Positions 1 to 49,069 of a stretch of DNA of 49,069 nucleotides are shown here, piece by piece. Position 1 is the stretch's first letter. Each line of letters starts with the position of its first letter. The notes below the pieces were generated by a model. The model was not told the origin of the DNA. It was given only the letters and a program-made list of their open reading frames with translations, and made no database searches. The stretch is from Rubrivivax sp. (GTDB lineage Bacteria; Pseudomonadota; Gammaproteobacteria; Burkholderiales; Burkholderiaceae_C): assembly GCA_016788525.1 (NCBI GenBank), contig JAEUPD010000160.1:1-49069 (forward strand), in the 5' to 3' direction. A program made the position numbers and the translations under genes.

Positions 1-209
1 TTGAAGTGCATCAGCCGCCCGGCCATGGAGCTGCCGTTGAGCCCCTCGATCACGCAGGGCTCGGGGGCGGCCGCCGGCATCGGCGCGGGGTAGCAGGGCA
101 GCGACGGCGTCGGCCACGCGAAGCGGGCGCGCTCGGTGCCAGGGGCCGGGGAGGACGGCGTCTGGTCCTTGGGAACGAGCGACAGCGGCGGCATCGAGAG
201 ATCGGACAT
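1..209 (-). CDS. Unidentified protein, N-terminal part only (runs off the window)
   Basis: An open frame on the minus strand starts at ATG 209-207 and leaves the window at base 1, giving 69 codons. It begins MSDLSMPPLSLVPKDQ, is rich in Pro and Ala for about 50 residues, then becomes more ordered (CVIEGLNGSSMAGRLMHF). A GAGGA ribosome-binding site lies about 7 bases before the ATG, which supports the start. There is no signal peptide or membrane segment in the visible part. It is divergent from the EIIA-like/kinase/regulator operon. I do not recognise the family from this fragment; the last 20 residues look like the start of a small beta domain, but no function can be given. Confidence 0.6.
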   Translation of the reverse strand, partial: MSDLSMPPLSLVPKDQTPSSPAPGTERARFAWPTPSLPCYPAPMPAAAPEPCVIEGLNGSSMAGRLMHF

Positions 210-353
210 GGGGCATTCCTCGCAAGGGAGCGGGCGGGCCGGGCGTATGCCCACCCACGACCGATGCTAGGAGGCGCAGCCAGGTGCGGAACCACGAAGA
301 AACCGCGCGATTCGGCTTCACTTCCGCATGCCGCGGGCGCGGTGGCGGCAGTC

Positions 354-369
354 TTTGCGCCACGTTTAC
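354..369 (+). promoter_or_regulatory. Direct repeat TTTGC-N6-TTTAC, candidate response-regulator site
   Basis: TTTGC (354-358) and TTTAC (365-369) are spaced 11 bp start to start, the spacing used by OmpR/PhoB-family regulators that bind one helical face as tandem dimers. The block is preceded by GGCGGCAG at 344-351. The same arrangement recurs at 3116-3140 ahead of the TRAP permease genes. The site lies just before the EIIA-like gene, so autoregulation by the KdpE-type protein is a reasonable inference. No binding data support it. Confidence 0.4.
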
Positions 370-392
370 GCGGGCCCGGATCCAATGGCGCC

Positions 393-890
393 ATGGTCGC
401 CGTCGAGATGTCCGCTGTGCCCGCGCGACCCGCGCCTTCGATCCGTGTGGTCCGTGTGGAGCTTGCCGTCGAGGCGCCGCACGCGGTGCTCGGCCTGCTG
501 GCGGGCCTGCTGGTGCCCAAGGAGCCCCAGCAGGCCGAACTGCTGCGCCGGCGCTTCGAGCGGGCCCGCGAACGCCGCTCGGTGGTCGCCGGGCAGGGGG
601 TGCTGCTGGTCCGCTCGTCGCTGGCCCACCTGTCGTCGCCGCGGGTGGCCTATGCCCGGCTGCGGCGGCCCATGGGCATCCGCAGCCCCGACGGCGCGCC
701 GGTGACGGATGTGCTGGCACTCGTCGTGCCCCAGCCGACCCTGAGTGCCGAGCACGAGATGCTCACCGCGCTGGAGCGCTGGCTGCGCCTGCCGGCGGCA
801 CCGTCCCGGCTGAGGGCGTGCGACGGCGAGGATCAACTCCGCGACCTGCTGATCGAGGCCACCTGCGCTCTTGCGCCATGGGCCCCGTGA
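393..890 (+). CDS. EIIA-Ntr (PtsN)-like protein with the active-site His replaced
   Basis: A 165-residue protein that follows the PTS EIIA type-2 fold order: a helical N-terminal part with a LLRRRFERARERRS segment, then the active-site strand, then PDGAPVTDVLALVVP, an AEHEMLTALERWLRL helix and a final LRDLLIEA helix. PtsN proteins have GNGxAIPHxxL at the phosphorylation site. Here the equivalent is GQGVLLVRSSL at about residues 67-77, so the phosphorylatable His is Arg74. It should not be phosphorylated by HPr/NPr. It overlaps the kinase gene by 13 bases. In E. coli, unphosphorylated PtsN is known to bind KdpD and raise its activity; a dedicated, permanently unphosphorylated partner of the neighbouring kinase is my inference. 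The start could also be ATG 408; neither start has a strong ribosome-binding site. Confidence 0.65.
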   Translation: MVAVEMSAVPARPAPSIRVVRVELAVEAPHAVLGLLAGLLVPKEPQQAELLRRRFERARERRSVVAGQGVLLVRSSLAHLSSPRVAYARLRRPMGIRSPDGAPVTDVLALVVPQPTLSAEHEMLTALERWLRLPAAPSRLRACDGEDQLRDLLIEATCALAPWAP

Positions 891-2395
891 AAGAATCGGG
901 TGTGCCGATCCAGGCCCGAACGCCGGCTGCAGACCCGCCGCCCGTCGCGCAGGGAGCCCCCCTGCCGGAGGCCCATGCGGGGCCGGCGCGCGCGCCGCGC
1001 GACCGGGTCCTGGCCGCCCTGGTGCGCGCCAGCGCCGTGCTGGCCCTGTGCACCGCCACCGGCGAAGTGCTGGCGCCCTTTCTGGAGCCGGCCAACCTGA
1101 TCATGGTGTACCTGGCCGGCCTGGTGTACATCGCGCTGCGGCTGGGCCGCCCGGCCACGCTGTACGGCATTGCGGCCAGCCTGTTCCTGTTCGACCTGCT
1201 CTACGTGGCGCCGCGCTGGTCGCTGAAGCCCGCCGACCCGCAGTACTTCCTGACCTTCGCCGTGATGATCGTGGTGGGCCTGGTGATCGGGCACCTGGCC
1301 GACCGCTCCCGTGAACAGGCGCGCGCGGCCGAATCGCGGGCGGCGCGCAACCAGGCCCTCAACCGCATGGCGCTGCAACTGGCCAGTGCCGGCGACGCGG
1401 CCGGCATCGGGCGCGCGCTCGACGCCGCCGTCGCGCAGGCGCTGGGCGCCCGGGCGCGGCTGCTGGACACCATCCCGCCCCAGCCGGCGGGTGCCGATGC
1501 CCGGGTTCTGCCCTTGCCCGCCGGCCCGTCCAGGCCCGGGGCGGTGCGCGTCACCGGGCTGCGCGGCCAGCCCTTGCCGGCCGACGACGAGGAACTGCTG
1601 CGCGCGTTCGTGAACCAGGCCGCCATTGCCCTGGAGCGGGTGCGCTATGAACGGCTGTCGGCCGAATCCGCCATGACCGCCGACCGCGAGCGCCTGCGCA
1701 GCACCCTGCTGGCCGGCATCTCGCACGACTTCCGCACCCCGCTCACCACCATCATCGGGGCCACCAGCAGCCTGCTGGACCAGGACGCGGTGATCGACCC
1801 GGAACGCCGGCGCGCGCTGCTGCAGCAGGTGCTGGGCGAATCGGAGCGGCTGCACCAGCTGGTCAGCGACCTGCTCGACCTGACCCGGTTCGAGGCCGGC
1901 GCCGTGCGGCCCGACTGCGAGTGGTGCCCGCTGGACGAACTGGTGCAGGAGGCCTGGCGCGCGCTCGGCCCCGCCACCGAGCGGCACCGGCTGGGGCTGG
2001 ACGTTCCCGACGAACTGCCCCTGTGGTGCGACGCGCGCCTGATGGGGCAGGCCCTGGGCAACCTGCTGGGCAACGCCGTGAAGCACTCGCCCGCAGGCAG
2101 CGTGGTCACGGTGCGTGCGCGGCGCGGCCCCGAAGACGTGCTGCTGGCGGTCCACGACCAGGGCTCCGGGGTGGCCCGGGGCCACGAGCGCCGCGTGTTC
2201 GAGAAGTTCTTCCGTTCGGGCGACGCCGGTGGCCACCATGGCACGGGGCTGGGCCTGGCGATCTGCGCCGCGGTGGCCGAGCTGCACCAGGGCACGATCA
2301 GCGCGCGCAACGAGCAGGGCGCCTGCTTCGAGCTGCGGCTGCCGCAGCCCGCGCAGCCGCCGGGCGAGCTGGTCGACGAAGGCGGGGCTGCATGA
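878..2395 (+). CDS. KdpD-type sensor histidine kinase lacking the KdpD N-terminal half
   Basis: A 505-residue membrane histidine kinase. Order: a Pro/Ala-rich N-terminus (1-40), a DUF4118 membrane block of about four helices (45-150) with the typical NLIMVYLAGLVYIALRLGR and YFLTFAVMIVVGLVIGHLADR segments (each under 20 residues), a GAF-like region (about 165-255), then HisKA with LLAGISHDFRTPLTTI (phospho-His about residue 283) and HATPase_c with N box NLLGNAVKHS, DQGSG and GTGLGLAI. Full KdpD is about 900 residues and starts with KdpD sensor and USP domains; these are absent here, and the upstream frame instead encodes the EIIA-like protein. It overlaps the response-regulator gene by ATGA. 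No kdpFABC genes lie nearby, and the next genes encode a TRAP permease, so K+ sensing is doubtful. GTG 887 and GTG 902 are alternative starts. Confidence 0.85.
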   Translation: MGPVKESGVPIQARTPAADPPPVAQGAPLPEAHAGPARAPRDRVLAALVRASAVLALCTATGEVLAPFLEPANLIMVYLAGLVYIALRLGRPATLYGIAASLFLFDLLYVAPRWSLKPADPQYFLTFAVMIVVGLVIGHLADRSREQARAAESRAARNQALNRMALQLASAGDAAGIGRALDAAVAQALGARARLLDTIPPQPAGADARVLPLPAGPSRPGAVRVTGLRGQPLPADDEELLRAFVNQAAIALERVRYERLSAESAMTADRERLRSTLLAGISHDFRTPLTTIIGATSSLLDQDAVIDPERRRALLQQVLGESERLHQLVSDLLDLTRFEAGAVRPDCEWCPLDELVQEAWRALGPATERHRLGLDVPDELPLWCDARLMGQALGNLLGNAVKHSPAGSVVTVRARRGPEDVLLAVHDQGSGVARGHERRVFEKFFRSGDAGGHHGTGLGLAICAAVAELHQGTISARNEQGACFELRLPQPAQPPGELVDEGGAA

Positions 2396-3111
2396 CCGGG
2401 CCGCGCCCCCAGGTGCTGGTGGTGGAAGACGAAGCCGCCATCCGCCGCATGCTCGTCTCCACCCTCGAGCTCGAGGGCTACCAGGTGCAGCAGGCCTCGA
2501 CGGCCCGCGAAGGCGAGGCGCTCGCCGGCAACCGGCGCATCGACCTGTTCCTGATCGACCTCGGTCTGCCCGACCGCGACGGCATCGAGCTCATCCGCCG
2601 CCTGCGGGCCTGGACGCGCCGGCCGATCGTGGTGCTGTCGGCGCGCACCCACGAAAGCCAGAAGGTCGAGGCCCTGGACGTGGGGGCCGACGACTACGTC
2701 ACCAAGCCCTTCGGCGTGGCCGAGCTGCATGCGCGGCTGCGCGTGGCCCTGCGGCACGCGGCCCGCACCGCGGGCGCGGGCGAGACGGTGGTGCGCTTCG
2801 GTGGGGTGGCGGTCGACCTGGCGGCCCGCGCCGTCAGCCGCGACGGCGAGGCCATCCGCCTGACCGCCACGCAGTGGCGGTTGCTCGAGGTGCTGGCGCG
2901 GCACGCCGGGCGCGTGGTCACGGCCCATCAGCTGCTGCACGAGGTGTGGGGACCGGGCCACCGCGACCAGGGGCACTACCTGCGCATCTACGTGCGCCAG
3001 CTGCGGCAGCGGCTCGAGACCGACCCCTCGCGGCCGCAGCACCTCATCACCGAGACCGGGCTGGGCTACCGCCTGCTGGTCGACACACCGGACCACCCGG
3101 GCCCGGCCTGA
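2392..3111 (+). CDS. KdpE-type OmpR-family response regulator
   Basis: A 239-residue regulator. The receiver domain (7-120) has the acidic pair VVEDE, phospho-acceptor Asp56 in LFLIDLGLPDRDG, the VLSARTH switch and Lys in DDYVTKPFG. A C-terminal winged helix (about 135-232) has RLTATQWRLLEVLARHAG and ends in ETGLGYRLL, as in OmpR/KdpE proteins. It is translationally coupled to the kinase (ATGA overlap) and is its evident partner. The 81-base gap to the TRAP gene dctQ holds an 11-bp-spaced TTTAC repeat, and a similar repeat precedes the first gene of its own operon. Control of the adjacent transporter is inferred from these sites and from synteny. Confidence 0.9.
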   Translation: MTGPRPQVLVVEDEAAIRRMLVSTLELEGYQVQQASTAREGEALAGNRRIDLFLIDLGLPDRDGIELIRRLRAWTRRPIVVLSARTHESQKVEALDVGADDYVTKPFGVAELHARLRVALRHAARTAGAGETVVRFGGVAVDLAARAVSRDGEAIRLTATQWRLLEVLARHAGRVVTAHQLLHEVWGPGHRDQGHYLRIYVRQLRQRLETDPSRPQHLITETGLGYRLLVDTPDHPGPA

Positions 3112-3124
3112 AGCCGGCGGCAGT

Positions 3125-3140
3125 TTTACCTGCGGTTTAC
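3125..3140 (+). promoter_or_regulatory. Direct repeat TTTAC-N6-TTTAC before the TRAP permease genes
   Basis: TTTAC occurs at 3125-3129 and 3136-3140, 11 bp apart, preceded by GGCGGCAG at 3116-3123. A TAGGCT hexamer at 3152-3157 lies 11 bases after the second repeat, the geometry of PhoB-type activated promoters in which the tandem site replaces the -35 box. The block closely resembles 344-369. It is the best candidate for regulation of dctQM by the upstream two-component system. Confidence 0.45.
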
Positions 3141-3191
3141 GCCGCCGCTCCTAGGCTGAAGGGCGTTCCCCCGCCTTTCACGGAGCCCCCG

Positions 3192-3727
3192 ATGCAGCTG
3201 CTGCTGATGCTCAGCCGATGGGTCGATGCCCTCAACGACCGCTTCGCGCGCCTGGCCGAATGGGCCGTGCTGGCGGCCTGCCTCATCAGCGCCGGCAATG
3301 CCTTCGTGCGCTATGGCCTGAGCATCAGCTCGAACGCCTTCCTCGAGATCCAGTGGTACCTGTTCGCCGCCTGCGTGATGCTGGGCGCGGCGCAGGTGCT
3401 GCGCGTCAACGAGCACGTGCGCGTCGACGTGCTGTACGGCCTGTATCCCACGCGGCTGAAGGTCTTCGTCGACCTGATGGGGCTGCTGCTGTTCCTGATC
3501 CCGGTGATGGTGCTGAGCGTGGTGCTGTCCTGGCCGCTCTTCGTGAACATGTTCGTCAGCGGCGAGATGTCCAGCCAGGCCGGCGGCCTGGTGCGCTGGC
3601 CCGCGATGCTGCTGCTGCCCCTGGGCATGGGCCTGCTGGTGCTGCAGGCCGTGGCCGAGGTGATCAAGCGGGTGGGCTGGCTGATGCGCCTGCACGAGAT
3701 GGACACGCACTACGAGAGGCCGCTGCA

Positions 3728-3731
<4 letters not shown>
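3192..3731 (+). CDS. TRAP transporter small permease (DctQ family)
   Basis: A 179-residue inner-membrane protein with four predicted helices (about 20-45, 52-75, 95-125, 138-160) and the family features of a polar N-terminus, an EIQWYLFAACVMLGAAQVLR helix and NEHVRVDVLY. DctQ supports the large permease DctM in sodium- or proton-driven uptake of organic acids delivered by a periplasmic binding protein. Its stop overlaps the start of dctM (ATGA), so the two are co-translated. No dctP gene adjoins this pair. Upstream lies a candidate response-regulator site and a two-component operon on the same strand. Confidence 0.88.
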
Positions 3732-5224
<1,493 letters not shown>

Positions 5225-5242
5225 GCGGGGCCGGCTGTCGGA

Positions 5243-6544
5243 TCAGCTGCGCATCTGCGCCGGCAGGAAGCTCACGATCTGCGGGAACACGTAGATCAGG
5301 CCCACCGCCAGCACCATCAGCCAGAAGAAGGGCATGGTCACGCGGGCGATCCAGCCGATCTCGCGGCGGGTCATGCCCTGCAGCACGAAGAGGTTGAAGC
5401 CCACCGGCGGCGTGATCTGCGCCATCTCGACCACCAGCACGACGAAGATGCCGAACCACAGCGGGTCGATGCCGGCTTTCTGGATGGTGGGCAGGATCAC
5501 GCCCATCGTCAGCACCACCATGCTGATGCCGTCGAGAAAGCAGCCCAGCAGGATGTAGAACAAGGCCAGCGCCGCCAGCAGTTGCCATTGCGTGAGGCCC
5601 AGCGTGGCGATCCACTCCGCCAGGTGCCGCGGCAGGCCGATGTAGCCCATGCTCAGCGTGAGGAACGCGGCGCCCGCCAGGATGAGCGCGATCATGCAGT
5701 ACAGCCGCGTGCCGCCCAGCAGGCTGTCCTTGAAGGTCTGCCAGGTGAGCGAGCCCTGCGCACCCGAGATCGCCAGCGCCCCCACCACGCCGATGGCGGC
5801 GGCTTCGGTGGCCGTGGCGATGCCGCCGTAGATGCTGCCCAGCACCGCGACGATGAGCGCGATGACCGGGATCAGGTGGCGCGACTCCTTCAGCTTGGCG
5901 CCCAGGCTCAGCCGTGCATCGGCCGGTGGCACGAGCTGCGGGTTGCGCAGCGCCCACACCACCAGGTAGCCCGAGAACAGCAGTGCCAGCATCACGCCGG
6001 GAAGCACGCCGGCGATGAACAGCTGCGCGATCGACACCTCGGCGGTGACGCCGTAGACGATCATGATGATCGACGGCGGGATCAGCAGGCCCAGCGTGCC
6101 GGCGCCGGCCAGGCTGCCGATGCTGATGCCCTCGGGGTAGCCGCGGCGCTTCAGCTCGAGCAGGCTCATCTTGCCGATGGTGGCGCAGGTGGCCGCGCTG
6201 CTGCCGCTGACCGCGGCGAAGATGGCGCAGCCGGCGACGTTGACGTGCAAGAGCCGCCCGGGCAGCGCCTGCATCCACGGCGCCAGGCCGCGGAACATGT
6301 CCTGGCTGAGCCGGGTGCGGAACAGGATCTCGCCCATCCACACGAACAGCGGCAGCGCGGTCAGTGTCCAGCTGCTGGCGCTGCCCCAGATGGTGACGGC
6401 CATCGCGTCGCCGGCCGGGCGGCTGCTGAACAGCTGCATGCCGATCCACGCCACGCCCGACAGCGTGAGGCCGATCCACACCCCGCTGCCCAGGATGACG
6501 AACAGCGCCGCGACCAGCAGGAGGGTGATGCCGATGTCGCCCAT
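5243..6544 (-). CDS. dctM: TRAP transporter large permease (DctM)
   Basis: A 433-residue DctM-family permease, typical length. Visible family blocks: GSGVWIGLTLSGVAWIGM at the N-terminus, LPLFVWMGEIL, VSGSSAATCATIGKM, AGTLGLLIPPSIIMIVYG, TATEAAAIGVVGAL and the C-terminal EMAQITPPVGFNLFVLQG. It is the last gene of the leftward dctP-dctQ-dctM operon, 67 bases after dctQ. With DctP and DctQ it would form a complete TRAP system. The shared control region with the racemase/porin/oxoprolinase operon suggests the substrate is the compound processed there. Confidence 0.92.
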   Translation of the reverse strand: MGDIGITLLLVAALFVILGSGVWIGLTLSGVAWIGMQLFSSRPAGDAMAVTIWGSASSWTLTALPLFVWMGEILFRTRLSQDMFRGLAPWMQALPGRLLHVNVAGCAIFAAVSGSSAATCATIGKMSLLELKRRGYPEGISIGSLAGAGTLGLLIPPSIIMIVYGVTAEVSIAQLFIAGVLPGVMLALLFSGYLVVWALRNPQLVPPADARLSLGAKLKESRHLIPVIALIVAVLGSIYGGIATATEAAAIGVVGALAISGAQGSLTWQTFKDSLLGGTRLYCMIALILAGAAFLTLSMGYIGLPRHLAEWIATLGLTQWQLLAALALFYILLGCFLDGISMVVLTMGVILPTIQKAGIDPLWFGIFVVLVVEMAQITPPVGFNLFVLQGMTRREIGWIARVTMPFFWLMVLAVGLIYVFPQIVSFLPAQMRS

Positions 6545-6611
6545 GGGGGGCCCGCTCGAGTGGATGTTGTTGTGGCCGCAGTGGCAGCGGTATGAGTGCC
6601 GACGGCGGGGG

Positions 6612-7121
6612 CTACTCGTTGTGGGCGGCTTCCTCGCCGCCGGCCACCACGCGCCGGCCGCGCACTTCGAGCACCAGCTCGTCGACGAACGCCACCAGCA
6701 GGATCAGCGTGCCCACGGCCATCGCCAGCTGCGGCATCCACAGCGGCGTGGCGTCGTTGCCGGTGGAGATGTCGTTGAACTTGTGGCTGTGCCAGGCCAG
6801 GCGCACGCTGTAGAACGCTGCCAGCGCGGCCAGCAGCACCGCGGCGAACAACGCCCAGATCTCCAGCCCGCGTCGCGCCGCGCCCTTCAGCGCCGACAGC
6901 AGCAGCGTCACGCGGATGTGCTCGTTGCGCTTGAGCGTGTGTGCCAGCGCCAGGAAGCCGCTGGCGGCCATGAAGTAGCCGGCGTAGGCGTCGGTGCCCG
7001 GCACGTGGAAGTGCGCCAGGCGGCTGACGATGGACAGCAGCACCATCGCCAGCAGGCCCACCATGAACAGCGCAGCCAGCCAGGCGGCGCCGTCGTACAG
7101 GCCGTCGAGCAGCTTGCGCAT
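6612..7121 (-). CDS. dctQ: TRAP transporter small permease (DctQ)
   Basis: A 169-residue inner-membrane protein with four hydrophobic segments. It carries the DctQ landmarks TDAYAGYFMAASGFLALAHT and KRNEHIRVTLLLSAL. It lies between dctP (99-base gap) and dctM (67-base gap) in a leftward operon. It is divergent in sequence from the DctQ at 3192, so the two TRAP systems are not a recent duplication. Confidence 0.88.
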   Translation of the reverse strand: MRKLLDGLYDGAAWLAALFMVGLLAMVLLSIVSRLAHFHVPGTDAYAGYFMAASGFLALAHTLKRNEHIRVTLLLSALKGAARRGLEIWALFAAVLLAALAAFYSVRLAWHSHKFNDISTGNDATPLWMPQLAMAVGTLILLVAFVDELVLEVRGRRVVAGGEEAAHNE

Positions 7122-7220
7122 GGCCGGTGGTGCAGGCGGGCGGGGGGCGTGCGGGCGCTGCCGGGCGGCGGGGCGCGTGCGGCACCCAGGCGGGCATGGG
7201 CCCGCGCCCGCCGCGCCCGG

Positions 7221-8201
7221 CTACTTCCTGAAGGCGTCGATCAGCGCCTTGCCCTCGGCGCCGGCCTTGTCGAGCCACTCCTTGAGCAGCGTGTCGCCGA
7301 CCTTCTTCATGTCGGTCTTCAGCTGGGCCGAAGGCGGCAGGATCTGCATGCCGCCGCCCTTGAGCTTGTCCAGGCTCTCGGTGTTGGCCCTCTTGCTGGC
7401 GGCCAGGCCGCGCACCTCGGCGTCGGCGGCGGCCTTCATCACCGCGGCCTTGGTGGCGCCGTCCAGCGCATCGAATGCGGCCTTGTTGACGATGACGGCG
7501 TTCTTGGGCAGCCAGGCCTGCGTGTCGTACCAGTACTTGACGTGCTCGTGCAGCTTGGCGTCCCAGCCGGTGGAGCCGCTGCTCATCATGCTTTCGGCCA
7601 CGCCGGTGGCGAAGGCCTGGCTCACCTCGGCGGCCTGCACGGTGACCGGCTGCGCGCCCACCAGTTCGGCGATGCGGCTGGTGGCCGGGCTGTAGGCGCG
7701 CCACTTCATGCCCTTCAGGTCAGCCGCGCTTTGCAGCGGCTTCTTGCTGTAGATGCCCTGCGGCGGCCACGGCACTGCGTACAGCACCATCATCCCCTGC
7801 TCGGCGAGCTTCTTGTCCAAGAGCGGCTTCTGCACCTTCCACAGCTTGACGCTCTCGTCGTAGCTGTCGGCCAGGAACGGCAGGCCGTCGGCACCGAAGA
7901 TCTGCCACTCGTTCTGGAAGTTCACGAGCAGGATCTCGCCGATCTGCGCCTGGCCGCCTTGCACCGCGCGCTTGATCTCGGGCGCCTTGAACAGCGAGGC
8001 ACCAGGGTGCACGGTGATCTTGAGCTTGCCGCCGGTGGCCTTGTCGACATCGTTGGCGAACTCGACCAGGTTCACCGAGTGGAAGTTGGTGGCCGGGTAG
8101 GCGGCGGGCAGGTCCCATTTGACCTGGGCCTGGGCGGCGGCGCCGGCAAGGCCGAGCGCGGCGAGGGCGAGCAGCGGGCGGAGGAAGGGCTTGGTGAACA
8201 T
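7221..8201 (-). CDS. dctP: TRAP transporter substrate-binding protein (DctP)
   Basis: A 326-residue periplasmic binding protein. A signal peptide (1-26, cleavage after AAAQAQ) is followed by VKWDLPAAYPATNFHS, then TGGKLKITVHPGASLFKAPEIKR split over residues 60-82, and the hallmark KGMKWRAYSPATS with the Arg that usually ion-pairs a carboxylate of the ligand. This implies a carboxylate-bearing substrate. An AGGAG ribosome-binding site fixes ATG 8201. A longer open frame extends to 8630 but would lack the signal peptide at its N-terminus and run through the regulator gene. The promoter lies at 8314-8343 with an operator-like palindrome across it. Confidence 0.93.
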   Translation of the reverse strand: MFTKPFLRPLLALAALGLAGAAAQAQVKWDLPAAYPATNFHSVNLVEFANDVDKATGGKLKITVHPGASLFKAPEIKRAVQGGQAQIGEILLVNFQNEWQIFGADGLPFLADSYDESVKLWKVQKPLLDKKLAEQGMMVLYAVPWPPQGIYSKKPLQSAADLKGMKWRAYSPATSRIAELVGAQPVTVQAAEVSQAFATGVAESMMSSGSTGWDAKLHEHVKYWYDTQAWLPKNAVIVNKAAFDALDGATKAAVMKAAADAEVRGLAASKRANTESLDKLKGGGMQILPPSAQLKTDMKKVGDTLLKEWLDKAGAEGKALIDAFRK

Positions 8202-8309
8202 GGGCACTCCTGGTGTCCAAGGGTGGAAGGGAGCCACGGCAACGCGGCCGGCGCCGGCAAGGATGACGGCCTGCGCCGGCGCCTCCATCGGGGTTTGCCA
8301 GAGGCTGAG

Positions 8310-8346
8310 TTGAAGTCTAGAGACGTTGTCGATAAAGTGCCAACGT
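8310..8346. promoter_or_regulatory. Overlapping divergent promoters with a palindromic operator
   Basis: For leftward dctP, read on the minus strand: -35 TTGGCA (8343-8338) and -10 TAGACT (8319-8314), spacer 18. For the rightward regulator: -35 TTGAAG (8310-8315) and -10 TAAAGT (8333-8338), spacer 17. A perfect inverted repeat ACGTTG-N12-CAACGT (8323-8346) overlaps both promoters. A MarR-type protein bound there would block both directions. All boxes are read by eye, and start sites are not known. Confidence 0.5.
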
Positions 8347-8361
8347 TTTGTGGATGATTCA

Positions 8362-8913
8362 GTGAAAACACCGATGCCCCCTGCCCAGCCCCGCAAGACC
8401 GCATCGCGCGTGGCCACCGGCGCCGGCATCGTCTCGTCGTCGCACCTGGTGTCGCCCAGGAGCGTGGAGCTGTCGGAGTTCGAGTTCGGCCTCATCGTGG
8501 CGTGGAACGCCTTCTCGCGCTGGGCCGTGCGCTGCATGGCCGCCGCGGGCTGCCCCGACCTCACCATCACCGACGTGCTGCTGCTGCACCACATCAACCA
8601 CCGCGCGCGCAACAAGAAGCTCGCGGACATCTGCTTCGTGCTGAACTACGAAGACACGCATGTCGTGGCCTACTCGCTGAAGAAGCTGGTGGCGGCCGGC
8701 CTGGCCCGGGCCGAGAAGGCCGGCAAGGAGGTCTTCTACAGCCCCACCGCGCGCGGCGAAGCGATCGTGCAGCAGTACCGCGAGGTGCGCGAGGAATGCC
8801 TGGTGAAGAGTCTGGACACCGAGCTGAACGCCGACATCGGCGAACTGGCGCGGCTGTTGCGCACGATGAGCGGCATGTACGACCAGGCCGCGCGCGCGGC
8901 CACCAGCCTGTGA
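8362..8913 (+). CDS. MarR-like winged-helix transcriptional regulator
   Basis: About 183 residues from GTG 8362. The body (VELSEFEFGLIVAWNAFSR, then LTITDVLLLHHINHRARNKK, DICFVLNYEDTHVVAYSLKK and KAGKEVFYSPTARGEAIVQQ) matches a branch of MarR-like winged-helix regulators often found next to uptake and racemase genes. The recognition helix would be the EDTHVVAYSLKKLV segment, and the wing EKAGKEVFYSPT. GTG 8362 has a GTGGA-like site 7 bases upstream; ATG 8374 is also possible, and TTG 8326 falls inside the candidate operator and is less likely. It overlaps the next gene by GTGA. It probably represses both itself and the divergent TRAP operon. Confidence 0.8.
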   Translation: MKTPMPPAQPRKTASRVATGAGIVSSSHLVSPRSVELSEFEFGLIVAWNAFSRWAVRCMAAAGCPDLTITDVLLLHHINHRARNKKLADICFVLNYEDTHVVAYSLKKLVAAGLARAEKAGKEVFYSPTARGEAIVQQYREVREECLVKSLDTELNADIGELARLLRTMSGMYDQAARAATSL

Positions 8914-9626
8914 CCGCGGCACCTCTCGATGGTCTGCCGCAGCGCGCCGGCGGCGGCACCCAGGCCGGGCGGGCGCCACGGTCCGCGGGCTTCCTCGGCA
9001 TGCTGATGCTCGACACGCGCTTTCCGCGGCCGCCCGGCGACGCGGGCCATCCCGCCAGCTGGCGCTTGCCGATTCGCTTCGCCGTCGTGGCCGGGGCCTC
9101 CCCGCGGCGTGTCGTGCAGCAGGCCGATGCCACGCTGCTGGCGCCGTTCGTCGCCGCCGCGCGCAGCCTGGTGGCCGAAGGTGCGGCCGCCATCACCACG
9201 AGTTGCGGTTTCCTCGTGCGCTGGCAGCGCGAATTGCAGGCCGCCCTTCCGGTGCCGGTGTGGAGCTCGAGCCTGCTGCTGTTGCCGACGCTGCCGCGGC
9301 CCGGCGTGGTCACGGCTGACGCCGCCAGCCTGGGTGCCGCCGAACTGGCCGCGGCCGGCGCCGACCCGGCGACGCCGGTCGAGGGCCTGGCCGGCGGGTC
9401 GCACCTGCAGGACACCCTGCTGCACGACCGCCCGACGCTCGACTTGTGGCAGGCCGAGGCCGACGCAGTGGCCGCCGCGAAATGCCTGGTCGCGCGCTGC
9501 CCGCAGGTCACCTCGATCGTGCTCGAGTGCACCAATCTCCCGCCGTACGCCGCCGCCATCGAGCAGGCGACGGGGCGACCGGTGCATCACCTGATGACCC
9601 TGGTGCACCGGCTATGGGGTGCATGA
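8910..9626 (+). CDS. Aspartate/glutamate racemase-family protein
   Basis: A 238-residue cytosolic protein starting at GTG 8910, which overlaps the regulator's stop (GTGA). The two cysteine motifs of the Asp/Glu/hydantoin racemase superfamily are present: AAITTSCGFLVRWQ (about residue 96) and SIVLECTNLPPYAAAIE (about residue 211). Such proteins racemise amino acids or hydantoins by a two-base thiol mechanism without cofactor. Next to a fused oxoprolinase/hydantoinase, the likely role is to convert the stereoisomer of a cyclic amide or of its amino-acid product. The exact substrate cannot be read from the sequence. Confidence 0.8.
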   Translation: MTAAPLDGLPQRAGGGTQAGRAPRSAGFLGMLMLDTRFPRPPGDAGHPASWRLPIRFAVVAGASPRRVVQQADATLLAPFVAAARSLVAEGAAAITTSCGFLVRWQRELQAALPVPVWSSSLLLLPTLPRPGVVTADAASLGAAELAAAGADPATPVEGLAGGSHLQDTLLHDRPTLDLWQAEADAVAAAKCLVARCPQVTSIVLECTNLPPYAAAIEQATGRPVHHLMTLVHRLWGA

Positions 9627-9669
9627 TCGCGGCCCTTCCCATTGCCAACGGGTCCCATCGGAGGAATCA

Positions 9670-10791
9670 GTGCCTGGTCTGCGCCAACTCACAATCGCAC
9701 TCGCCGCCTGCGGCATCGCCTGGCCGGCGGCCGCGCAAGGCATCACCTTGTTCGGCCTGCTCGACGCCGGCATCGAGGTGCTCGACAACGTCGGGCCTGG
9801 CGGCAGCCGCCTCGTGCGCATGCCCTCGCTGACAGGCACGGTCTCCTCGCGCCTGGGCGTGCGTATGCAGGAGGACCTCGGCGGCGGCCTCTCGGCGCAG
9901 GCCGTGCTGGAGATGGGACTCGCGCCTGACCAGGGCACGATGCTGCAAGGCGGGCGCGCGTGGGGCCGGCAGTCCTGGGTCGGCCTGCAGACGCCGCTGG
10001 GCCTGTTCAGCGCCGGGCGCCAGTACACGATGCTGTTCTGGAGCGTGCTCGAGGCCGACATCCTCGGCCCCAACCTGTTCGGCACCGGCTCGCTGGACGC
10101 GGGCATTCCGAATGCGCGCAGCGACAACACGCTGGCGTGGCGGCATGGCTTCAGCGGCTGGACGCTTGGTGCCACCTGGAGCTTGGGCCGCGACGTGGCG
10201 AATGCCGGTCCCAGCCCTTCGGGCACCAACTGCGCCGGCGAGAGCGCCACCGACAGCCGCGCCTGCCGGGCCTGGTCGGCGATGGTCAAGCTTGACCGCC
10301 CGCGCTGGGGTTTCGCGATCGCCGACGACCGCCAGCACGGGCGCGAGGTCGGTCCGGCGCCCGACGCCGTGTTCGGTGGCCTGGACAGCAGCGCCAAGGT
10401 AGATCGTCGGCTGTCGGTGAACGGCTACCTGAAGTGGGGCGAGGTCAAGCTCGGCGGCGGCGTCATCGACCGCCGCAACGACGGCGATGCGGTCAAGCCC
10501 GACCGTCGCCTGTGGTACTTCGGCGCGGCGTGGCCCGTGATGCCGCAGCTGACCATCGACGGCGCCTGGATGACCTTGCGCCACGCGAACGTCGATGGCC
10601 ATGACGCCACCCTGGTGGCATTGCGCGGCCTGTACAGCTTTTCCCGGCGCACGGCGGTCTACGCGCAGCTCGGGCGCATCTCGAACGAACGCTTGTCGGC
10701 GCTGTCGGTGAGCGCCGGCGCCGCGGGCAGCAACCCGGCGCCGGGCCAGGCGCAGAACGCGGTGAACGCCGGGTTGCGGCACAGCTTCTGA
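9670..10791 (+). CDS. Outer-membrane porin (Gram-negative Porin_4 type)
   Basis: A 373-residue outer-membrane protein. A signal peptide (1-23, ending WPAAAQG) precedes [13 protein letters not shown], the usual first strand of betaproteobacterial trimeric porins. [40 protein letters not shown] and the C-terminal [10 protein letters not shown] with terminal Phe are typical porin signatures. The start is GTG 9670, preceded by GGAGG at 7 bases; a longer frame from 9619 has no signal peptide at its N-terminus. It lies between the racemase and oxoprolinase genes in one orientation, so it probably admits the substrate of the pathway. Confidence 0.88.
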
Positions 10792-10817
10792 GCGTGAGCG
10801 AACGAGTGGGAGGCAGC

Positions 10818-14450
<3,633 letters not shown>

Positions 14451-14464
14451 CAAGCCGCCCGAAC

Positions 14465-15265
14465 GTGCCGCCAGCGCTGCTGCTCGCCGCCAAGCTGGCC
14501 CTGGTGGCCGGCACCGTGGTGCTGGCCTCGCTCGTCTCCAGGCGCTTCGGGCATGCCGCGGGCGGCGTGCTCGCGGGCCTGCCGATGATCGCCGGGCCGA
14601 TCACCGCGCTGTTGCTCATCGACCTGCCGGCCGACGCGGTGCGTGCGGTGTGCCTGGCCACGCTGGCCTGCCAGCCCGCGCTGATGGCCTACCTGGTGGT
14701 GCACGCGCACCTGGCGCAGCGCTGGCCGTGGTGGGCATGCCTGTTCGGCGCGCTGGCCGTCTTCTTCGGCGGCGGTGCACTGCTGCTCGCCTGGCCGCTG
14801 CCCGAGTGGGCGCGCGTGGGGCTGGCCATGGTGTCACCGCTGTGGGGTGCGTGGGCGATGCCGCGGCTGGGCGGCTGCGCCGCCGCGGGGCCGGTGACGC
14901 TGCCGCGCATCGAGCTGGCCTGCCGCGTGGCGGTGGCGGTGCTCGTGGCAGCCGGCGTGATGTGGGGTGCCGAGCACCTGAGCGCTGGCGTCGCCGGCCT
15001 GCTGCTGGCCGCGCCGATCACCGGCATCGTGCTGCCCGCGTTCACGCTGCCGCGCCATGGCGGCGCAGCCACGGCGGTGTTGCTGGGCGGTTTTGTGCGC
15101 GGGCAGTCGGGCTTCGTCACCTTCTTCGTCGTGATGCTGCTGGCGCTGCCGCTGCTGGCTGCACCGCTGGCGTGGTTGATCGCGATGGTGGCCGCGGGCG
15201 CGCTGCCCGTGGCCTGGGGCAGGCTGCGCGCGACCATGCGGGCACGTACGGCGGGCGCGGGCTGA
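14465..15265 (+). CDS. Multi-pass membrane protein with an internal duplication
   Basis: A 266-residue inner-membrane protein with about eight hydrophobic helices and no signal peptide. The two halves resemble each other: GGVLAGLPMIAGPITALLL (about 37-55) against AGVAGLLLAAPITGIVLPAF (about 176-195), each followed by a short polar turn and another helix pair. This suggests an inverted or tandem repeat transporter architecture. It starts at GTG 14465, 14 bases after the oxoprolinase stop, so it probably belongs to that operon. I do not recognise a named family; a role in export or in uptake of the pathway product is possible but unproven. Confidence 0.65.
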   Translation: MPPALLLAAKLALVAGTVVLASLVSRRFGHAAGGVLAGLPMIAGPITALLLIDLPADAVRAVCLATLACQPALMAYLVVHAHLAQRWPWWACLFGALAVFFGGGALLLAWPLPEWARVGLAMVSPLWGAWAMPRLGGCAAAGPVTLPRIELACRVAVAVLVAAGVMWGAEHLSAGVAGLLLAAPITGIVLPAFTLPRHGGAATAVLLGGFVRGQSGFVTFFVVMLLALPLLAAPLAWLIAMVAAGALPVAWGRLRATMRARTAGAG

Positions 15266-15354
15266 TCGATCCTCGGCGCTGTGCCGACACGGCGATGCAC
15301 CGCGCCAGGCACACCGGCCGCAACCGGCTGGTGGTGGCCCGGGCCGGTACCGCT

Positions 15355-15381
15355 GCCTGCCGAGGGCCGGCGCCGGCAGGC
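15355..15381. terminator. Candidate bidirectional hairpin between convergent genes
   Basis: GCCTGCCG (15355-15362) and CGGCAGGC (15374-15381) form a perfect 8-bp stem with an 11-base loop, in the 155-base gap between two convergent genes. There is no T tract, so it is at best a weak intrinsic terminator or a transcript-end stabiliser. The rest of the gap shows nothing else. Confidence 0.35.
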
Positions 15382-15420
15382 GAGCCCCCGGGCCTTGCTC
15401 AGCCAGGCCGCGCCCAGCCC

Positions 15421-18400
15421 TCAGCCGCTCTCCCCGGCCAGCGCCAGCAGCTGCCGGTTGATGCGGTTGTCGTTCAGGAAACCCGTGCGGAAGGCCGGCG
15501 GTACCTGGAAGCGCGCGACGTTGCGGACCCACTGCGCGCCCTCGCGCAGCGAGCGGGCATGCAGTTCGGCGTCGAGCCCGGCCGTGGCCTCGGCCAGCGT
15601 CAGGAAAAGCCAGGGCCGGTACAGGCCGGGCGGTGAGACCGTGCGCAGCGCCTGCAGCGCCAGCTGCGCCTCGGCGCGCACGTCCTGCGCGTCGCCGGCG
15701 CGGGCCGCACTCGCAGCGGCCAGCGCCGACGCGGCGGCCGCGTGCCCGGCCATGCCGTTGCCGCGCAGGGCCTGTGCCTCGCGTCGCAGCTCCTCGGCGT
15801 CGGTGATGCCATGGCGCCGCCAGGACAGCAGGCGCGCCAGCGCGAGGTTGGGCACCGATGGCGTTCGCTCGGCGGCGAAGACTGCGGCCAGTTCCGGTGC
15901 GGCGGCACGGCCCCCGAGCCAGCCCACCTCCTCCTCGACCAGCGCCAGCACCTGTCGTTCAAAGGGCTCGCGCTGCACCGCGGCGAGTTGCGCCTGCACC
16001 TGGCGGGCCCGGTGCGCCTGGCCCAGGTGCGTCCAGACTTCCAGCAGGCTGGCCAGTGTGCGGCCGCGGTTGTATTCGGCCAGGCCGGCCTCGTGGGCCA
16101 GCGGCTCGAGCGCGGCGAGTGCGTCGCGGTAGCGCCCCAGCCAGACCAGCAGCCGCGCGCGCTGCACCCGCACATGCTGCGTGAACGCGTCGCCGCCGCC
16201 GGTATCGGCCATCAGCAGCAGGCACTCGTCAAGCTCGCCCAGCGCCTCGACGAGCCGCCCGCGCTGGGTGCTCAGCGTGGAGCCGTTCTGCAGGCAGCCT
16301 GCGAGCATGCGATGGCGGCCCACCTCGCGCGCCGCCAGGATGGCCTGCTCCTGCGCCCGCGCCGCTTCGCCGATGCGGCCGAGGATCAGCAGCGACATCG
16401 AGCATTGCGAGTGAAACCAGGAGCGCCACGAGGCATCGGGCGAACGCGCCAGCAGCGGTTCGGCCAGCGCCAGCTGTTCCAGCGCGGCCTCGCCGCCGCC
16501 GGTGGTGCGCAGCGTCATCGCCAGCGTCCAGCGCAGCTGGGCAATGCGTATGGCCGCGGCGTCCTCGAGCACGGCCGGGTCCTCCAGCATCGCTCGACCC
16601 AGCTTCGTGGCTTCTTCGGTGGCATCGGTGCGTGCCAGCACCTGCATGCGCTGCATCGCCACGCGCACCTGCCCGTCGGCGTCCAGCGGCTGCGTCGCCA
16701 TCGCATCGAGCACCTCGTGCGCCGCCGTGAACTCACTGCCCTCCATCAGCAGATCGGCCAGCGCCAGGCGGGCGTCGAAGGCCGCGGCGGGGTCGCCGGC
16801 CGTGTCGTGGCAACGCGCGGCCTGCTCGATCAACTCGCGCGCCTCACCGTAGCGGGCGGCCGACTCGGCCCGGCGCCCGGCGGCCAGGAACTGCGGCGCC
16901 GCGCGGCCCGGTTCGCCGGCGGCCAGCCAGTGCCCGCCGATGCGCGAAGGCTCGCCGCCGCGTGTGGCCAGGTGCGCGGCCATCGCGCCGCGGGCATGCC
17001 GCTGCACCGGTTGCGGCACCGAAGCCAGGGTGGCCTCGAGGATCAGGTCGTGCGCGAAGGCCTGGTCCTTGAGCACCTGGGCGGCCTCGAGCTCGCGCCA
17101 GCCATCGGACAGCGCCAGCACCGGCATCTGCATCACGGCGGCCGCCAGCTCCGCGTCGAAGTCGGGGCCGGCCAGCGCCGCCACGCGCGCCAGCGACAGC
17201 GCCGTCGGCGACAGCTGCTTGAGCCGCCGTTCGATCAGCGCGGCCACGTTCGGCGGCCGCGGCAGCCGCCGCGATGAAGGGGCCTGCGGCTGCAGCAGCA
17301 TTGCCTTCAGCGTCTCCAGCGCGAACATCGGGTTGCCGCCGGTCGCCTGCCAAAGCTCGGCCGCCAGGTCGTCGCGGGCCAGGCCCGGCAGCTCCAGCGA
17401 TTGCACAAGCTCACGCATGCCGTCCTCGTCCAGCGGGGACAGCGTCACCGGCAGCAGCCGGTCCTCGTCGAGCAGCCGATCGGCCAGGCGGTCCAGCGCG
17501 GGGCTGCCCTCGGCCGGGCGGCGCGCCAGCGTCCACACGAGCGAGGCGAGCGGCTGCGCATCCAGGCACGCGGCAAGCGCCTCGATGCTGGCGGCGTCGG
17601 CGAAGTGCAGGTCGTCGAACGCGAGGCCGCCGAGCCCCGAGGTGACGGCGCGCCCGAGCACCGCCGCCATCGCGTTGGCAATGCCGTTGGCCGCCGGGCG
17701 CGCGGAACGGGGCGCGTCGCTTTCGGGCAGCACATGCGCCAGCGTCGGCGGCAGCGGCTCGAAGGCGGCGGCGAAGTCGGCGCGCAGCGAGCGCAGCCAG
17801 CGTGCCAGCGCGCCGTAGGGCACGCCGGCGTCGCCGGGCCGGCAGCCGAGGACACGTTCACCGGGCAGAGCCCCGGCGGCCTCGGCGAGCAGGCGCGACT
17901 TGCCCAGCCCCGGCTCGCCGATGATGACCGCCACGCGGCCGCTGGCCCGGGCATCGGCCAGCAGCGCCAGCTCGTGCCGGCGGCCCACCAGCCGCGGCGG
18001 CCGCAGCACCGTCACCGGCATGCTGCGTGGTCCTGCGGCCGCCGCCCGCTCGACGGTGTCGCGCAGGCGCACGAAGTCAGGCGAAGGCGCGAGCGAAAGC
18101 TGCTCGTGCCACAGCTGCTCGGCGCGCCGCGCCGCGTCGAGCGCCTCGTGGTTCCGGCCGGCGAGGTACAGCGCCTGCACACGGCGCAGATAGCCGGCCT
18201 CGCTGAGCGGGTCGGCGGCGAGCAGCGCATCGGCACCGGCGCCCGCGCGCCCGGCATCGCCGGCGGCAAGCGCCGCGTCGATGGCTTCGAGTGCGCCCTC
18301 GAGGCGCCGCCGTTCATCGTCGGTCCGTGCGCCGGACAGCCAGCGGTCGAACTGCGGGCAGTCGTCGTAGCGCCAGGCCGCCAGCAGCTCGCCGTCGCCT

Positions 18401-18714
18401 GGCTCGCGGTCCCAGGGTGCGGCCAGCTCGAGCCGCTCGGTGCCCTCGATCACCGCCGCGGCAGCGGTCTTCTTCAGCTTGAACAGCAGCTGCCGCAGGC
18501 TGTTGCGCGCAGCGTCTTCGCCGGCTGCCGGCCAAAGCAAGTCGGCCAGGCGCTGCCGCGGCGTCGGCCCGTTCAGCGCCAGCCAGGCGACGGCGGCGGC
18601 GGCCTTACGCTCCAGCGGGAGCCAGGCCTCGCCCACGGCCAGTGCCGGCGCACCGTTCAGGCGCAGGCGCAGGCGCCGCGGCGGCGAAGGAGCGCTCGGC
18701 AGGGAGGGGTCCAT
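15421..18714 (-). CDS. SARP/BTAD-type regulator with ATPase and TPR-like regions
   Basis: A 1097-residue cytosolic protein. Order: an OmpR-like winged helix (about 14-105: RLRLRLNGAPALAV, LLWPAAGEDAARNSLRQLLF), a bacterial transcriptional activator domain (about 120-240), an AAA/STAND ATPase with Walker A GEPGLGKSRLL (about 270) and a downstream LAFDDLHFAD Walker B-like segment, then about 500 residues of Ala/Leu-rich helical repeats of TPR type. It belongs to the family of large AfsR/SARP-like or MalT-like signal-integrating activators. ATG 18714 is chosen because the domain starts directly after it and it avoids overlapping the next gene; the frame stays open to 18840. Eleven-base direct repeats at 19702-19723 upstream of the small exported-protein gene could be its site. 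Confidence 0.8.
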   Translation of the reverse strand: MDPSLPSAPSPPRRLRLRLNGAPALAVGEAWLPLERKAAAAVAWLALNGPTPRQRLADLLWPAAGEDAARNSLRQLLFKLKKTAAAAVIEGTERLELAAPWDREPGDGELLAAWRYDDCPQFDRWLSGARTDDERRRLEGALEAIDAALAAGDAGRAGAGADALLAADPLSEAGYLRRVQALYLAGRNHEALDAARRAEQLWHEQLSLAPSPDFVRLRDTVERAAAAGPRSMPVTVLRPPRLVGRRHELALLADARASGRVAVIIGEPGLGKSRLLAEAAGALPGERVLGCRPGDAGVPYGALARWLRSLRADFAAAFEPLPPTLAHVLPESDAPRSARPAANGIANAMAAVLGRAVTSGLGGLAFDDLHFADAASIEALAACLDAQPLASLVWTLARRPAEGSPALDRLADRLLDEDRLLPVTLSPLDEDGMRELVQSLELPGLARDDLAAELWQATGGNPMFALETLKAMLLQPQAPSSRRLPRPPNVAALIERRLKQLSPTALSLARVAALAGPDFDAELAAAVMQMPVLALSDGWRELEAAQVLKDQAFAHDLILEATLASVPQPVQRHARGAMAAHLATRGGEPSRIGGHWLAAGEPGRAAPQFLAAGRRAESAARYGEARELIEQAARCHDTAGDPAAAFDARLALADLLMEGSEFTAAHEVLDAMATQPLDADGQVRVAMQRMQVLARTDATEEATKLGRAMLEDPAVLEDAAAIRIAQLRWTLAMTLRTTGGGEAALEQLALAEPLLARSPDASWRSWFHSQCSMSLLILGRIGEAARAQEQAILAAREVGRHRMLAGCLQNGSTLSTQRGRLVEALGELDECLLLMADTGGGDAFTQHVRVQRARLLVWLGRYRDALAALEPLAHEAGLAEYNRGRTLASLLEVWTHLGQAHRARQVQAQLAAVQREPFERQVLALVEEEVGWLGGRAAAPELAAVFAAERTPSVPNLALARLLSWRRHGITDAEELRREAQALRGNGMAGHAAAASALAAASAARAGDAQDVRAEAQLALQALRTVSPPGLYRPWLFLTLAEATAGLDAELHARSLREGAQWVRNVARFQVPPAFRTGFLNDNRINRQLLALAGESG

Positions 18715-18800
18715 GGCCCAATGATGCAGCGACGCGCGCGCCCGCAAGGTCCGGGCGAGCGGGCCGCGGGCCACCCGCGCAGAGGCCGCGGCGGGCACCT

Positions 18801-19262
18801 TCAGCGTGCGCACCGGACCGAGCGCCGAGCGGCTCGGCACGTCACCGCCCTGCGGCTGCCGATGACGACGGCAGCGGCAGTGGCCGCGGTGGCAGCGCGA
18901 CGCAGGTGCCGGCGCCGGCTCGGTGCCGGCACCGACGAGGGGGCTGCGGAGTCGGCAACCGGGTCAGGCGCGGCCGCCGGAGCACAGGCGGCGGATCCGG
19001 CCGCACGAGCCGATGTGCCGGCCGCCATGGCCGGCTCGCTGCGGGCGGAGGGGGCGGTCAGCTGGCGCAGCCGCCACAGGTTCGCCGGGATCAACAGTGC
19101 GTGCAGTGTCAGCACCTGCAGCAGGCCGGCGGATGCGCCGTAGGTCAGGAAGGCCGCGTTGGCGCCCAGCGCCAGCAAGCGCAGGCGGCGCGCGTCGCGG
19201 CAGGCGAAGCTGAGCAGCGTCAGGCCGGCTGCCAGCCAGCCGATCAGGTCCACGGGCATCAT
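18801..19262 (-). CDS. Small membrane protein, YgjV-like N-terminal region
   Basis: A 153-residue protein. Residues 1-70 form three hydrophobic helices (DLIGWLAAGLTLLSFACRD, LRLLALGANAAFLTYGASAG, QVLTLHALLIPANLWRLRQL), a layout seen in YgjV-like inner-membrane proteins and in membrane domains attached to cyclic-nucleotide-binding proteins. The remainder is low-complexity Ala/Pro/Arg sequence and may be partly non-homologous extension. It lies between the SARP gene and the small exported-protein gene, all leftward. Function unknown. Confidence 0.6.
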   Translation of the reverse strand: MMPVDLIGWLAAGLTLLSFACRDARRLRLLALGANAAFLTYGASAGLLQVLTLHALLIPANLWRLRQLTAPSARSEPAMAAGTSARAAGSAACAPAAAPDPVADSAAPSSVPAPSRRRHLRRAATAATAAAVVIGSRRAVTCRAARRSVRCAR

Positions 19263-19307
19263 CGCGGCCTCTGTGCTTCGTTGCCGGGCAAAGGGCGGTG
19301 GTCGGGC

Positions 19308-19625
19308 TCAGCGCGCGGCCAGCAAGGCAACAACGGCGGCATCGCGCCAGCGCGCCAGTCGCGGCGGCTGGACCTCGAAGGCGCGCCCATACAGCGCCGG
19401 CCCATGGCGGGCCATCAGCGCGGCAATGCGCGCCGCCTCGGCGTCGCCGGCGTCGGCGAGCCGGGCGAAGCCCTCGAACGCCTGCGGCCAGTGGCAGTCC
19501 TCGTAGGCCTGGAGAGCACGCCTGAACTCCTCTGGCTGCGCCTGTGCGGGCAGCGCCAGACAGATCGCGGACGCCAGGGCGAGGCCGGTGTGCCGGATCG
19601 CGACGCGGATCGTGAAGTGGGTCAT
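19308..19625 (-). CDS. Small exported protein with a Sel1/TPR-like motif
   Basis: A 105-residue protein with a signal peptide (1-29, ending LPAQAQ) and a mature part of about 75 residues: EEFRRALQAYEDCHWPQAF, EGFARLADAGDAEAARIAAL, MARHGPALYG and a final PPRLARWRDAA. The pattern of A-x-x-FA-x-LA-x-x-G-x-x-x-AAR resembles one Sel1/TPR-type repeat. The same pattern, including G-P-x-L-[YF]-G, occurs in the exported protein at 45385, so these two are paralogues. It heads a leftward group with the membrane protein and the SARP regulator. Confidence 0.65.
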   Translation of the reverse strand: MTHFTIRVAIRHTGLALASAICLALPAQAQPEEFRRALQAYEDCHWPQAFEGFARLADAGDAEAARIAALMARHGPALYGRAFEVQPPRLARWRDAAVVALLAAR

Positions 19626-19701
19626 CTCCAGGTTCTCCTCTCGGCCGGTGGCCGGGTCGTCGCCCTCGGAAATGAGGGCATGGGAGCGACCTTAGGAGCG
19701 A

Positions 19702-19723
19702 GGCGTTAATCCGGCGTTATTCC
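19702..19723. promoter_or_regulatory. Tandem 11-bp repeat GGCGTTAATCC/GGCGTTATTCC
   Basis: Two 11-base units differ by one base and abut, 77 bases before the start of the leftward small exported-protein gene. SARP regulators and OmpR-type winged helices bind direct repeats with 11-bp periodicity, and a SARP gene lies in the same gene group. The AT-containing core stands out in a very GC-rich gap. The link to the SARP protein is inference. Confidence 0.4.
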
Positions 19724-19815
19724 CGGCGCGGAGGGCCGCCGGCGGCACCGCGGCCGCGCACGCGACGGGGCCCCACCGCGCCCGCCGCTGCCGCCGCATC
19801 GGCGGGCGCGCTGTG

Positions 19816-20751
19816 CTACGCCGTCGGCAGGAACAGCGCCGGGTCGACCGACTGCGTGTTCAGGTACACGCTGAAGTGCAGGTGCGGCCCGGTCACCCGC
19901 CCGGTGGCGCCGACCTTGCCGATCAACGCCCCGGCGGCCACTTCCCGGCCGCGCTCGGTGTCGACCGCCGACAGATGGCAATACAGCGTCAGGAAACCCA
20001 GGCCGTGGTCGACGATGACCGTGTGGCCGTTGAAGAAGTAGTCGCCGACATCGAGCACCTCGCCAGCCGCCGCGCAGACCACCGGCGTGCCGGTGGGCGC
20101 GGCGAGGTCCATGCCGCTGTGGGGTGCGCGCGGCTGGTGGTTGAAGATGCGGCGCGCGCCGAAGGTGGCCGAGCGCGGGCCGGCCGTGGGCACCAGCAGC
20201 CGCAGCGTCGCCGGTTCGCGTGCGGTGGTGAAGGTGCGCAGCACCGCGGTGAGATGGGCGCGCTCGCGCTCGTGGCGCGCCAGGTCATCCGGCGCCAGCT
20301 CCACGTGCCGCGGCGCCACCGTCAGGCGTTGCTCGGCGTAGCGCTTGGGGCTGAGCTTGAAGGCCACGCGGCGCTCACGGCCGCCGGCCTCGCGCACCTG
20401 CAGGGCCTGGGGCTGCGCCGCATCGGCGGCCAGACCGATGCCCACCACCGCCACCCAGCGTGGCCTGCCTTCGCGCACCTCTTCGCGCACCAGCACCGGC
20501 CGGCCCTGGTAGGTGGTACTCGGGCGTGGCGCACGGCTCGGGCCGAGCGCGACGATCGCCACGCCACCCGGCACCGCGGCGGCATCGGGCAACGCGGCCG
20601 GCGCGGCCGGCGCGGGTGATGCGGGTGATGCGGGTGATGCGGGTGATGCGGGTGATGCGGGCTGCGCGGCCGGCGTGCCCGCCGCCGGCGCCGCGGCGCC
20701 ACCGAGGGCAGCCCAGGGCACCAGCGAGGTCAGCAGGCGGCGGCGTTGCAC
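19816..20751 (-). CDS. M23 (LytM-like) metallopeptidase, exported
   Basis: A 311-residue protein. An N-terminal export region starting MQRRRLLTSL (Tat-like RR) is followed by a Pro/Ala/Ser-rich linker with repeated ASP triplets encoded by 9-bp repeats, a middle domain of about 120 residues, and an M23 domain (about 205-308) with the zinc motifs HSGMDLAAPTGTPV and GPHLHFSVYLN plus VIVDHGLGFLTLYCHLS. The zinc ligands His, Asp and the HxH pair are present, so it should be an active peptidoglycan endopeptidase in the periplasm rather than an EnvC-type degenerate activator. It is downstream of the copper cluster on the same strand, with a 74-base gap. Confidence 0.88.
   Translation of the reverse strand: MQRRRLLTSLVPWAALGGAAAPAAGTPAAQPASPASPASPASPASPAPAAPAALPDAAAVPGGVAIVALGPSRAPRPSTTYQGRPVLVREEVREGRPRWVAVVGIGLAADAAQPQALQVREAGGRERRVAFKLSPKRYAEQRLTVAPRHVELAPDDLARHERERAHLTAVLRTFTTAREPATLRLLVPTAGPRSATFGARRIFNHQPRAPHSGMDLAAPTGTPVVCAAAGEVLDVGDYFFNGHTVIVDHGLGFLTLYCHLSAVDTERGREVAAGALIGKVGATGRVTGPHLHFSVYLNTQSVDPALFLPTA
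20612..20656. repeat. 9-bp tandem repeat GCGGGTGAT, five copies
   Basis: Five perfect copies of GCGGGTGAT lie inside the M23 peptidase gene and encode the repeated Ala-Ser-Pro linker on the minus strand. As the unit is three codons, copy-number change would alter linker length without a frameshift. Confidence 0.9.
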
Positions 20752-20825
20752 CGGGGCATCTTAGGTGAGGGCGAGGCCAAGGCGCCCCCGCGGCGGGGGC
20801 ACCGCGCGTGGGTTCGGCGGTGGGC

Positions 20826-21395
20826 TCAACGCCCCCGCGTCGCCGTGACCAGGATGCGGCCCACCATGCCCGCCTGGTAGTGGCCGGCGACCAGGCACGC
20901 GAAATCGAACTCGCCGGCGCGGTTGAACAGCCACACGATCTCGCCGGCCTTGCCCGGCGCGACATGCGCCATGTACGGCTCGTCGTGTTCCATGTTCGGG
21001 TGCTTGAGCATCAACGCGGCATGCTCGTCGAGCTCCTTCTTCGTGCCGATGACGAACTCGTGCATCAGCTTGCCGTGATTGCGGATGCGAAAGCGCACCG
21101 TCTCGCCCTCGCGCACCTCGATGCGATCGGGCTTGAAGCGCATGTCGTCGCCCATGCCCACGTCGACGGTGCGGCGCGCCGCCTTCGCATCACCGGCGAT
21201 GCCCCAGTCCTTCTGTTCCTTGCGCACCGGGCCCGCCGCATGGGGCTGGTCGGTGTGTGCGAGCGCCGTGCCGGTCAGCGAGGTGGCGAGTGCGACGCAC
21301 GCGGCACGTGCCGCGAATGCCGCGAACGCCGCGAACGCCGCGAGCGCCGCGAGCGCTGCGCGTGGGGCCGCCGTGACCGCGGGTCTTCGTTTCAT
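20826..21395 (-). CDS. Exported cupredoxin (plastocyanin-like) protein of the copper cluster
   Basis: A 189-residue periplasmic protein with a long hydrophobic Ala-rich signal region (1-46, ending ALAHT) and a cupredoxin domain (about 80-187). Type-1 copper ligands are visible: His in KLMHEFVIG, then Cys, His and Met in FACLVAGHYQAGM. AGG AGA precedes ATG 21395 at normal distance. It lies 38 bases after the multicopper oxidase gene on the same strand and probably carries copper or electrons for it. The signal region is encoded by 9-bp repeats (21310-21354), so its length may vary between strains. Confidence 0.87.
   Translation of the reverse strand: MKRRPAVTAAPRAALAALAAFAAFAAFAARAACVALATSLTGTALAHTDQPHAAGPVRKEQKDWGIAGDAKAARRTVDVGMGDDMRFKPDRIEVREGETVRFRIRNHGKLMHEFVIGTKKELDEHAALMLKHPNMEHDEPYMAHVAPGKAGEIVWLFNRAGEFDFACLVAGHYQAGMVGRILVTATRGR
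21310..21354. repeat. 9-bp degenerate tandem repeat in the cupredoxin signal-peptide region
   Basis: Five units of GCCGCGAAC or GCCGCGAGC type lie in the signal-peptide region of the cupredoxin gene and encode repeated Ala-Ala-Phe/Leu. The unit is three codons, so expansion would lengthen the hydrophobic core in frame. Confidence 0.8.
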
Positions 21396-21433
21396 CCCGG
21401 TCTCCTTGTGGGGTGGCGTGGGTGTTGCAGGGC

Positions 21434-22855
21434 TCAACGATGCCCGGCATGCCCGCCGGTGGGCTTGCGCACCTTCACTTCGGTGGGCCGGGCGGGTGGG
21501 GCGGCCAGCGGCATCGAGCCCGCGCCTTCGGCCTTGAAGCGGGCCGGGTCTGGCAGCGTACCCGGGTACTCGTAGGCCACCGTGCCCGGCGGGTGCTTGA
21601 ACCACCCGGGGTCGGTGTAGTCGCCGCGTTTCTGTTCGCGGCGCACCTTGACGACGCTGAACATGCCACCCATGCCCACCGCGCCGAAGGGGCCCTGGCC
21701 GACCATCATCGGCGCGGTGTTTTCGGGCAGCGGCATCTCCATCTCGGTCATGTCCTTCATGCCGCGCTCGCCCATCACCATGTAGTCGGGCACGAGGTTG
21801 GTGATCTGCCGCGCGAGGCCGCGGTGGTCCACGCCAATCATCGTGGGCACGCCGTGCCCCATGGCGTTCATCGTGTGGTGGCTCTTGTGGCAGTGGAAGG
21901 CCCAGTCGCCTTCCTCGTCGGCCAGGAACTCCAGCTGCCGCATCTGGCCCACCGCGATGTCTTCGGTGATCTCGTGGCGGCGCGTGCCCTTGGGCGTGGG
22001 GCCGCCGTCGGTGCCGGTGACCTGGAACTCGTGGCCGTGCAGGTGGATGGGGTGGTTGGTCATCGTCAGGTTGCCGATGCGGATGCGCACCTTGTCCATG
22101 TGCCGCACCACCAGCGGATCGATGCCTGGGAAGATGCGGCTGTTCCAGCTCCAAATGTTGAAGTCGAGCATGGTCATGATCTTGGGCGTGTAGCTGCCGG
22201 GGTCGATGTCGTAGGCGTTGAGCAGGAAACAGAAGTCGCGGTCGACGTCGTCGATGAGCGGGTGCCTGTCTCTCGGGTGCGTGACCCAGAAGCCCATCAT
22301 GCCCATCGCCATCTGCACCATCTCGTCGGCGTGAGGGTGGTACATGAAGGTGCCGGGGCGGCGCGCGACGAACTCGTAGACGTAGGTCTTGCCCGGCGGA
22401 ATGCCCGGCTGCGTGAGCCCGGTCACGCCGTCCATGCCGCAGGGCAGGCGCTGGCCGTGCCAGTGCACGCTGTGCAGCTCGCCCAGCTTGTTGGTGACGA
22501 AGATGCGCAGGCGGTCGCCTTCGACCACCTCGATCGTCGGCCCGGGGCTTTGCCCGTTGTAGCCCCACAGGTGCGCCTTGAAGCCGGGCGCCATCTCGCG
22601 CACCACCGGCTCGGCAACAAGGTGGAACTCCTTGACGCCGTTGTTCATGCGCCAGGGCAAGGTCCAGCCGTTCAGCGTGACCACCGGGTTGTAGGGGCGG
22701 CCGGCACTGGGTGCCAGCGGCGGCATGGTGTCGGGCTTCGTCTGGATCACGGGCTCGGGCAGCGCGGCCATCGCCACGCGGCTGACGGTGGCGGTGCTGA
22801 CGGCAGCCGCCGTCGTCGCGGCCGAGCCGCGGAGAAAGTTGCGTCGGGAAACCAT
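21434..22855 (-). CDS. copA: CopA-type multicopper oxidase
   Basis: A 473-residue protein exported by the Tat route (SRRNFLRGSAATTAAA at the N-terminus). All four copper-ligand motifs are present: HSVHWHG, MYHPHADE, HPIHLHGHEF and HCHKSHHTMNAMGHG, with the Cys-His and axial Met of a laccase-type site. A Met-rich stretch (ERGMKDMTEMEMPLP, MMVGQG, VGMGGMF) follows, which is common in copper-tolerance oxidases. It should oxidise Cu(I) in the periplasm. It sits between the TolC-like gene and the cupredoxin gene. CopB, CopC and CopD homologues are not visible in the window. Confidence 0.92.
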   Translation of the reverse strand: MVSRRNFLRGSAATTAAAVSTATVSRVAMAALPEPVIQTKPDTMPPLAPSAGRPYNPVVTLNGWTLPWRMNNGVKEFHLVAEPVVREMAPGFKAHLWGYNGQSPGPTIEVVEGDRLRIFVTNKLGELHSVHWHGQRLPCGMDGVTGLTQPGIPPGKTYVYEFVARRPGTFMYHPHADEMVQMAMGMMGFWVTHPRDRHPLIDDVDRDFCFLLNAYDIDPGSYTPKIMTMLDFNIWSWNSRIFPGIDPLVVRHMDKVRIRIGNLTMTNHPIHLHGHEFQVTGTDGGPTPKGTRRHEITEDIAVGQMRQLEFLADEEGDWAFHCHKSHHTMNAMGHGVPTMIGVDHRGLARQITNLVPDYMVMGERGMKDMTEMEMPLPENTAPMMVGQGPFGAVGMGGMFSVVKVRREQKRGDYTDPGWFKHPPGTVAYEYPGTLPDPARFKAEGAGSMPLAAPPARPTEVKVRKPTGGHAGHR

Positions 22856-22953
22856 GGTCGCAGGTCCTTGCAGGGAAAGGGGTTCATGCCGGAGGCAGCG
22901 CAGGCGTGGCGGATCGGCGGCGGGTCCGTGATCCATCCGCGCGTCCATGCGCC

Positions 22954-24468
22954 TCAATGCGCATCCGCGCCGGTGTCCATCGCGGCGGCGCCGGCGGCGG
23001 GCCGGGTGGCCGCGGCGGTGCTCGGCGCGAACGCGGCCTTGCCGATGAGGGCCATCTCGAGCTCGCCCTCGGCCAGCCAGAAGTCGCGCAGCGCCTCGAT
23101 GGCGGCGCTGACACTGGCGATCTGCGCGCGTGCGTCGGCCAGCAGCTCGAACACGCCGATCAACATGCCGTTGTAGCGAAGCAGCTGCTCCTCGGAGATG
23201 CGCTTGCGCAGCGGCACGATCTCGTCGCGGTGGTGGCGCGCGATGTCGAAGGCGAATCGGTAGTGGCCGTAGGCCTCGCGCACCTCGGAGCGCGCGTCCA
23301 CCGCCGTCTGCGCGGCGCGGTGCAGCGCCTGCATGTAGAGGGCCTCGGCGCGCGCCACGCGCGCGGTGCCCCAGTCGAACAGCGGCAGCTCCACCGAGAC
23401 CTCCCAGCCGGTCTGGCGCGGGGCCTCGTTGGAGGTGTGGTGCATGAGACCCAGCTCGAGCACGTTGATGAAGCGCGTGCGGCGTGTCAGGCCGAGCTGG
23501 CGTGCCGTCTGCTCGACGCTGGCCTTGGCGGCCATCACGTCCAGCCGCTGGCCCATGGCGAGCTGTTCGATGTCGGGTTGCTCGCGCGCCGCGGCGGGCA
23601 GATCCGGCAGCCGCTCGGGCAGCGTGAAGGCCGTGCGTGCACCCCACAGCCCCATCAATCGAACCAGGCGCTCGCGCGCCGCGCGCTGCGCCTGCTCGGC
23701 GCGCGCCAGGCCGAGTGCGGCCTCGGCGTAGAAGCCTTGTTCGCGCGCCCGCGCGAGCTTGTTGAAGTTCCCGGCTTGCTCCATGCGCCGCGCCAGCTCG
23801 GCGCCGGCCTCGGCGGCCTGGCGCACCTGATGCATGTAGCGCACGGTCTCGTCGGCGGCCACCGCCTGCACCCAGGCCCGGCGGGTGTCGGCGGCCAGCG
23901 CCAGCACGGCCAGCGCGACCTCGCCGCGCACCTGCTCGAGCCGGCGCGCCTCCAGCCGGCTGACCAGCGGCCAGGCGACCAGCCGCGCGAGGTTGAGGTG
24001 AAGGCTGCGTTCGATCTCGCGCTCGTCGCCCTTGCGCGCACGGCCGAAGCTGAAGCCCGGGTTCGGCAAGCGCGTGGCCTGCACCACCTCGGCCTCGGTG
24101 ATGCCGAGATCCTGGAAGCGTGCCTGCAGGCCACGGTTGTTCAGCAGCGCCACCTGCACGGCCCGGTCGGCGCCGAGCGGCTGCTGCGCGAGCAACTCGC
24201 CGACGCGCGCTTCGATCGTCACCAGGTCCGCTTCGCTCCGCGCCCAGGTCAGTGTCTGGCCTGTTCGCTGCTGCGTGGCGGCGGCAACACCGTCAAAGCC
24301 GGCGTCGGGCGACAGCGTGGCGCAGCCGCCGAGCAGTGCCGCGGCGAACAGCGCGGCCGGCAGCCGAGAGCAGGCGGTGGGCGCCGCGGCTGCGGCGGAA
24401 GGGGCGGCGGCCCGCGAGGCGAGAAGGTCGCCAGCGGGCCGGGAAGCGGCGGATGAGCACGGGTTCAT
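22954..24468 (-). CDS. TolC/CusC-like outer-membrane lipoprotein
   Basis: A 504-residue outer-membrane efflux-type protein. The lipobox ALLGGC lies about residues 46-51, after an unusually long Ala-rich N-terminus; a start at an internal codon cannot be excluded. The coiled-coil halves typical of the family are visible: QVALLNNRGLQARFQDLGIT, AEVVQATRLPNPGFSFG, then a second half with ASVEQTARQLGLTRRTRF and DWGTARVARAEALYMQALHR. RND and membrane-fusion partners (CusA, CusB) are not next to it, so it may work with proteins encoded elsewhere. It lies between the copper oxidase gene and a His-rich protein gene, which supports a metal-related role. ATG 24468 has AGGAG upstream. Confidence 0.85.
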   Translation of the reverse strand: MNPCSSAASRPAGDLLASRAAAPSAAAAAPTACSRLPAALFAAALLGGCATLSPDAGFDGVAAATQQRTGQTLTWARSEADLVTIEARVGELLAQQPLGADRAVQVALLNNRGLQARFQDLGITEAEVVQATRLPNPGFSFGRARKGDEREIERSLHLNLARLVAWPLVSRLEARRLEQVRGEVALAVLALAADTRRAWVQAVAADETVRYMHQVRQAAEAGAELARRMEQAGNFNKLARAREQGFYAEAALGLARAEQAQRAARERLVRLMGLWGARTAFTLPERLPDLPAAAREQPDIEQLAMGQRLDVMAAKASVEQTARQLGLTRRTRFINVLELGLMHHTSNEAPRQTGWEVSVELPLFDWGTARVARAEALYMQALHRAAQTAVDARSEVREAYGHYRFAFDIARHHRDEIVPLRKRISEEQLLRYNGMLIGVFELLADARAQIASVSAAIEALRDFWLAEGELEMALIGKAAFAPSTAAATRPAAGAAAMDTGADAH

Positions 24469-24479
24469 CACAGGGCTCC

Positions 24480-25046
24480 TCAGGGCTTGCGCGGTGCGCC
24501 GTGGGTGCCATGGCCACCCTGACCGCTGCTGTGCCCGGCCTGACCGGCCGGGCCGCTCTGTCCAGCGGGTGCCGAGGCCGCGGCCGGCGTTGATGCGGCC
24601 GGCTGTGGCCCATCGCCTTGCGCTTCACGGGCGTAGACCCGCCAGCCGCCGATGCGGTTGACGGTCTCGTTGGCTTCGCGCCAGGAGCCCACGGGCTGTT
24701 CACCGTAACGGTGGTAAGCCGCGAGCGACGATCGGTGCGTGGCCGGCGGCACCGCGGCGCGCGCGTCGAGCGGGTCGGCGGCGCGGGCCGCATGCGCCGC
24801 GTGGTTGGCATGCGCGGCGTGAGTGGGAGGCGCCGGATGGGCCCGATGCGCGTTCCGCGCCGCGGGTGCGGCGGACGCCGCCGGCGCCGTGGATGCCGGT
24901 GCGGCCGGCTGCGCCCGGGCCGGCGTGGCTGCCGACGCGGCGATGACCAGCCAGCCCGCAAGCGTGGTCACGGCCCGCGCGGCGAAAGGGGCGGGCGCGG
25001 CCTTCGAATGCCGCGCGTTGAGGAAGGGGCACATGGAGTTCGACAT
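24480..25046 (-). CDS. Exported His/Ala/Pro-rich protein of copper clusters
   Basis: A 188-residue protein. A hydrophobic export segment (about 25-46, ending ATPARAQP) is followed by a long low-complexity Ala/Pro/His region and a short conserved core, YHRYGEQPVGSWREANETV and NRIGGWRVYAREAQG. This core recurs just before the TolC-like gene in copper-resistance clusters of related bacteria, as far as I recall. The His-rich tail (GHSSGQGGHGTHG) may bind metal. It ends 12 bases before the TolC-like start. Enzymatic function is unlikely. Confidence 0.65.
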   Translation of the reverse strand: MSNSMCPFLNARHSKAAPAPFAARAVTTLAGWLVIAASAATPARAQPAAPASTAPAASAAPAARNAHRAHPAPPTHAAHANHAAHAARAADPLDARAAVPPATHRSSLAAYHRYGEQPVGSWREANETVNRIGGWRVYAREAQGDGPQPAASTPAAASAPAGQSGPAGQAGHSSGQGGHGTHGAPRKP

Positions 25047-25257
25047 CAAGGCTCTCGCAGATGCATGAGGGGTGCGCCGTCAGCCCGGTGAGGCTCGATC
25101 GGTGCATGGACCCCCGGTGTGCCCCGGCGCATGCCGCAGGCGATTGCGATGCCCCCGAGCCGCGGCGCGCACCCGGCGTGCCGCGGTCAGGAGCGTGGGG
25201 ATCGCCGGTGCGCGGGGCAGGGCAGGCGCGCCAACGCGCCCGCTGCCCCGGCCGGCT

Positions 25258-25665
25258 TCAGGCAGCGGCGGGTCGAGGGGGCCGGTCTGGCAGATCGACG
25301 ACCACGCCGGCCCAGGCCGGTGTGTCGGCCGCCTGCGGGGCCGCCGGCGAGCCGTGGCTGGCCGGGCCGTTCATGGCCAGCGGCGGCGCCACGGCCACGC
25401 CGCAGGGCGCGCACTGCGTGCATGACGTCGAGCCGCCGTCGGCGCCGCGGCCGTGGTCGCTGCCCGAGGCGGCGTGATGCCCGTCGTGGGCATGCTTCAG
25501 GCCCGGGTCATGATGCATGCCGGATTCATGAGCCGCGGCGGCATGCATCGTGTGCGAGCCGAGGCCCAGGCTGCCGCAGGCCATGAACCCAGCTGCCGCC
25601 ACGCCCTTGGCGGGCAGGGCCAGCACCAGCAGAACGGTCAGCAGCAGTCGGGCAAGGCCGCGCAT
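25258..25665 (-). CDS. Small exported His-rich protein with a Cys cluster
   Basis: A 135-residue protein with a signal peptide (about 1-24), a His/Met-rich region (HTMHAAAAHESGMHHD, HAHDGHHAASGSDHG) and a CTQCAPCG cluster near residue 88. Similar small periplasmic proteins (DUF2946-like) accompany copper genes. It may buffer or sense metal ions. It is the first gene of the leftward copper cluster; 211 bases of sequence without a recognisable gene separate it from the next. ATG 25665 is the first start followed by a signal peptide. Confidence 0.55.
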   Translation of the reverse strand: MRGLARLLLTVLLVLALPAKGVAAAGFMACGSLGLGSHTMHAAAAHESGMHHDPGLKHAHDGHHAASGSDHGRGADGGSTSCTQCAPCGVAVAPPLAMNGPASHGSPAAPQAADTPAWAGVVVDLPDRPPRPAAA

Positions 25666-25786
25666 GCGTCGCACTCTAGCGCAAACTCCTGGGGCCTCGG
25701 CTGCCATCGCGCACCGTGCGGCTCACGCCGAGCATCGAGCGGCCGGCGGCCCAGCCCGCGCCGGTGCGGCAGCCGGCGCCTGCCGG

Positions 25787-26908
25787 TCAGCCGCCGCGCC
25801 GCCAGTGGTACTTGATGGCCTCCAGCCGGTACATGTTCTGGCCCGGGCTCTCGCGCTCCGCTTCACGAAAGCCGTGCCGCTCGTAGAAGCGGCGGGCGGC
25901 GATGTTGCGTGCGAAAGCGTACAGCCACAGCGAGCCCGCAGACTCGGCCTTCGCCAGCGCAAGCAGCCGCGCGCCGATGCCCAAGCCGATGTCGCCGACG
26001 CGCACGTACAGCTGCGCCACGCGGTCCGGCGTGGTGGCCATCACGGCAACGATGCACGGCCCGGCAGCGGAGCCGGCGAGGTGGCCCCGGGCGGCCGGTG
26101 GCTCGCGCAGCACGACACGCACGCGGTGATGGGGCACCAGCTCGCGGCGGAAGAAGGCGAGCTGGTTCTCTATCGGGTTGGTGTCCACGGTGCGCACGCC
26201 GTGCTCGAAGCTGGCGCGCCACAGGTGCACCAGCTCTTCGTCGTGGGCCGGTTCGCGCTCGACGATGCGCTCATCGGCGGGCGGCGGCGCTGCGCCACGC
26301 TGCCAGGTGAACACCATCGTGCGGCTGCCGTCGTCGTTGTGCCGCAGCTCGCCGGGCCGCAGGCCCGCCTTGGCGAGCACCCGTTGCGAGGCCCCGTGTT
26401 CGGGTGCGACGGTGGCCATGATCCCGGTCAGGCCCAGCACGCGCAGCCCGTGGGCGACCAGCCCGGCCGCCGCCTCGCTGGCAAGCCCACGGCCCCAGTG
26501 CGGGCGAAGCAGCGCGTACTTGAGTTCGGGCTGGGCCTGGCCTCCGGGGTGCACCAGGCCGCAGAAGCCGACCACCGCGCCGAGCCCCGTCGCAGCCGGG
26601 GTCGAAGAGGGTCCCGCGTGCGAAGGCGTGAGCCGTTCCACCAGCGCGAACATGCCGTAGCCGCGCCGGCGATAGTTCTCGTGCGTCACCTCGATCCAGC
26701 GCGCGCAGTCGGCACGCGCCAGCGGCCGGCCGTCGCCCACCCAGCGCATCGCGTCGGCGTCGCCGTACACCGCCACCAGCGCGTCGAGGTCCTGCGCGCC
26801 CAGGTGCCGGGCCACCAGGCGCGGCGTGACGAAGACGATGTCGGTGGCGTCGATGGGCTCGGCCGGCGGGGGCAGCGGCGGCAGCGAGTGGTCGGGCTCG
26901 GGCGTCAT
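25787..26908 (-). CDS. Double GNAT acetyltransferase (RimJ-like plus second GNAT domain)
   Basis: A 373-residue cytosolic protein with two GNAT folds. The N-terminal one (about 25-205) is of the RimJ/RimL type (VTPRLVARHLGAQDLDAL, GWRRGLA-like PHWGRGLASEAAAGLV, GASQRVLAKAGL). The C-terminal one (about 215-370) has VAQLYVRVGDIGLGIGARLL and FARNIAARRFYERHGFREAE. Each has an acetyl-CoA-binding loop. Fused GNAT pairs usually act on small molecules or protein N-termini; the substrate is unknown. It stands alone between the copper cluster and a DUF4230-like gene. Confidence 0.82.
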   Translation of the reverse strand: MTPEPDHSLPPLPPPAEPIDATDIVFVTPRLVARHLGAQDLDALVAVYGDADAMRWVGDGRPLARADCARWIEVTHENYRRRGYGMFALVERLTPSHAGPSSTPAATGLGAVVGFCGLVHPGGQAQPELKYALLRPHWGRGLASEAAAGLVAHGLRVLGLTGIMATVAPEHGASQRVLAKAGLRPGELRHNDDGSRTMVFTWQRGAAPPPADERIVEREPAHDEELVHLWRASFEHGVRTVDTNPIENQLAFFRRELVPHHRVRVVLREPPAARGHLAGSAAGPCIVAVMATTPDRVAQLYVRVGDIGLGIGARLLALAKAESAGSLWLYAFARNIAARRFYERHGFREAERESPGQNMYRLEAIKYHWRRGG

Positions 26909-26959
26909 GGTGGAGCGTGCGCAGGTGGCGAGCTGACGGCGCCGACTGCCGTGATGCGG

Positions 26960-27691
26960 TCAGGGCGCCGGCGCCGGCGGCACCGCGCGCGGCGTCGCGG
27001 CAGGGCCCGCCCAGTCCGGCAGCGAGGCGATCGGCTCGTCGGCGAAGAGCACGCGCACCGCGGCGCTGCCAGCGGCGGCCTGGCTCGCCGCGGCGGCGCG
27101 CGCGGGCTTCCACCGTTCCTGCGTCAGCATCCAGCGCTGCACGAATTCGGCCACGGTCTGCCGGGCCGCTTCGCGCTGGAAGGCCACGTAGCCGGGGCTG
27201 GCCGCCTTTTCCGCCAGGGTCGCCGTGATCGTGCGCTCCAGCGCTTGCAGTTCGCGCGCGCCGGTGAACAGCGACCAGCGGCCTTCGGCCTGCCGCTCCA
27301 GCCGCGCGGTGTCGATGGCCACCGGCAGCGTCGGCTTCACCGCGGGTGCGATGACGACCACCGTGCCGTCGGGCCGTATGCGCAGCTTCCACTCCCGCGC
27401 CAGCTCGATGTGGAAGTGGTAGGTCGCCGGCACGCGGATGTGCGTGGTGGTGGCACCCAGGTCGATGCCGAGCAGGTCGTGCGGCTTCACGGCCTTGAAG
27501 GTCTCCGGCGCGCGGATCGTGCTCACCTGCAGCAGGCCGCCTTCGGTGCGCAGCACTTCCACCTGGTCGATGCCGGCCGACCAGCTCTGCAGCCGGCGGT
27601 CGGCCTCGGTGCCGCGCCGCGCCAGCCACAGGTTGGCCGCCAGGCTGGCGGCCAGCAGCAGGCTGGTGACGAGTAGCGTCAGGCGCAGCAT
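26960..27691 (-). CDS. Membrane-anchored protein, DUF4230-like
   Basis: A 243-residue protein with one N-terminal hydrophobic helix (MLRLTLLVTSLLLAASLAAN) that anchors it to the inner membrane with the rest in the periplasm. The body, with ATYHFHIELAREWKLRI, DGTVVVIAPAVKPTLPVAID and a helical tail (LAEKAASPGYVAFQREAARQ), resembles DUF4230 proteins. Function is not known for that family. It is 51 bases downstream of the double-GNAT gene start region on the same strand, and 22 bases after the Lrp-type gene. Confidence 0.6.
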   Translation of the reverse strand: MLRLTLLVTSLLLAASLAANLWLARRGTEADRRLQSWSAGIDQVEVLRTEGGLLQVSTIRAPETFKAVKPHDLLGIDLGATTTHIRVPATYHFHIELAREWKLRIRPDGTVVVIAPAVKPTLPVAIDTARLERQAEGRWSLFTGARELQALERTITATLAEKAASPGYVAFQREAARQTVAEFVQRWMLTQERWKPARAAAASQAAAGSAAVRVLFADEPIASLPDWAGPAATPRAVPPAPAP

Positions 27692-27713
27692 GGGCGGCAA
27701 GCGTACCCGTTCG

Positions 27714-28229
27714 TCAAACCCGCCCGCGCCGACGCGCCACGCGCGGCAGCGCCTGCTCGGGCAACGCCAGCCGCAACTCGCTCTTGATCTCCTTGAGCAC
27801 GATCGCCGAGCGCACGTGCGTGACGCCGGGCAGCCTGAACACCGTGTCGTGCAGGAACTGCTCGTACGCCTTGATGTCGGGCACCAGCACGTTCATCACG
27901 TAGTCGCTCTCACCGGTGGTGCTCAGGCACTGCACGATGGGCGCGGCGGCGGCCACGGCGCGCTCGAACTGCCGCACCGCGAGCTCGCTGTGCTGCGCCA
28001 TGTTGGCCTCGACGACGACGCGCAGGCCCAGGCCGATCTTCTCGGTGTCGACGATGGCCGTGTAGCCGCGGATGATGCCGGCGGCTTCCATGTCCTTGAT
28101 GCGCTTCCAGCAGGGGCTGGCCGACAGGCCCACCTTGTCGGCGATCTGCTGCAGCGTCTGGCGTGCGTCGCGCAGCAGCTCGGCGAGGATGGCCAGGCTG
28201 GCCTTGTCGAGGGGAATTTGCTCGGGCAT
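27714..28229 (-). CDS. Lrp/AsnC-family transcriptional regulator
   Basis: A 171-residue regulator. The winged helix-turn-helix lies at about 8-60 (LDKASLAILAELLRDARQTL, VGLSASPCWKRIKDME) and the RAM/effector domain at about 70-150 (GLRVVVEANMAQHSE, TTGESDYVMNVLVPDIKAYE, GVTHVRSAIVLKEIK). It is divergent from the fused indolepyruvate oxidoreductase gene, the usual position of a regulator responding to aromatic or branched amino acids. ATG 28229 is preferred over 28289 because the longer form would cover the candidate operator at 28283-28299. Confidence 0.9.
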   Translation of the reverse strand: MPEQIPLDKASLAILAELLRDARQTLQQIADKVGLSASPCWKRIKDMEAAGIIRGYTAIVDTEKIGLGLRVVVEANMAQHSELAVRQFERAVAAAAPIVQCLSTTGESDYVMNVLVPDIKAYEQFLHDTVFRLPGVTHVRSAIVLKEIKSELRLALPEQALPRVARRRGRV

Positions 28230-28282
28230 GGCGCGTGCGGCAAAGGATTTGCTGCCCGATGGGCTGGCAGCGGGGGTTTCGA

Positions 28283-28299
28283 GACGCACATTCTGCGTC
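28283..28299. promoter_or_regulatory. Lrp-type palindrome GACGCA-N5-TGCGTC
   Basis: GACGCACATTCTGCGTC is a perfect 6-5-6 palindrome with an ATT centre, the geometry of Lrp/AsnC sites. It lies between the divergent Lrp-type gene and the indolepyruvate oxidoreductase gene, 58 bases before the latter's start. A second short repeat GAGG-N6-CCTC follows at 28301-28314 and may overlap the promoter. Confidence 0.5.
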
Positions 28300-28356
28300 G
28301 GAGGCGATAACCTCCCGCACCTTCTTCATGCGCCCCCGCCCCGGGGAGGAACCGCC

Positions 28357-31300
28357 ATGAGCGACGTTGCCGCCGCGCCTTCCCCCACCGCTGCCCTCGT
28401 GCGCCCCGATGCGCAGCTGGCCGATGCGCTGTGGGCCACCGGTGGTACGGTGTACCTCACGGGCACGCAGGCGCTGCTGCGCATGCTGCTGATGCAGCGC
28501 GACCGCGATGCCGCCGCGGGGCTGGACACGCGCGGGTTCTTGAGCGGCTACCGCGGCTCGCCGCTGGGGGCGGTGGACCAGGCGGTGTGGAAGGCCGGCG
28601 CGAAGTTCACCGAGCGCGGCATCCGCTTCCTGCCGGCCATCAACGAGGAACTCGGCGCCACCGCGGTGCTGGGCACGCAGCGCGTGCAAAGCGACCCCGA
28701 GCGTGACTGCGAGGCGGTGTTCGCCATGTGGTACGGCAAGGGCCCGGGCGTGGACCGCGCCGGCGACGCCATCAAGCATGGCAACGCCTACGGCAGCTCG
28801 CCGGCCGGCGGCGTGCTGGTGGTGGCCGGCGACGACCACGGCTGCGTGAGCAGCTCGATGCCGCACCAGAGCGACTTCGCGTTCCAGGCCTGGCACATGC
28901 CGGTGCTCTCGCCGGCCAACGTGGCCGACATGATCGAGTTCGGCCTCTACGGCTACGCGCTCAGCCGCTACAGCGGCAACTGGGTCGGCTTCACCGCGCT
29001 GAGCGAAGTGGTGGAAAGCGCGGCCACGGTGGACCTCGATGCGATTCACGCGCGCGTCGCGCGCTGGCAGGGGGCCGAGGCGGTGCGCGCGGCCACCGGC
29101 CACGCGGCGCCGGCCGACGGGCTGCACTACCGCTGGCCGGATCTGCCCTCGCTCACCATCGAGACGCGCGCGCACGCCAAGCTCGCCGCGGTGGCCGCGT
29201 TCGCCAAGGTGAACTCGATCGACCGCGAGGTGGTGGCCTCGCCGCAGGCGCGCATCGGCATCGTCACCGCGGGCAAGGCGCACCTGGACTTCATGGAAGT
29301 GCTCAGGCGCCTGGAGATCAGCCCGGCGCAGCTGGCCGCGGCCGGCGTGCGCGTGGTGAAGCTCGGCCTCACGTTCCCCATCGAAGCCACGCGCATGCGG
29401 GCGTTCGCGCAGGGCCTGGAGCAGGTCCTCGTCATCGAGGAGAAAGGGCCGGCCGTCGAGCAGCAGGTCAAGAACCTCTTCTACAACGCGCCGGCGGGGG
29501 CGCGCCCGCGCGTGCTGGGCAAGAGCGACGAGGCCGGTGGCCCGCTCGTCTCAGCCGCCGGCGAGCTGCGGCCCTCGCGGCTGATCGAGGTGGTGGCCGC
29601 CTGGCTGGCCACGCACGACGCGTCGCTCGACCGCCGCCACCTGGTGCGCGACTTCACGCCGCCCGAGCTGCTGCACAACGCCGCCGACGCGGTGAAGCGC
29701 CAGCCCTACTTCTGCGCCGGCTGCCCGCACAACACCAGCACCAAGGTGCCCGAGGGTTCACGTGCGTCGGCCGGCATCGGCTGCCACTTCATGGCCGCGT
29801 GGATGGACCGCAGCACCGCCGGCATCATCCAGATGGGCGGCGAAGGCGTGGACTGGGTCAGCCACTCGATGTTCACCAAGGTGCCCCACATCTTCCAGAA
29901 CCTGGGCGACGGCACCTACTACCACAGCGGCTATCTGGCCATCCGTCAGGCGGTGGCGGCCCGGGCCACGCTGACCTACAAGATCCTGTTCAACGACGCG
30001 GTGGCGATGACCGGCGGCCAGCCGGTGGACGGTGTGATCAGCGTCGACGCCATCGCGCGGCAGGTGGAAAGCGAAGGCGTCAAGCGCGTCGCGGTGCTGT
30101 CCGACGACATCGGCAAGTACGGTGCGATGCGCCACCGCTTCCCACCGGGCACCACCTTCCATGCCCGCGACGAGCTGGATGCCGTGCAGCGCGAACTGCG
30201 TGCAGTGGACGGCGTCACCGTGCTCATCTACGAGCAGACCTGCGCGGCCGAAAAGCGCCGCCGGCGCAAGAAGCCGGTGGAAAAGGGCGGCCTGCCCGAC
30301 CCCGCGCAGCGCCTGTTCATCAACGAGGCCGTGTGCGAAGGCTGCGGCGACTGCGGCGTGCAGAGCAACTGCGTGGCGGTGCTGCCGCACGAAACGGCCT
30401 TCGGCCGCAAACGCCGCATCGACCAGACGGCCTGCAACAAGGACTACTCCTGCGCCAAGGGCTTCTGCCCGAGCTTCGTCAGCGTGGTGGGGGGCCGGCC
30501 GCGCCGGCACTCGGGCATCCTCGGCCGGGACCGCGGCGCGTTCGAGCGCGCCGTGGCGGCGCTGCCGCTGCCGCCGGCGTGGCACTGGACGGGGCCCTAC
30601 GACCTGCTCGTCACCGGCGTCGGCGGCACCGGCGTGGTGACGGTGGGCGCCGTGACCGCGATGGCCGCGCACCTGGATGGCCATGCCGCCAGCGTGCTCG
30701 ACTTCATGGGCTTTGCGCAGAAGGGCGGCTCGGTGCTCAGCTTCGTGCGGCTGGCCGACCGGCCCGAGCGGCTGAACCAGGTGCGCATCGACGCGCAGCA
30801 GGCCGACGCCATGCTGGCCTGCGACCTGGTGGTGGGTGCCAGCCCCGAGGCGCTGAACACGGTGCGCCGCGGCCGCACGCGCATCCTCGCCAACGAGCAC
30901 CCGATTCCGGTGGCCGAGAGCGTGCGCAACCCCGATGCCGACCTGCGGCTGGACGCCATGCTTGCCAAGCTGCGCTTTGCCGCCGGCGACGAGCGCGTGG
31001 AGACCTTCGACGCGCAGGCGCTGGCCATCGACTTTCTGGGCGACACCGTCACCGCCAACGTGCTGGCGATGGGCCATGCGTGGCAGCGCGGCCTCATCCC
31101 GGTGAGCCTGGCGGCGATGTGCCGCGCGATCGAGCTCAACGGTGTGGCGGTCGAGGCAAACCTGCTCGCGTTCTCCCTTGGCCGCCTGGCCGCGGCCGAC
31201 CCGGCCGCCTGCGAGCGGCTGCGCGAAGGGCATGCCGACGAGCCCGTGGCGGCCGAGACGCTGGAAGCGCTGATCGAACGCCACGCCGCGTTCCTCACCG

Positions 31301-31992
31301 ACTACCAGGATGCGGCGTGGGCGGGGCGCTACCGCCGCGCGGTGGCCGCGGCGCGCGAGGCAGAGGCGGGCATCGTGCGCGGCGGTGCCGGCGGCGAGGT
31401 TGCGGCGATGCCCTTCACGCGCGCGGTGGCCATGAGCCTTGCCAAGCTCATGGCGTACAAGGACGAGTACGAGGTCGCGCGGCTGTACACCCACGGCGAC
31501 TTTGCGCGCCAGCTCGGCGAGCAGTTCGAAGGCGAGCTGAAGCTCGAGTTCCACATGGCGCCGCCGTTGATCGCGCGCCCGGGCCCGAATGGCGAACCGC
31601 CGAAGAAGATGAAGCTCGGTGCGTGGATGCTGCCGGCGATGAGGGGGCTCGCGCGGGGCAAGCGGCTGCGCGGCACGGCGCTCGACTTCTTTGGCCGCAC
31701 CGAGGAACGCCGCATGGAGCGCGAGCTGATCGTGCGCTTCGAATCGCGTGCCGCAGAGCTGGCCGCCATGCTGCCGCAGCTCGATGCCGAGCGGCGCGCG
31801 CTGGTGGTGCAGGTGGCGCAGCTGCCGCTTTCGATGCGCGGTTTCGGCCACGTCAAGCTCGCCAACGTGGCGCTGGCGCGCACGCGCGAAGCCGAGCTGC
31901 TGCATCGGCTGGACCCGGCCCGCTACCCCGCGCCACCGCGGGCGGGGGCGCGGGCCGGGCAGTTCAAGGGCGTGGCGGTGGTCGGCGGTTGA
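28357..31992 (+). CDS. Fused indolepyruvate:ferredoxin oxidoreductase (IorA-IorB type)
   Basis: A 1211-residue fused 2-oxoacid:ferredoxin oxidoreductase that oxidatively decarboxylates aryl pyruvates to acyl-CoA, using thiamine diphosphate and iron-sulfur clusters. Visible parts in order: GFLSGYRGSPLGAVD (pyrimidine-binding part), QPYFCAGCPHNTSTK and ASAGIGCHFMAAW (thiamine diphosphate region), a Cys cluster CEGCGDCGVQSNC plus CNKDYSCAKGFC for iron-sulfur binding, then the gamma-type LVTGVGGTGVVTVGAV domain and a C-terminal DUF6537-like part. GGGGAGGA precedes ATG 28357. The neighbour is an Lrp-type regulator, consistent with phenylalanine, tyrosine or tryptophan catabolism. It is followed by a zone of truncated genes. 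Confidence 0.93.
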   Translation: MSDVAAAPSPTAALVRPDAQLADALWATGGTVYLTGTQALLRMLLMQRDRDAAAGLDTRGFLSGYRGSPLGAVDQAVWKAGAKFTERGIRFLPAINEELGATAVLGTQRVQSDPERDCEAVFAMWYGKGPGVDRAGDAIKHGNAYGSSPAGGVLVVAGDDHGCVSSSMPHQSDFAFQAWHMPVLSPANVADMIEFGLYGYALSRYSGNWVGFTALSEVVESAATVDLDAIHARVARWQGAEAVRAATGHAAPADGLHYRWPDLPSLTIETRAHAKLAAVAAFAKVNSIDREVVASPQARIGIVTAGKAHLDFMEVLRRLEISPAQLAAAGVRVVKLGLTFPIEATRMRAFAQGLEQVLVIEEKGPAVEQQVKNLFYNAPAGARPRVLGKSDEAGGPLVSAAGELRPSRLIEVVAAWLATHDASLDRRHLVRDFTPPELLHNAADAVKRQPYFCAGCPHNTSTKVPEGSRASAGIGCHFMAAWMDRSTAGIIQMGGEGVDWVSHSMFTKVPHIFQNLGDGTYYHSGYLAIRQAVAARATLTYKILFNDAVAMTGGQPVDGVISVDAIARQVESEGVKRVAVLSDDIGKYGAMRHRFPPGTTFHARDELDAVQRELRAVDGVTVLIYEQTCAAEKRRRRKKPVEKGGLPDPAQRLFINEAVCEGCGDCGVQSNCVAVLPHETAFGRKRRIDQTACNKDYSCAKGFCPSFVSVVGGRPRRHSGILGRDRGAFERAVAALPLPPAWHWTGPYDLLVTGVGGTGVVTVGAVTAMAAHLDGHAASVLDFMGFAQKGGSVLSFVRLADRPERLNQVRIDAQQADAMLACDLVVGASPEALNTVRRGRTRILANEHPIPVAESVRNPDADLRLDAMLAKLRFAAGDERVETFDAQALAIDFLGDTVTANVLAMGHAWQRGLIPVSLAAMCRAIELNGVAVEANLLAFSLGRLAAADPAACERLREGHADEPVAAETLEALIERHAAFLTDYQDAAWAGRYRRAVAAAREAEAGIVRGGAGGEVAAMPFTRAVAMSLAKLMAYKDEYEVARLYTHGDFARQLGEQFEGELKLEFHMAPPLIARPGPNGEPPKKMKLGAWMLPAMRGLARGKRLRGTALDFFGRTEERRMERELIVRFESRAAELAAMLPQLDAERRALVVQVAQLPLSMRGFGHVKLANVALARTREAELLHRLDPARYPAPPRAGARAGQFKGVAVVGG

Positions 31993-32016
31993 AGCAGGTG
32001 CCCACGGCGGGCGCCA

Positions 32017-32517
32017 TCACCACTTCATCTCGCCCTTGTTGACCTTGGCGCCGATGTCCAGGGCAATGCCCAGGCCTGCTTCCGGGTAGGCGCCCTTCAT
32101 CGCCTCGATCAACGCGCGGCTGTCGGCGGCGCGCGCCAGTTCGGTTTCGAAGCGCGCCAGGTAGGCGCGGCTGAAGTCCAGCTGCGATGCATCGTGGCGC
32201 TGCCCCGCGGCGGCGTGGCCCGGCACCACGACCGCCGGGCGCAGCGCGGCCATCTCGGCGAGCTTGCGGCCCCAGGCGGCGCGTTCGGCGGCGCTTTGCG
32301 TGTCCGCCGTCCACATGTGCAGCCCTGCGAAGACATTGACGCCGCCCACCAGCGCGCGGATCGACGGAATCCACATGTAGCTGCGGTGCGGCAGCGCATC
32401 GTCGAGCCCGCGGATCTCGAGCGCCTGGTCTTCCAGGGTGATGGTGTGGCCTTCCAGCACCTCGGGCAGCGGCACCTGGCGCGGCGCGTTGGCGCCCAGG
32501 CGCGGCCCCCACACCTC
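32017..32517 (-). pseudogene. MBL-fold hydrolase, C-terminal remnant
   Basis: The minus strand encodes about 166 residues that read like the C-terminal half of a metallo-beta-lactamase-fold hydrolase: VWGPRLGANAPRQVPLPEVL, SYMWIPSIRALVGGVNVFAG, LHMWTADTQSAAERAAWG and PAVVVPGHAA. The HxHxDH zinc motif, which belongs in the N-terminal half, is absent. Homology-like sequence stops near 32517. Upstream the frame stays open only as Arg/Gln-rich sequence antisense to a LysR remnant. No credible start exists, so I treat it as a truncated gene. Confidence 0.72.
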
Positions 32518-32520
32518 TCG

Positions 32521-32838
32521 TCGGCGCGGGGCGCGGTGGTCAGCGTGCGCATGCAGTCTCGCCTGCGGGTCGATTCGCCGCTGGCGCTGCGCGCACTGCT
32601 GGTGGCCGGGGCGGGCGTGTCGGTCCTCGACAGCATCAGCGGCGCCGAGCCGCTGCGCGCTGGCCGCCTGGTGCGGCTGCTGCCGAATTGGTCGCTGCCC
32701 GCGGGCGGTATCCACGCCGTGTACCCGCCCGGGCCGGCACCTTCACACAACGCGCGGGCGTTCGTCGAGTTCTATCGCAGTGCAGTGGCCGAAGAAGAGG
32801 CGCTCACCCGGCGGCACGAGGGAGCCCACAAGTCATGA
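32521..32838 (+). pseudogene. LysR-family regulator, C-terminal remnant
   Basis: The plus strand encodes about 105 residues typical of the end of a LysR substrate-binding domain: RMQSRLRVDSPLALRALLVA, GAGVSVLDSISGAEPLRAGR, LVRLLPNWSLPAGGIHAVYP and HNARAFVEFY. The N-terminal helix-turn-helix and most of the effector domain are missing (a complete protein is about 300 residues). It starts within a few bases of where the oppositely oriented MBL remnant stops. The intact pair would have been a divergent LysR regulator and its target. Confidence 0.72.
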
Positions 32839-32903
32839 AGGCCGTGGTTTGCACCCGCTACGGCGGACCCGAGGTGCTCGAGTCCGGGGCCTTGACCCGG
32901 TGA
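32835..32903 (+). pseudogene. MDR-family oxidoreductase, 22-codon N-terminal remnant
   Basis: ATG 32835 overlaps the LysR stop (ATGA) and begins MKAVVCTRYGGPEVLESG, the standard N-terminus of zinc-independent quinone oxidoreductases and other MDR alcohol dehydrogenases. The frame ends at TGA 32901-32903 after 22 codons (a complete protein is about 320 residues). The rest of the gene is absent. Confidence 0.65.
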
Positions 32904-32908
32904 CGAGG

Positions 32909-32944
32909 GTGGCGCTCAGCGCGGCACTCAGCGCGGCACTCAGC
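32909..32944. repeat. 12-bp tandem repeat, three copies
   Basis: Two perfect copies of GCGGCACTCAGC (32921-32944) follow an imperfect copy (32909-32920). They bridge the end of the MDR remnant and the end of the PAT-like gene, whose stop lies inside the last unit. They may mark the deletion endpoint. Confidence 0.75.
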
Positions 32945-33485
32945 CGAGCACCGCGGGGTCGAACGCCCGCGGCTCGGCGGGCTCGCCGGTGGGCGGGCGC
33001 AGTTCGCGCTGCCAGTAGCCCACGTCGTGCCAGCGCCCGAGCTTGAAGCCGACCTTGCGATACCGCGCGACCGGCCGGAAGCCCATCGCCTCGTGCAGCC
33101 CCACGCTGCCTTCGTTGGGCAGCGTGATGCCCGCGAAGGCCTGGTGGTAGCCGAGCGCCGCCAGCAGCTCGAACAGCCGGCTGTACAACCGCTGGCCCAC
33201 GCCCTGGCGCCGGCAGTCTTGGCGCACGTACACGGTGACATCCACCGACCAGCGGTACGCCGCGCGTTCGGCGTGGGGGCCGGCGTAGACGTAGCCGTTG
33301 ACCTGCCCATGCTCATCTTCGCCCACGAGCCAGGGAAAGCGCAGCAGCCGGCTGCGCAGGCGCTCGCGCATCTCGTCGATGCCGGGCGGTGCCTCCTCGA
33401 ACGAGATCGGCGTGTGCAGCACGATGGGCGCGTAGATGGCCTGCACGGCCGCGGCGTCCTGCGGCGTGGCGACGCGGATCTTCAT
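32940..33485 (-). CDS. Phosphinothricin-acetyltransferase-like GNAT enzyme
   Basis: A 181-residue cytosolic N-acetyltransferase. It has the family start MKIRVATPQDAAAVQAIYAP, then TPISFEEAPP, YVYAGPHAERAAYRWSVDVT, the acetyl-CoA loop CRRQGVGQRLYSRLFELL and VGLHEAMGFRPVARYRKVGF. This layout matches PAT/Bar and the methionine-sulfoximine/sulfone acetyltransferases; in most bacteria the natural substrate is a toxic Met analogue or unknown. The start is ATG 33485 (the open frame extends to 33524). It lies next to the decayed region, leftward, with no operon partner. Confidence 0.82.
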   Translation of the reverse strand: MKIRVATPQDAAAVQAIYAPIVLHTPISFEEAPPGIDEMRERLRSRLLRFPWLVGEDEHGQVNGYVYAGPHAERAAYRWSVDVTVYVRQDCRRQGVGQRLYSRLFELLAALGYHQAFAGITLPNEGSVGLHEAMGFRPVARYRKVGFKLGRWHDVGYWQRELRPPTGEPAEPRAFDPAVLG

Positions 33486-33644
33486 GGCCGCGCATTCTGG
33501 CCCGGCCCGGGCGGGCCCTGTCACGCCGCGCCGCCTGCCGGCTGATGCGGGAGGATGGGCAGGCGTTCGAGTCGCCTCCCCAGGCGACCCGGGGCCACGT
33601 CGTTACCATGCCGGCCGACTTTGCCAGCCGAAGAGGGATCCGCC

Positions 33645-34460
33645 ATGGATTGCACGATCATGATGACGACTGCGACAGCGACGGCGACTGCTGCGACGAC
33701 GACGACCGCGGCCGTCGCCCGCGCGCCGGCCCGCCGCCTCGCACACGCCCTGCGGATGGCAGCGCTGGGTGCGATGGCCGCGGCCGCGCTGGCGGGCTGC
33801 GCCAGCGTGGGCGAGGCGCCCGCCGGCGGTGCCAGCGTCTTCACCGGCGAGCTGCGCCCGGCCAGCCGCGACGAGATGTGGTTCGTGTTCCTCGAGTCGG
33901 GCAAGACCGGCTTCACCGAGCGCACCGCGATGGAGGCCATGCAGCGCGGCCACATCGCCAATTTCCAGCGCCTGTTCGCCGAGAAGAAGCTGCTCGCCGC
34001 CGGGCCGCTGAGGGACCCCACCGAGTTCAAGCGCGGCATCGTCGTGGTGAAGGCGCCCACGCAGCAGGAACTGGGCAGCTACTTCCAGCCCGACCAGTAC
34101 GTGCGCGAGGGCTACCTCAAGCTCAACGCCGCGCCGGCGCTGGTGAACCGGGCGCTGGCCACCGAGGGCCTGGACACCAGCGCGATGGAAGAGGTGCGCA
34201 TCGTGCAGGTGATGCGCGGCGACAAGGCGCTGGGCGCGGCCGACACGGCGACGCAGCGCGCGGCGCTGCAGCGGCTGGTGGACCAGGGCACCTTCAGCGC
34301 CTGGTACACGCTGGAAGCGGGGCCGGTGGCCGAGGTGCTGTTCAGCAGGAACCGCGACGAGAAGGCCCTGCAGACCGCGCTGGCCGGTCTGCCCACGGTG
34401 AAGGGCGGCGCCCCGGTCGCGGTGTGGGGGCAGTGGTTCGCCAAGGGCGTGTTGCGGTAG
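33645..34460 (+). CDS. YCII-like lipoprotein
   Basis: A 271-residue protein. A Thr/Ala-rich N-terminus is followed by a hydrophobic segment and lipobox ALAGC (about residue 51), so it should be anchored to a membrane. Residues 75-160 resemble a YCII-related (muconolactone-isomerase-like) domain: MWFVFLESGKTGFTERTAME, HIANFQRLFAEKKLLAAGPL and GIVVVKAPTQQELGSYFQPD. A second, similar domain may follow (residues 175-265). GAGGGA precedes ATG 33645. It stands alone. Function unknown. Confidence 0.7.
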   Translation: MDCTIMMTTATATATAATTTTAAVARAPARRLAHALRMAALGAMAAAALAGCASVGEAPAGGASVFTGELRPASRDEMWFVFLESGKTGFTERTAMEAMQRGHIANFQRLFAEKKLLAAGPLRDPTEFKRGIVVVKAPTQQELGSYFQPDQYVREGYLKLNAAPALVNRALATEGLDTSAMEEVRIVQVMRGDKALGAADTATQRAALQRLVDQGTFSAWYTLEAGPVAEVLFSRNRDEKALQTALAGLPTVKGGAPVAVWGQWFAKGVLR

Positions 34461-34510
34461 GGTGCCGGTTTCGCGGTCCGCGCCTCGGCGGCCCCGGCAC
34501 AGCCGGCAAG

Positions 34511-34582
34511 GCCGTCAGCGCCGTCAACGCGGTCGACGCGTTCAAGTCGGTTTACGCCGCCAACGCGATCAACGCCGTCAGC
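34511..34582. repeat. 9-bp degenerate tandem repeat, eight copies
   Basis: Eight 9-base units of the form GCCGTCAAC/GCGATCAAC/GCCGTCAGC run between the lipoprotein gene and the end of the WaaA-like gene, overlapping its last codons. The unit is three codons long, so the run keeps one frame open without a credible gene. Confidence 0.7.
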
Positions 34583-35885
34583 GCACCGGCGGCGTGCGCG
34601 CCCCGGTGGTCATCAGCGCCAGCAGCGCGCCGACGACGCGGTTCACCGTGCCGCGGTGCGCGGCGGTGAAGGCAAAGGCGTTGCGCACCCACACGTCGCG
34701 GCGCGGGTCGCCGGCCAGCGCGGCGGCGCGTGTCACCGCGCTGCCCATGTCGGGCACGCGCTCGGCGCAGCCACCGGCGATGGCCAGGTCGGCCACGTTG
34801 TCGTGGCCGCGCGTGTGCGGGCCGAACAGCACCGGGCAGCCGCAGGCCGAGGCCTCGATGAGGTTCTGGCCGTCGTGTCGGTCGTCGAAGGTGCCGCCCA
34901 GCAGCGTGACGTCGGCCATGCCGTAGTACATCGCCATCTCGCCCTTGCTGTCGCCCAGCCACACGTCGGCCTCGGCGGCTTGCGGCGGCGGCAGGTGCTG
35001 CCACGCCGAGCGCCGCTGCAGCGTGAAGCCGCGGTGGCGCACGGCCCAGGCGATGCGCGGCAGGCGCGGCAGCCGGCGCGGCACGATGACCAGCAGCGGC
35101 CGCGGCACCGGCAATGCCTTCCAGGCATCGAGCAGGCGCACCTCCTCGCCTTCGCGGGTGCCGGCGGCCAGCACCACGGTGCGGTTCACCTTCTGGCGCC
35201 ACTCCAGCCCGCGAGCCACCAGCTTCAGCGGTGGTTCGACGTCGAACTTCAGGTTGCCGAACACGCGCACCTGCTGCGCGCCGGCCTTGGCCAGCCGCAC
35301 CGCGTCGGCGTTGCTCTGCGCCAGCACCAGCGCCAGGCTGCGCAACGCCGGCTCGAGCAGCGCGCCGCGCCGCACCGCGCCGGCCAGTTCGCGCTCGCCC
35401 AGCTGCGCGTTGGCCACCATCATCGGCAGCTCGGCGCGTTGCGCGGCGTGCAGCAGGTTGGGGCGCCAGCCGTGCTCGGCGCCTTCCATCAGCACGCCCA
35501 CGCGCGGCTGGTGGCGGCGCACGAAGCGCCGGGTGGCGCCTGGCGTGTCGAACGGCAGCCAGGCCTGCACGTCGCCGGGCTTGAGCAGAGCGCGGCCATC
35601 GGCGCGGCCCTCGGCTTCACCGTGCGTGAGCAGATAGCGCCAGCTCGGATTCAGGCCTCGCAGTTCGGCCATCATCACCGCGGCCATCTGCACTTCGGCA
35701 TGCGTGTGCGCATGCAGCCACACCGCGCCGGGTTGCGCGCGCGGGCCGCCCCAGGCCAGGCGCTCGTGCCAGCGCAGGCGGTAGCCGCGGTGCTCGCGCC
35801 CGCGCCACCACAGCTGCGCGAAGCGCGCCGGCAGCGTGAGCCGCGCCCATGTCGAGTACAGCCAGCGCGCGAGCCAGGAGGTCAA
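34578..35885 (-). CDS. Divergent WaaA (Kdo transferase)-like glycosyltransferase
   Basis: About 435 residues from TTG 35885, close to the WaaA length. The overall order is that of Kdo transferase: an N-terminal amphipathic/membrane segment LYSTWARLTLPARFAQLWWR, YLLTHGEAEGRADGRAL, AWLPFDTPGATRRFVRRHQP, VGVLMEGAEHGWRPNLLHAA, MMVANAQLGERELAG, WLGDSKGEMAMYYGMADVTL and HDGQNLIEASACGCPVLFGP. Key motifs differ from typical WaaA: HAVSxGE is HAHTHAE (Glu retained), and METExWPNL carries an insertion (MEGAEHGWRPNL). It could be a diverged Kdo transferase or another sugar transferase acting on lipid A. The start is uncertain: no ATG suits, and the frame stays open to 36080. Confidence 0.7.
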   Translation of the reverse strand: MTSWLARWLYSTWARLTLPARFAQLWWRGREHRGYRLRWHERLAWGGPRAQPGAVWLHAHTHAEVQMAAVMMAELRGLNPSWRYLLTHGEAEGRADGRALLKPGDVQAWLPFDTPGATRRFVRRHQPRVGVLMEGAEHGWRPNLLHAAQRAELPMMVANAQLGERELAGAVRRGALLEPALRSLALVLAQSNADAVRLAKAGAQQVRVFGNLKFDVEPPLKLVARGLEWRQKVNRTVVLAAGTREGEEVRLLDAWKALPVPRPLLVIVPRRLPRLPRIAWAVRHRGFTLQRRSAWQHLPPPQAAEADVWLGDSKGEMAMYYGMADVTLLGGTFDDRHDGQNLIEASACGCPVLFGPHTRGHDNVADLAIAGGCAERVPDMGSAVTRAAALAGDPRRDVWVRNAFAFTAAHRGTVNRVVGALLALMTTGARTPPVR

Positions 35886-36097
35886 TGCTGCGGGGGGCCG
35901 CGGTGAGCGAGCGCGTCGGGTGCGGCCCGTGCGTGCGGCCCGTGGGGTGGAAGGCGGCGGCGATTCTAGGCAGCAGCCTGCGCCGCGTTGGCCCTCGGAA
36001 CGGGCGGGTGCGAATTGACAGCCACCCGGCGTGAACAAGAATGCAGCCGCCCGCCGCCGGGGCCCGGTCGGTGGGCCCACTCACAAGGAACCGCGAC

Positions 36098-37156
36098 ATG
36101 CAGCGATCGTGCCTGCGCTCTGCCTCCCTTTTCGTAACACGCCGTAGCTGGCTGCGGGGCTTGAACAGCTCCGCGGTGGCTGCAGCGGCCACTGGCGCTG
36201 CGCTCGTTGCTCTGGCCGGCATGCTGGCGCCCGTGGCGCACGCCCAGGCGACCTACCCCGACAAGCCGGTGCGCTTTCTCGTGCCCTACCCGCCGGGTGG
36301 CGGCACCGACGTCATCGCGCGCATCGTGCAGGAGCGCTTTGCCGGCACGCTGGGCCAGCCGATCGTCATCGAGAACAAGGGCGGCGCCGGCGGCTCGGTG
36401 GGTACCGAGATCGTGGCCAAGGCCGCGCCCGACGGCTACACGGTGCTGTTCACGCTGAGCTCGCACACCATCAACCCGGCCATCTACCCCCGGCTGCCGT
36501 TCGACACGGTGAGGGACTTCGAACCGGTGGGCAGCGTGGCCTCGCTGCCGCAGATCCTGGTGGCGCACCCGTCGGTGCCGGTGGCCAATGTGGCCGAACT
36601 GGTGGCGCTGGCCAAGAGCAAGCCCGGCTCGCTGGCCTACGCCTCGGTGGGCAACGGTTCGCCCGGGCACCTGGCCGGCGAGCTGTTCAAGCTGCGCACC
36701 GGCACCGAGATGACGCACATCCCGTACAAGGGTGGCGGCCCCGCGGTCACCGACGTGATCGGCGGCCAGGTGCCGCTGTTGTGGGTGAGCATTCCGGCCG
36801 CCGCGCAGCACGTGAAGAGCGGCAAGCTCAAGGCGCTGGCGGTGTCCACGCTCAAGCGCAGCGCGGCGTTCCCCGAGGTGCCCACCGTCAGCGAGGCCGG
36901 CGGCCCGGCGCTGGTGGGCTTCGAGGTCGACAGCTGGTACGCGATGTTCGTGCCGGCCAAGACGCCCAAGGCGGCGATCGAGCGGCTGAACAAGGCACTG
37001 AACACCGTGCTGGCCGATGCCGGCGTGCGCGAACGCCTGCTGGCACAGGGCAGCGAGGGCGTGGGCGGCACGCCCGAGGCGCTGGCCAAGACGGTGGCTG
37101 ACGAGTTGCCCAAGTGGGTCAAGCTCGTGAAGGACGCCAACATCAAGCTCGAGTGA
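36098..37156 (+). CDS. Bug/TctC-family periplasmic binding protein
   Basis: A 352-residue protein with a long N-terminal export signal (to about 50, ending LAPVAHAQA) and the TctC fold: YPDKPVRFLVPYPPGGGTDV, RIVQERFAGTLGQPIVIENK, GGSVGTEIVAKAAPDGYTVL, VGNGSPGHLAGELFK and AVSTLKRSAAFPEVPTVSEA. AAGGA precedes ATG 36098. Such proteins bind small carboxylates; permease partners TctA/TctB are not nearby, which is common for Bug proteins. Its stop overlaps the next start by one base (TGATG), so it shares the operon with the aldehyde dehydrogenase and CoA ligase and probably binds their substrate. Confidence 0.9.
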   Translation: MQRSCLRSASLFVTRRSWLRGLNSSAVAAAATGAALVALAGMLAPVAHAQATYPDKPVRFLVPYPPGGGTDVIARIVQERFAGTLGQPIVIENKGGAGGSVGTEIVAKAAPDGYTVLFTLSSHTINPAIYPRLPFDTVRDFEPVGSVASLPQILVAHPSVPVANVAELVALAKSKPGSLAYASVGNGSPGHLAGELFKLRTGTEMTHIPYKGGGPAVTDVIGGQVPLLWVSIPAAAQHVKSGKLKALAVSTLKRSAAFPEVPTVSEAGGPALVGFEVDSWYAMFVPAKTPKAAIERLNKALNTVLADAGVRERLLAQGSEGVGGTPEALAKTVADELPKWVKLVKDANIKLE

Positions 37157-38694
37157 TGTCCGCCCCCCGAAGCGACCTTCGGTCGCCTCTCGCCGTGGAC
37201 CTGGAGGGGTCGCATCGCGCCCCCGGGGGCGCCGCGAGCAGCGCGGCAGAGCCGGATCTGCGGCGGCCGCCTGGCTCGGCCGAGGGGCTTGCGCGCATTG
37301 CTGCGCTCGTGGCGCGCGCCCGCGCCGCCCAGCGCGTGGCCGAGGGCTACGACCAGGCGCGGGTCGACGAGCTGGTCACCGCCGCCGGCTGGGCCATCAT
37401 GGAGCCGGCGCGCAACCGCGAACTGGCCGAGCTGGCGGTGGCCGACACCGGCATCGGCAACGTCGCCGACAAGGTCGCCAAGAACCACCGCAAGACGCTG
37501 GGCCTGCTGCGCGACCTGCAAGGCGCCAGGTCCGTCGGCGTGATCGCCGAGGACGCGGCCCGCGGTCTGGTGGAGATCGCGCGGCCGGTGGGCGTGGTGT
37601 GCGCGGTGACGCCCTCCACCAACCCGGGGGCGACGCCGGCCAACAAGATCATCAATGCGCTCAAGGGCCGCAACGCGGTGATCGTGGCGCCATCGCCCAA
37701 GGGTGCGTCCACCGCGCACCGGCTGGCGCAGTTCGTGCACGCGCAGCTCGAGCGCATCGGCGCGCCGCGCGACCTGGTGCAGGTGCTGCCGCCACCGGTG
37801 GACAAGGCCGGCACGCTGGAGCTGATGCGCCAGTGCGACCTGGTGGTGGCCACCGGCTCGCAGGCCAACGTGCGCGCCGCCTACGCCAGCGGCACGCCGG
37901 CCTTCGGCGTGGGCGCTGGCAACGTCGCCGCGATCGTCGACGAGAGCCTGAGCGCGGCCGCCGACATCGAAGCCGCCGCCGAACGCATCACGCGCAGCAA
38001 GACCTTCGACCACGCCACCAGCTGCTCGTCGGAAAACAGCCTCGTGCTGCTGGAGGCGGTGGCCGAGAGCGTGATTGCCGCATTGCAGCGGCGCGGCGCG
38101 GTGCGGCTGGAAGCGGCGCACAGCGAGCGGCTGCGCTCGCTGATGTGGCCCGACGGCAAGCTGTCGCCGGCGGTGACCGGGCAATCGGCCGCCGTGGTGG
38201 CCGAACGCGCGGGCCTCACCGACATCGCGGCGCTGAAGCCGACGATGCTGCTGGTCGAACAGGACGCCGCGGCCATCGGGCCCGCGCACCCGTTCTCCGG
38301 CGAGAAGCTGTGCCCGGTGCTCACGCTGTACCGTGCCGCCAGCTTCGAGGAGGCTGCGGCGATCGTCCAGCGCCTCTACGCCCACCAGGGGGCCGGGCAT
38401 TCGGTGGGGCTGCACACCACGCGGCCCGAGCGAGCCCTGCAGCTTGGTCTTGCGCTGCCGGTGTCGCGCGTCATCGTCAACCAGGCGCATTGCATCGCCA
38501 CCGGCGGCAGCTTCGACAACGGGCTGCCGTTCTCGCTGAGCATGGGCTGCGGCACCTGGGGGCGCAACAACTTCTCCGACAACCTGAACTACCGGCACTA
38601 CCTGAACATCACGCGGGTGTCGGTGCCGATCGCCGAGCGCGTGCCCACCGAGGCCGAGATCTTCGGTGCGTTCTTCGCGCGCCATGGGCGCTGA
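37156..38694 (+). CDS. Acylating aldehyde dehydrogenase, sulfoacetaldehyde dehydrogenase (SauS)-like
   Basis: 512 residues from ATG 37156. The catalytic core is typical of CoA-acylating aldehyde dehydrogenases: VGVVCAVTPSTNPGATPANK, KGRNAVIVAPSPKG, LVVATGSQANVRAAYASGTP, GVGAGNVAAIVDES and the catalytic Cys in FDHATSCSSENSLV, then HCIATGGSFDNGLPFSLSMG near the end. Order and neighbours fit SauS of the sulfoacetate pathway (sulfoacetyl-CoA + NADPH to sulfoacetaldehyde). The first 40 codons are low-complexity and hold two strong palindromes (37167-37186, 37217-37232), so a start further downstream is likely and the palindromic block may be a spacer element. It overlaps the CoA-ligase gene by 11 bases. 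Confidence 0.75.
   Translation: MSAPRSDLRSPLAVDLEGSHRAPGGAASSAAEPDLRRPPGSAEGLARIAALVARARAAQRVAEGYDQARVDELVTAAGWAIMEPARNRELAELAVADTGIGNVADKVAKNHRKTLGLLRDLQGARSVGVIAEDAARGLVEIARPVGVVCAVTPSTNPGATPANKIINALKGRNAVIVAPSPKGASTAHRLAQFVHAQLERIGAPRDLVQVLPPPVDKAGTLELMRQCDLVVATGSQANVRAAYASGTPAFGVGAGNVAAIVDESLSAAADIEAAAERITRSKTFDHATSCSSENSLVLLEAVAESVIAALQRRGAVRLEAAHSERLRSLMWPDGKLSPAVTGQSAAVVAERAGLTDIAALKPTMLLVEQDAAAIGPAHPFSGEKLCPVLTLYRAASFEEAAAIVQRLYAHQGAGHSVGLHTTRPERALQLGLALPVSRVIVNQAHCIATGGSFDNGLPFSLSMGCGTWGRNNFSDNLNYRHYLNITRVSVPIAERVPTEAEIFGAFFARHGR
37167..37232. repeat. Palindromic spacer-like element before the SauS core
   Basis: CCGAAG-N4-CTTCGG (37167-37182) overlaps GCGACC-N3-GGTCGC (37172-37186), and GCGCCCCCGGGGGCGC (37217-37232) is a perfect 16-bp palindrome. 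The block lies directly after the binding-protein stop and would encode the poorly conserved first codons of SauS. It looks like an intergenic palindromic element rather than protein-coding DNA. Confidence 0.5.
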
Positions 38695-40330
38695 AGGCCC
38701 TGCCGCCGCGGGCGTACCGGTCGCTGCGGCCGCGGGCGCGCAGGGTGATGGCGCCGCGCCGCGCACGGTGTTCGACCTCGTCGAAGGTGCCGCGCGTGCC
38801 CGGCCGGATGCCGTCTACGCCCTCGACGCCGAAGGGCGCCACGCGCTGACCTTCGCCGCGCTGCGCGCCAGCTGCGGCGCGGTGCAGGCGCGCCTGCGCG
38901 CGCTGGGCAGTGCCCCTCGCGACACCGTCTCGCTGATCATGCCCAACGGGCTGGCCACGCTGCAATGGCTGCTGGGTGCGATGCACGGCGGCTGGTGCGT
39001 GAACCCGGTGAACCTGCTGTCGCAGCCCGAGCAGATGCGCTACGTGCTCGCGCACTCCGACTGCAAGGTTGTGTGCACGAGCCCGGACTGGGAAGCCCCG
39101 GTGCAGGCGCTGCTGCCGGCACTGGGCAGGCCGGTGGCGCTGCAAGTGGTCGACCCTGCGCGGCCGGTCGGTACCAGCGCCGCGGCCGCGGCGCAGACCG
39201 ATGGGCCGGCCGGTGCGCCGCCACCGCGGCCCGACGCCGTGGCGCTGCTCATGTACACCTCCGGCACCACCGGCCAGCCCAAGGGCGTGATGCTCACGCA
39301 GGGCAATCTGGCGGCCAACGCGCAGGCCATCAGCGCCGAGCACGGCCTCGGGCCGGGCGACCGCGTGCTCGGCGTGCTGCCGCTCTATCACATCAACGCC
39401 TTCGCGGTGACGATGCTGGCGCCGCTGGCGCATGGCGGCAGCGTGGTGCTGCCGCCGAAGTTCTCGGCCGGCCAGTTCTGGAACCAGGCCGTCGAGCGCC
39501 AGTGCACCTGGATCAACGTGGTGCCGACGATGATCGCCTTCCTGCTCGACGCGGCCGCGCAGGGCGGTGCGCCGCCGCGCGAGCGGCTGGCCGGCATCCG
39601 CCTGTGCCGCAGCGCCAGCAGCGCCCTGCCGCCGGAGCACCACCGTGCGTTCGAGGCCACCTTCGGCATCGGCATCGTCGAGACGATGGGCCTGACCGAG
39701 ACGGTGGCGCCGTCGTTCAGCAACCCGCTCGAGGCCGCACGGCGCAAGGTCGGCTCGGTGGGCCGCGCCAGCGGAGGCGAGGCGTGCATCCTCGGCCGCG
39801 ACCTGCGGCCGATGCGCGATGACCAGACCGGCCAGACCGGCGAGCTCGCCATCCGCGGCCCGCACGTGATGCGCGGCTACTACAAGAACCCCGAGGCCAC
39901 CGCCGCCGCCTTCACGCCCGACGGATGGCTGCGCACCGGCGACCTCGGGCACCGCGACGCCGACGGCTTCTACTTCGTCACCGGCCGCATCAAGGAGCTG
40001 ATCATCAAGGGCGGCGAGAACATCGCGCCGCGCGAGATCGACGAGGCGCTGCTCAAGCACCCGGCGGTGCTCGATGCCGCCGCGTTCGGCCTGCCCGACC
40101 CGCACTACGGCCAGGAGGTGGCCGCCTGCGTGGTGCTGCGCGAGGGCGCCGCGCGCAGCGTGGCCGAAGTGGCGGCGCTGCAGCGCGAGCTGCTGGCCCA
40201 CGGCGAAGCCGAGCTCGGCCGCTTCAAGGCGCCCAGGCTGCTGCGCATCGTGCCCGAGCTGCCGCGCGGGCCCTCAGGCAAGGTGCAGCGGCTCAAGCTC
40301 GTCGAGATGTTCGTGCCCGCCGCCCGATGA
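38684..40330 (+). CDS. AMP-forming acyl-CoA ligase, sulfoacetate-CoA ligase (SauT)-like
   Basis: A 548-residue adenylate-forming enzyme. AMP-binding motif LLMYTSGTTGQPKGVML (about 190), ATP-contact GLTETVAPSF, WLRTGDLGHRDADGFYFVTG hinge region and the C-terminal catalytic Lys region (RGPSGKVQRLKL) are all present, as is IKELIIKGGENIAPREIDEA. Family members activate many carboxylic acids. The tight coupling with the SauS-like gene and a TauE/SafE-type fragment suggests sulfoacetate, but the substrate pocket cannot be judged here. The start ATG 38684 overlaps the previous stop by 11 bases. Confidence 0.78.
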   Translation: MGAEGPAAAGVPVAAAAGAQGDGAAPRTVFDLVEGAARARPDAVYALDAEGRHALTFAALRASCGAVQARLRALGSAPRDTVSLIMPNGLATLQWLLGAMHGGWCVNPVNLLSQPEQMRYVLAHSDCKVVCTSPDWEAPVQALLPALGRPVALQVVDPARPVGTSAAAAAQTDGPAGAPPPRPDAVALLMYTSGTTGQPKGVMLTQGNLAANAQAISAEHGLGPGDRVLGVLPLYHINAFAVTMLAPLAHGGSVVLPPKFSAGQFWNQAVERQCTWINVVPTMIAFLLDAAAQGGAPPRERLAGIRLCRSASSALPPEHHRAFEATFGIGIVETMGLTETVAPSFSNPLEAARRKVGSVGRASGGEACILGRDLRPMRDDQTGQTGELAIRGPHVMRGYYKNPEATAAAFTPDGWLRTGDLGHRDADGFYFVTGRIKELIIKGGENIAPREIDEALLKHPAVLDAAAFGLPDPHYGQEVAACVVLREGAARSVAEVAALQRELLAHGEAELGRFKAPRLLRIVPELPRGPSGKVQRLKLVEMFVPAAR

Positions 40331-40605
40331 GGGCCGAGGCGCTTGCGCAGGCCGCGGCCGGGCCGGCGGCGTGGCTGCCCGCGGCCTCGCCCGGCCTGCT
40401 GGCACTGGCGCTGGCGGTGGTCTTCGCCGCCGGCATGGTGCGCGGCTTCGCGGGTTTCGGCTTCAGCGCGCTGTGCGTGGCCGGCTTGAGCCTGGTCATG
40501 CCACCGGCGCAGGTGGTGCCGCCGATCTTCGTGCTCGACCTGCTGATCATCATCGCCGTGCTGGCGGTGTTGCGGACTGCGGCGGCGATGCTTGCCCCGG
40601 GGTGA
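40327..40605 (+). pseudogene. TauE/SafE-family anion (sulfite) exporter, truncated
   Basis: Starts at ATG 40327, overlapping the ligase stop (ATGA). The 92 codons include the family's first helices, FAAGMVRGFAGFGFSALCVA and GLSLVMPPAQVVPPIFVLDL, then end in LRTAAAMLAPG and a stop. Complete members are about 250 residues with eight helices. The remainder is absent: the next gene starts 57 bases later. In sulfonate degradation TauE exports sulfite released from the substrate, so the fragment supports the sulfonate assignment while suggesting loss of export at this locus. Confidence 0.7.
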
Positions 40606-40662
40606 CCTACACTGGCGCGCACGGGCCACAGCCCTCGTGCCGTGGCCGGAAGGAACTCCGAG

Positions 40663-41121
40663 ATGGCTGTGAACATCCGCCCGGCCACGCCGGCCGACAA
40701 GACGCAATGGCTGCCGCTGTGGCAGGGCTACCAGACCTTCTACAAGGTCGACCTGAGCGCGGTGACCGACGCCACCTGGGCGCGCTTTCACGATGCCGCC
40801 GAGCCGATGCGCTGCGCAGTGGCCGAGCAGCTCGACGGTCCGCAGGCCGGCCGGCTCGTCGGCTTCGTGCACATGGTCTTCCACCGCAGCTGCTGGCTGC
40901 AGAACCCTTCGTGCTACTTGCAGGACCTGTTTGCGGCGCCTGACGTGCGCGGGCAGGGCGTGGGCCGCGCGTTGATCGAGCATGTGTACGCCCAGGCTGC
41001 CCTGGCCGGCTCGGCGCGCGTGTGGTGGCTCACGCACGAGAGCAACGCGCAGGCCATGCTGCTGTACGACCGCATCGCAGAGAAGAGCGGCTTCGTGCAG
41101 TACCGCAAGGCCATCGGATGA
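40663..41121 (+). CDS. GNAT-family N-acetyltransferase
   Basis: A 152-residue GNAT protein: MAVNIRPATPADKTQWLPLW at the N-terminus, acetyl-CoA loop APDVRGQGVGRALIEHVYAQ, and WWLTHESNAQAMLLYDRIAE near the end. GGAAGGAA precedes ATG 40663. It follows the truncated exporter gene on the same strand; no evident link to the sulfonate genes. Substrate unknown. Confidence 0.85.
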   Translation: MAVNIRPATPADKTQWLPLWQGYQTFYKVDLSAVTDATWARFHDAAEPMRCAVAEQLDGPQAGRLVGFVHMVFHRSCWLQNPSCYLQDLFAAPDVRGQGVGRALIEHVYAQAALAGSARVWWLTHESNAQAMLLYDRIAEKSGFVQYRKAIG

Positions 41122-41222
41122 GGCAGCGGCCTGCAGGCGCCGACCTCGGCACGTACCGCTGAGGTTGTTCACGCCGCCGATGCCGCTCGCTGTGGAGCGG
41201 GGGGCGCGTGCAGAATCCTCCG

Positions 41223-42305
41223 ATGTCCGCCGGCACAGACCACCTGGGCTACTGCACCACCGCCGACGGGGTGCGCCTGGCGATGCGCACGCTCGGCCAG
41301 GGGCCGTTGATCATCAAGGCGGCCAACTGGCTGGGCAACGTGCAGGCCGATTCGCAGCTGCGCTCGACGCGCCACTGGGTCGATCAGATCACGCGCACCC
41401 ACGCGCTGCGCTGGTACGACGCGCGCGGCTGCGGCCTGTCCGACCGCGAGGTCGACGAGATCACGCTCGATGCCTGGGTGCGCGACCTCGAAGCGGTGGC
41501 CGACGCCGAAGGGCCCGGCGGCCGGCCCGAGCGCTTCGTGCTGCTGGGCATCTCGCAGGGTGCGGCCATCGCGATCCGCTACGCCGTGCGCCACCCCGAG
41601 CGAGTGCGCGGGCTCATCCTCTACGCCAGCTTCGTGCGGGGCGTCTACCACCAGGGGCTGTCGGCGAAGACGCAGGCCATCTTCACCGAGATGATCCGCA
41701 TCGCCGAACTGGGCTGGGGCCACGACTCGGAGGGTTTCCGGCGCCTGTTCTCCGCGCACCTGCTGCCGGCGGCGCCGGCCGATGTGCTGGACGACTACGA
41801 CGCGCTGCACCGCACCAGCGTCAGCGGGCCGATGGCGGCGCGCTACATGCAGGCTTTCTTCGAACTCGACGCGCGGGTCGACGCGGCGCAGGTCCGCTGC
41901 CCCACGCTGGTGATGCACGTGGCCGGCGACTCGCTGATCCTGCCACGCGAAGGCCAGCTGGTGGCCTCACTGGTGCCAGGGGCGCGCTGGGTGCAGGTGC
42001 CCGGGCGCAACCACCTGCCGCTGGCCACCGACCCCGGCTGGCCGACGCTGCAGCGCGAGATGACGCAGTTCCTGGCCACGCTGGATGCGGGCGGGCAGAC
42101 CGGCCCCGCGCCACAGCTGACGGCCCGCCAGCGCGAGGTGCTGGCCCAGGTGGCGCAGGGCCTGGGCGACAAGGAGATTGCGCGCGCCCTGGGCCTGAGC
42201 CCACGCACCGTGGAGATGCATGTCGCGCGCGCGATCGAGGCATTGAAGGCGCGCAACCGCTCCGAGGCGGTGAGCCGCGCGCACCACTGGAGGTTGCTCG
42301 GTTGA
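41223..42305 (+). CDS. Alpha/beta hydrolase fused to a LuxR-type DNA-binding domain
   Basis: A 360-residue protein. Residues 1-280 are an alpha/beta hydrolase: YCTTADGVRLAMRTLGQGPL, WYDARGCGLSDREVD (oxyanion/His-Gly-like strand end), nucleophile elbow LLGISQGAAIAIRYA (Ser about 114), PTLVMHVAGDSLILPREGQL (acid Asp region) and PGRNHLPLA (His). Residues 298-355 are a LuxR/GerE helix-turn-helix: LTARQREVLAQVAQGLGDKE, then RALGLSPRTVEMHVARAIEA. The fusion suggests a regulator in which the hydrolase domain senses a small molecule. The nearest target is the P450 gene, 266 bases downstream, preceded by repeated CTACCGTAG motifs. Confidence 0.85.
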   Translation: MSAGTDHLGYCTTADGVRLAMRTLGQGPLIIKAANWLGNVQADSQLRSTRHWVDQITRTHALRWYDARGCGLSDREVDEITLDAWVRDLEAVADAEGPGGRPERFVLLGISQGAAIAIRYAVRHPERVRGLILYASFVRGVYHQGLSAKTQAIFTEMIRIAELGWGHDSEGFRRLFSAHLLPAAPADVLDDYDALHRTSVSGPMAARYMQAFFELDARVDAAQVRCPTLVMHVAGDSLILPREGQLVASLVPGARWVQVPGRNHLPLATDPGWPTLQREMTQFLATLDAGGQTGPAPQLTARQREVLAQVAQGLGDKEIARALGLSPRTVEMHVARAIEALKARNRSEAVSRAHHWRLLG

Positions 42306-42306
42306 G

Positions 42307-42404
42307 GCGGCCCGGTTGATGCGGCCCGGTTGATGCGAACCGGTTGATGCGAACCGGTGGAGGCGAAGTGGCGGAGGCGAAGTGGCGGAGGCGAAGTGGC
42401 GGAG
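42307..42404. repeat. 14-bp tandem repeat, seven copies with graded sequence change
   Basis: Seven abutting 14-base units start two bases after the hydrolase-LuxR stop. Units 1-2 are GCGGCCCGGTTGAT, unit 3 GCGAACCGGTTGAT, unit 4 GCGAACCGGTGGAG and units 5-7 GCGAAGTGGCGGAG. Neighbouring units differ by small steps, as expected from serial slippage. No protein is encoded because the unit is not a multiple of three. It occupies the first third of the gap before the P450 gene. Confidence 0.9.
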
Positions 42405-42445
42405 GCGGCCGATGGCACGCCGCGCATGCCGCGGTCCGCCGGGGC

Positions 42446-42490
42446 CTACCGTAGCCACAGGCCGCCGCAACGCCCAACTACCGTAGTTGG
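42446..42490. promoter_or_regulatory. Two CTACCGTAG motifs before the P450 gene
   Basis: CTACCGTAG occurs at 42446-42454 and 42478-42486, 32 bp apart (about three helical turns). The second copy is the centre of a perfect palindrome CCAACTA-CCG-TAGTTGG (42474-42490). The pair lies 82-126 bases before the P450 start. It is a good operator candidate; the hydrolase-LuxR protein encoded upstream is the nearest possible ligand. Confidence 0.5.
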
Positions 42491-42571
42491 CCGTCTTTCG
42501 CCGCCACCAGGCGCCGGCGACGATGCGGATCAGCCGGTGGCCATGGGTGGCCGCCGTTCCCGGAGACCGCC

Positions 42572-43888
42572 ATGACAGCTGCCCTCGACGCCGCTCCCGC
42601 CCACGCCATGCCCGCGCCGCCCGCGCCTGCGGCGCCGAAGCCCCCGGCCCCCACCCTGGCCCGCGAGGTGGCCGACCTGCGCGAACCTCTGTGGCTGACG
42701 CACCCTCGCGAGCAGGCCCGGCGTCTGCGCGAGCGCGGCCGCGTGCACCGCGACACGACGGGGTTGTGGCTGCTGCTCGGCCACGCCGACTGCCGCGCGG
42801 TGATGCAAAGCAGCCACCTCAGCCGCGACCCGCGCCTGAGCACGGCCTACGCGGCGCTGCGCCCGTTCGGGGCCGGCTCGGCGCTCGAACACGCCGCCGA
42901 GCGCTTCATGCTCTTCAACGACCCGCCGGTGCATACGCGGCTGCGCCGCGTGGTGGCGGCGGCGTTCACGCCGGCGGCCATCCGCCAGTGGCGCGACGCG
43001 GTGGCGGCCACCACGCGGGCGCTGTTGGCGGCACTGCCGGTCGACGAGCCGTTCGACTTCATGCGCGGCTTTGCGCAGGTGCTGCCGATCCGCGTCATCT
43101 GCGACCTGCTGGGCGTCGACGAGGGCGACTTCGACCAGGCCAAGGCGTGGTCCGACGCCGCGGCCTGCGTCGTCGAGCCGCTGGCCACGCGCGCGGCCCG
43201 GGCCGAAGGCGCGCGGGCCGTCGCCGAGCTCACCGAGTTCCTGCGCGGGCAGGTCGCGCGGCGCCGCCTGCAGCCGTGCGACAGTGTGCTCGACCGCATG
43301 ATCGCCGCGCAGCGCGACGACCCACGCTTCGACGACGACGAGTTGCTGGCCAACCTCATCCTGCTGTTCATCGCCGGCCACGAGACCACCACCAACCTGC
43401 TGGGCAACGGCCTGTTCACGCTGCTCGGGCATCAGGAGCAACTGGCGCGGCTGCGGCGCGAACCCGGCCTGATGCCGCAGGCCATCGACGAGATGCTGCG
43501 CTACGAGAGCCCGATCAACATGGTGGCGCGCATCGCCCGGGAGCCCTGGGAGATCGACGACCTCACGGTGCCGGCCGGCGAGGTGCTGTACTGCATGATC
43601 GGTGCGGCGAACCACGACCCGGCGGTGTTCGATGACCCGGGCCGTTTCGACGTCGGCCGCACGCCCAACCCGCAGCTGTCGTTTGGCGGCGGCGTGCACT
43701 ACTGTGTCGGCGCGCCGCTGGCGCGCCTGGAAGCGGAGGTGGCGTTCGAGGCGCTGCTGCGGCGCTTCACGACGCTGGAACTCGTCGATGACGCCCAAGG
43801 CGCGGCGTTCACCCAGCCGCGCTGGCGGCCGATGATCAACCTTCGCGGGCTGCAGGCGTTGTGGCTGCGCGGCGCCTCGGCGGCGTAG
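42572..43888 (+). CDS. Cytochrome P450 (bacterial class I type)
   Basis: A 438-residue soluble P450. The I-helix AGHETTTNLLGNG, K-helix EMLRYESP (ExxR), and heme-binding loop FGGGVHYCVGAPLARLE with the Cys ligand are all present, along with HTRLRRVVAAAFTPAAI in the C-helix region. Such enzymes hydroxylate small molecules with electrons from a ferredoxin and reductase, neither of which is encoded nearby. The N-terminus (about 1-30) is a Pro/Ala-rich extension. CGGAG precedes ATG 42572. The gene is flanked by tandem repeats on both sides and preceded by paired palindromic motifs. Confidence 0.93.
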   Translation: MTAALDAAPAHAMPAPPAPAAPKPPAPTLAREVADLREPLWLTHPREQARRLRERGRVHRDTTGLWLLLGHADCRAVMQSSHLSRDPRLSTAYAALRPFGAGSALEHAAERFMLFNDPPVHTRLRRVVAAAFTPAAIRQWRDAVAATTRALLAALPVDEPFDFMRGFAQVLPIRVICDLLGVDEGDFDQAKAWSDAAACVVEPLATRAARAEGARAVAELTEFLRGQVARRRLQPCDSVLDRMIAAQRDDPRFDDDELLANLILLFIAGHETTTNLLGNGLFTLLGHQEQLARLRREPGLMPQAIDEMLRYESPINMVARIAREPWEIDDLTVPAGEVLYCMIGAANHDPAVFDDPGRFDVGRTPNPQLSFGGGVHYCVGAPLARLEAEVAFEALLRRFTTLELVDDAQGAAFTQPRWRPMINLRGLQALWLRGASAA

Positions 43889-43922
43889 GAGCACGATGGA
43901 AGGAGGGCAAGGCGGGGTGCCC

Positions 43923-43995
43923 GCCTGCGAGCGGGCATCGTGCGGCGTGGCCTGCGAGCAGGCATCGTGCAGCGTGGCCTGCGAGCAGGCCATGG
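43923..43995. repeat. 27-bp tandem repeat with internal hairpins
   Basis: Units at 43923-43949 and 43950-43976 and a partial third at 43977-43995 share GCCTGCGAGC(A/G)GGCATCG. Units 2 and 3 each hold the perfect inverted repeat GCCTGC-GA-GCAGGC. The array starts 35 bases after the P450 stop and could slow or end transcription. The remaining 94 bases before the next gene show nothing clear. Confidence 0.8.
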
Positions 43996-44089
43996 GGCGC
44001 CACCCGGCCCTCCGCGCGCGCTGGTTGGGCAGATACGGCCGGTGACGAACGCCGGCCCGAGGGAACGCCGCCCCAATCGACAATGGCGC

Positions 44090-45196
44090 ATGCGCAGCGC
44101 CGCCCGCCGCAAGCTGCTTGCCGCCGTGGGCGCGGGGGCCGTGGCGCCGCTGCTGGGCTGTGGCGGCGGCGGCGGTGACGCGCCGGCGCCTTCACCCGCA
44201 CCGGCCCCCGGGCCGGCGCCCACGCGCACTTGGCGCATGGGCTTCTCGCCCAACCCGCCGCGCCAGACGGTGCAGGCGGTGCTGCAAGGCATCGACCTGT
44301 GGAGCCAGCGTGCCGAACTGGCCATCATCCACGAAGAGCTTCCGTGGCGCGACCTGCTGGCCGGCATGAGCCCCGAGGCCATCCTCGATCGCGACAAGAT
44401 GCAGCTCGTCGCCTACATGAAGGGCAAGGGAGCGCAGCTGGTCTTCATGGGCGAGTTGAACGATGGCCTCGACCGCGCGCAGGAAGCGCCGGCACTGCGC
44501 AACGCCGGGCGCAGCCTGGCCGAGCCCGCCGTGCAGCGCCTGTACCGCGACTACCTGCTGGCCGTGGATCGCAAGCTGCAGCCGGTGATGCTGGGGCTGG
44601 TGGCCGAGAGCAACCTCATCCGCGCTGCCGCGCCGGCGCTCTACCCTGCGGTGCGGCAGACCGCCAACGACACCGCGGCGGCACTGCGTGCCGCGGGCAG
44701 CACCACGCCGCTGATGGCGAGCGTGCAGGTCGAGGTGGCCTGGGGGCGCCTGGGCGGCAACGGCACGTTCGCAGGCATCGACACCGACCTGGCCGACTTC
44801 CCGTTCATGCACACGCTCGGGCTGTCGTCGTACCCCTACTTCGGTTTCTCCGAACCGGAAGACCTGCCGCCGGACTACTACACGCGCCTGGTGGGCAACC
44901 GCAACCTGCCTGTGATGGTGGTGGAGGGCGGCTGGGCGAGCGCGGGCGCGGGCACCCTCACCAGTTCGCCGGCCAGGCAAGCCAGGTACATCACGCGGCA
45001 CGCGCAGCTGCTCGATGCGGTGGGGGCGAAGGCCTGGCTGCACCTGGTGTTCGCCGACCTCGACCTCGCGGCGCTGCCGCCGCCGCTGCCGGCGAACCTG
45101 CCGCTGTTCGCAAGCATCGGCCTCGTCGACAGCAACTTCGCCGCCAAGCCGGCGCTGGCCAGCTGGGACAGCCTGTTCGCGCGCCGCCTGGTCTGA
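44090..45196 (+). CDS. Lipoprotein with a TIM-barrel glycosidase-like region
   Basis: A 368-residue exported lipoprotein. An RR-containing N-terminus leads to lipobox PLLGC (about residue 24), a Gly/Pro/Ala linker and a globular part. VQAVLQGIDLWSQRAELAII, MLGLVAESNLIRAA, LGLSSYPYFGFSEPEDLP and VMVVEGGWAS resemble glycoside-hydrolase TIM barrels, with Glu residues in AESN and VEGG placed like the acid/base and nucleophile of GH53/GH-A enzymes. No carbohydrate module is visible. The ATG at 44090 was chosen because it puts the RR/lipobox at the N-terminus; no clear ribosome-binding site is present. Substrate unknown. Confidence 0.65.
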   Translation: MRSAARRKLLAAVGAGAVAPLLGCGGGGGDAPAPSPAPAPGPAPTRTWRMGFSPNPPRQTVQAVLQGIDLWSQRAELAIIHEELPWRDLLAGMSPEAILDRDKMQLVAYMKGKGAQLVFMGELNDGLDRAQEAPALRNAGRSLAEPAVQRLYRDYLLAVDRKLQPVMLGLVAESNLIRAAAPALYPAVRQTANDTAAALRAAGSTTPLMASVQVEVAWGRLGGNGTFAGIDTDLADFPFMHTLGLSSYPYFGFSEPEDLPPDYYTRLVGNRNLPVMVVEGGWASAGAGTLTSSPARQARYITRHAQLLDAVGAKAWLHLVFADLDLAALPPPLPANLPLFASIGLVDSNFAAKPALASWDSLFARRLV

Positions 45197-45219
45197 GCGC
45201 CGCGCGGCGGCCGCGCCGC

Positions 45220-45241
45220 TGATGCGCTGGTGATGCGCTGG
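45220..45241. repeat. Exact 11-bp tandem repeat TGATGCGCTGG
   Basis: Two exact copies of TGATGCGCTGG (45220-45230, 45231-45241) lie in the spacer before the second small exported-protein gene, followed by related GCTGGTGCGCTG sequence. The 11-bp period matches that at 19702-19723 before its paralogue, but the sequences differ. Confidence 0.6.
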
Positions 45242-45384
45242 TGTGCGCCGCTGGTGCGCTGCTGCCGCGCCGCCCCATCCTCCCGCCGGCGGATCGCGTC
45301 GTGTCCGCTCGTCCATCGAATTCGCGTATGGCCCATCGAGGCGCCGGCATCCTGCCATGGCGCTCGAACCACGAGGGGATGGGC

Positions 45385-45816
45385 ATGTTGCAAGGCGAGG
45401 TCGCAGGACTGGGGCGGGTGCCGTCGGCGGCCGCGTGGGCAAGAGCCGCGCGCACCCTGGGCGCAGCGCTGATCACGGCCACGGCCGCCGCGATGGGAAC
45501 ACTGCCGGCCCACGCCGCGCCGGCGGCGAGCCAGGAGCAGCTGCACGTGCTGGCCGTGCACTCGTTCCGCCAGGGTCGGTTCTCCGAGGCGTACGGACGC
45601 TTCATTGCGCTGGCCGAGGGCGGCCACGTGGCGTCGGCGCGGTATGCGCTGTGGATGTGTGTCAACGGGCCGCCGCTGTTCGGCAACGACTGGGACTGCG
45701 CGCCGCACGAGGCCGAAGCCTGGGCGCGGCTGGCCGGCGTGGAGGCGCCGCGGATCGTCGCGCGCACCTACCGCCCGGTGGCCGACGTCGACGCCGCGCG
45801 GGCCAGGCGACGGTAG
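45385..45816 (+). CDS. Small exported protein, paralogue of the one at 19308
   Basis: A 143-residue protein with a signal peptide (to about 46, ending LPAHAAPA) and a mature part with QEQLHVLAVHSFRQGRFSEA, YGRFIALAEGGHVASARYAL, WMCVNGPPLFGNDWDC and EAWARLAGVEAPR. The spacing of A-Y-x-x-F-x-x-LA-x-x-G-x-x-x-AR-x-AL-x-M, then G-P-x-L-[FY]-G, is the same as in the 105-residue protein at 19308-19625. GAGGGG precedes ATG 45385. Two extra Cys residues (CVNGPP, WDC) could form a disulfide. Confidence 0.65.
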   Translation: MLQGEVAGLGRVPSAAAWARAARTLGAALITATAAAMGTLPAHAAPAASQEQLHVLAVHSFRQGRFSEAYGRFIALAEGGHVASARYALWMCVNGPPLFGNDWDCAPHEAEAWARLAGVEAPRIVARTYRPVADVDAARARRR

Positions 45817-45870
45817 CGCCGCGGCTGCAAGCGGCCGCCCTGCGGCGACGCAGGACCGTGGCCGTGCCGC

Positions 45871-46710
45871 CTACAGCAGGGACCCCAGCCGCAACGCAGC
45901 CTCCTTCAGCGCCGGCAGCTGGCGCTCGGCCTGCGCCAGGCTCATGCGCGCCGAAGGCGCGTGCAGCGCCACCGCGGCGCGCACGTCGCCCGCGGCATTG
46001 CGCACCGGCACCGCCACGGCGATGAGGCCGGCGATGAACTCCTCGCGGTCGCAGGAGTGGTCGCCGGCGGCGATGGCGGCGCACTCGGCACGCAGCGCCT
46101 TCGCGGTCGTGAGGGTGTGGCGCGTCATGCGGGTGAGCGAAAGCTGGCCGATCAGCGCCTCGCGTTCGGCCTCGGGCCGGTGCGCCAGCAGCAGCTTGCC
46201 GCTGGCCGTGCAGTGCAGCGGCACGTGCGAGCCGACATCCAGCGTCAGGCGCAGCGGCCATTGCGCCTCCACGCGGTCGAGGTACAGCACCTGCGCGCCG
46301 TCCAGCGTGGTGAAGTTGCAGGTCTCGCCCACCCGCATCACCAGCGCGGCCAGCACCTCGTGGCGCAGGCCGCGCAGCACCCCGTGGTTCAGCGTGTCCA
46401 GCGCCAGCCGGCGCAACGCCGGGCCGACGGTGTAGCAGCGCTCGTCGATGTCGCGCGCGAGGTGGCCGCTCTCAACCAGCTGGCTGCACAGGCGGTGCGC
46501 GGTGGCCTTGGGCAGGCCCAGGCGCACGGCCAGTTCGGCCAGCGGCAGCGCGCGCCCCTCGTGGGCGGCCACGGCCAGCAGGCGCAGCGCGCGCTCGGCC
46601 GACGAGCCCGAGGCCGGCTCGTCTTCCGCGGGCGAACGCGTGCCGCGGCGCAGCGGCGGCGCGATGCCCGCTGCGGCGCGGCGGGTGGGGGCGGCGGGAA
46701 GCACCGGCAT
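45871..46710 (-). CDS. IclR-family transcriptional regulator
   Basis: About 279 residues from ATG 46710. The winged helix-turn-helix (about 37-95) has SSAERALRLLAVAAHEGRAL and VRLGLPKATAHRLCSQLVES; the effector-binding domain (about 105-275) has VGPALRRLALDTLNHGVLRG, VGSHVPLHCTASGKLLLAHR, FIAGLIAVAVPVRNAAGDVR and AAVALHAPSARMSLAQAERQ, typical IclR blocks. GTG 46767 gives a longer N-terminal extension and is possible. It is divergent from a GMC oxidoreductase gene, with two IclR-type palindromes between, so it probably controls that gene and itself. Confidence 0.9.
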   Translation of the reverse strand: MPVLPAAPTRRAAAGIAPPLRRGTRSPAEDEPASGSSAERALRLLAVAAHEGRALPLAELAVRLGLPKATAHRLCSQLVESGHLARDIDERCYTVGPALRRLALDTLNHGVLRGLRHEVLAALVMRVGETCNFTTLDGAQVLYLDRVEAQWPLRLTLDVGSHVPLHCTASGKLLLAHRPEAEREALIGQLSLTRMTRHTLTTAKALRAECAAIAAGDHSCDREEFIAGLIAVAVPVRNAAGDVRAAVALHAPSARMSLAQAERQLPALKEAALRLGSLL

Positions 46711-46786
46711 GGCGTGGCCGGCGGAAGTTCTCGGTGCCCTCGGGGCTTTCAGGATTTTCGGTCGCACCTAGGGAAACCTCGTGCTG

Positions 46787-46803
46787 CGGAACATTGTGTT
46801 CCG
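46787..46803. promoter_or_regulatory. IclR-type operator 1, CGGAACA-TTG-TGTTCCG
   Basis: A perfect 7-3-7 palindrome between the divergent IclR and GMC oxidoreductase genes. It overlaps a possible rightward -35 box TTGTGT (46795-46800) that pairs with TAGCAT (46817-46822) at a 16-base spacing. Confidence 0.6.
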
Positions 46804-46831
46804 TTTTTCGCGCACCTAGCATGGGGTGATT

Positions 46832-46850
46832 CCGGAACGTGGTGTTCCGG
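46832..46850. promoter_or_regulatory. IclR-type operator 2, CCGGAAC-N5-GTTCCGG
   Basis: A palindrome with perfect 7-base arms. Read as CGGAACG-TGG-TGTTCCG it differs from operator 1 in two bases. Centre-to-centre distance between the sites is 46 bp. It lies downstream of the predicted rightward promoter, a position compatible with repression. Confidence 0.6.
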
Positions 46851-46881
46851 TTTGCCACCTCACACGGTACCAGGACGGCCG

Positions 46882-48555
46882 GTGTCGATCCAAGAGTACG
46901 ACCACATCGTCGTCGGCGCCGGCAGCGCGGGCTGCGTGCTGGCGGCGCGCCTGTCGGAAGACCCGGCCACCCGCGTGCTGCTGCTGGAGGCCGGCCCGCC
47001 CGACCGCAACCCCTGGATCCACCTGCCCATCGGCTACGGCAAGACGATGTGGGACCCGGGCGTGAACTGGTGCTTCCACACCGAACCCGACGCGGGCATG
47101 AACGGCCGCCGCATCTACTGGCCGCGCGGCAGGACGCTGGGCGGCTCGAGCTCGATCAACGGCCTCATCTACATCCGTGGCCAGCGCGAAGACTTCGACG
47201 ACTGGGCGGCGCGCGGCAACACCGGCTGGGGATACGACGACGTGCTGCCGTACTTCAGGCTTGCCGAGCACAACCAGCGTGGCGCGGGCGCCTGGCACGG
47301 CAGCGGCGGCCCGCTGCGCGTGAGCGACATCGGCGCGCAGCACGAGCTGATCGAGGCCTTCATCGCCGGCGCCGGGCAGTGCGGCGTGCCGCGCAACGAC
47401 GACTTCAACGGCGCGCGCCAGGAAGGTGCCGGCTACTACCAGCTCAACACCTGGCGCGGCCTGCGCTGGAGCACCGCGCGCGGTTACCTGCGGCCGGCCC
47501 GCCGCCGGCCCAACCTGACGGTGCGCACCGGGGCACTGGCCACCGAGGTGCTGCTGCGGGGGCGGCGGGCGGTGGGGGTGCGCTACCGCCAGGGCGTGCG
47601 CATGCGCGCCGGCTCCGCAGCGGGGCGCGGCGCGGCAACGCTCGAAGGCGGCGCGGCCAGCGAGGCGCGCTGCCGCGGCGAGGTGGTGCTGTGCGCCGGC
47701 GCGCTGCAGTCGCCGCAGCTGCTGCAGCTGTCGGGCATCGGCCCGGCGGCGCTGCTGCGCGAACACGGCATCGCCGTCGCGCACGACCTGCGCGGGGTCG
47801 GCGAGAACCTGCAGGACCACCTGCAGGTCCGGCTCATCATGGAGTGCAGCCGGCCGATCACCACCAACGACCAGCTGCGCTCGTGGTGGGGCCAGCTGCT
47901 CATCGGCATGCAGTGGCTGCTGGCGCGCCGCGGGCCGCTGGCGGTGGGCATCAACCAGGGCGGCTGCTTCATGCGCGTGCTGCCGGAGTCGACGCGGCCC
48001 GACATCCAGTTCCACGTCGCGACGCTGTCGGCCGACATGGCCGGTGGCCAGGTGCACCCGTTCTCCGGCTTCACGCTCAGCGTCTGCCAGCTGCGCCCCA
48101 GCTCGCGCGGGCACGTGCGCGTGCGCAGCGCCGACCCCTTCCAGCCACCGGCGATGGTGCCCAACTATCTGAGCACCGAACTGGACCGCCGCACCGCGGT
48201 GGCCGCGGTGAAGGCCGCGCGGGCCATCGCCGCCGCGCCGGCCATGGCCCCCTACGTGAAGCGCGAGGTCAAGCCCGGGCCCGAGGCGGACGACGACGCC
48301 GCGCTGCTGGAGTTCTGCCGCAATGCCGGCGCCACCATCTTCCACCCGAGCGGCACCTGCGCGATGGGGCCGAACGCGGCCGACGGGGCGGTGGTGGACG
48401 CGCGGCTGCGCGTGCACGGCATCGAGCGGCTGCGCGTGGTGGACTGCTCGGTGATGCCCACGCTGGTGTCGGGCAACACCAACGCCGCGGCGGTGATGCT
48501 GGCCGAGAAGGCCGCGGTGATGATGCGCGACGATGCGCGGGGCGCGCGCGAATGA
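46882..48555 (+). CDS. GMC-family FAD-dependent oxidoreductase (choline-dehydrogenase-like)
   Basis: A 557-residue flavoenzyme. The N-terminal FAD motif VVGAGSAGCVLAARL, the GMC signature 1 region PRGRTLGGSSSINGLIYIRG, signature 2 region GALQSPQLLQLSGIGPAALL, and the C-terminal catalytic His segment FHPSGTCAMGPNA followed by SGNTNAAAVMLAEKAA are present. It oxidises a primary or secondary alcohol; choline, glucose-type and long-chain alcohols are all possible. GTG 46882 has AGGA at 7 bases. It overlaps a 42-codon ORF (ATGA), and a TRAP binding protein follows, suggesting uptake and oxidation of one compound under IclR control. Confidence 0.93.
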   Translation: MSIQEYDHIVVGAGSAGCVLAARLSEDPATRVLLLEAGPPDRNPWIHLPIGYGKTMWDPGVNWCFHTEPDAGMNGRRIYWPRGRTLGGSSSINGLIYIRGQREDFDDWAARGNTGWGYDDVLPYFRLAEHNQRGAGAWHGSGGPLRVSDIGAQHELIEAFIAGAGQCGVPRNDDFNGARQEGAGYYQLNTWRGLRWSTARGYLRPARRRPNLTVRTGALATEVLLRGRRAVGVRYRQGVRMRAGSAAGRGAATLEGGAASEARCRGEVVLCAGALQSPQLLQLSGIGPAALLREHGIAVAHDLRGVGENLQDHLQVRLIMECSRPITTNDQLRSWWGQLLIGMQWLLARRGPLAVGINQGGCFMRVLPESTRPDIQFHVATLSADMAGGQVHPFSGFTLSVCQLRPSSRGHVRVRSADPFQPPAMVPNYLSTELDRRTAVAAVKAARAIAAAPAMAPYVKREVKPGPEADDDAALLEFCRNAGATIFHPSGTCAMGPNAADGAVVDARLRVHGIERLRVVDCSVMPTLVSGNTNAAAVMLAEKAAVMMRDDARGARE

Positions 48556-48680
48556 GCGGCCTGGATGCGATGATGGCCAAGATCGAGACGGGCCCGGTGC
48601 GCGAGCGCATCAACGGGTCCGATGTGGGTGGGGCGCGCTGCGGCCATCGTGGGCCGGCCTGGCGCCCCGGGGTGTGGTGA
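48552..48680 (+). CDS. Small ORF after the GMC oxidoreductase, possible aldehyde dehydrogenase remnant
   Basis: Forty-two codons starting at ATG 48552 with an ATGA overlap. It reads MSGLDAMMAKIETGPVRERI, then NGSDVGG, and ends in Trp/Arg-rich sequence. VRERINGSDV is reminiscent of the start of aldehyde dehydrogenases (xxYINGxWV), a natural partner of a GMC alcohol dehydrogenase, but the match is short. It may be a decayed gene start or an unrelated small protein; the tail looks non-coding in character. Confidence 0.35.
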   Translation: MSGLDAMMAKIETGPVRERINGSDVGGARCGHRGPAWRPGVW

Positions 48681-48706
48681 CCGAGTCCGAAGCGAAGGAG
48701 ACCGCA

Positions 48707-49069
48707 GTGACGACGACGAGACGAACCCTCATCAATCCGGCGCGCCGCGGCGCGATGCGCGCCGCCGGGGCGGGCATGGCCGGTGCCGCCGGCGCGATGC
48801 TGGCCGCGCCTGCGCTTTCGCAGAACGTCACGCGGCTGAAGATCCAGACCGCGGTGCCCAGTTCGAGCATCTACTTCGACCTGAACAGGCGCTTCGCCGA
48901 CCGCGTGGACCGCATGTCCAATGGCCGCCTGAAGTTCGAGATGCTGCCCGACGGCGCGGTGGTGGCCGCCTTCGAGATCGTCGACGCGGTGGACAAGGGC
49001 GTGGTCGACGGCGGTTATGCCTGGACGCACTACTGGAGCGGCAAGAACACCGCCGCGGGCCTGTTCAGC
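48707..49069 (+). CDS. TRAP substrate-binding protein, mannitol/chloroaromatic class (N-terminal part)
   Basis: 121 codons, running off the window end. GTG 48707 has a perfect AAGGAG 6 bases upstream. A Tat/Sec-like signal (TRRTLINPARRG, then a Gly/Ala-rich hydrophobic segment ending PALSQN) precedes VTRLKIQTAVPSSSIYFDLN, RMSNGRLKFEMLPDGAVVAA and DGGYAWTHYWSGKN. This matches the TRAP binding-protein class that pairs with large permeases like the one at 3728, not with the C4-dicarboxylate type. It is co-directional with the GMC oxidoreductase gene, 26 bases after the small ORF. Confidence 0.85.
   Translation, partial: MTTTRRTLINPARRGAMRAAGAGMAGAAGAMLAAPALSQNVTRLKIQTAVPSSSIYFDLNRRFADRVDRMSNGRLKFEMLPDGAVVAAFEIVDAVDKGVVDGGYAWTHYWSGKNTAAGLFS

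Follow-up and report, generated by a model that had tools for sequence, protein, structure and literature searches.

Introduction

The closest described systems are the PtsN-KdpD-KdpE-kdpFABC systems of Escherichia coli, Rhizobium leguminosarum and Sinorhizobium fredii. Unphosphorylated PtsN is reported to sit on the DHp/HisKA domain of KdpD in E. coli, where the KdpE operator is given as TTTATA-N5-TTTACA with an 11-nt period, and the docking domain of PtsN on KdpD in S. fredii is described as GAF (PMC3264566, PMC9239096, PMC8534201 and PMC13104625, taken together). PtsN is also described as binding TrkA, YcgO and PhoR (PMC13104625, PMC8534201, PMC3665714). There is a precedent for an EIIA within kdpDE: rhizobial ptsN2, a second EIIA-Ntr gene, lies in such a cluster (PMC13104625).

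The locus studied here lies in the window, namely the whole 49,069-nt stretch of Rubrivivax sp. contig JAEUPD010000160.1, forward strand. It shares with the PtsN-KdpDE systems the EIIA-Ntr fold, a KdpD-type core with HisKA, a KdpE-type regulator and a predicted direct-repeat operator with the 11-nt period of E. coli KdpE, and many kinases of its subfamily have a GAF match, comparable to S. fredii. It differs from them in that the EIIA is an operon gene product distinct from the housekeeping PtsN, the kinase lacks the KdpD N-terminal domain (and, in the window, the Usp-like part), the predicted target is a TRAP (or MFS) transporter instead of kdpFABC, and the phospho-His is replaced in four of 13 EIIAs. 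Rhizobial ptsN2 likewise has an EIIA-Ntr gene physically linked to kdpDE; however, the three S. fredii PtsN proteins described in PMC9239096 all keep the phospho-His, and the rhizobial system acts on kdpFABC.

Results

Three overlapping genes on the + strand, adjoined by TRAP genes, were recovered in agreement with the gene calls of the sequence-only reading. They encode an EIIA-Ntr-like protein of 165 aa (393..890), a short KdpD-type histidine kinase of 505 aa from ATG 878 (878..2395; Pfam, NCBIfam and the subfamily tree), and a KdpE-type response regulator of the OmpR/PhoB family (2392..3111; Pfam, NCBIfam and the KdpE alignment). The in-frame GTG 887 of the kinase overlaps the EIIA stop as GTGA, and the kinase and regulator overlap as ATGA. 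The TRAP small permease DctQ (3192..3731, +; PF04290, 9.7e-19) and large permease DctM (3728..5224, +; PF06808, 5e-85; TIGR00786, 1e-84) follow.

The EIIA carries the codon CGC (612-614), encoding Arg74, at the phospho-His position. An assembly error as the origin of Arg74 was ruled out, since the neighboring positions differ too: the window EIIA reads LLVR where His-bearing relatives have, e.g., IALPH, and a one-base error would not account for the altered preceding residue. The assignment as an EIIA-Ntr-like protein that has lost its active His was borne out, although the profile search of 393-890 gave a divided result. The single window sequence scored under the Pfam gathering cut-off (PF00359, E=0.002, 18.5 bits; cut-off 27), whereas the family profile was strong, matching PtsN 4gqx in the PDB at 2.9e-28; with E up to 1 allowed, PF00359 hit 10 of 11 family members, the strongest at 1.7e-19, and the window EIIA family aligned with the PtsN of its own genome at E 3e-17 (hhalign). 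The AlphaFold2 model, whose input alignment contained His-bearing relatives, reached pLDDT 85.7 and pTM 0.79, and its best PDB match by Foldseek was again a PtsN (3urr, E 2.1e-10, TM 0.68/0.73). Judging from this model and the family profile, 393-890 is an EIIA-Ntr-fold protein without the phospho-His.

In the kinase, Pfam identified DUF4118 (~1028-1339), HisKA (~1697-1900) and HATPase_c (~2030-2350), and the KdpD N-terminal domain was not found by the same scan. The best NCBIfam match covers KdpD positions 597-886 of 895, and the score of 278.6 bits lies far below the KdpD equivalog cut-off of 1123. The description as a KdpD-type kinase without the N-terminal half therefore holds, but the idea that a KdpD was stripped down in its own lineage does not, since neither PF02702 nor PF00582 was found by Pfam in any of 11 subfamily kinases, which branch apart from canonical KdpD in the tree. 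A Usp-like extension comes and goes among the subfamily kinases, and the window kinase has none.

The regulator has the OmpR/PhoB architecture and matches KdpE 4kny in the PDB at 1.6e-75, with 277 bits against the KdpE equivalog model (cut-off 325). Its residues aligned with R193, R200 and T215 of E. coli KdpE, described as DNA contacts (PMC3264566), are identical. Of 18 subfamily regulators, 17 have a Gly-to-Arg change in the recognition helix, which none of the three distinct canonical KdpE proteins found shows. This change is insufficient to explain TTTAC versus the CTTGA repeat described below, as E. coli KdpE has Gly yet uses TTTAYA half-sites.

TTTAC-N6-TTTAC occurs only twice in the 49-kb window at up to one mismatch on both strands, and no site was obtained in 20 shuffles of the window. 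Predicted operator 1, the direct repeat TTTGC-N6-TTTACG (354..370, +), precedes the EIIA-kinase-regulator operon with one mismatch, near the annotated EIIA start. Because it ends just 22 bases before ATG 393, the EIIA may actually start at ATG 408 or GTG 417. Predicted operator 2, TTTACC-TGCGG-TTTACG (3125..3141, +), lies 67 bases before dctQ and is the only exact TTTACN6TTTACG match in the 4.43-Mb assembly. The site before dctQ was found in all 12 linked loci (10 exact), with 0.023 expected at up to one mismatch, and the seven exact matches in six genomes all lie within this cluster. The sites upstream of the operon are weaker across the family (8/16 at up to one mismatch). The kdpFABC promoters in five related genomes carry a different repeat, CTTGA, in line with the earlier proposal that the target is other than kdpFABC. 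From this site distribution, the regulator most likely binds the TTTAC/TTTAC repeat with its 11-nt period before its own operon and dctQM and most likely activates both.

Other targets follow the site in some loci, including a divergent TRAP (L086), an MFS gene (L071/L092 and L074) and two TRAPs (L098); no downstream transporter was found at L075. The sequence upstream was inspected at eight loci for a DctP beside dctQM, and none was seen. As remarked earlier for kdpFABC, the window's genome (73% complete) yielded no KdpA, and kdpA was not found in G004 (79% complete) nor in G204, G650 and G077 (94-100% complete). EI is present in nine of 10 genomes and canonical PtsN in all 10, the window's included; therefore, the loss of His is specific to the operon EIIA.

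Searching genome sets with the kinase sensor domain as query yielded 18 loci of the kinase subfamily, all on one branch of the kinase tree (support 100/100). Loci listed twice were counted once (G077, close to L086; G004=L088, G137=L090, G650=L091, G126=L092, G700=L096 and G204=L102). The tree was built without G093, where no kinase frame was found (92.5 bits in the sensor-domain search), and L100 (Planctomycetota) and L101 (Chloroflexota) lie outside the subfamily. The linkage of an EIIA to the short kinase and regulator recurs in 13 of the 18 loci, 12 in the gene order of the window and one divergent. The other five comprise three loci without EIIA (L086, L091 and L074) and two that retain just a C-terminal piece of it (L089 and L098); four of the five also lack the site ahead of the kinase gene, and at L074, the fifth, no second site appears with one mismatch allowed.

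The phospho-His position is occupied by His in nine of the 13 EIIAs, by Asn in three and by Arg in the window only. Contrary to the sequence-only claim, the system is thus not defined by a non-phosphorylatable subunit: homologues in the same operon position with His, which that reading had itself listed as counter-evidence, do occur, even in the same genus. The operon EIIAs split from housekeeping PtsN with support 100/99 in a tree that used nine of 11 housekeeping PtsN proteins (L127 and L134 left out). Across the kinase tree, the EIIA state (His, Asn, Arg or none) changes at least seven times. The phosphorylatable EIIA is probably the ancestral state, and the loss of His is derived, having occurred at least twice, once to Asn and once to Arg. 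The His-less EIIA of the Asn clade, which is of the Curvibacter/Hylemonella type, is still under purifying selection, with omega of 0.21-0.24 (~0.2) compared with 0.15-0.23 for the kinase. The window EIIA has no close relative, and the omega values are those of the Asn clade.

Discussion

We regard as the probable explanation a dedicated, autoregulated EIIA-KdpD'-KdpE' circuit that controls the adjacent organic-solute TRAP transporter, with the PTS input hard-wired in the window strain. The regulator would act through the TTTAC/TTTAC repeat before its own operon and dctQM, and the EIIA is probably a resident partner on the kinase core by homology with unphosphorylated PtsN on KdpD. Since the ancestral form, represented by nine relatives, keeps His, PEP-dependent phosphorylation could tune the kinase there. 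In the window strain and the Curvibacter/Hylemonella-type clade, the EIIA would be locked in one state, remaining a subunit and no longer a PTS input.

In a small bacterial group, a sensor system of the potassium type seems to have become a nutrient-transporter switch, through a KdpDE paralogue whose predicted operator has departed from the kdpFABC operator of the same family and which has moved to organic-solute transporters. Because the operon occurs in forms that have a phosphorylatable EIIA, a phospho-His-less EIIA or no EIIA, it provides a natural experiment on why PtsN contacts KdpD-type kinases. These forms stand under one operator type with a readable output (dctQM), and comparing them would show what EIIA binding contributes and what its phosphorylation does. 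More tentatively, with the balance slightly against it, these forms may be read as a hard-wiring series in which two lineages independently replaced the phospho-His (Asn, Arg) and keep the dead EIIA as a constitutive kinase subunit, with the transporter regulon retained. If so, the kinase was cut off from PEP/PTS control, and an EIIA-fold protein became a pseudo-phosphoacceptor subunit, comparable to pseudokinases.

The window EIIA might instead be a relic in a circuit that runs without it, with constraint disappearing first from His and decay of the gene to follow, while the kinase, regulator and operators stay functional. With His retained in nine of 13 EIIAs and the EIIA reduced to a fragment or absent at five of 18 loci, the circuit can, on gene content, do without an EIIA in certain lineages, and that of the window may also be being lost; the repeated state changes, the missing operators before the kinase gene in four of those five loci and the weak Pfam score of the window EIIA point the same way. 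We nevertheless hold this reading to be rather unlikely, as the 165-codon frame is intact and overlaps the kinase start, its GC across codon positions (0.82/0.53/0.89) looks like that of coding DNA (kinase 0.80/0.52/0.93), the EIIA fold is confident, the branch length resembles that of His-bearing siblings (1.72 vs. 0.97-1.71 in five, the others being shorter) and purifying selection still acts on the His-less EIIAs of the Asn clade. A new kinase-independent role, such as an interaction with the TRAP permease or with a metabolite, with the place in the operon serving co-expression only, would fit the several known partners of PtsN besides KdpD and the operator type shared with the transporter; it is improbable, given that the EIIA accompanies the kinase also where the target is not dctQM (MFS at L092; L075).

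OmpR-family regulators bind direct repeats about one helical turn apart, so a repeat alone is not specific. The regulator could be a KdpE homologue of the usual kind, with TTTAC repeats that reflect promoters or base composition and play no regulatory part, and one-mismatch matches genome-wide indeed showed no enrichment over a reversed-pattern control in three of six genomes (G137, G700 and G650). We give this very little credence against the placement before dctQ in every linked locus and the other repeat of kdpFABC in the same family. The site is also strictly coupled to the regulator: all five dctQ loci adjoining it have an exact site, whereas 25 same-family TRAP loci, which share DctQ at 60-72% identity and, in most checked, DctM, have neither a KdpE-type box nor an EIIA-KdpDE operon upstream, and all 25 differ from the repeat by at least three mismatches.

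Results and Discussion

The EIIA-Ntr-like gene (393-890), the kinase gene (878-2395) and the regulator gene (2392-3111) named by the sequence-only reading are present as three overlapping frames at the start of the window, which is contig C227 (49,069 bases) of a 4.43-Mb assembly, 73% complete. In the search against PF00359, the 393-890 protein matched at E=0.002, with a score below the gathering score, and the support for EIIA homology from this protein alone is thin. With the relatives included, the homology is firm. A profile built from 11 operon EIIAs matched all four solved PtsN proteins (2.9e-28 to 1.2e-17), hhalign against the window genome's own PtsN gave E 3e-17 across 144 columns, and the AlphaFold2 model (pLDDT 85.7) was nearest to PtsN 3urr, 4gqx, 2a0j and 1a6j in the PDB. 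Since that model was built on an alignment containing His-bearing relatives, fold and homology are not independent evidence. The histidine site is indeed Arg74 (CGC, 612-614), and the preceding residue is also altered.

When 399 genomes of the family were searched with the sensor domain, ten genomes scored above 90 bits; the frames ranking lower were mostly as long as canonical KdpD, about 900 aa. Within the genus (81 genomes), 90 bits was reached only in G004 and the window's genome. Scanning 84,980 species genomes yielded 17 loci, 15 of which, with the window and two further loci, make up a subfamily whose 18 kinases form one branch of the kinase tree (support 100/100). The hosts are Burkholderiales, the named ones including Hydrogenophaga, Curvibacter, Hylemonella, Polaromonas, Ramlibacter, Methylibium and Rubrivivax. 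In 12 of the 18 loci, the EIIA gene lies upstream of the kinase gene and is codirectional with it; in Ramlibacter terrae (L087) it adjoins the kinase but is divergent. In Methylibium rhizosphaerae (L071/L092/L205; contig NZ_SWAR01000037.1), the three genes are convergent to, and adjoin, canonical kdpDE and kdpFABC, a layout suggesting that the set arose by duplication at the kdp locus. Short KdpDE-like pairs also occur beside a putative Kup K+ transporter gene, judged by eye, in G093 and G583 (L076, L077).

Neither the KdpD N-terminal domain nor a Pfam Usp match was found in the 11 kinases scanned, all of which keep HisKA. A tblastn table places an N-terminal extension in ten loci (L088, L091, L092, L093, L094, L095, L096, L097, L098 and L102); its match is absent, or the kinase too short, in the window, L075, L086, L089, L090 and L099. 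We call the extension Usp-like because the M. rhizosphaerae copy matches the pre-DUF4118 part of its own genome's canonical KdpD (33% over 88 residues), a region whose Usp label we take from the KdpD literature. GAF matched at E up to 0.01 in 7/10 kinases of one scan, the window's kinase giving none. According to passages of PMC8534201 and PMC9239096, PtsN docks on HisKA in E. coli and on GAF in S. fredii. The kinase of Hydrogenophaga sp. IBVHS2 (L099), which lies beside a His-bearing EIIA, is even shorter: counted from its first start codon it has 375 aa, and hardly any sequence separates DUF4118 from HisKA.

The residues equivalent to E. coli KdpE R193, R200 and T215, which matter for binding as described in PMC3264566, are identical in the window regulator. 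Allowing one mismatch and counting both strands, the window has two copies of the direct repeat TTTAC-N6-TTTAC, one upstream of EIIA (354) and one upstream of dctQ (3125); 20 shuffles of the window had none. The repeat lies 67-143 bases upstream of dctQ in 12/12 linked loci (10 exact; 0.023 expected). Upstream of the kinase operon, 8/16 loci have it when one mismatch is allowed, against 0.017 expected, and 12/16 when two are allowed; the remaining four are EIIA-less loci. The exact form TTTACN6TTTACG gave seven matches in six genomes, all within the cluster; one-mismatch matches showed no excess over the reversed pattern in three of the six. Among the best 30 dctQ loci of the family, all five beside the regulator had an exact site, and all 25 not beside it had at least three mismatches. 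Where the target differs, the site precedes another transporter: a divergent TRAP (L086), an MFS gene (M. rhizosphaerae and L074) or two TRAPs (L098). Altogether it precedes a transporter gene in 15/18 loci; L093 ends too early, L075 has a peptidase gene downstream, and in L087 the site precedes the divergent EIIA. These data suggest that the regulator would bind this operator and probably activates the transporter, whose compound is presumably an organic solute, as for TRAP systems in general.

E. coli has TTTAYA half-sites, whereas the canonical kdpFABC promoters of five genomes of the family (L202-L206) carry CTTGA-N6-CTTGA instead (5/5 with at most one mismatch, four exact); no TTTAC repeat with fewer than two mismatches was found at these promoters. 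The CTTGA repeats have an 11-nt period, and some of the promoters hold two copies of the repeat pair.

In L098, the regulator and the usual dctQ are separated by another, different TRAP set (4504-7295) that has an exact TTTAC repeat of its own, and this regulator seems from its surroundings to have two transporter targets. The window has a second, complete TRAP set (5246-8250, minus strand; DctM 5246-6544, DctQ 6615-7121, DctP about 7224-8250), convergent to the first and without a preceding TTTAC repeat, and on the plus strand a porin of the Gram-negative type (9619-10791) with a fused hydantoinase A+B/oxoprolinase (10794-14450) downstream of it. A small protein of 147-162 aa with hydrophobic stretches, absent from the window, follows dctM in three relatives (L068 8210-8650; L070 219-704; L072 199-666).

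The proposal of a phospho-dead EIIA holds for the window copy but not for the system as a whole, since 9/13 EIIAs adjacent to the kinase keep the histidine (L088, L090, L092, L094, L096, L097, L099, L075, L087), including that of the window's own genus (L088). Asn replaces it in three (L093, L095, L102), and Arg in the window only. Five of the 18 loci are without a full EIIA: a C-terminal fragment is left in L089 and L098, and nothing recognisable was found at L086, L091 and L074. EIIA states require at least seven changes on the kinase tree; His loss needs two on the EIIA tree, where operon EIIAs stand apart from housekeeping PtsN (support 100/99). The phosphorelay is still present in these genomes, with canonical PtsN in 10/10 examined and Enzyme I in 9/10, the exception being G004, whose assembly is 79% complete.

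The window EIIA could be a relic, for which the frequent EIIA loss elsewhere is the strongest argument. The Arg version is without a close relative. Its GC content by codon position (0.82/0.53/0.89) is that of a coding sequence, and several His-bearing siblings have branches similar to its own (1.72), although these properties do not prove function. The Asn form is under constraint: in comparisons among Asn-bearing proteins only, EIIA omega was 0.21-0.24 at dS 0.26-0.38, with a synonymous excess (p 3.8e-7 to 2.3e-9). The kinase has a similar omega (0.15-0.23), and the regulator a lower one (about 0.035). The structure model of the Asn form likewise has the EIIA-Ntr fold (pLDDT 84; 1a6j E 9.7e-9, TM 0.79/0.83).

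A His-less but binding EIIA is plausible by analogy, because S. fredii PtsN1(H66A) still binds KdpD, but weaker, and H66E does not, as reported in PMC9239096. The operon EIIA may bind its kinase, with Arg or Asn possibly locking it in one state. The direction of its effect should not be assumed, since the phosphorylated form is the acting one in P. putida, according to an excerpt of a review (PMC13104625). By title or abstract, among the matches listed from the open-licence PMC literature, no EIIA-KdpDE-TRAP operon or histidine-less EIIA-Ntr was found. The nearest precedent, described in PMC13104625, is rhizobial ptsN2, which is encoded within the kdpDE cluster. All three S. fredii PtsN proteins retain the histidine, as stated in section 5 of PMC9239096, in contrast to Arg74 of the window EIIA.
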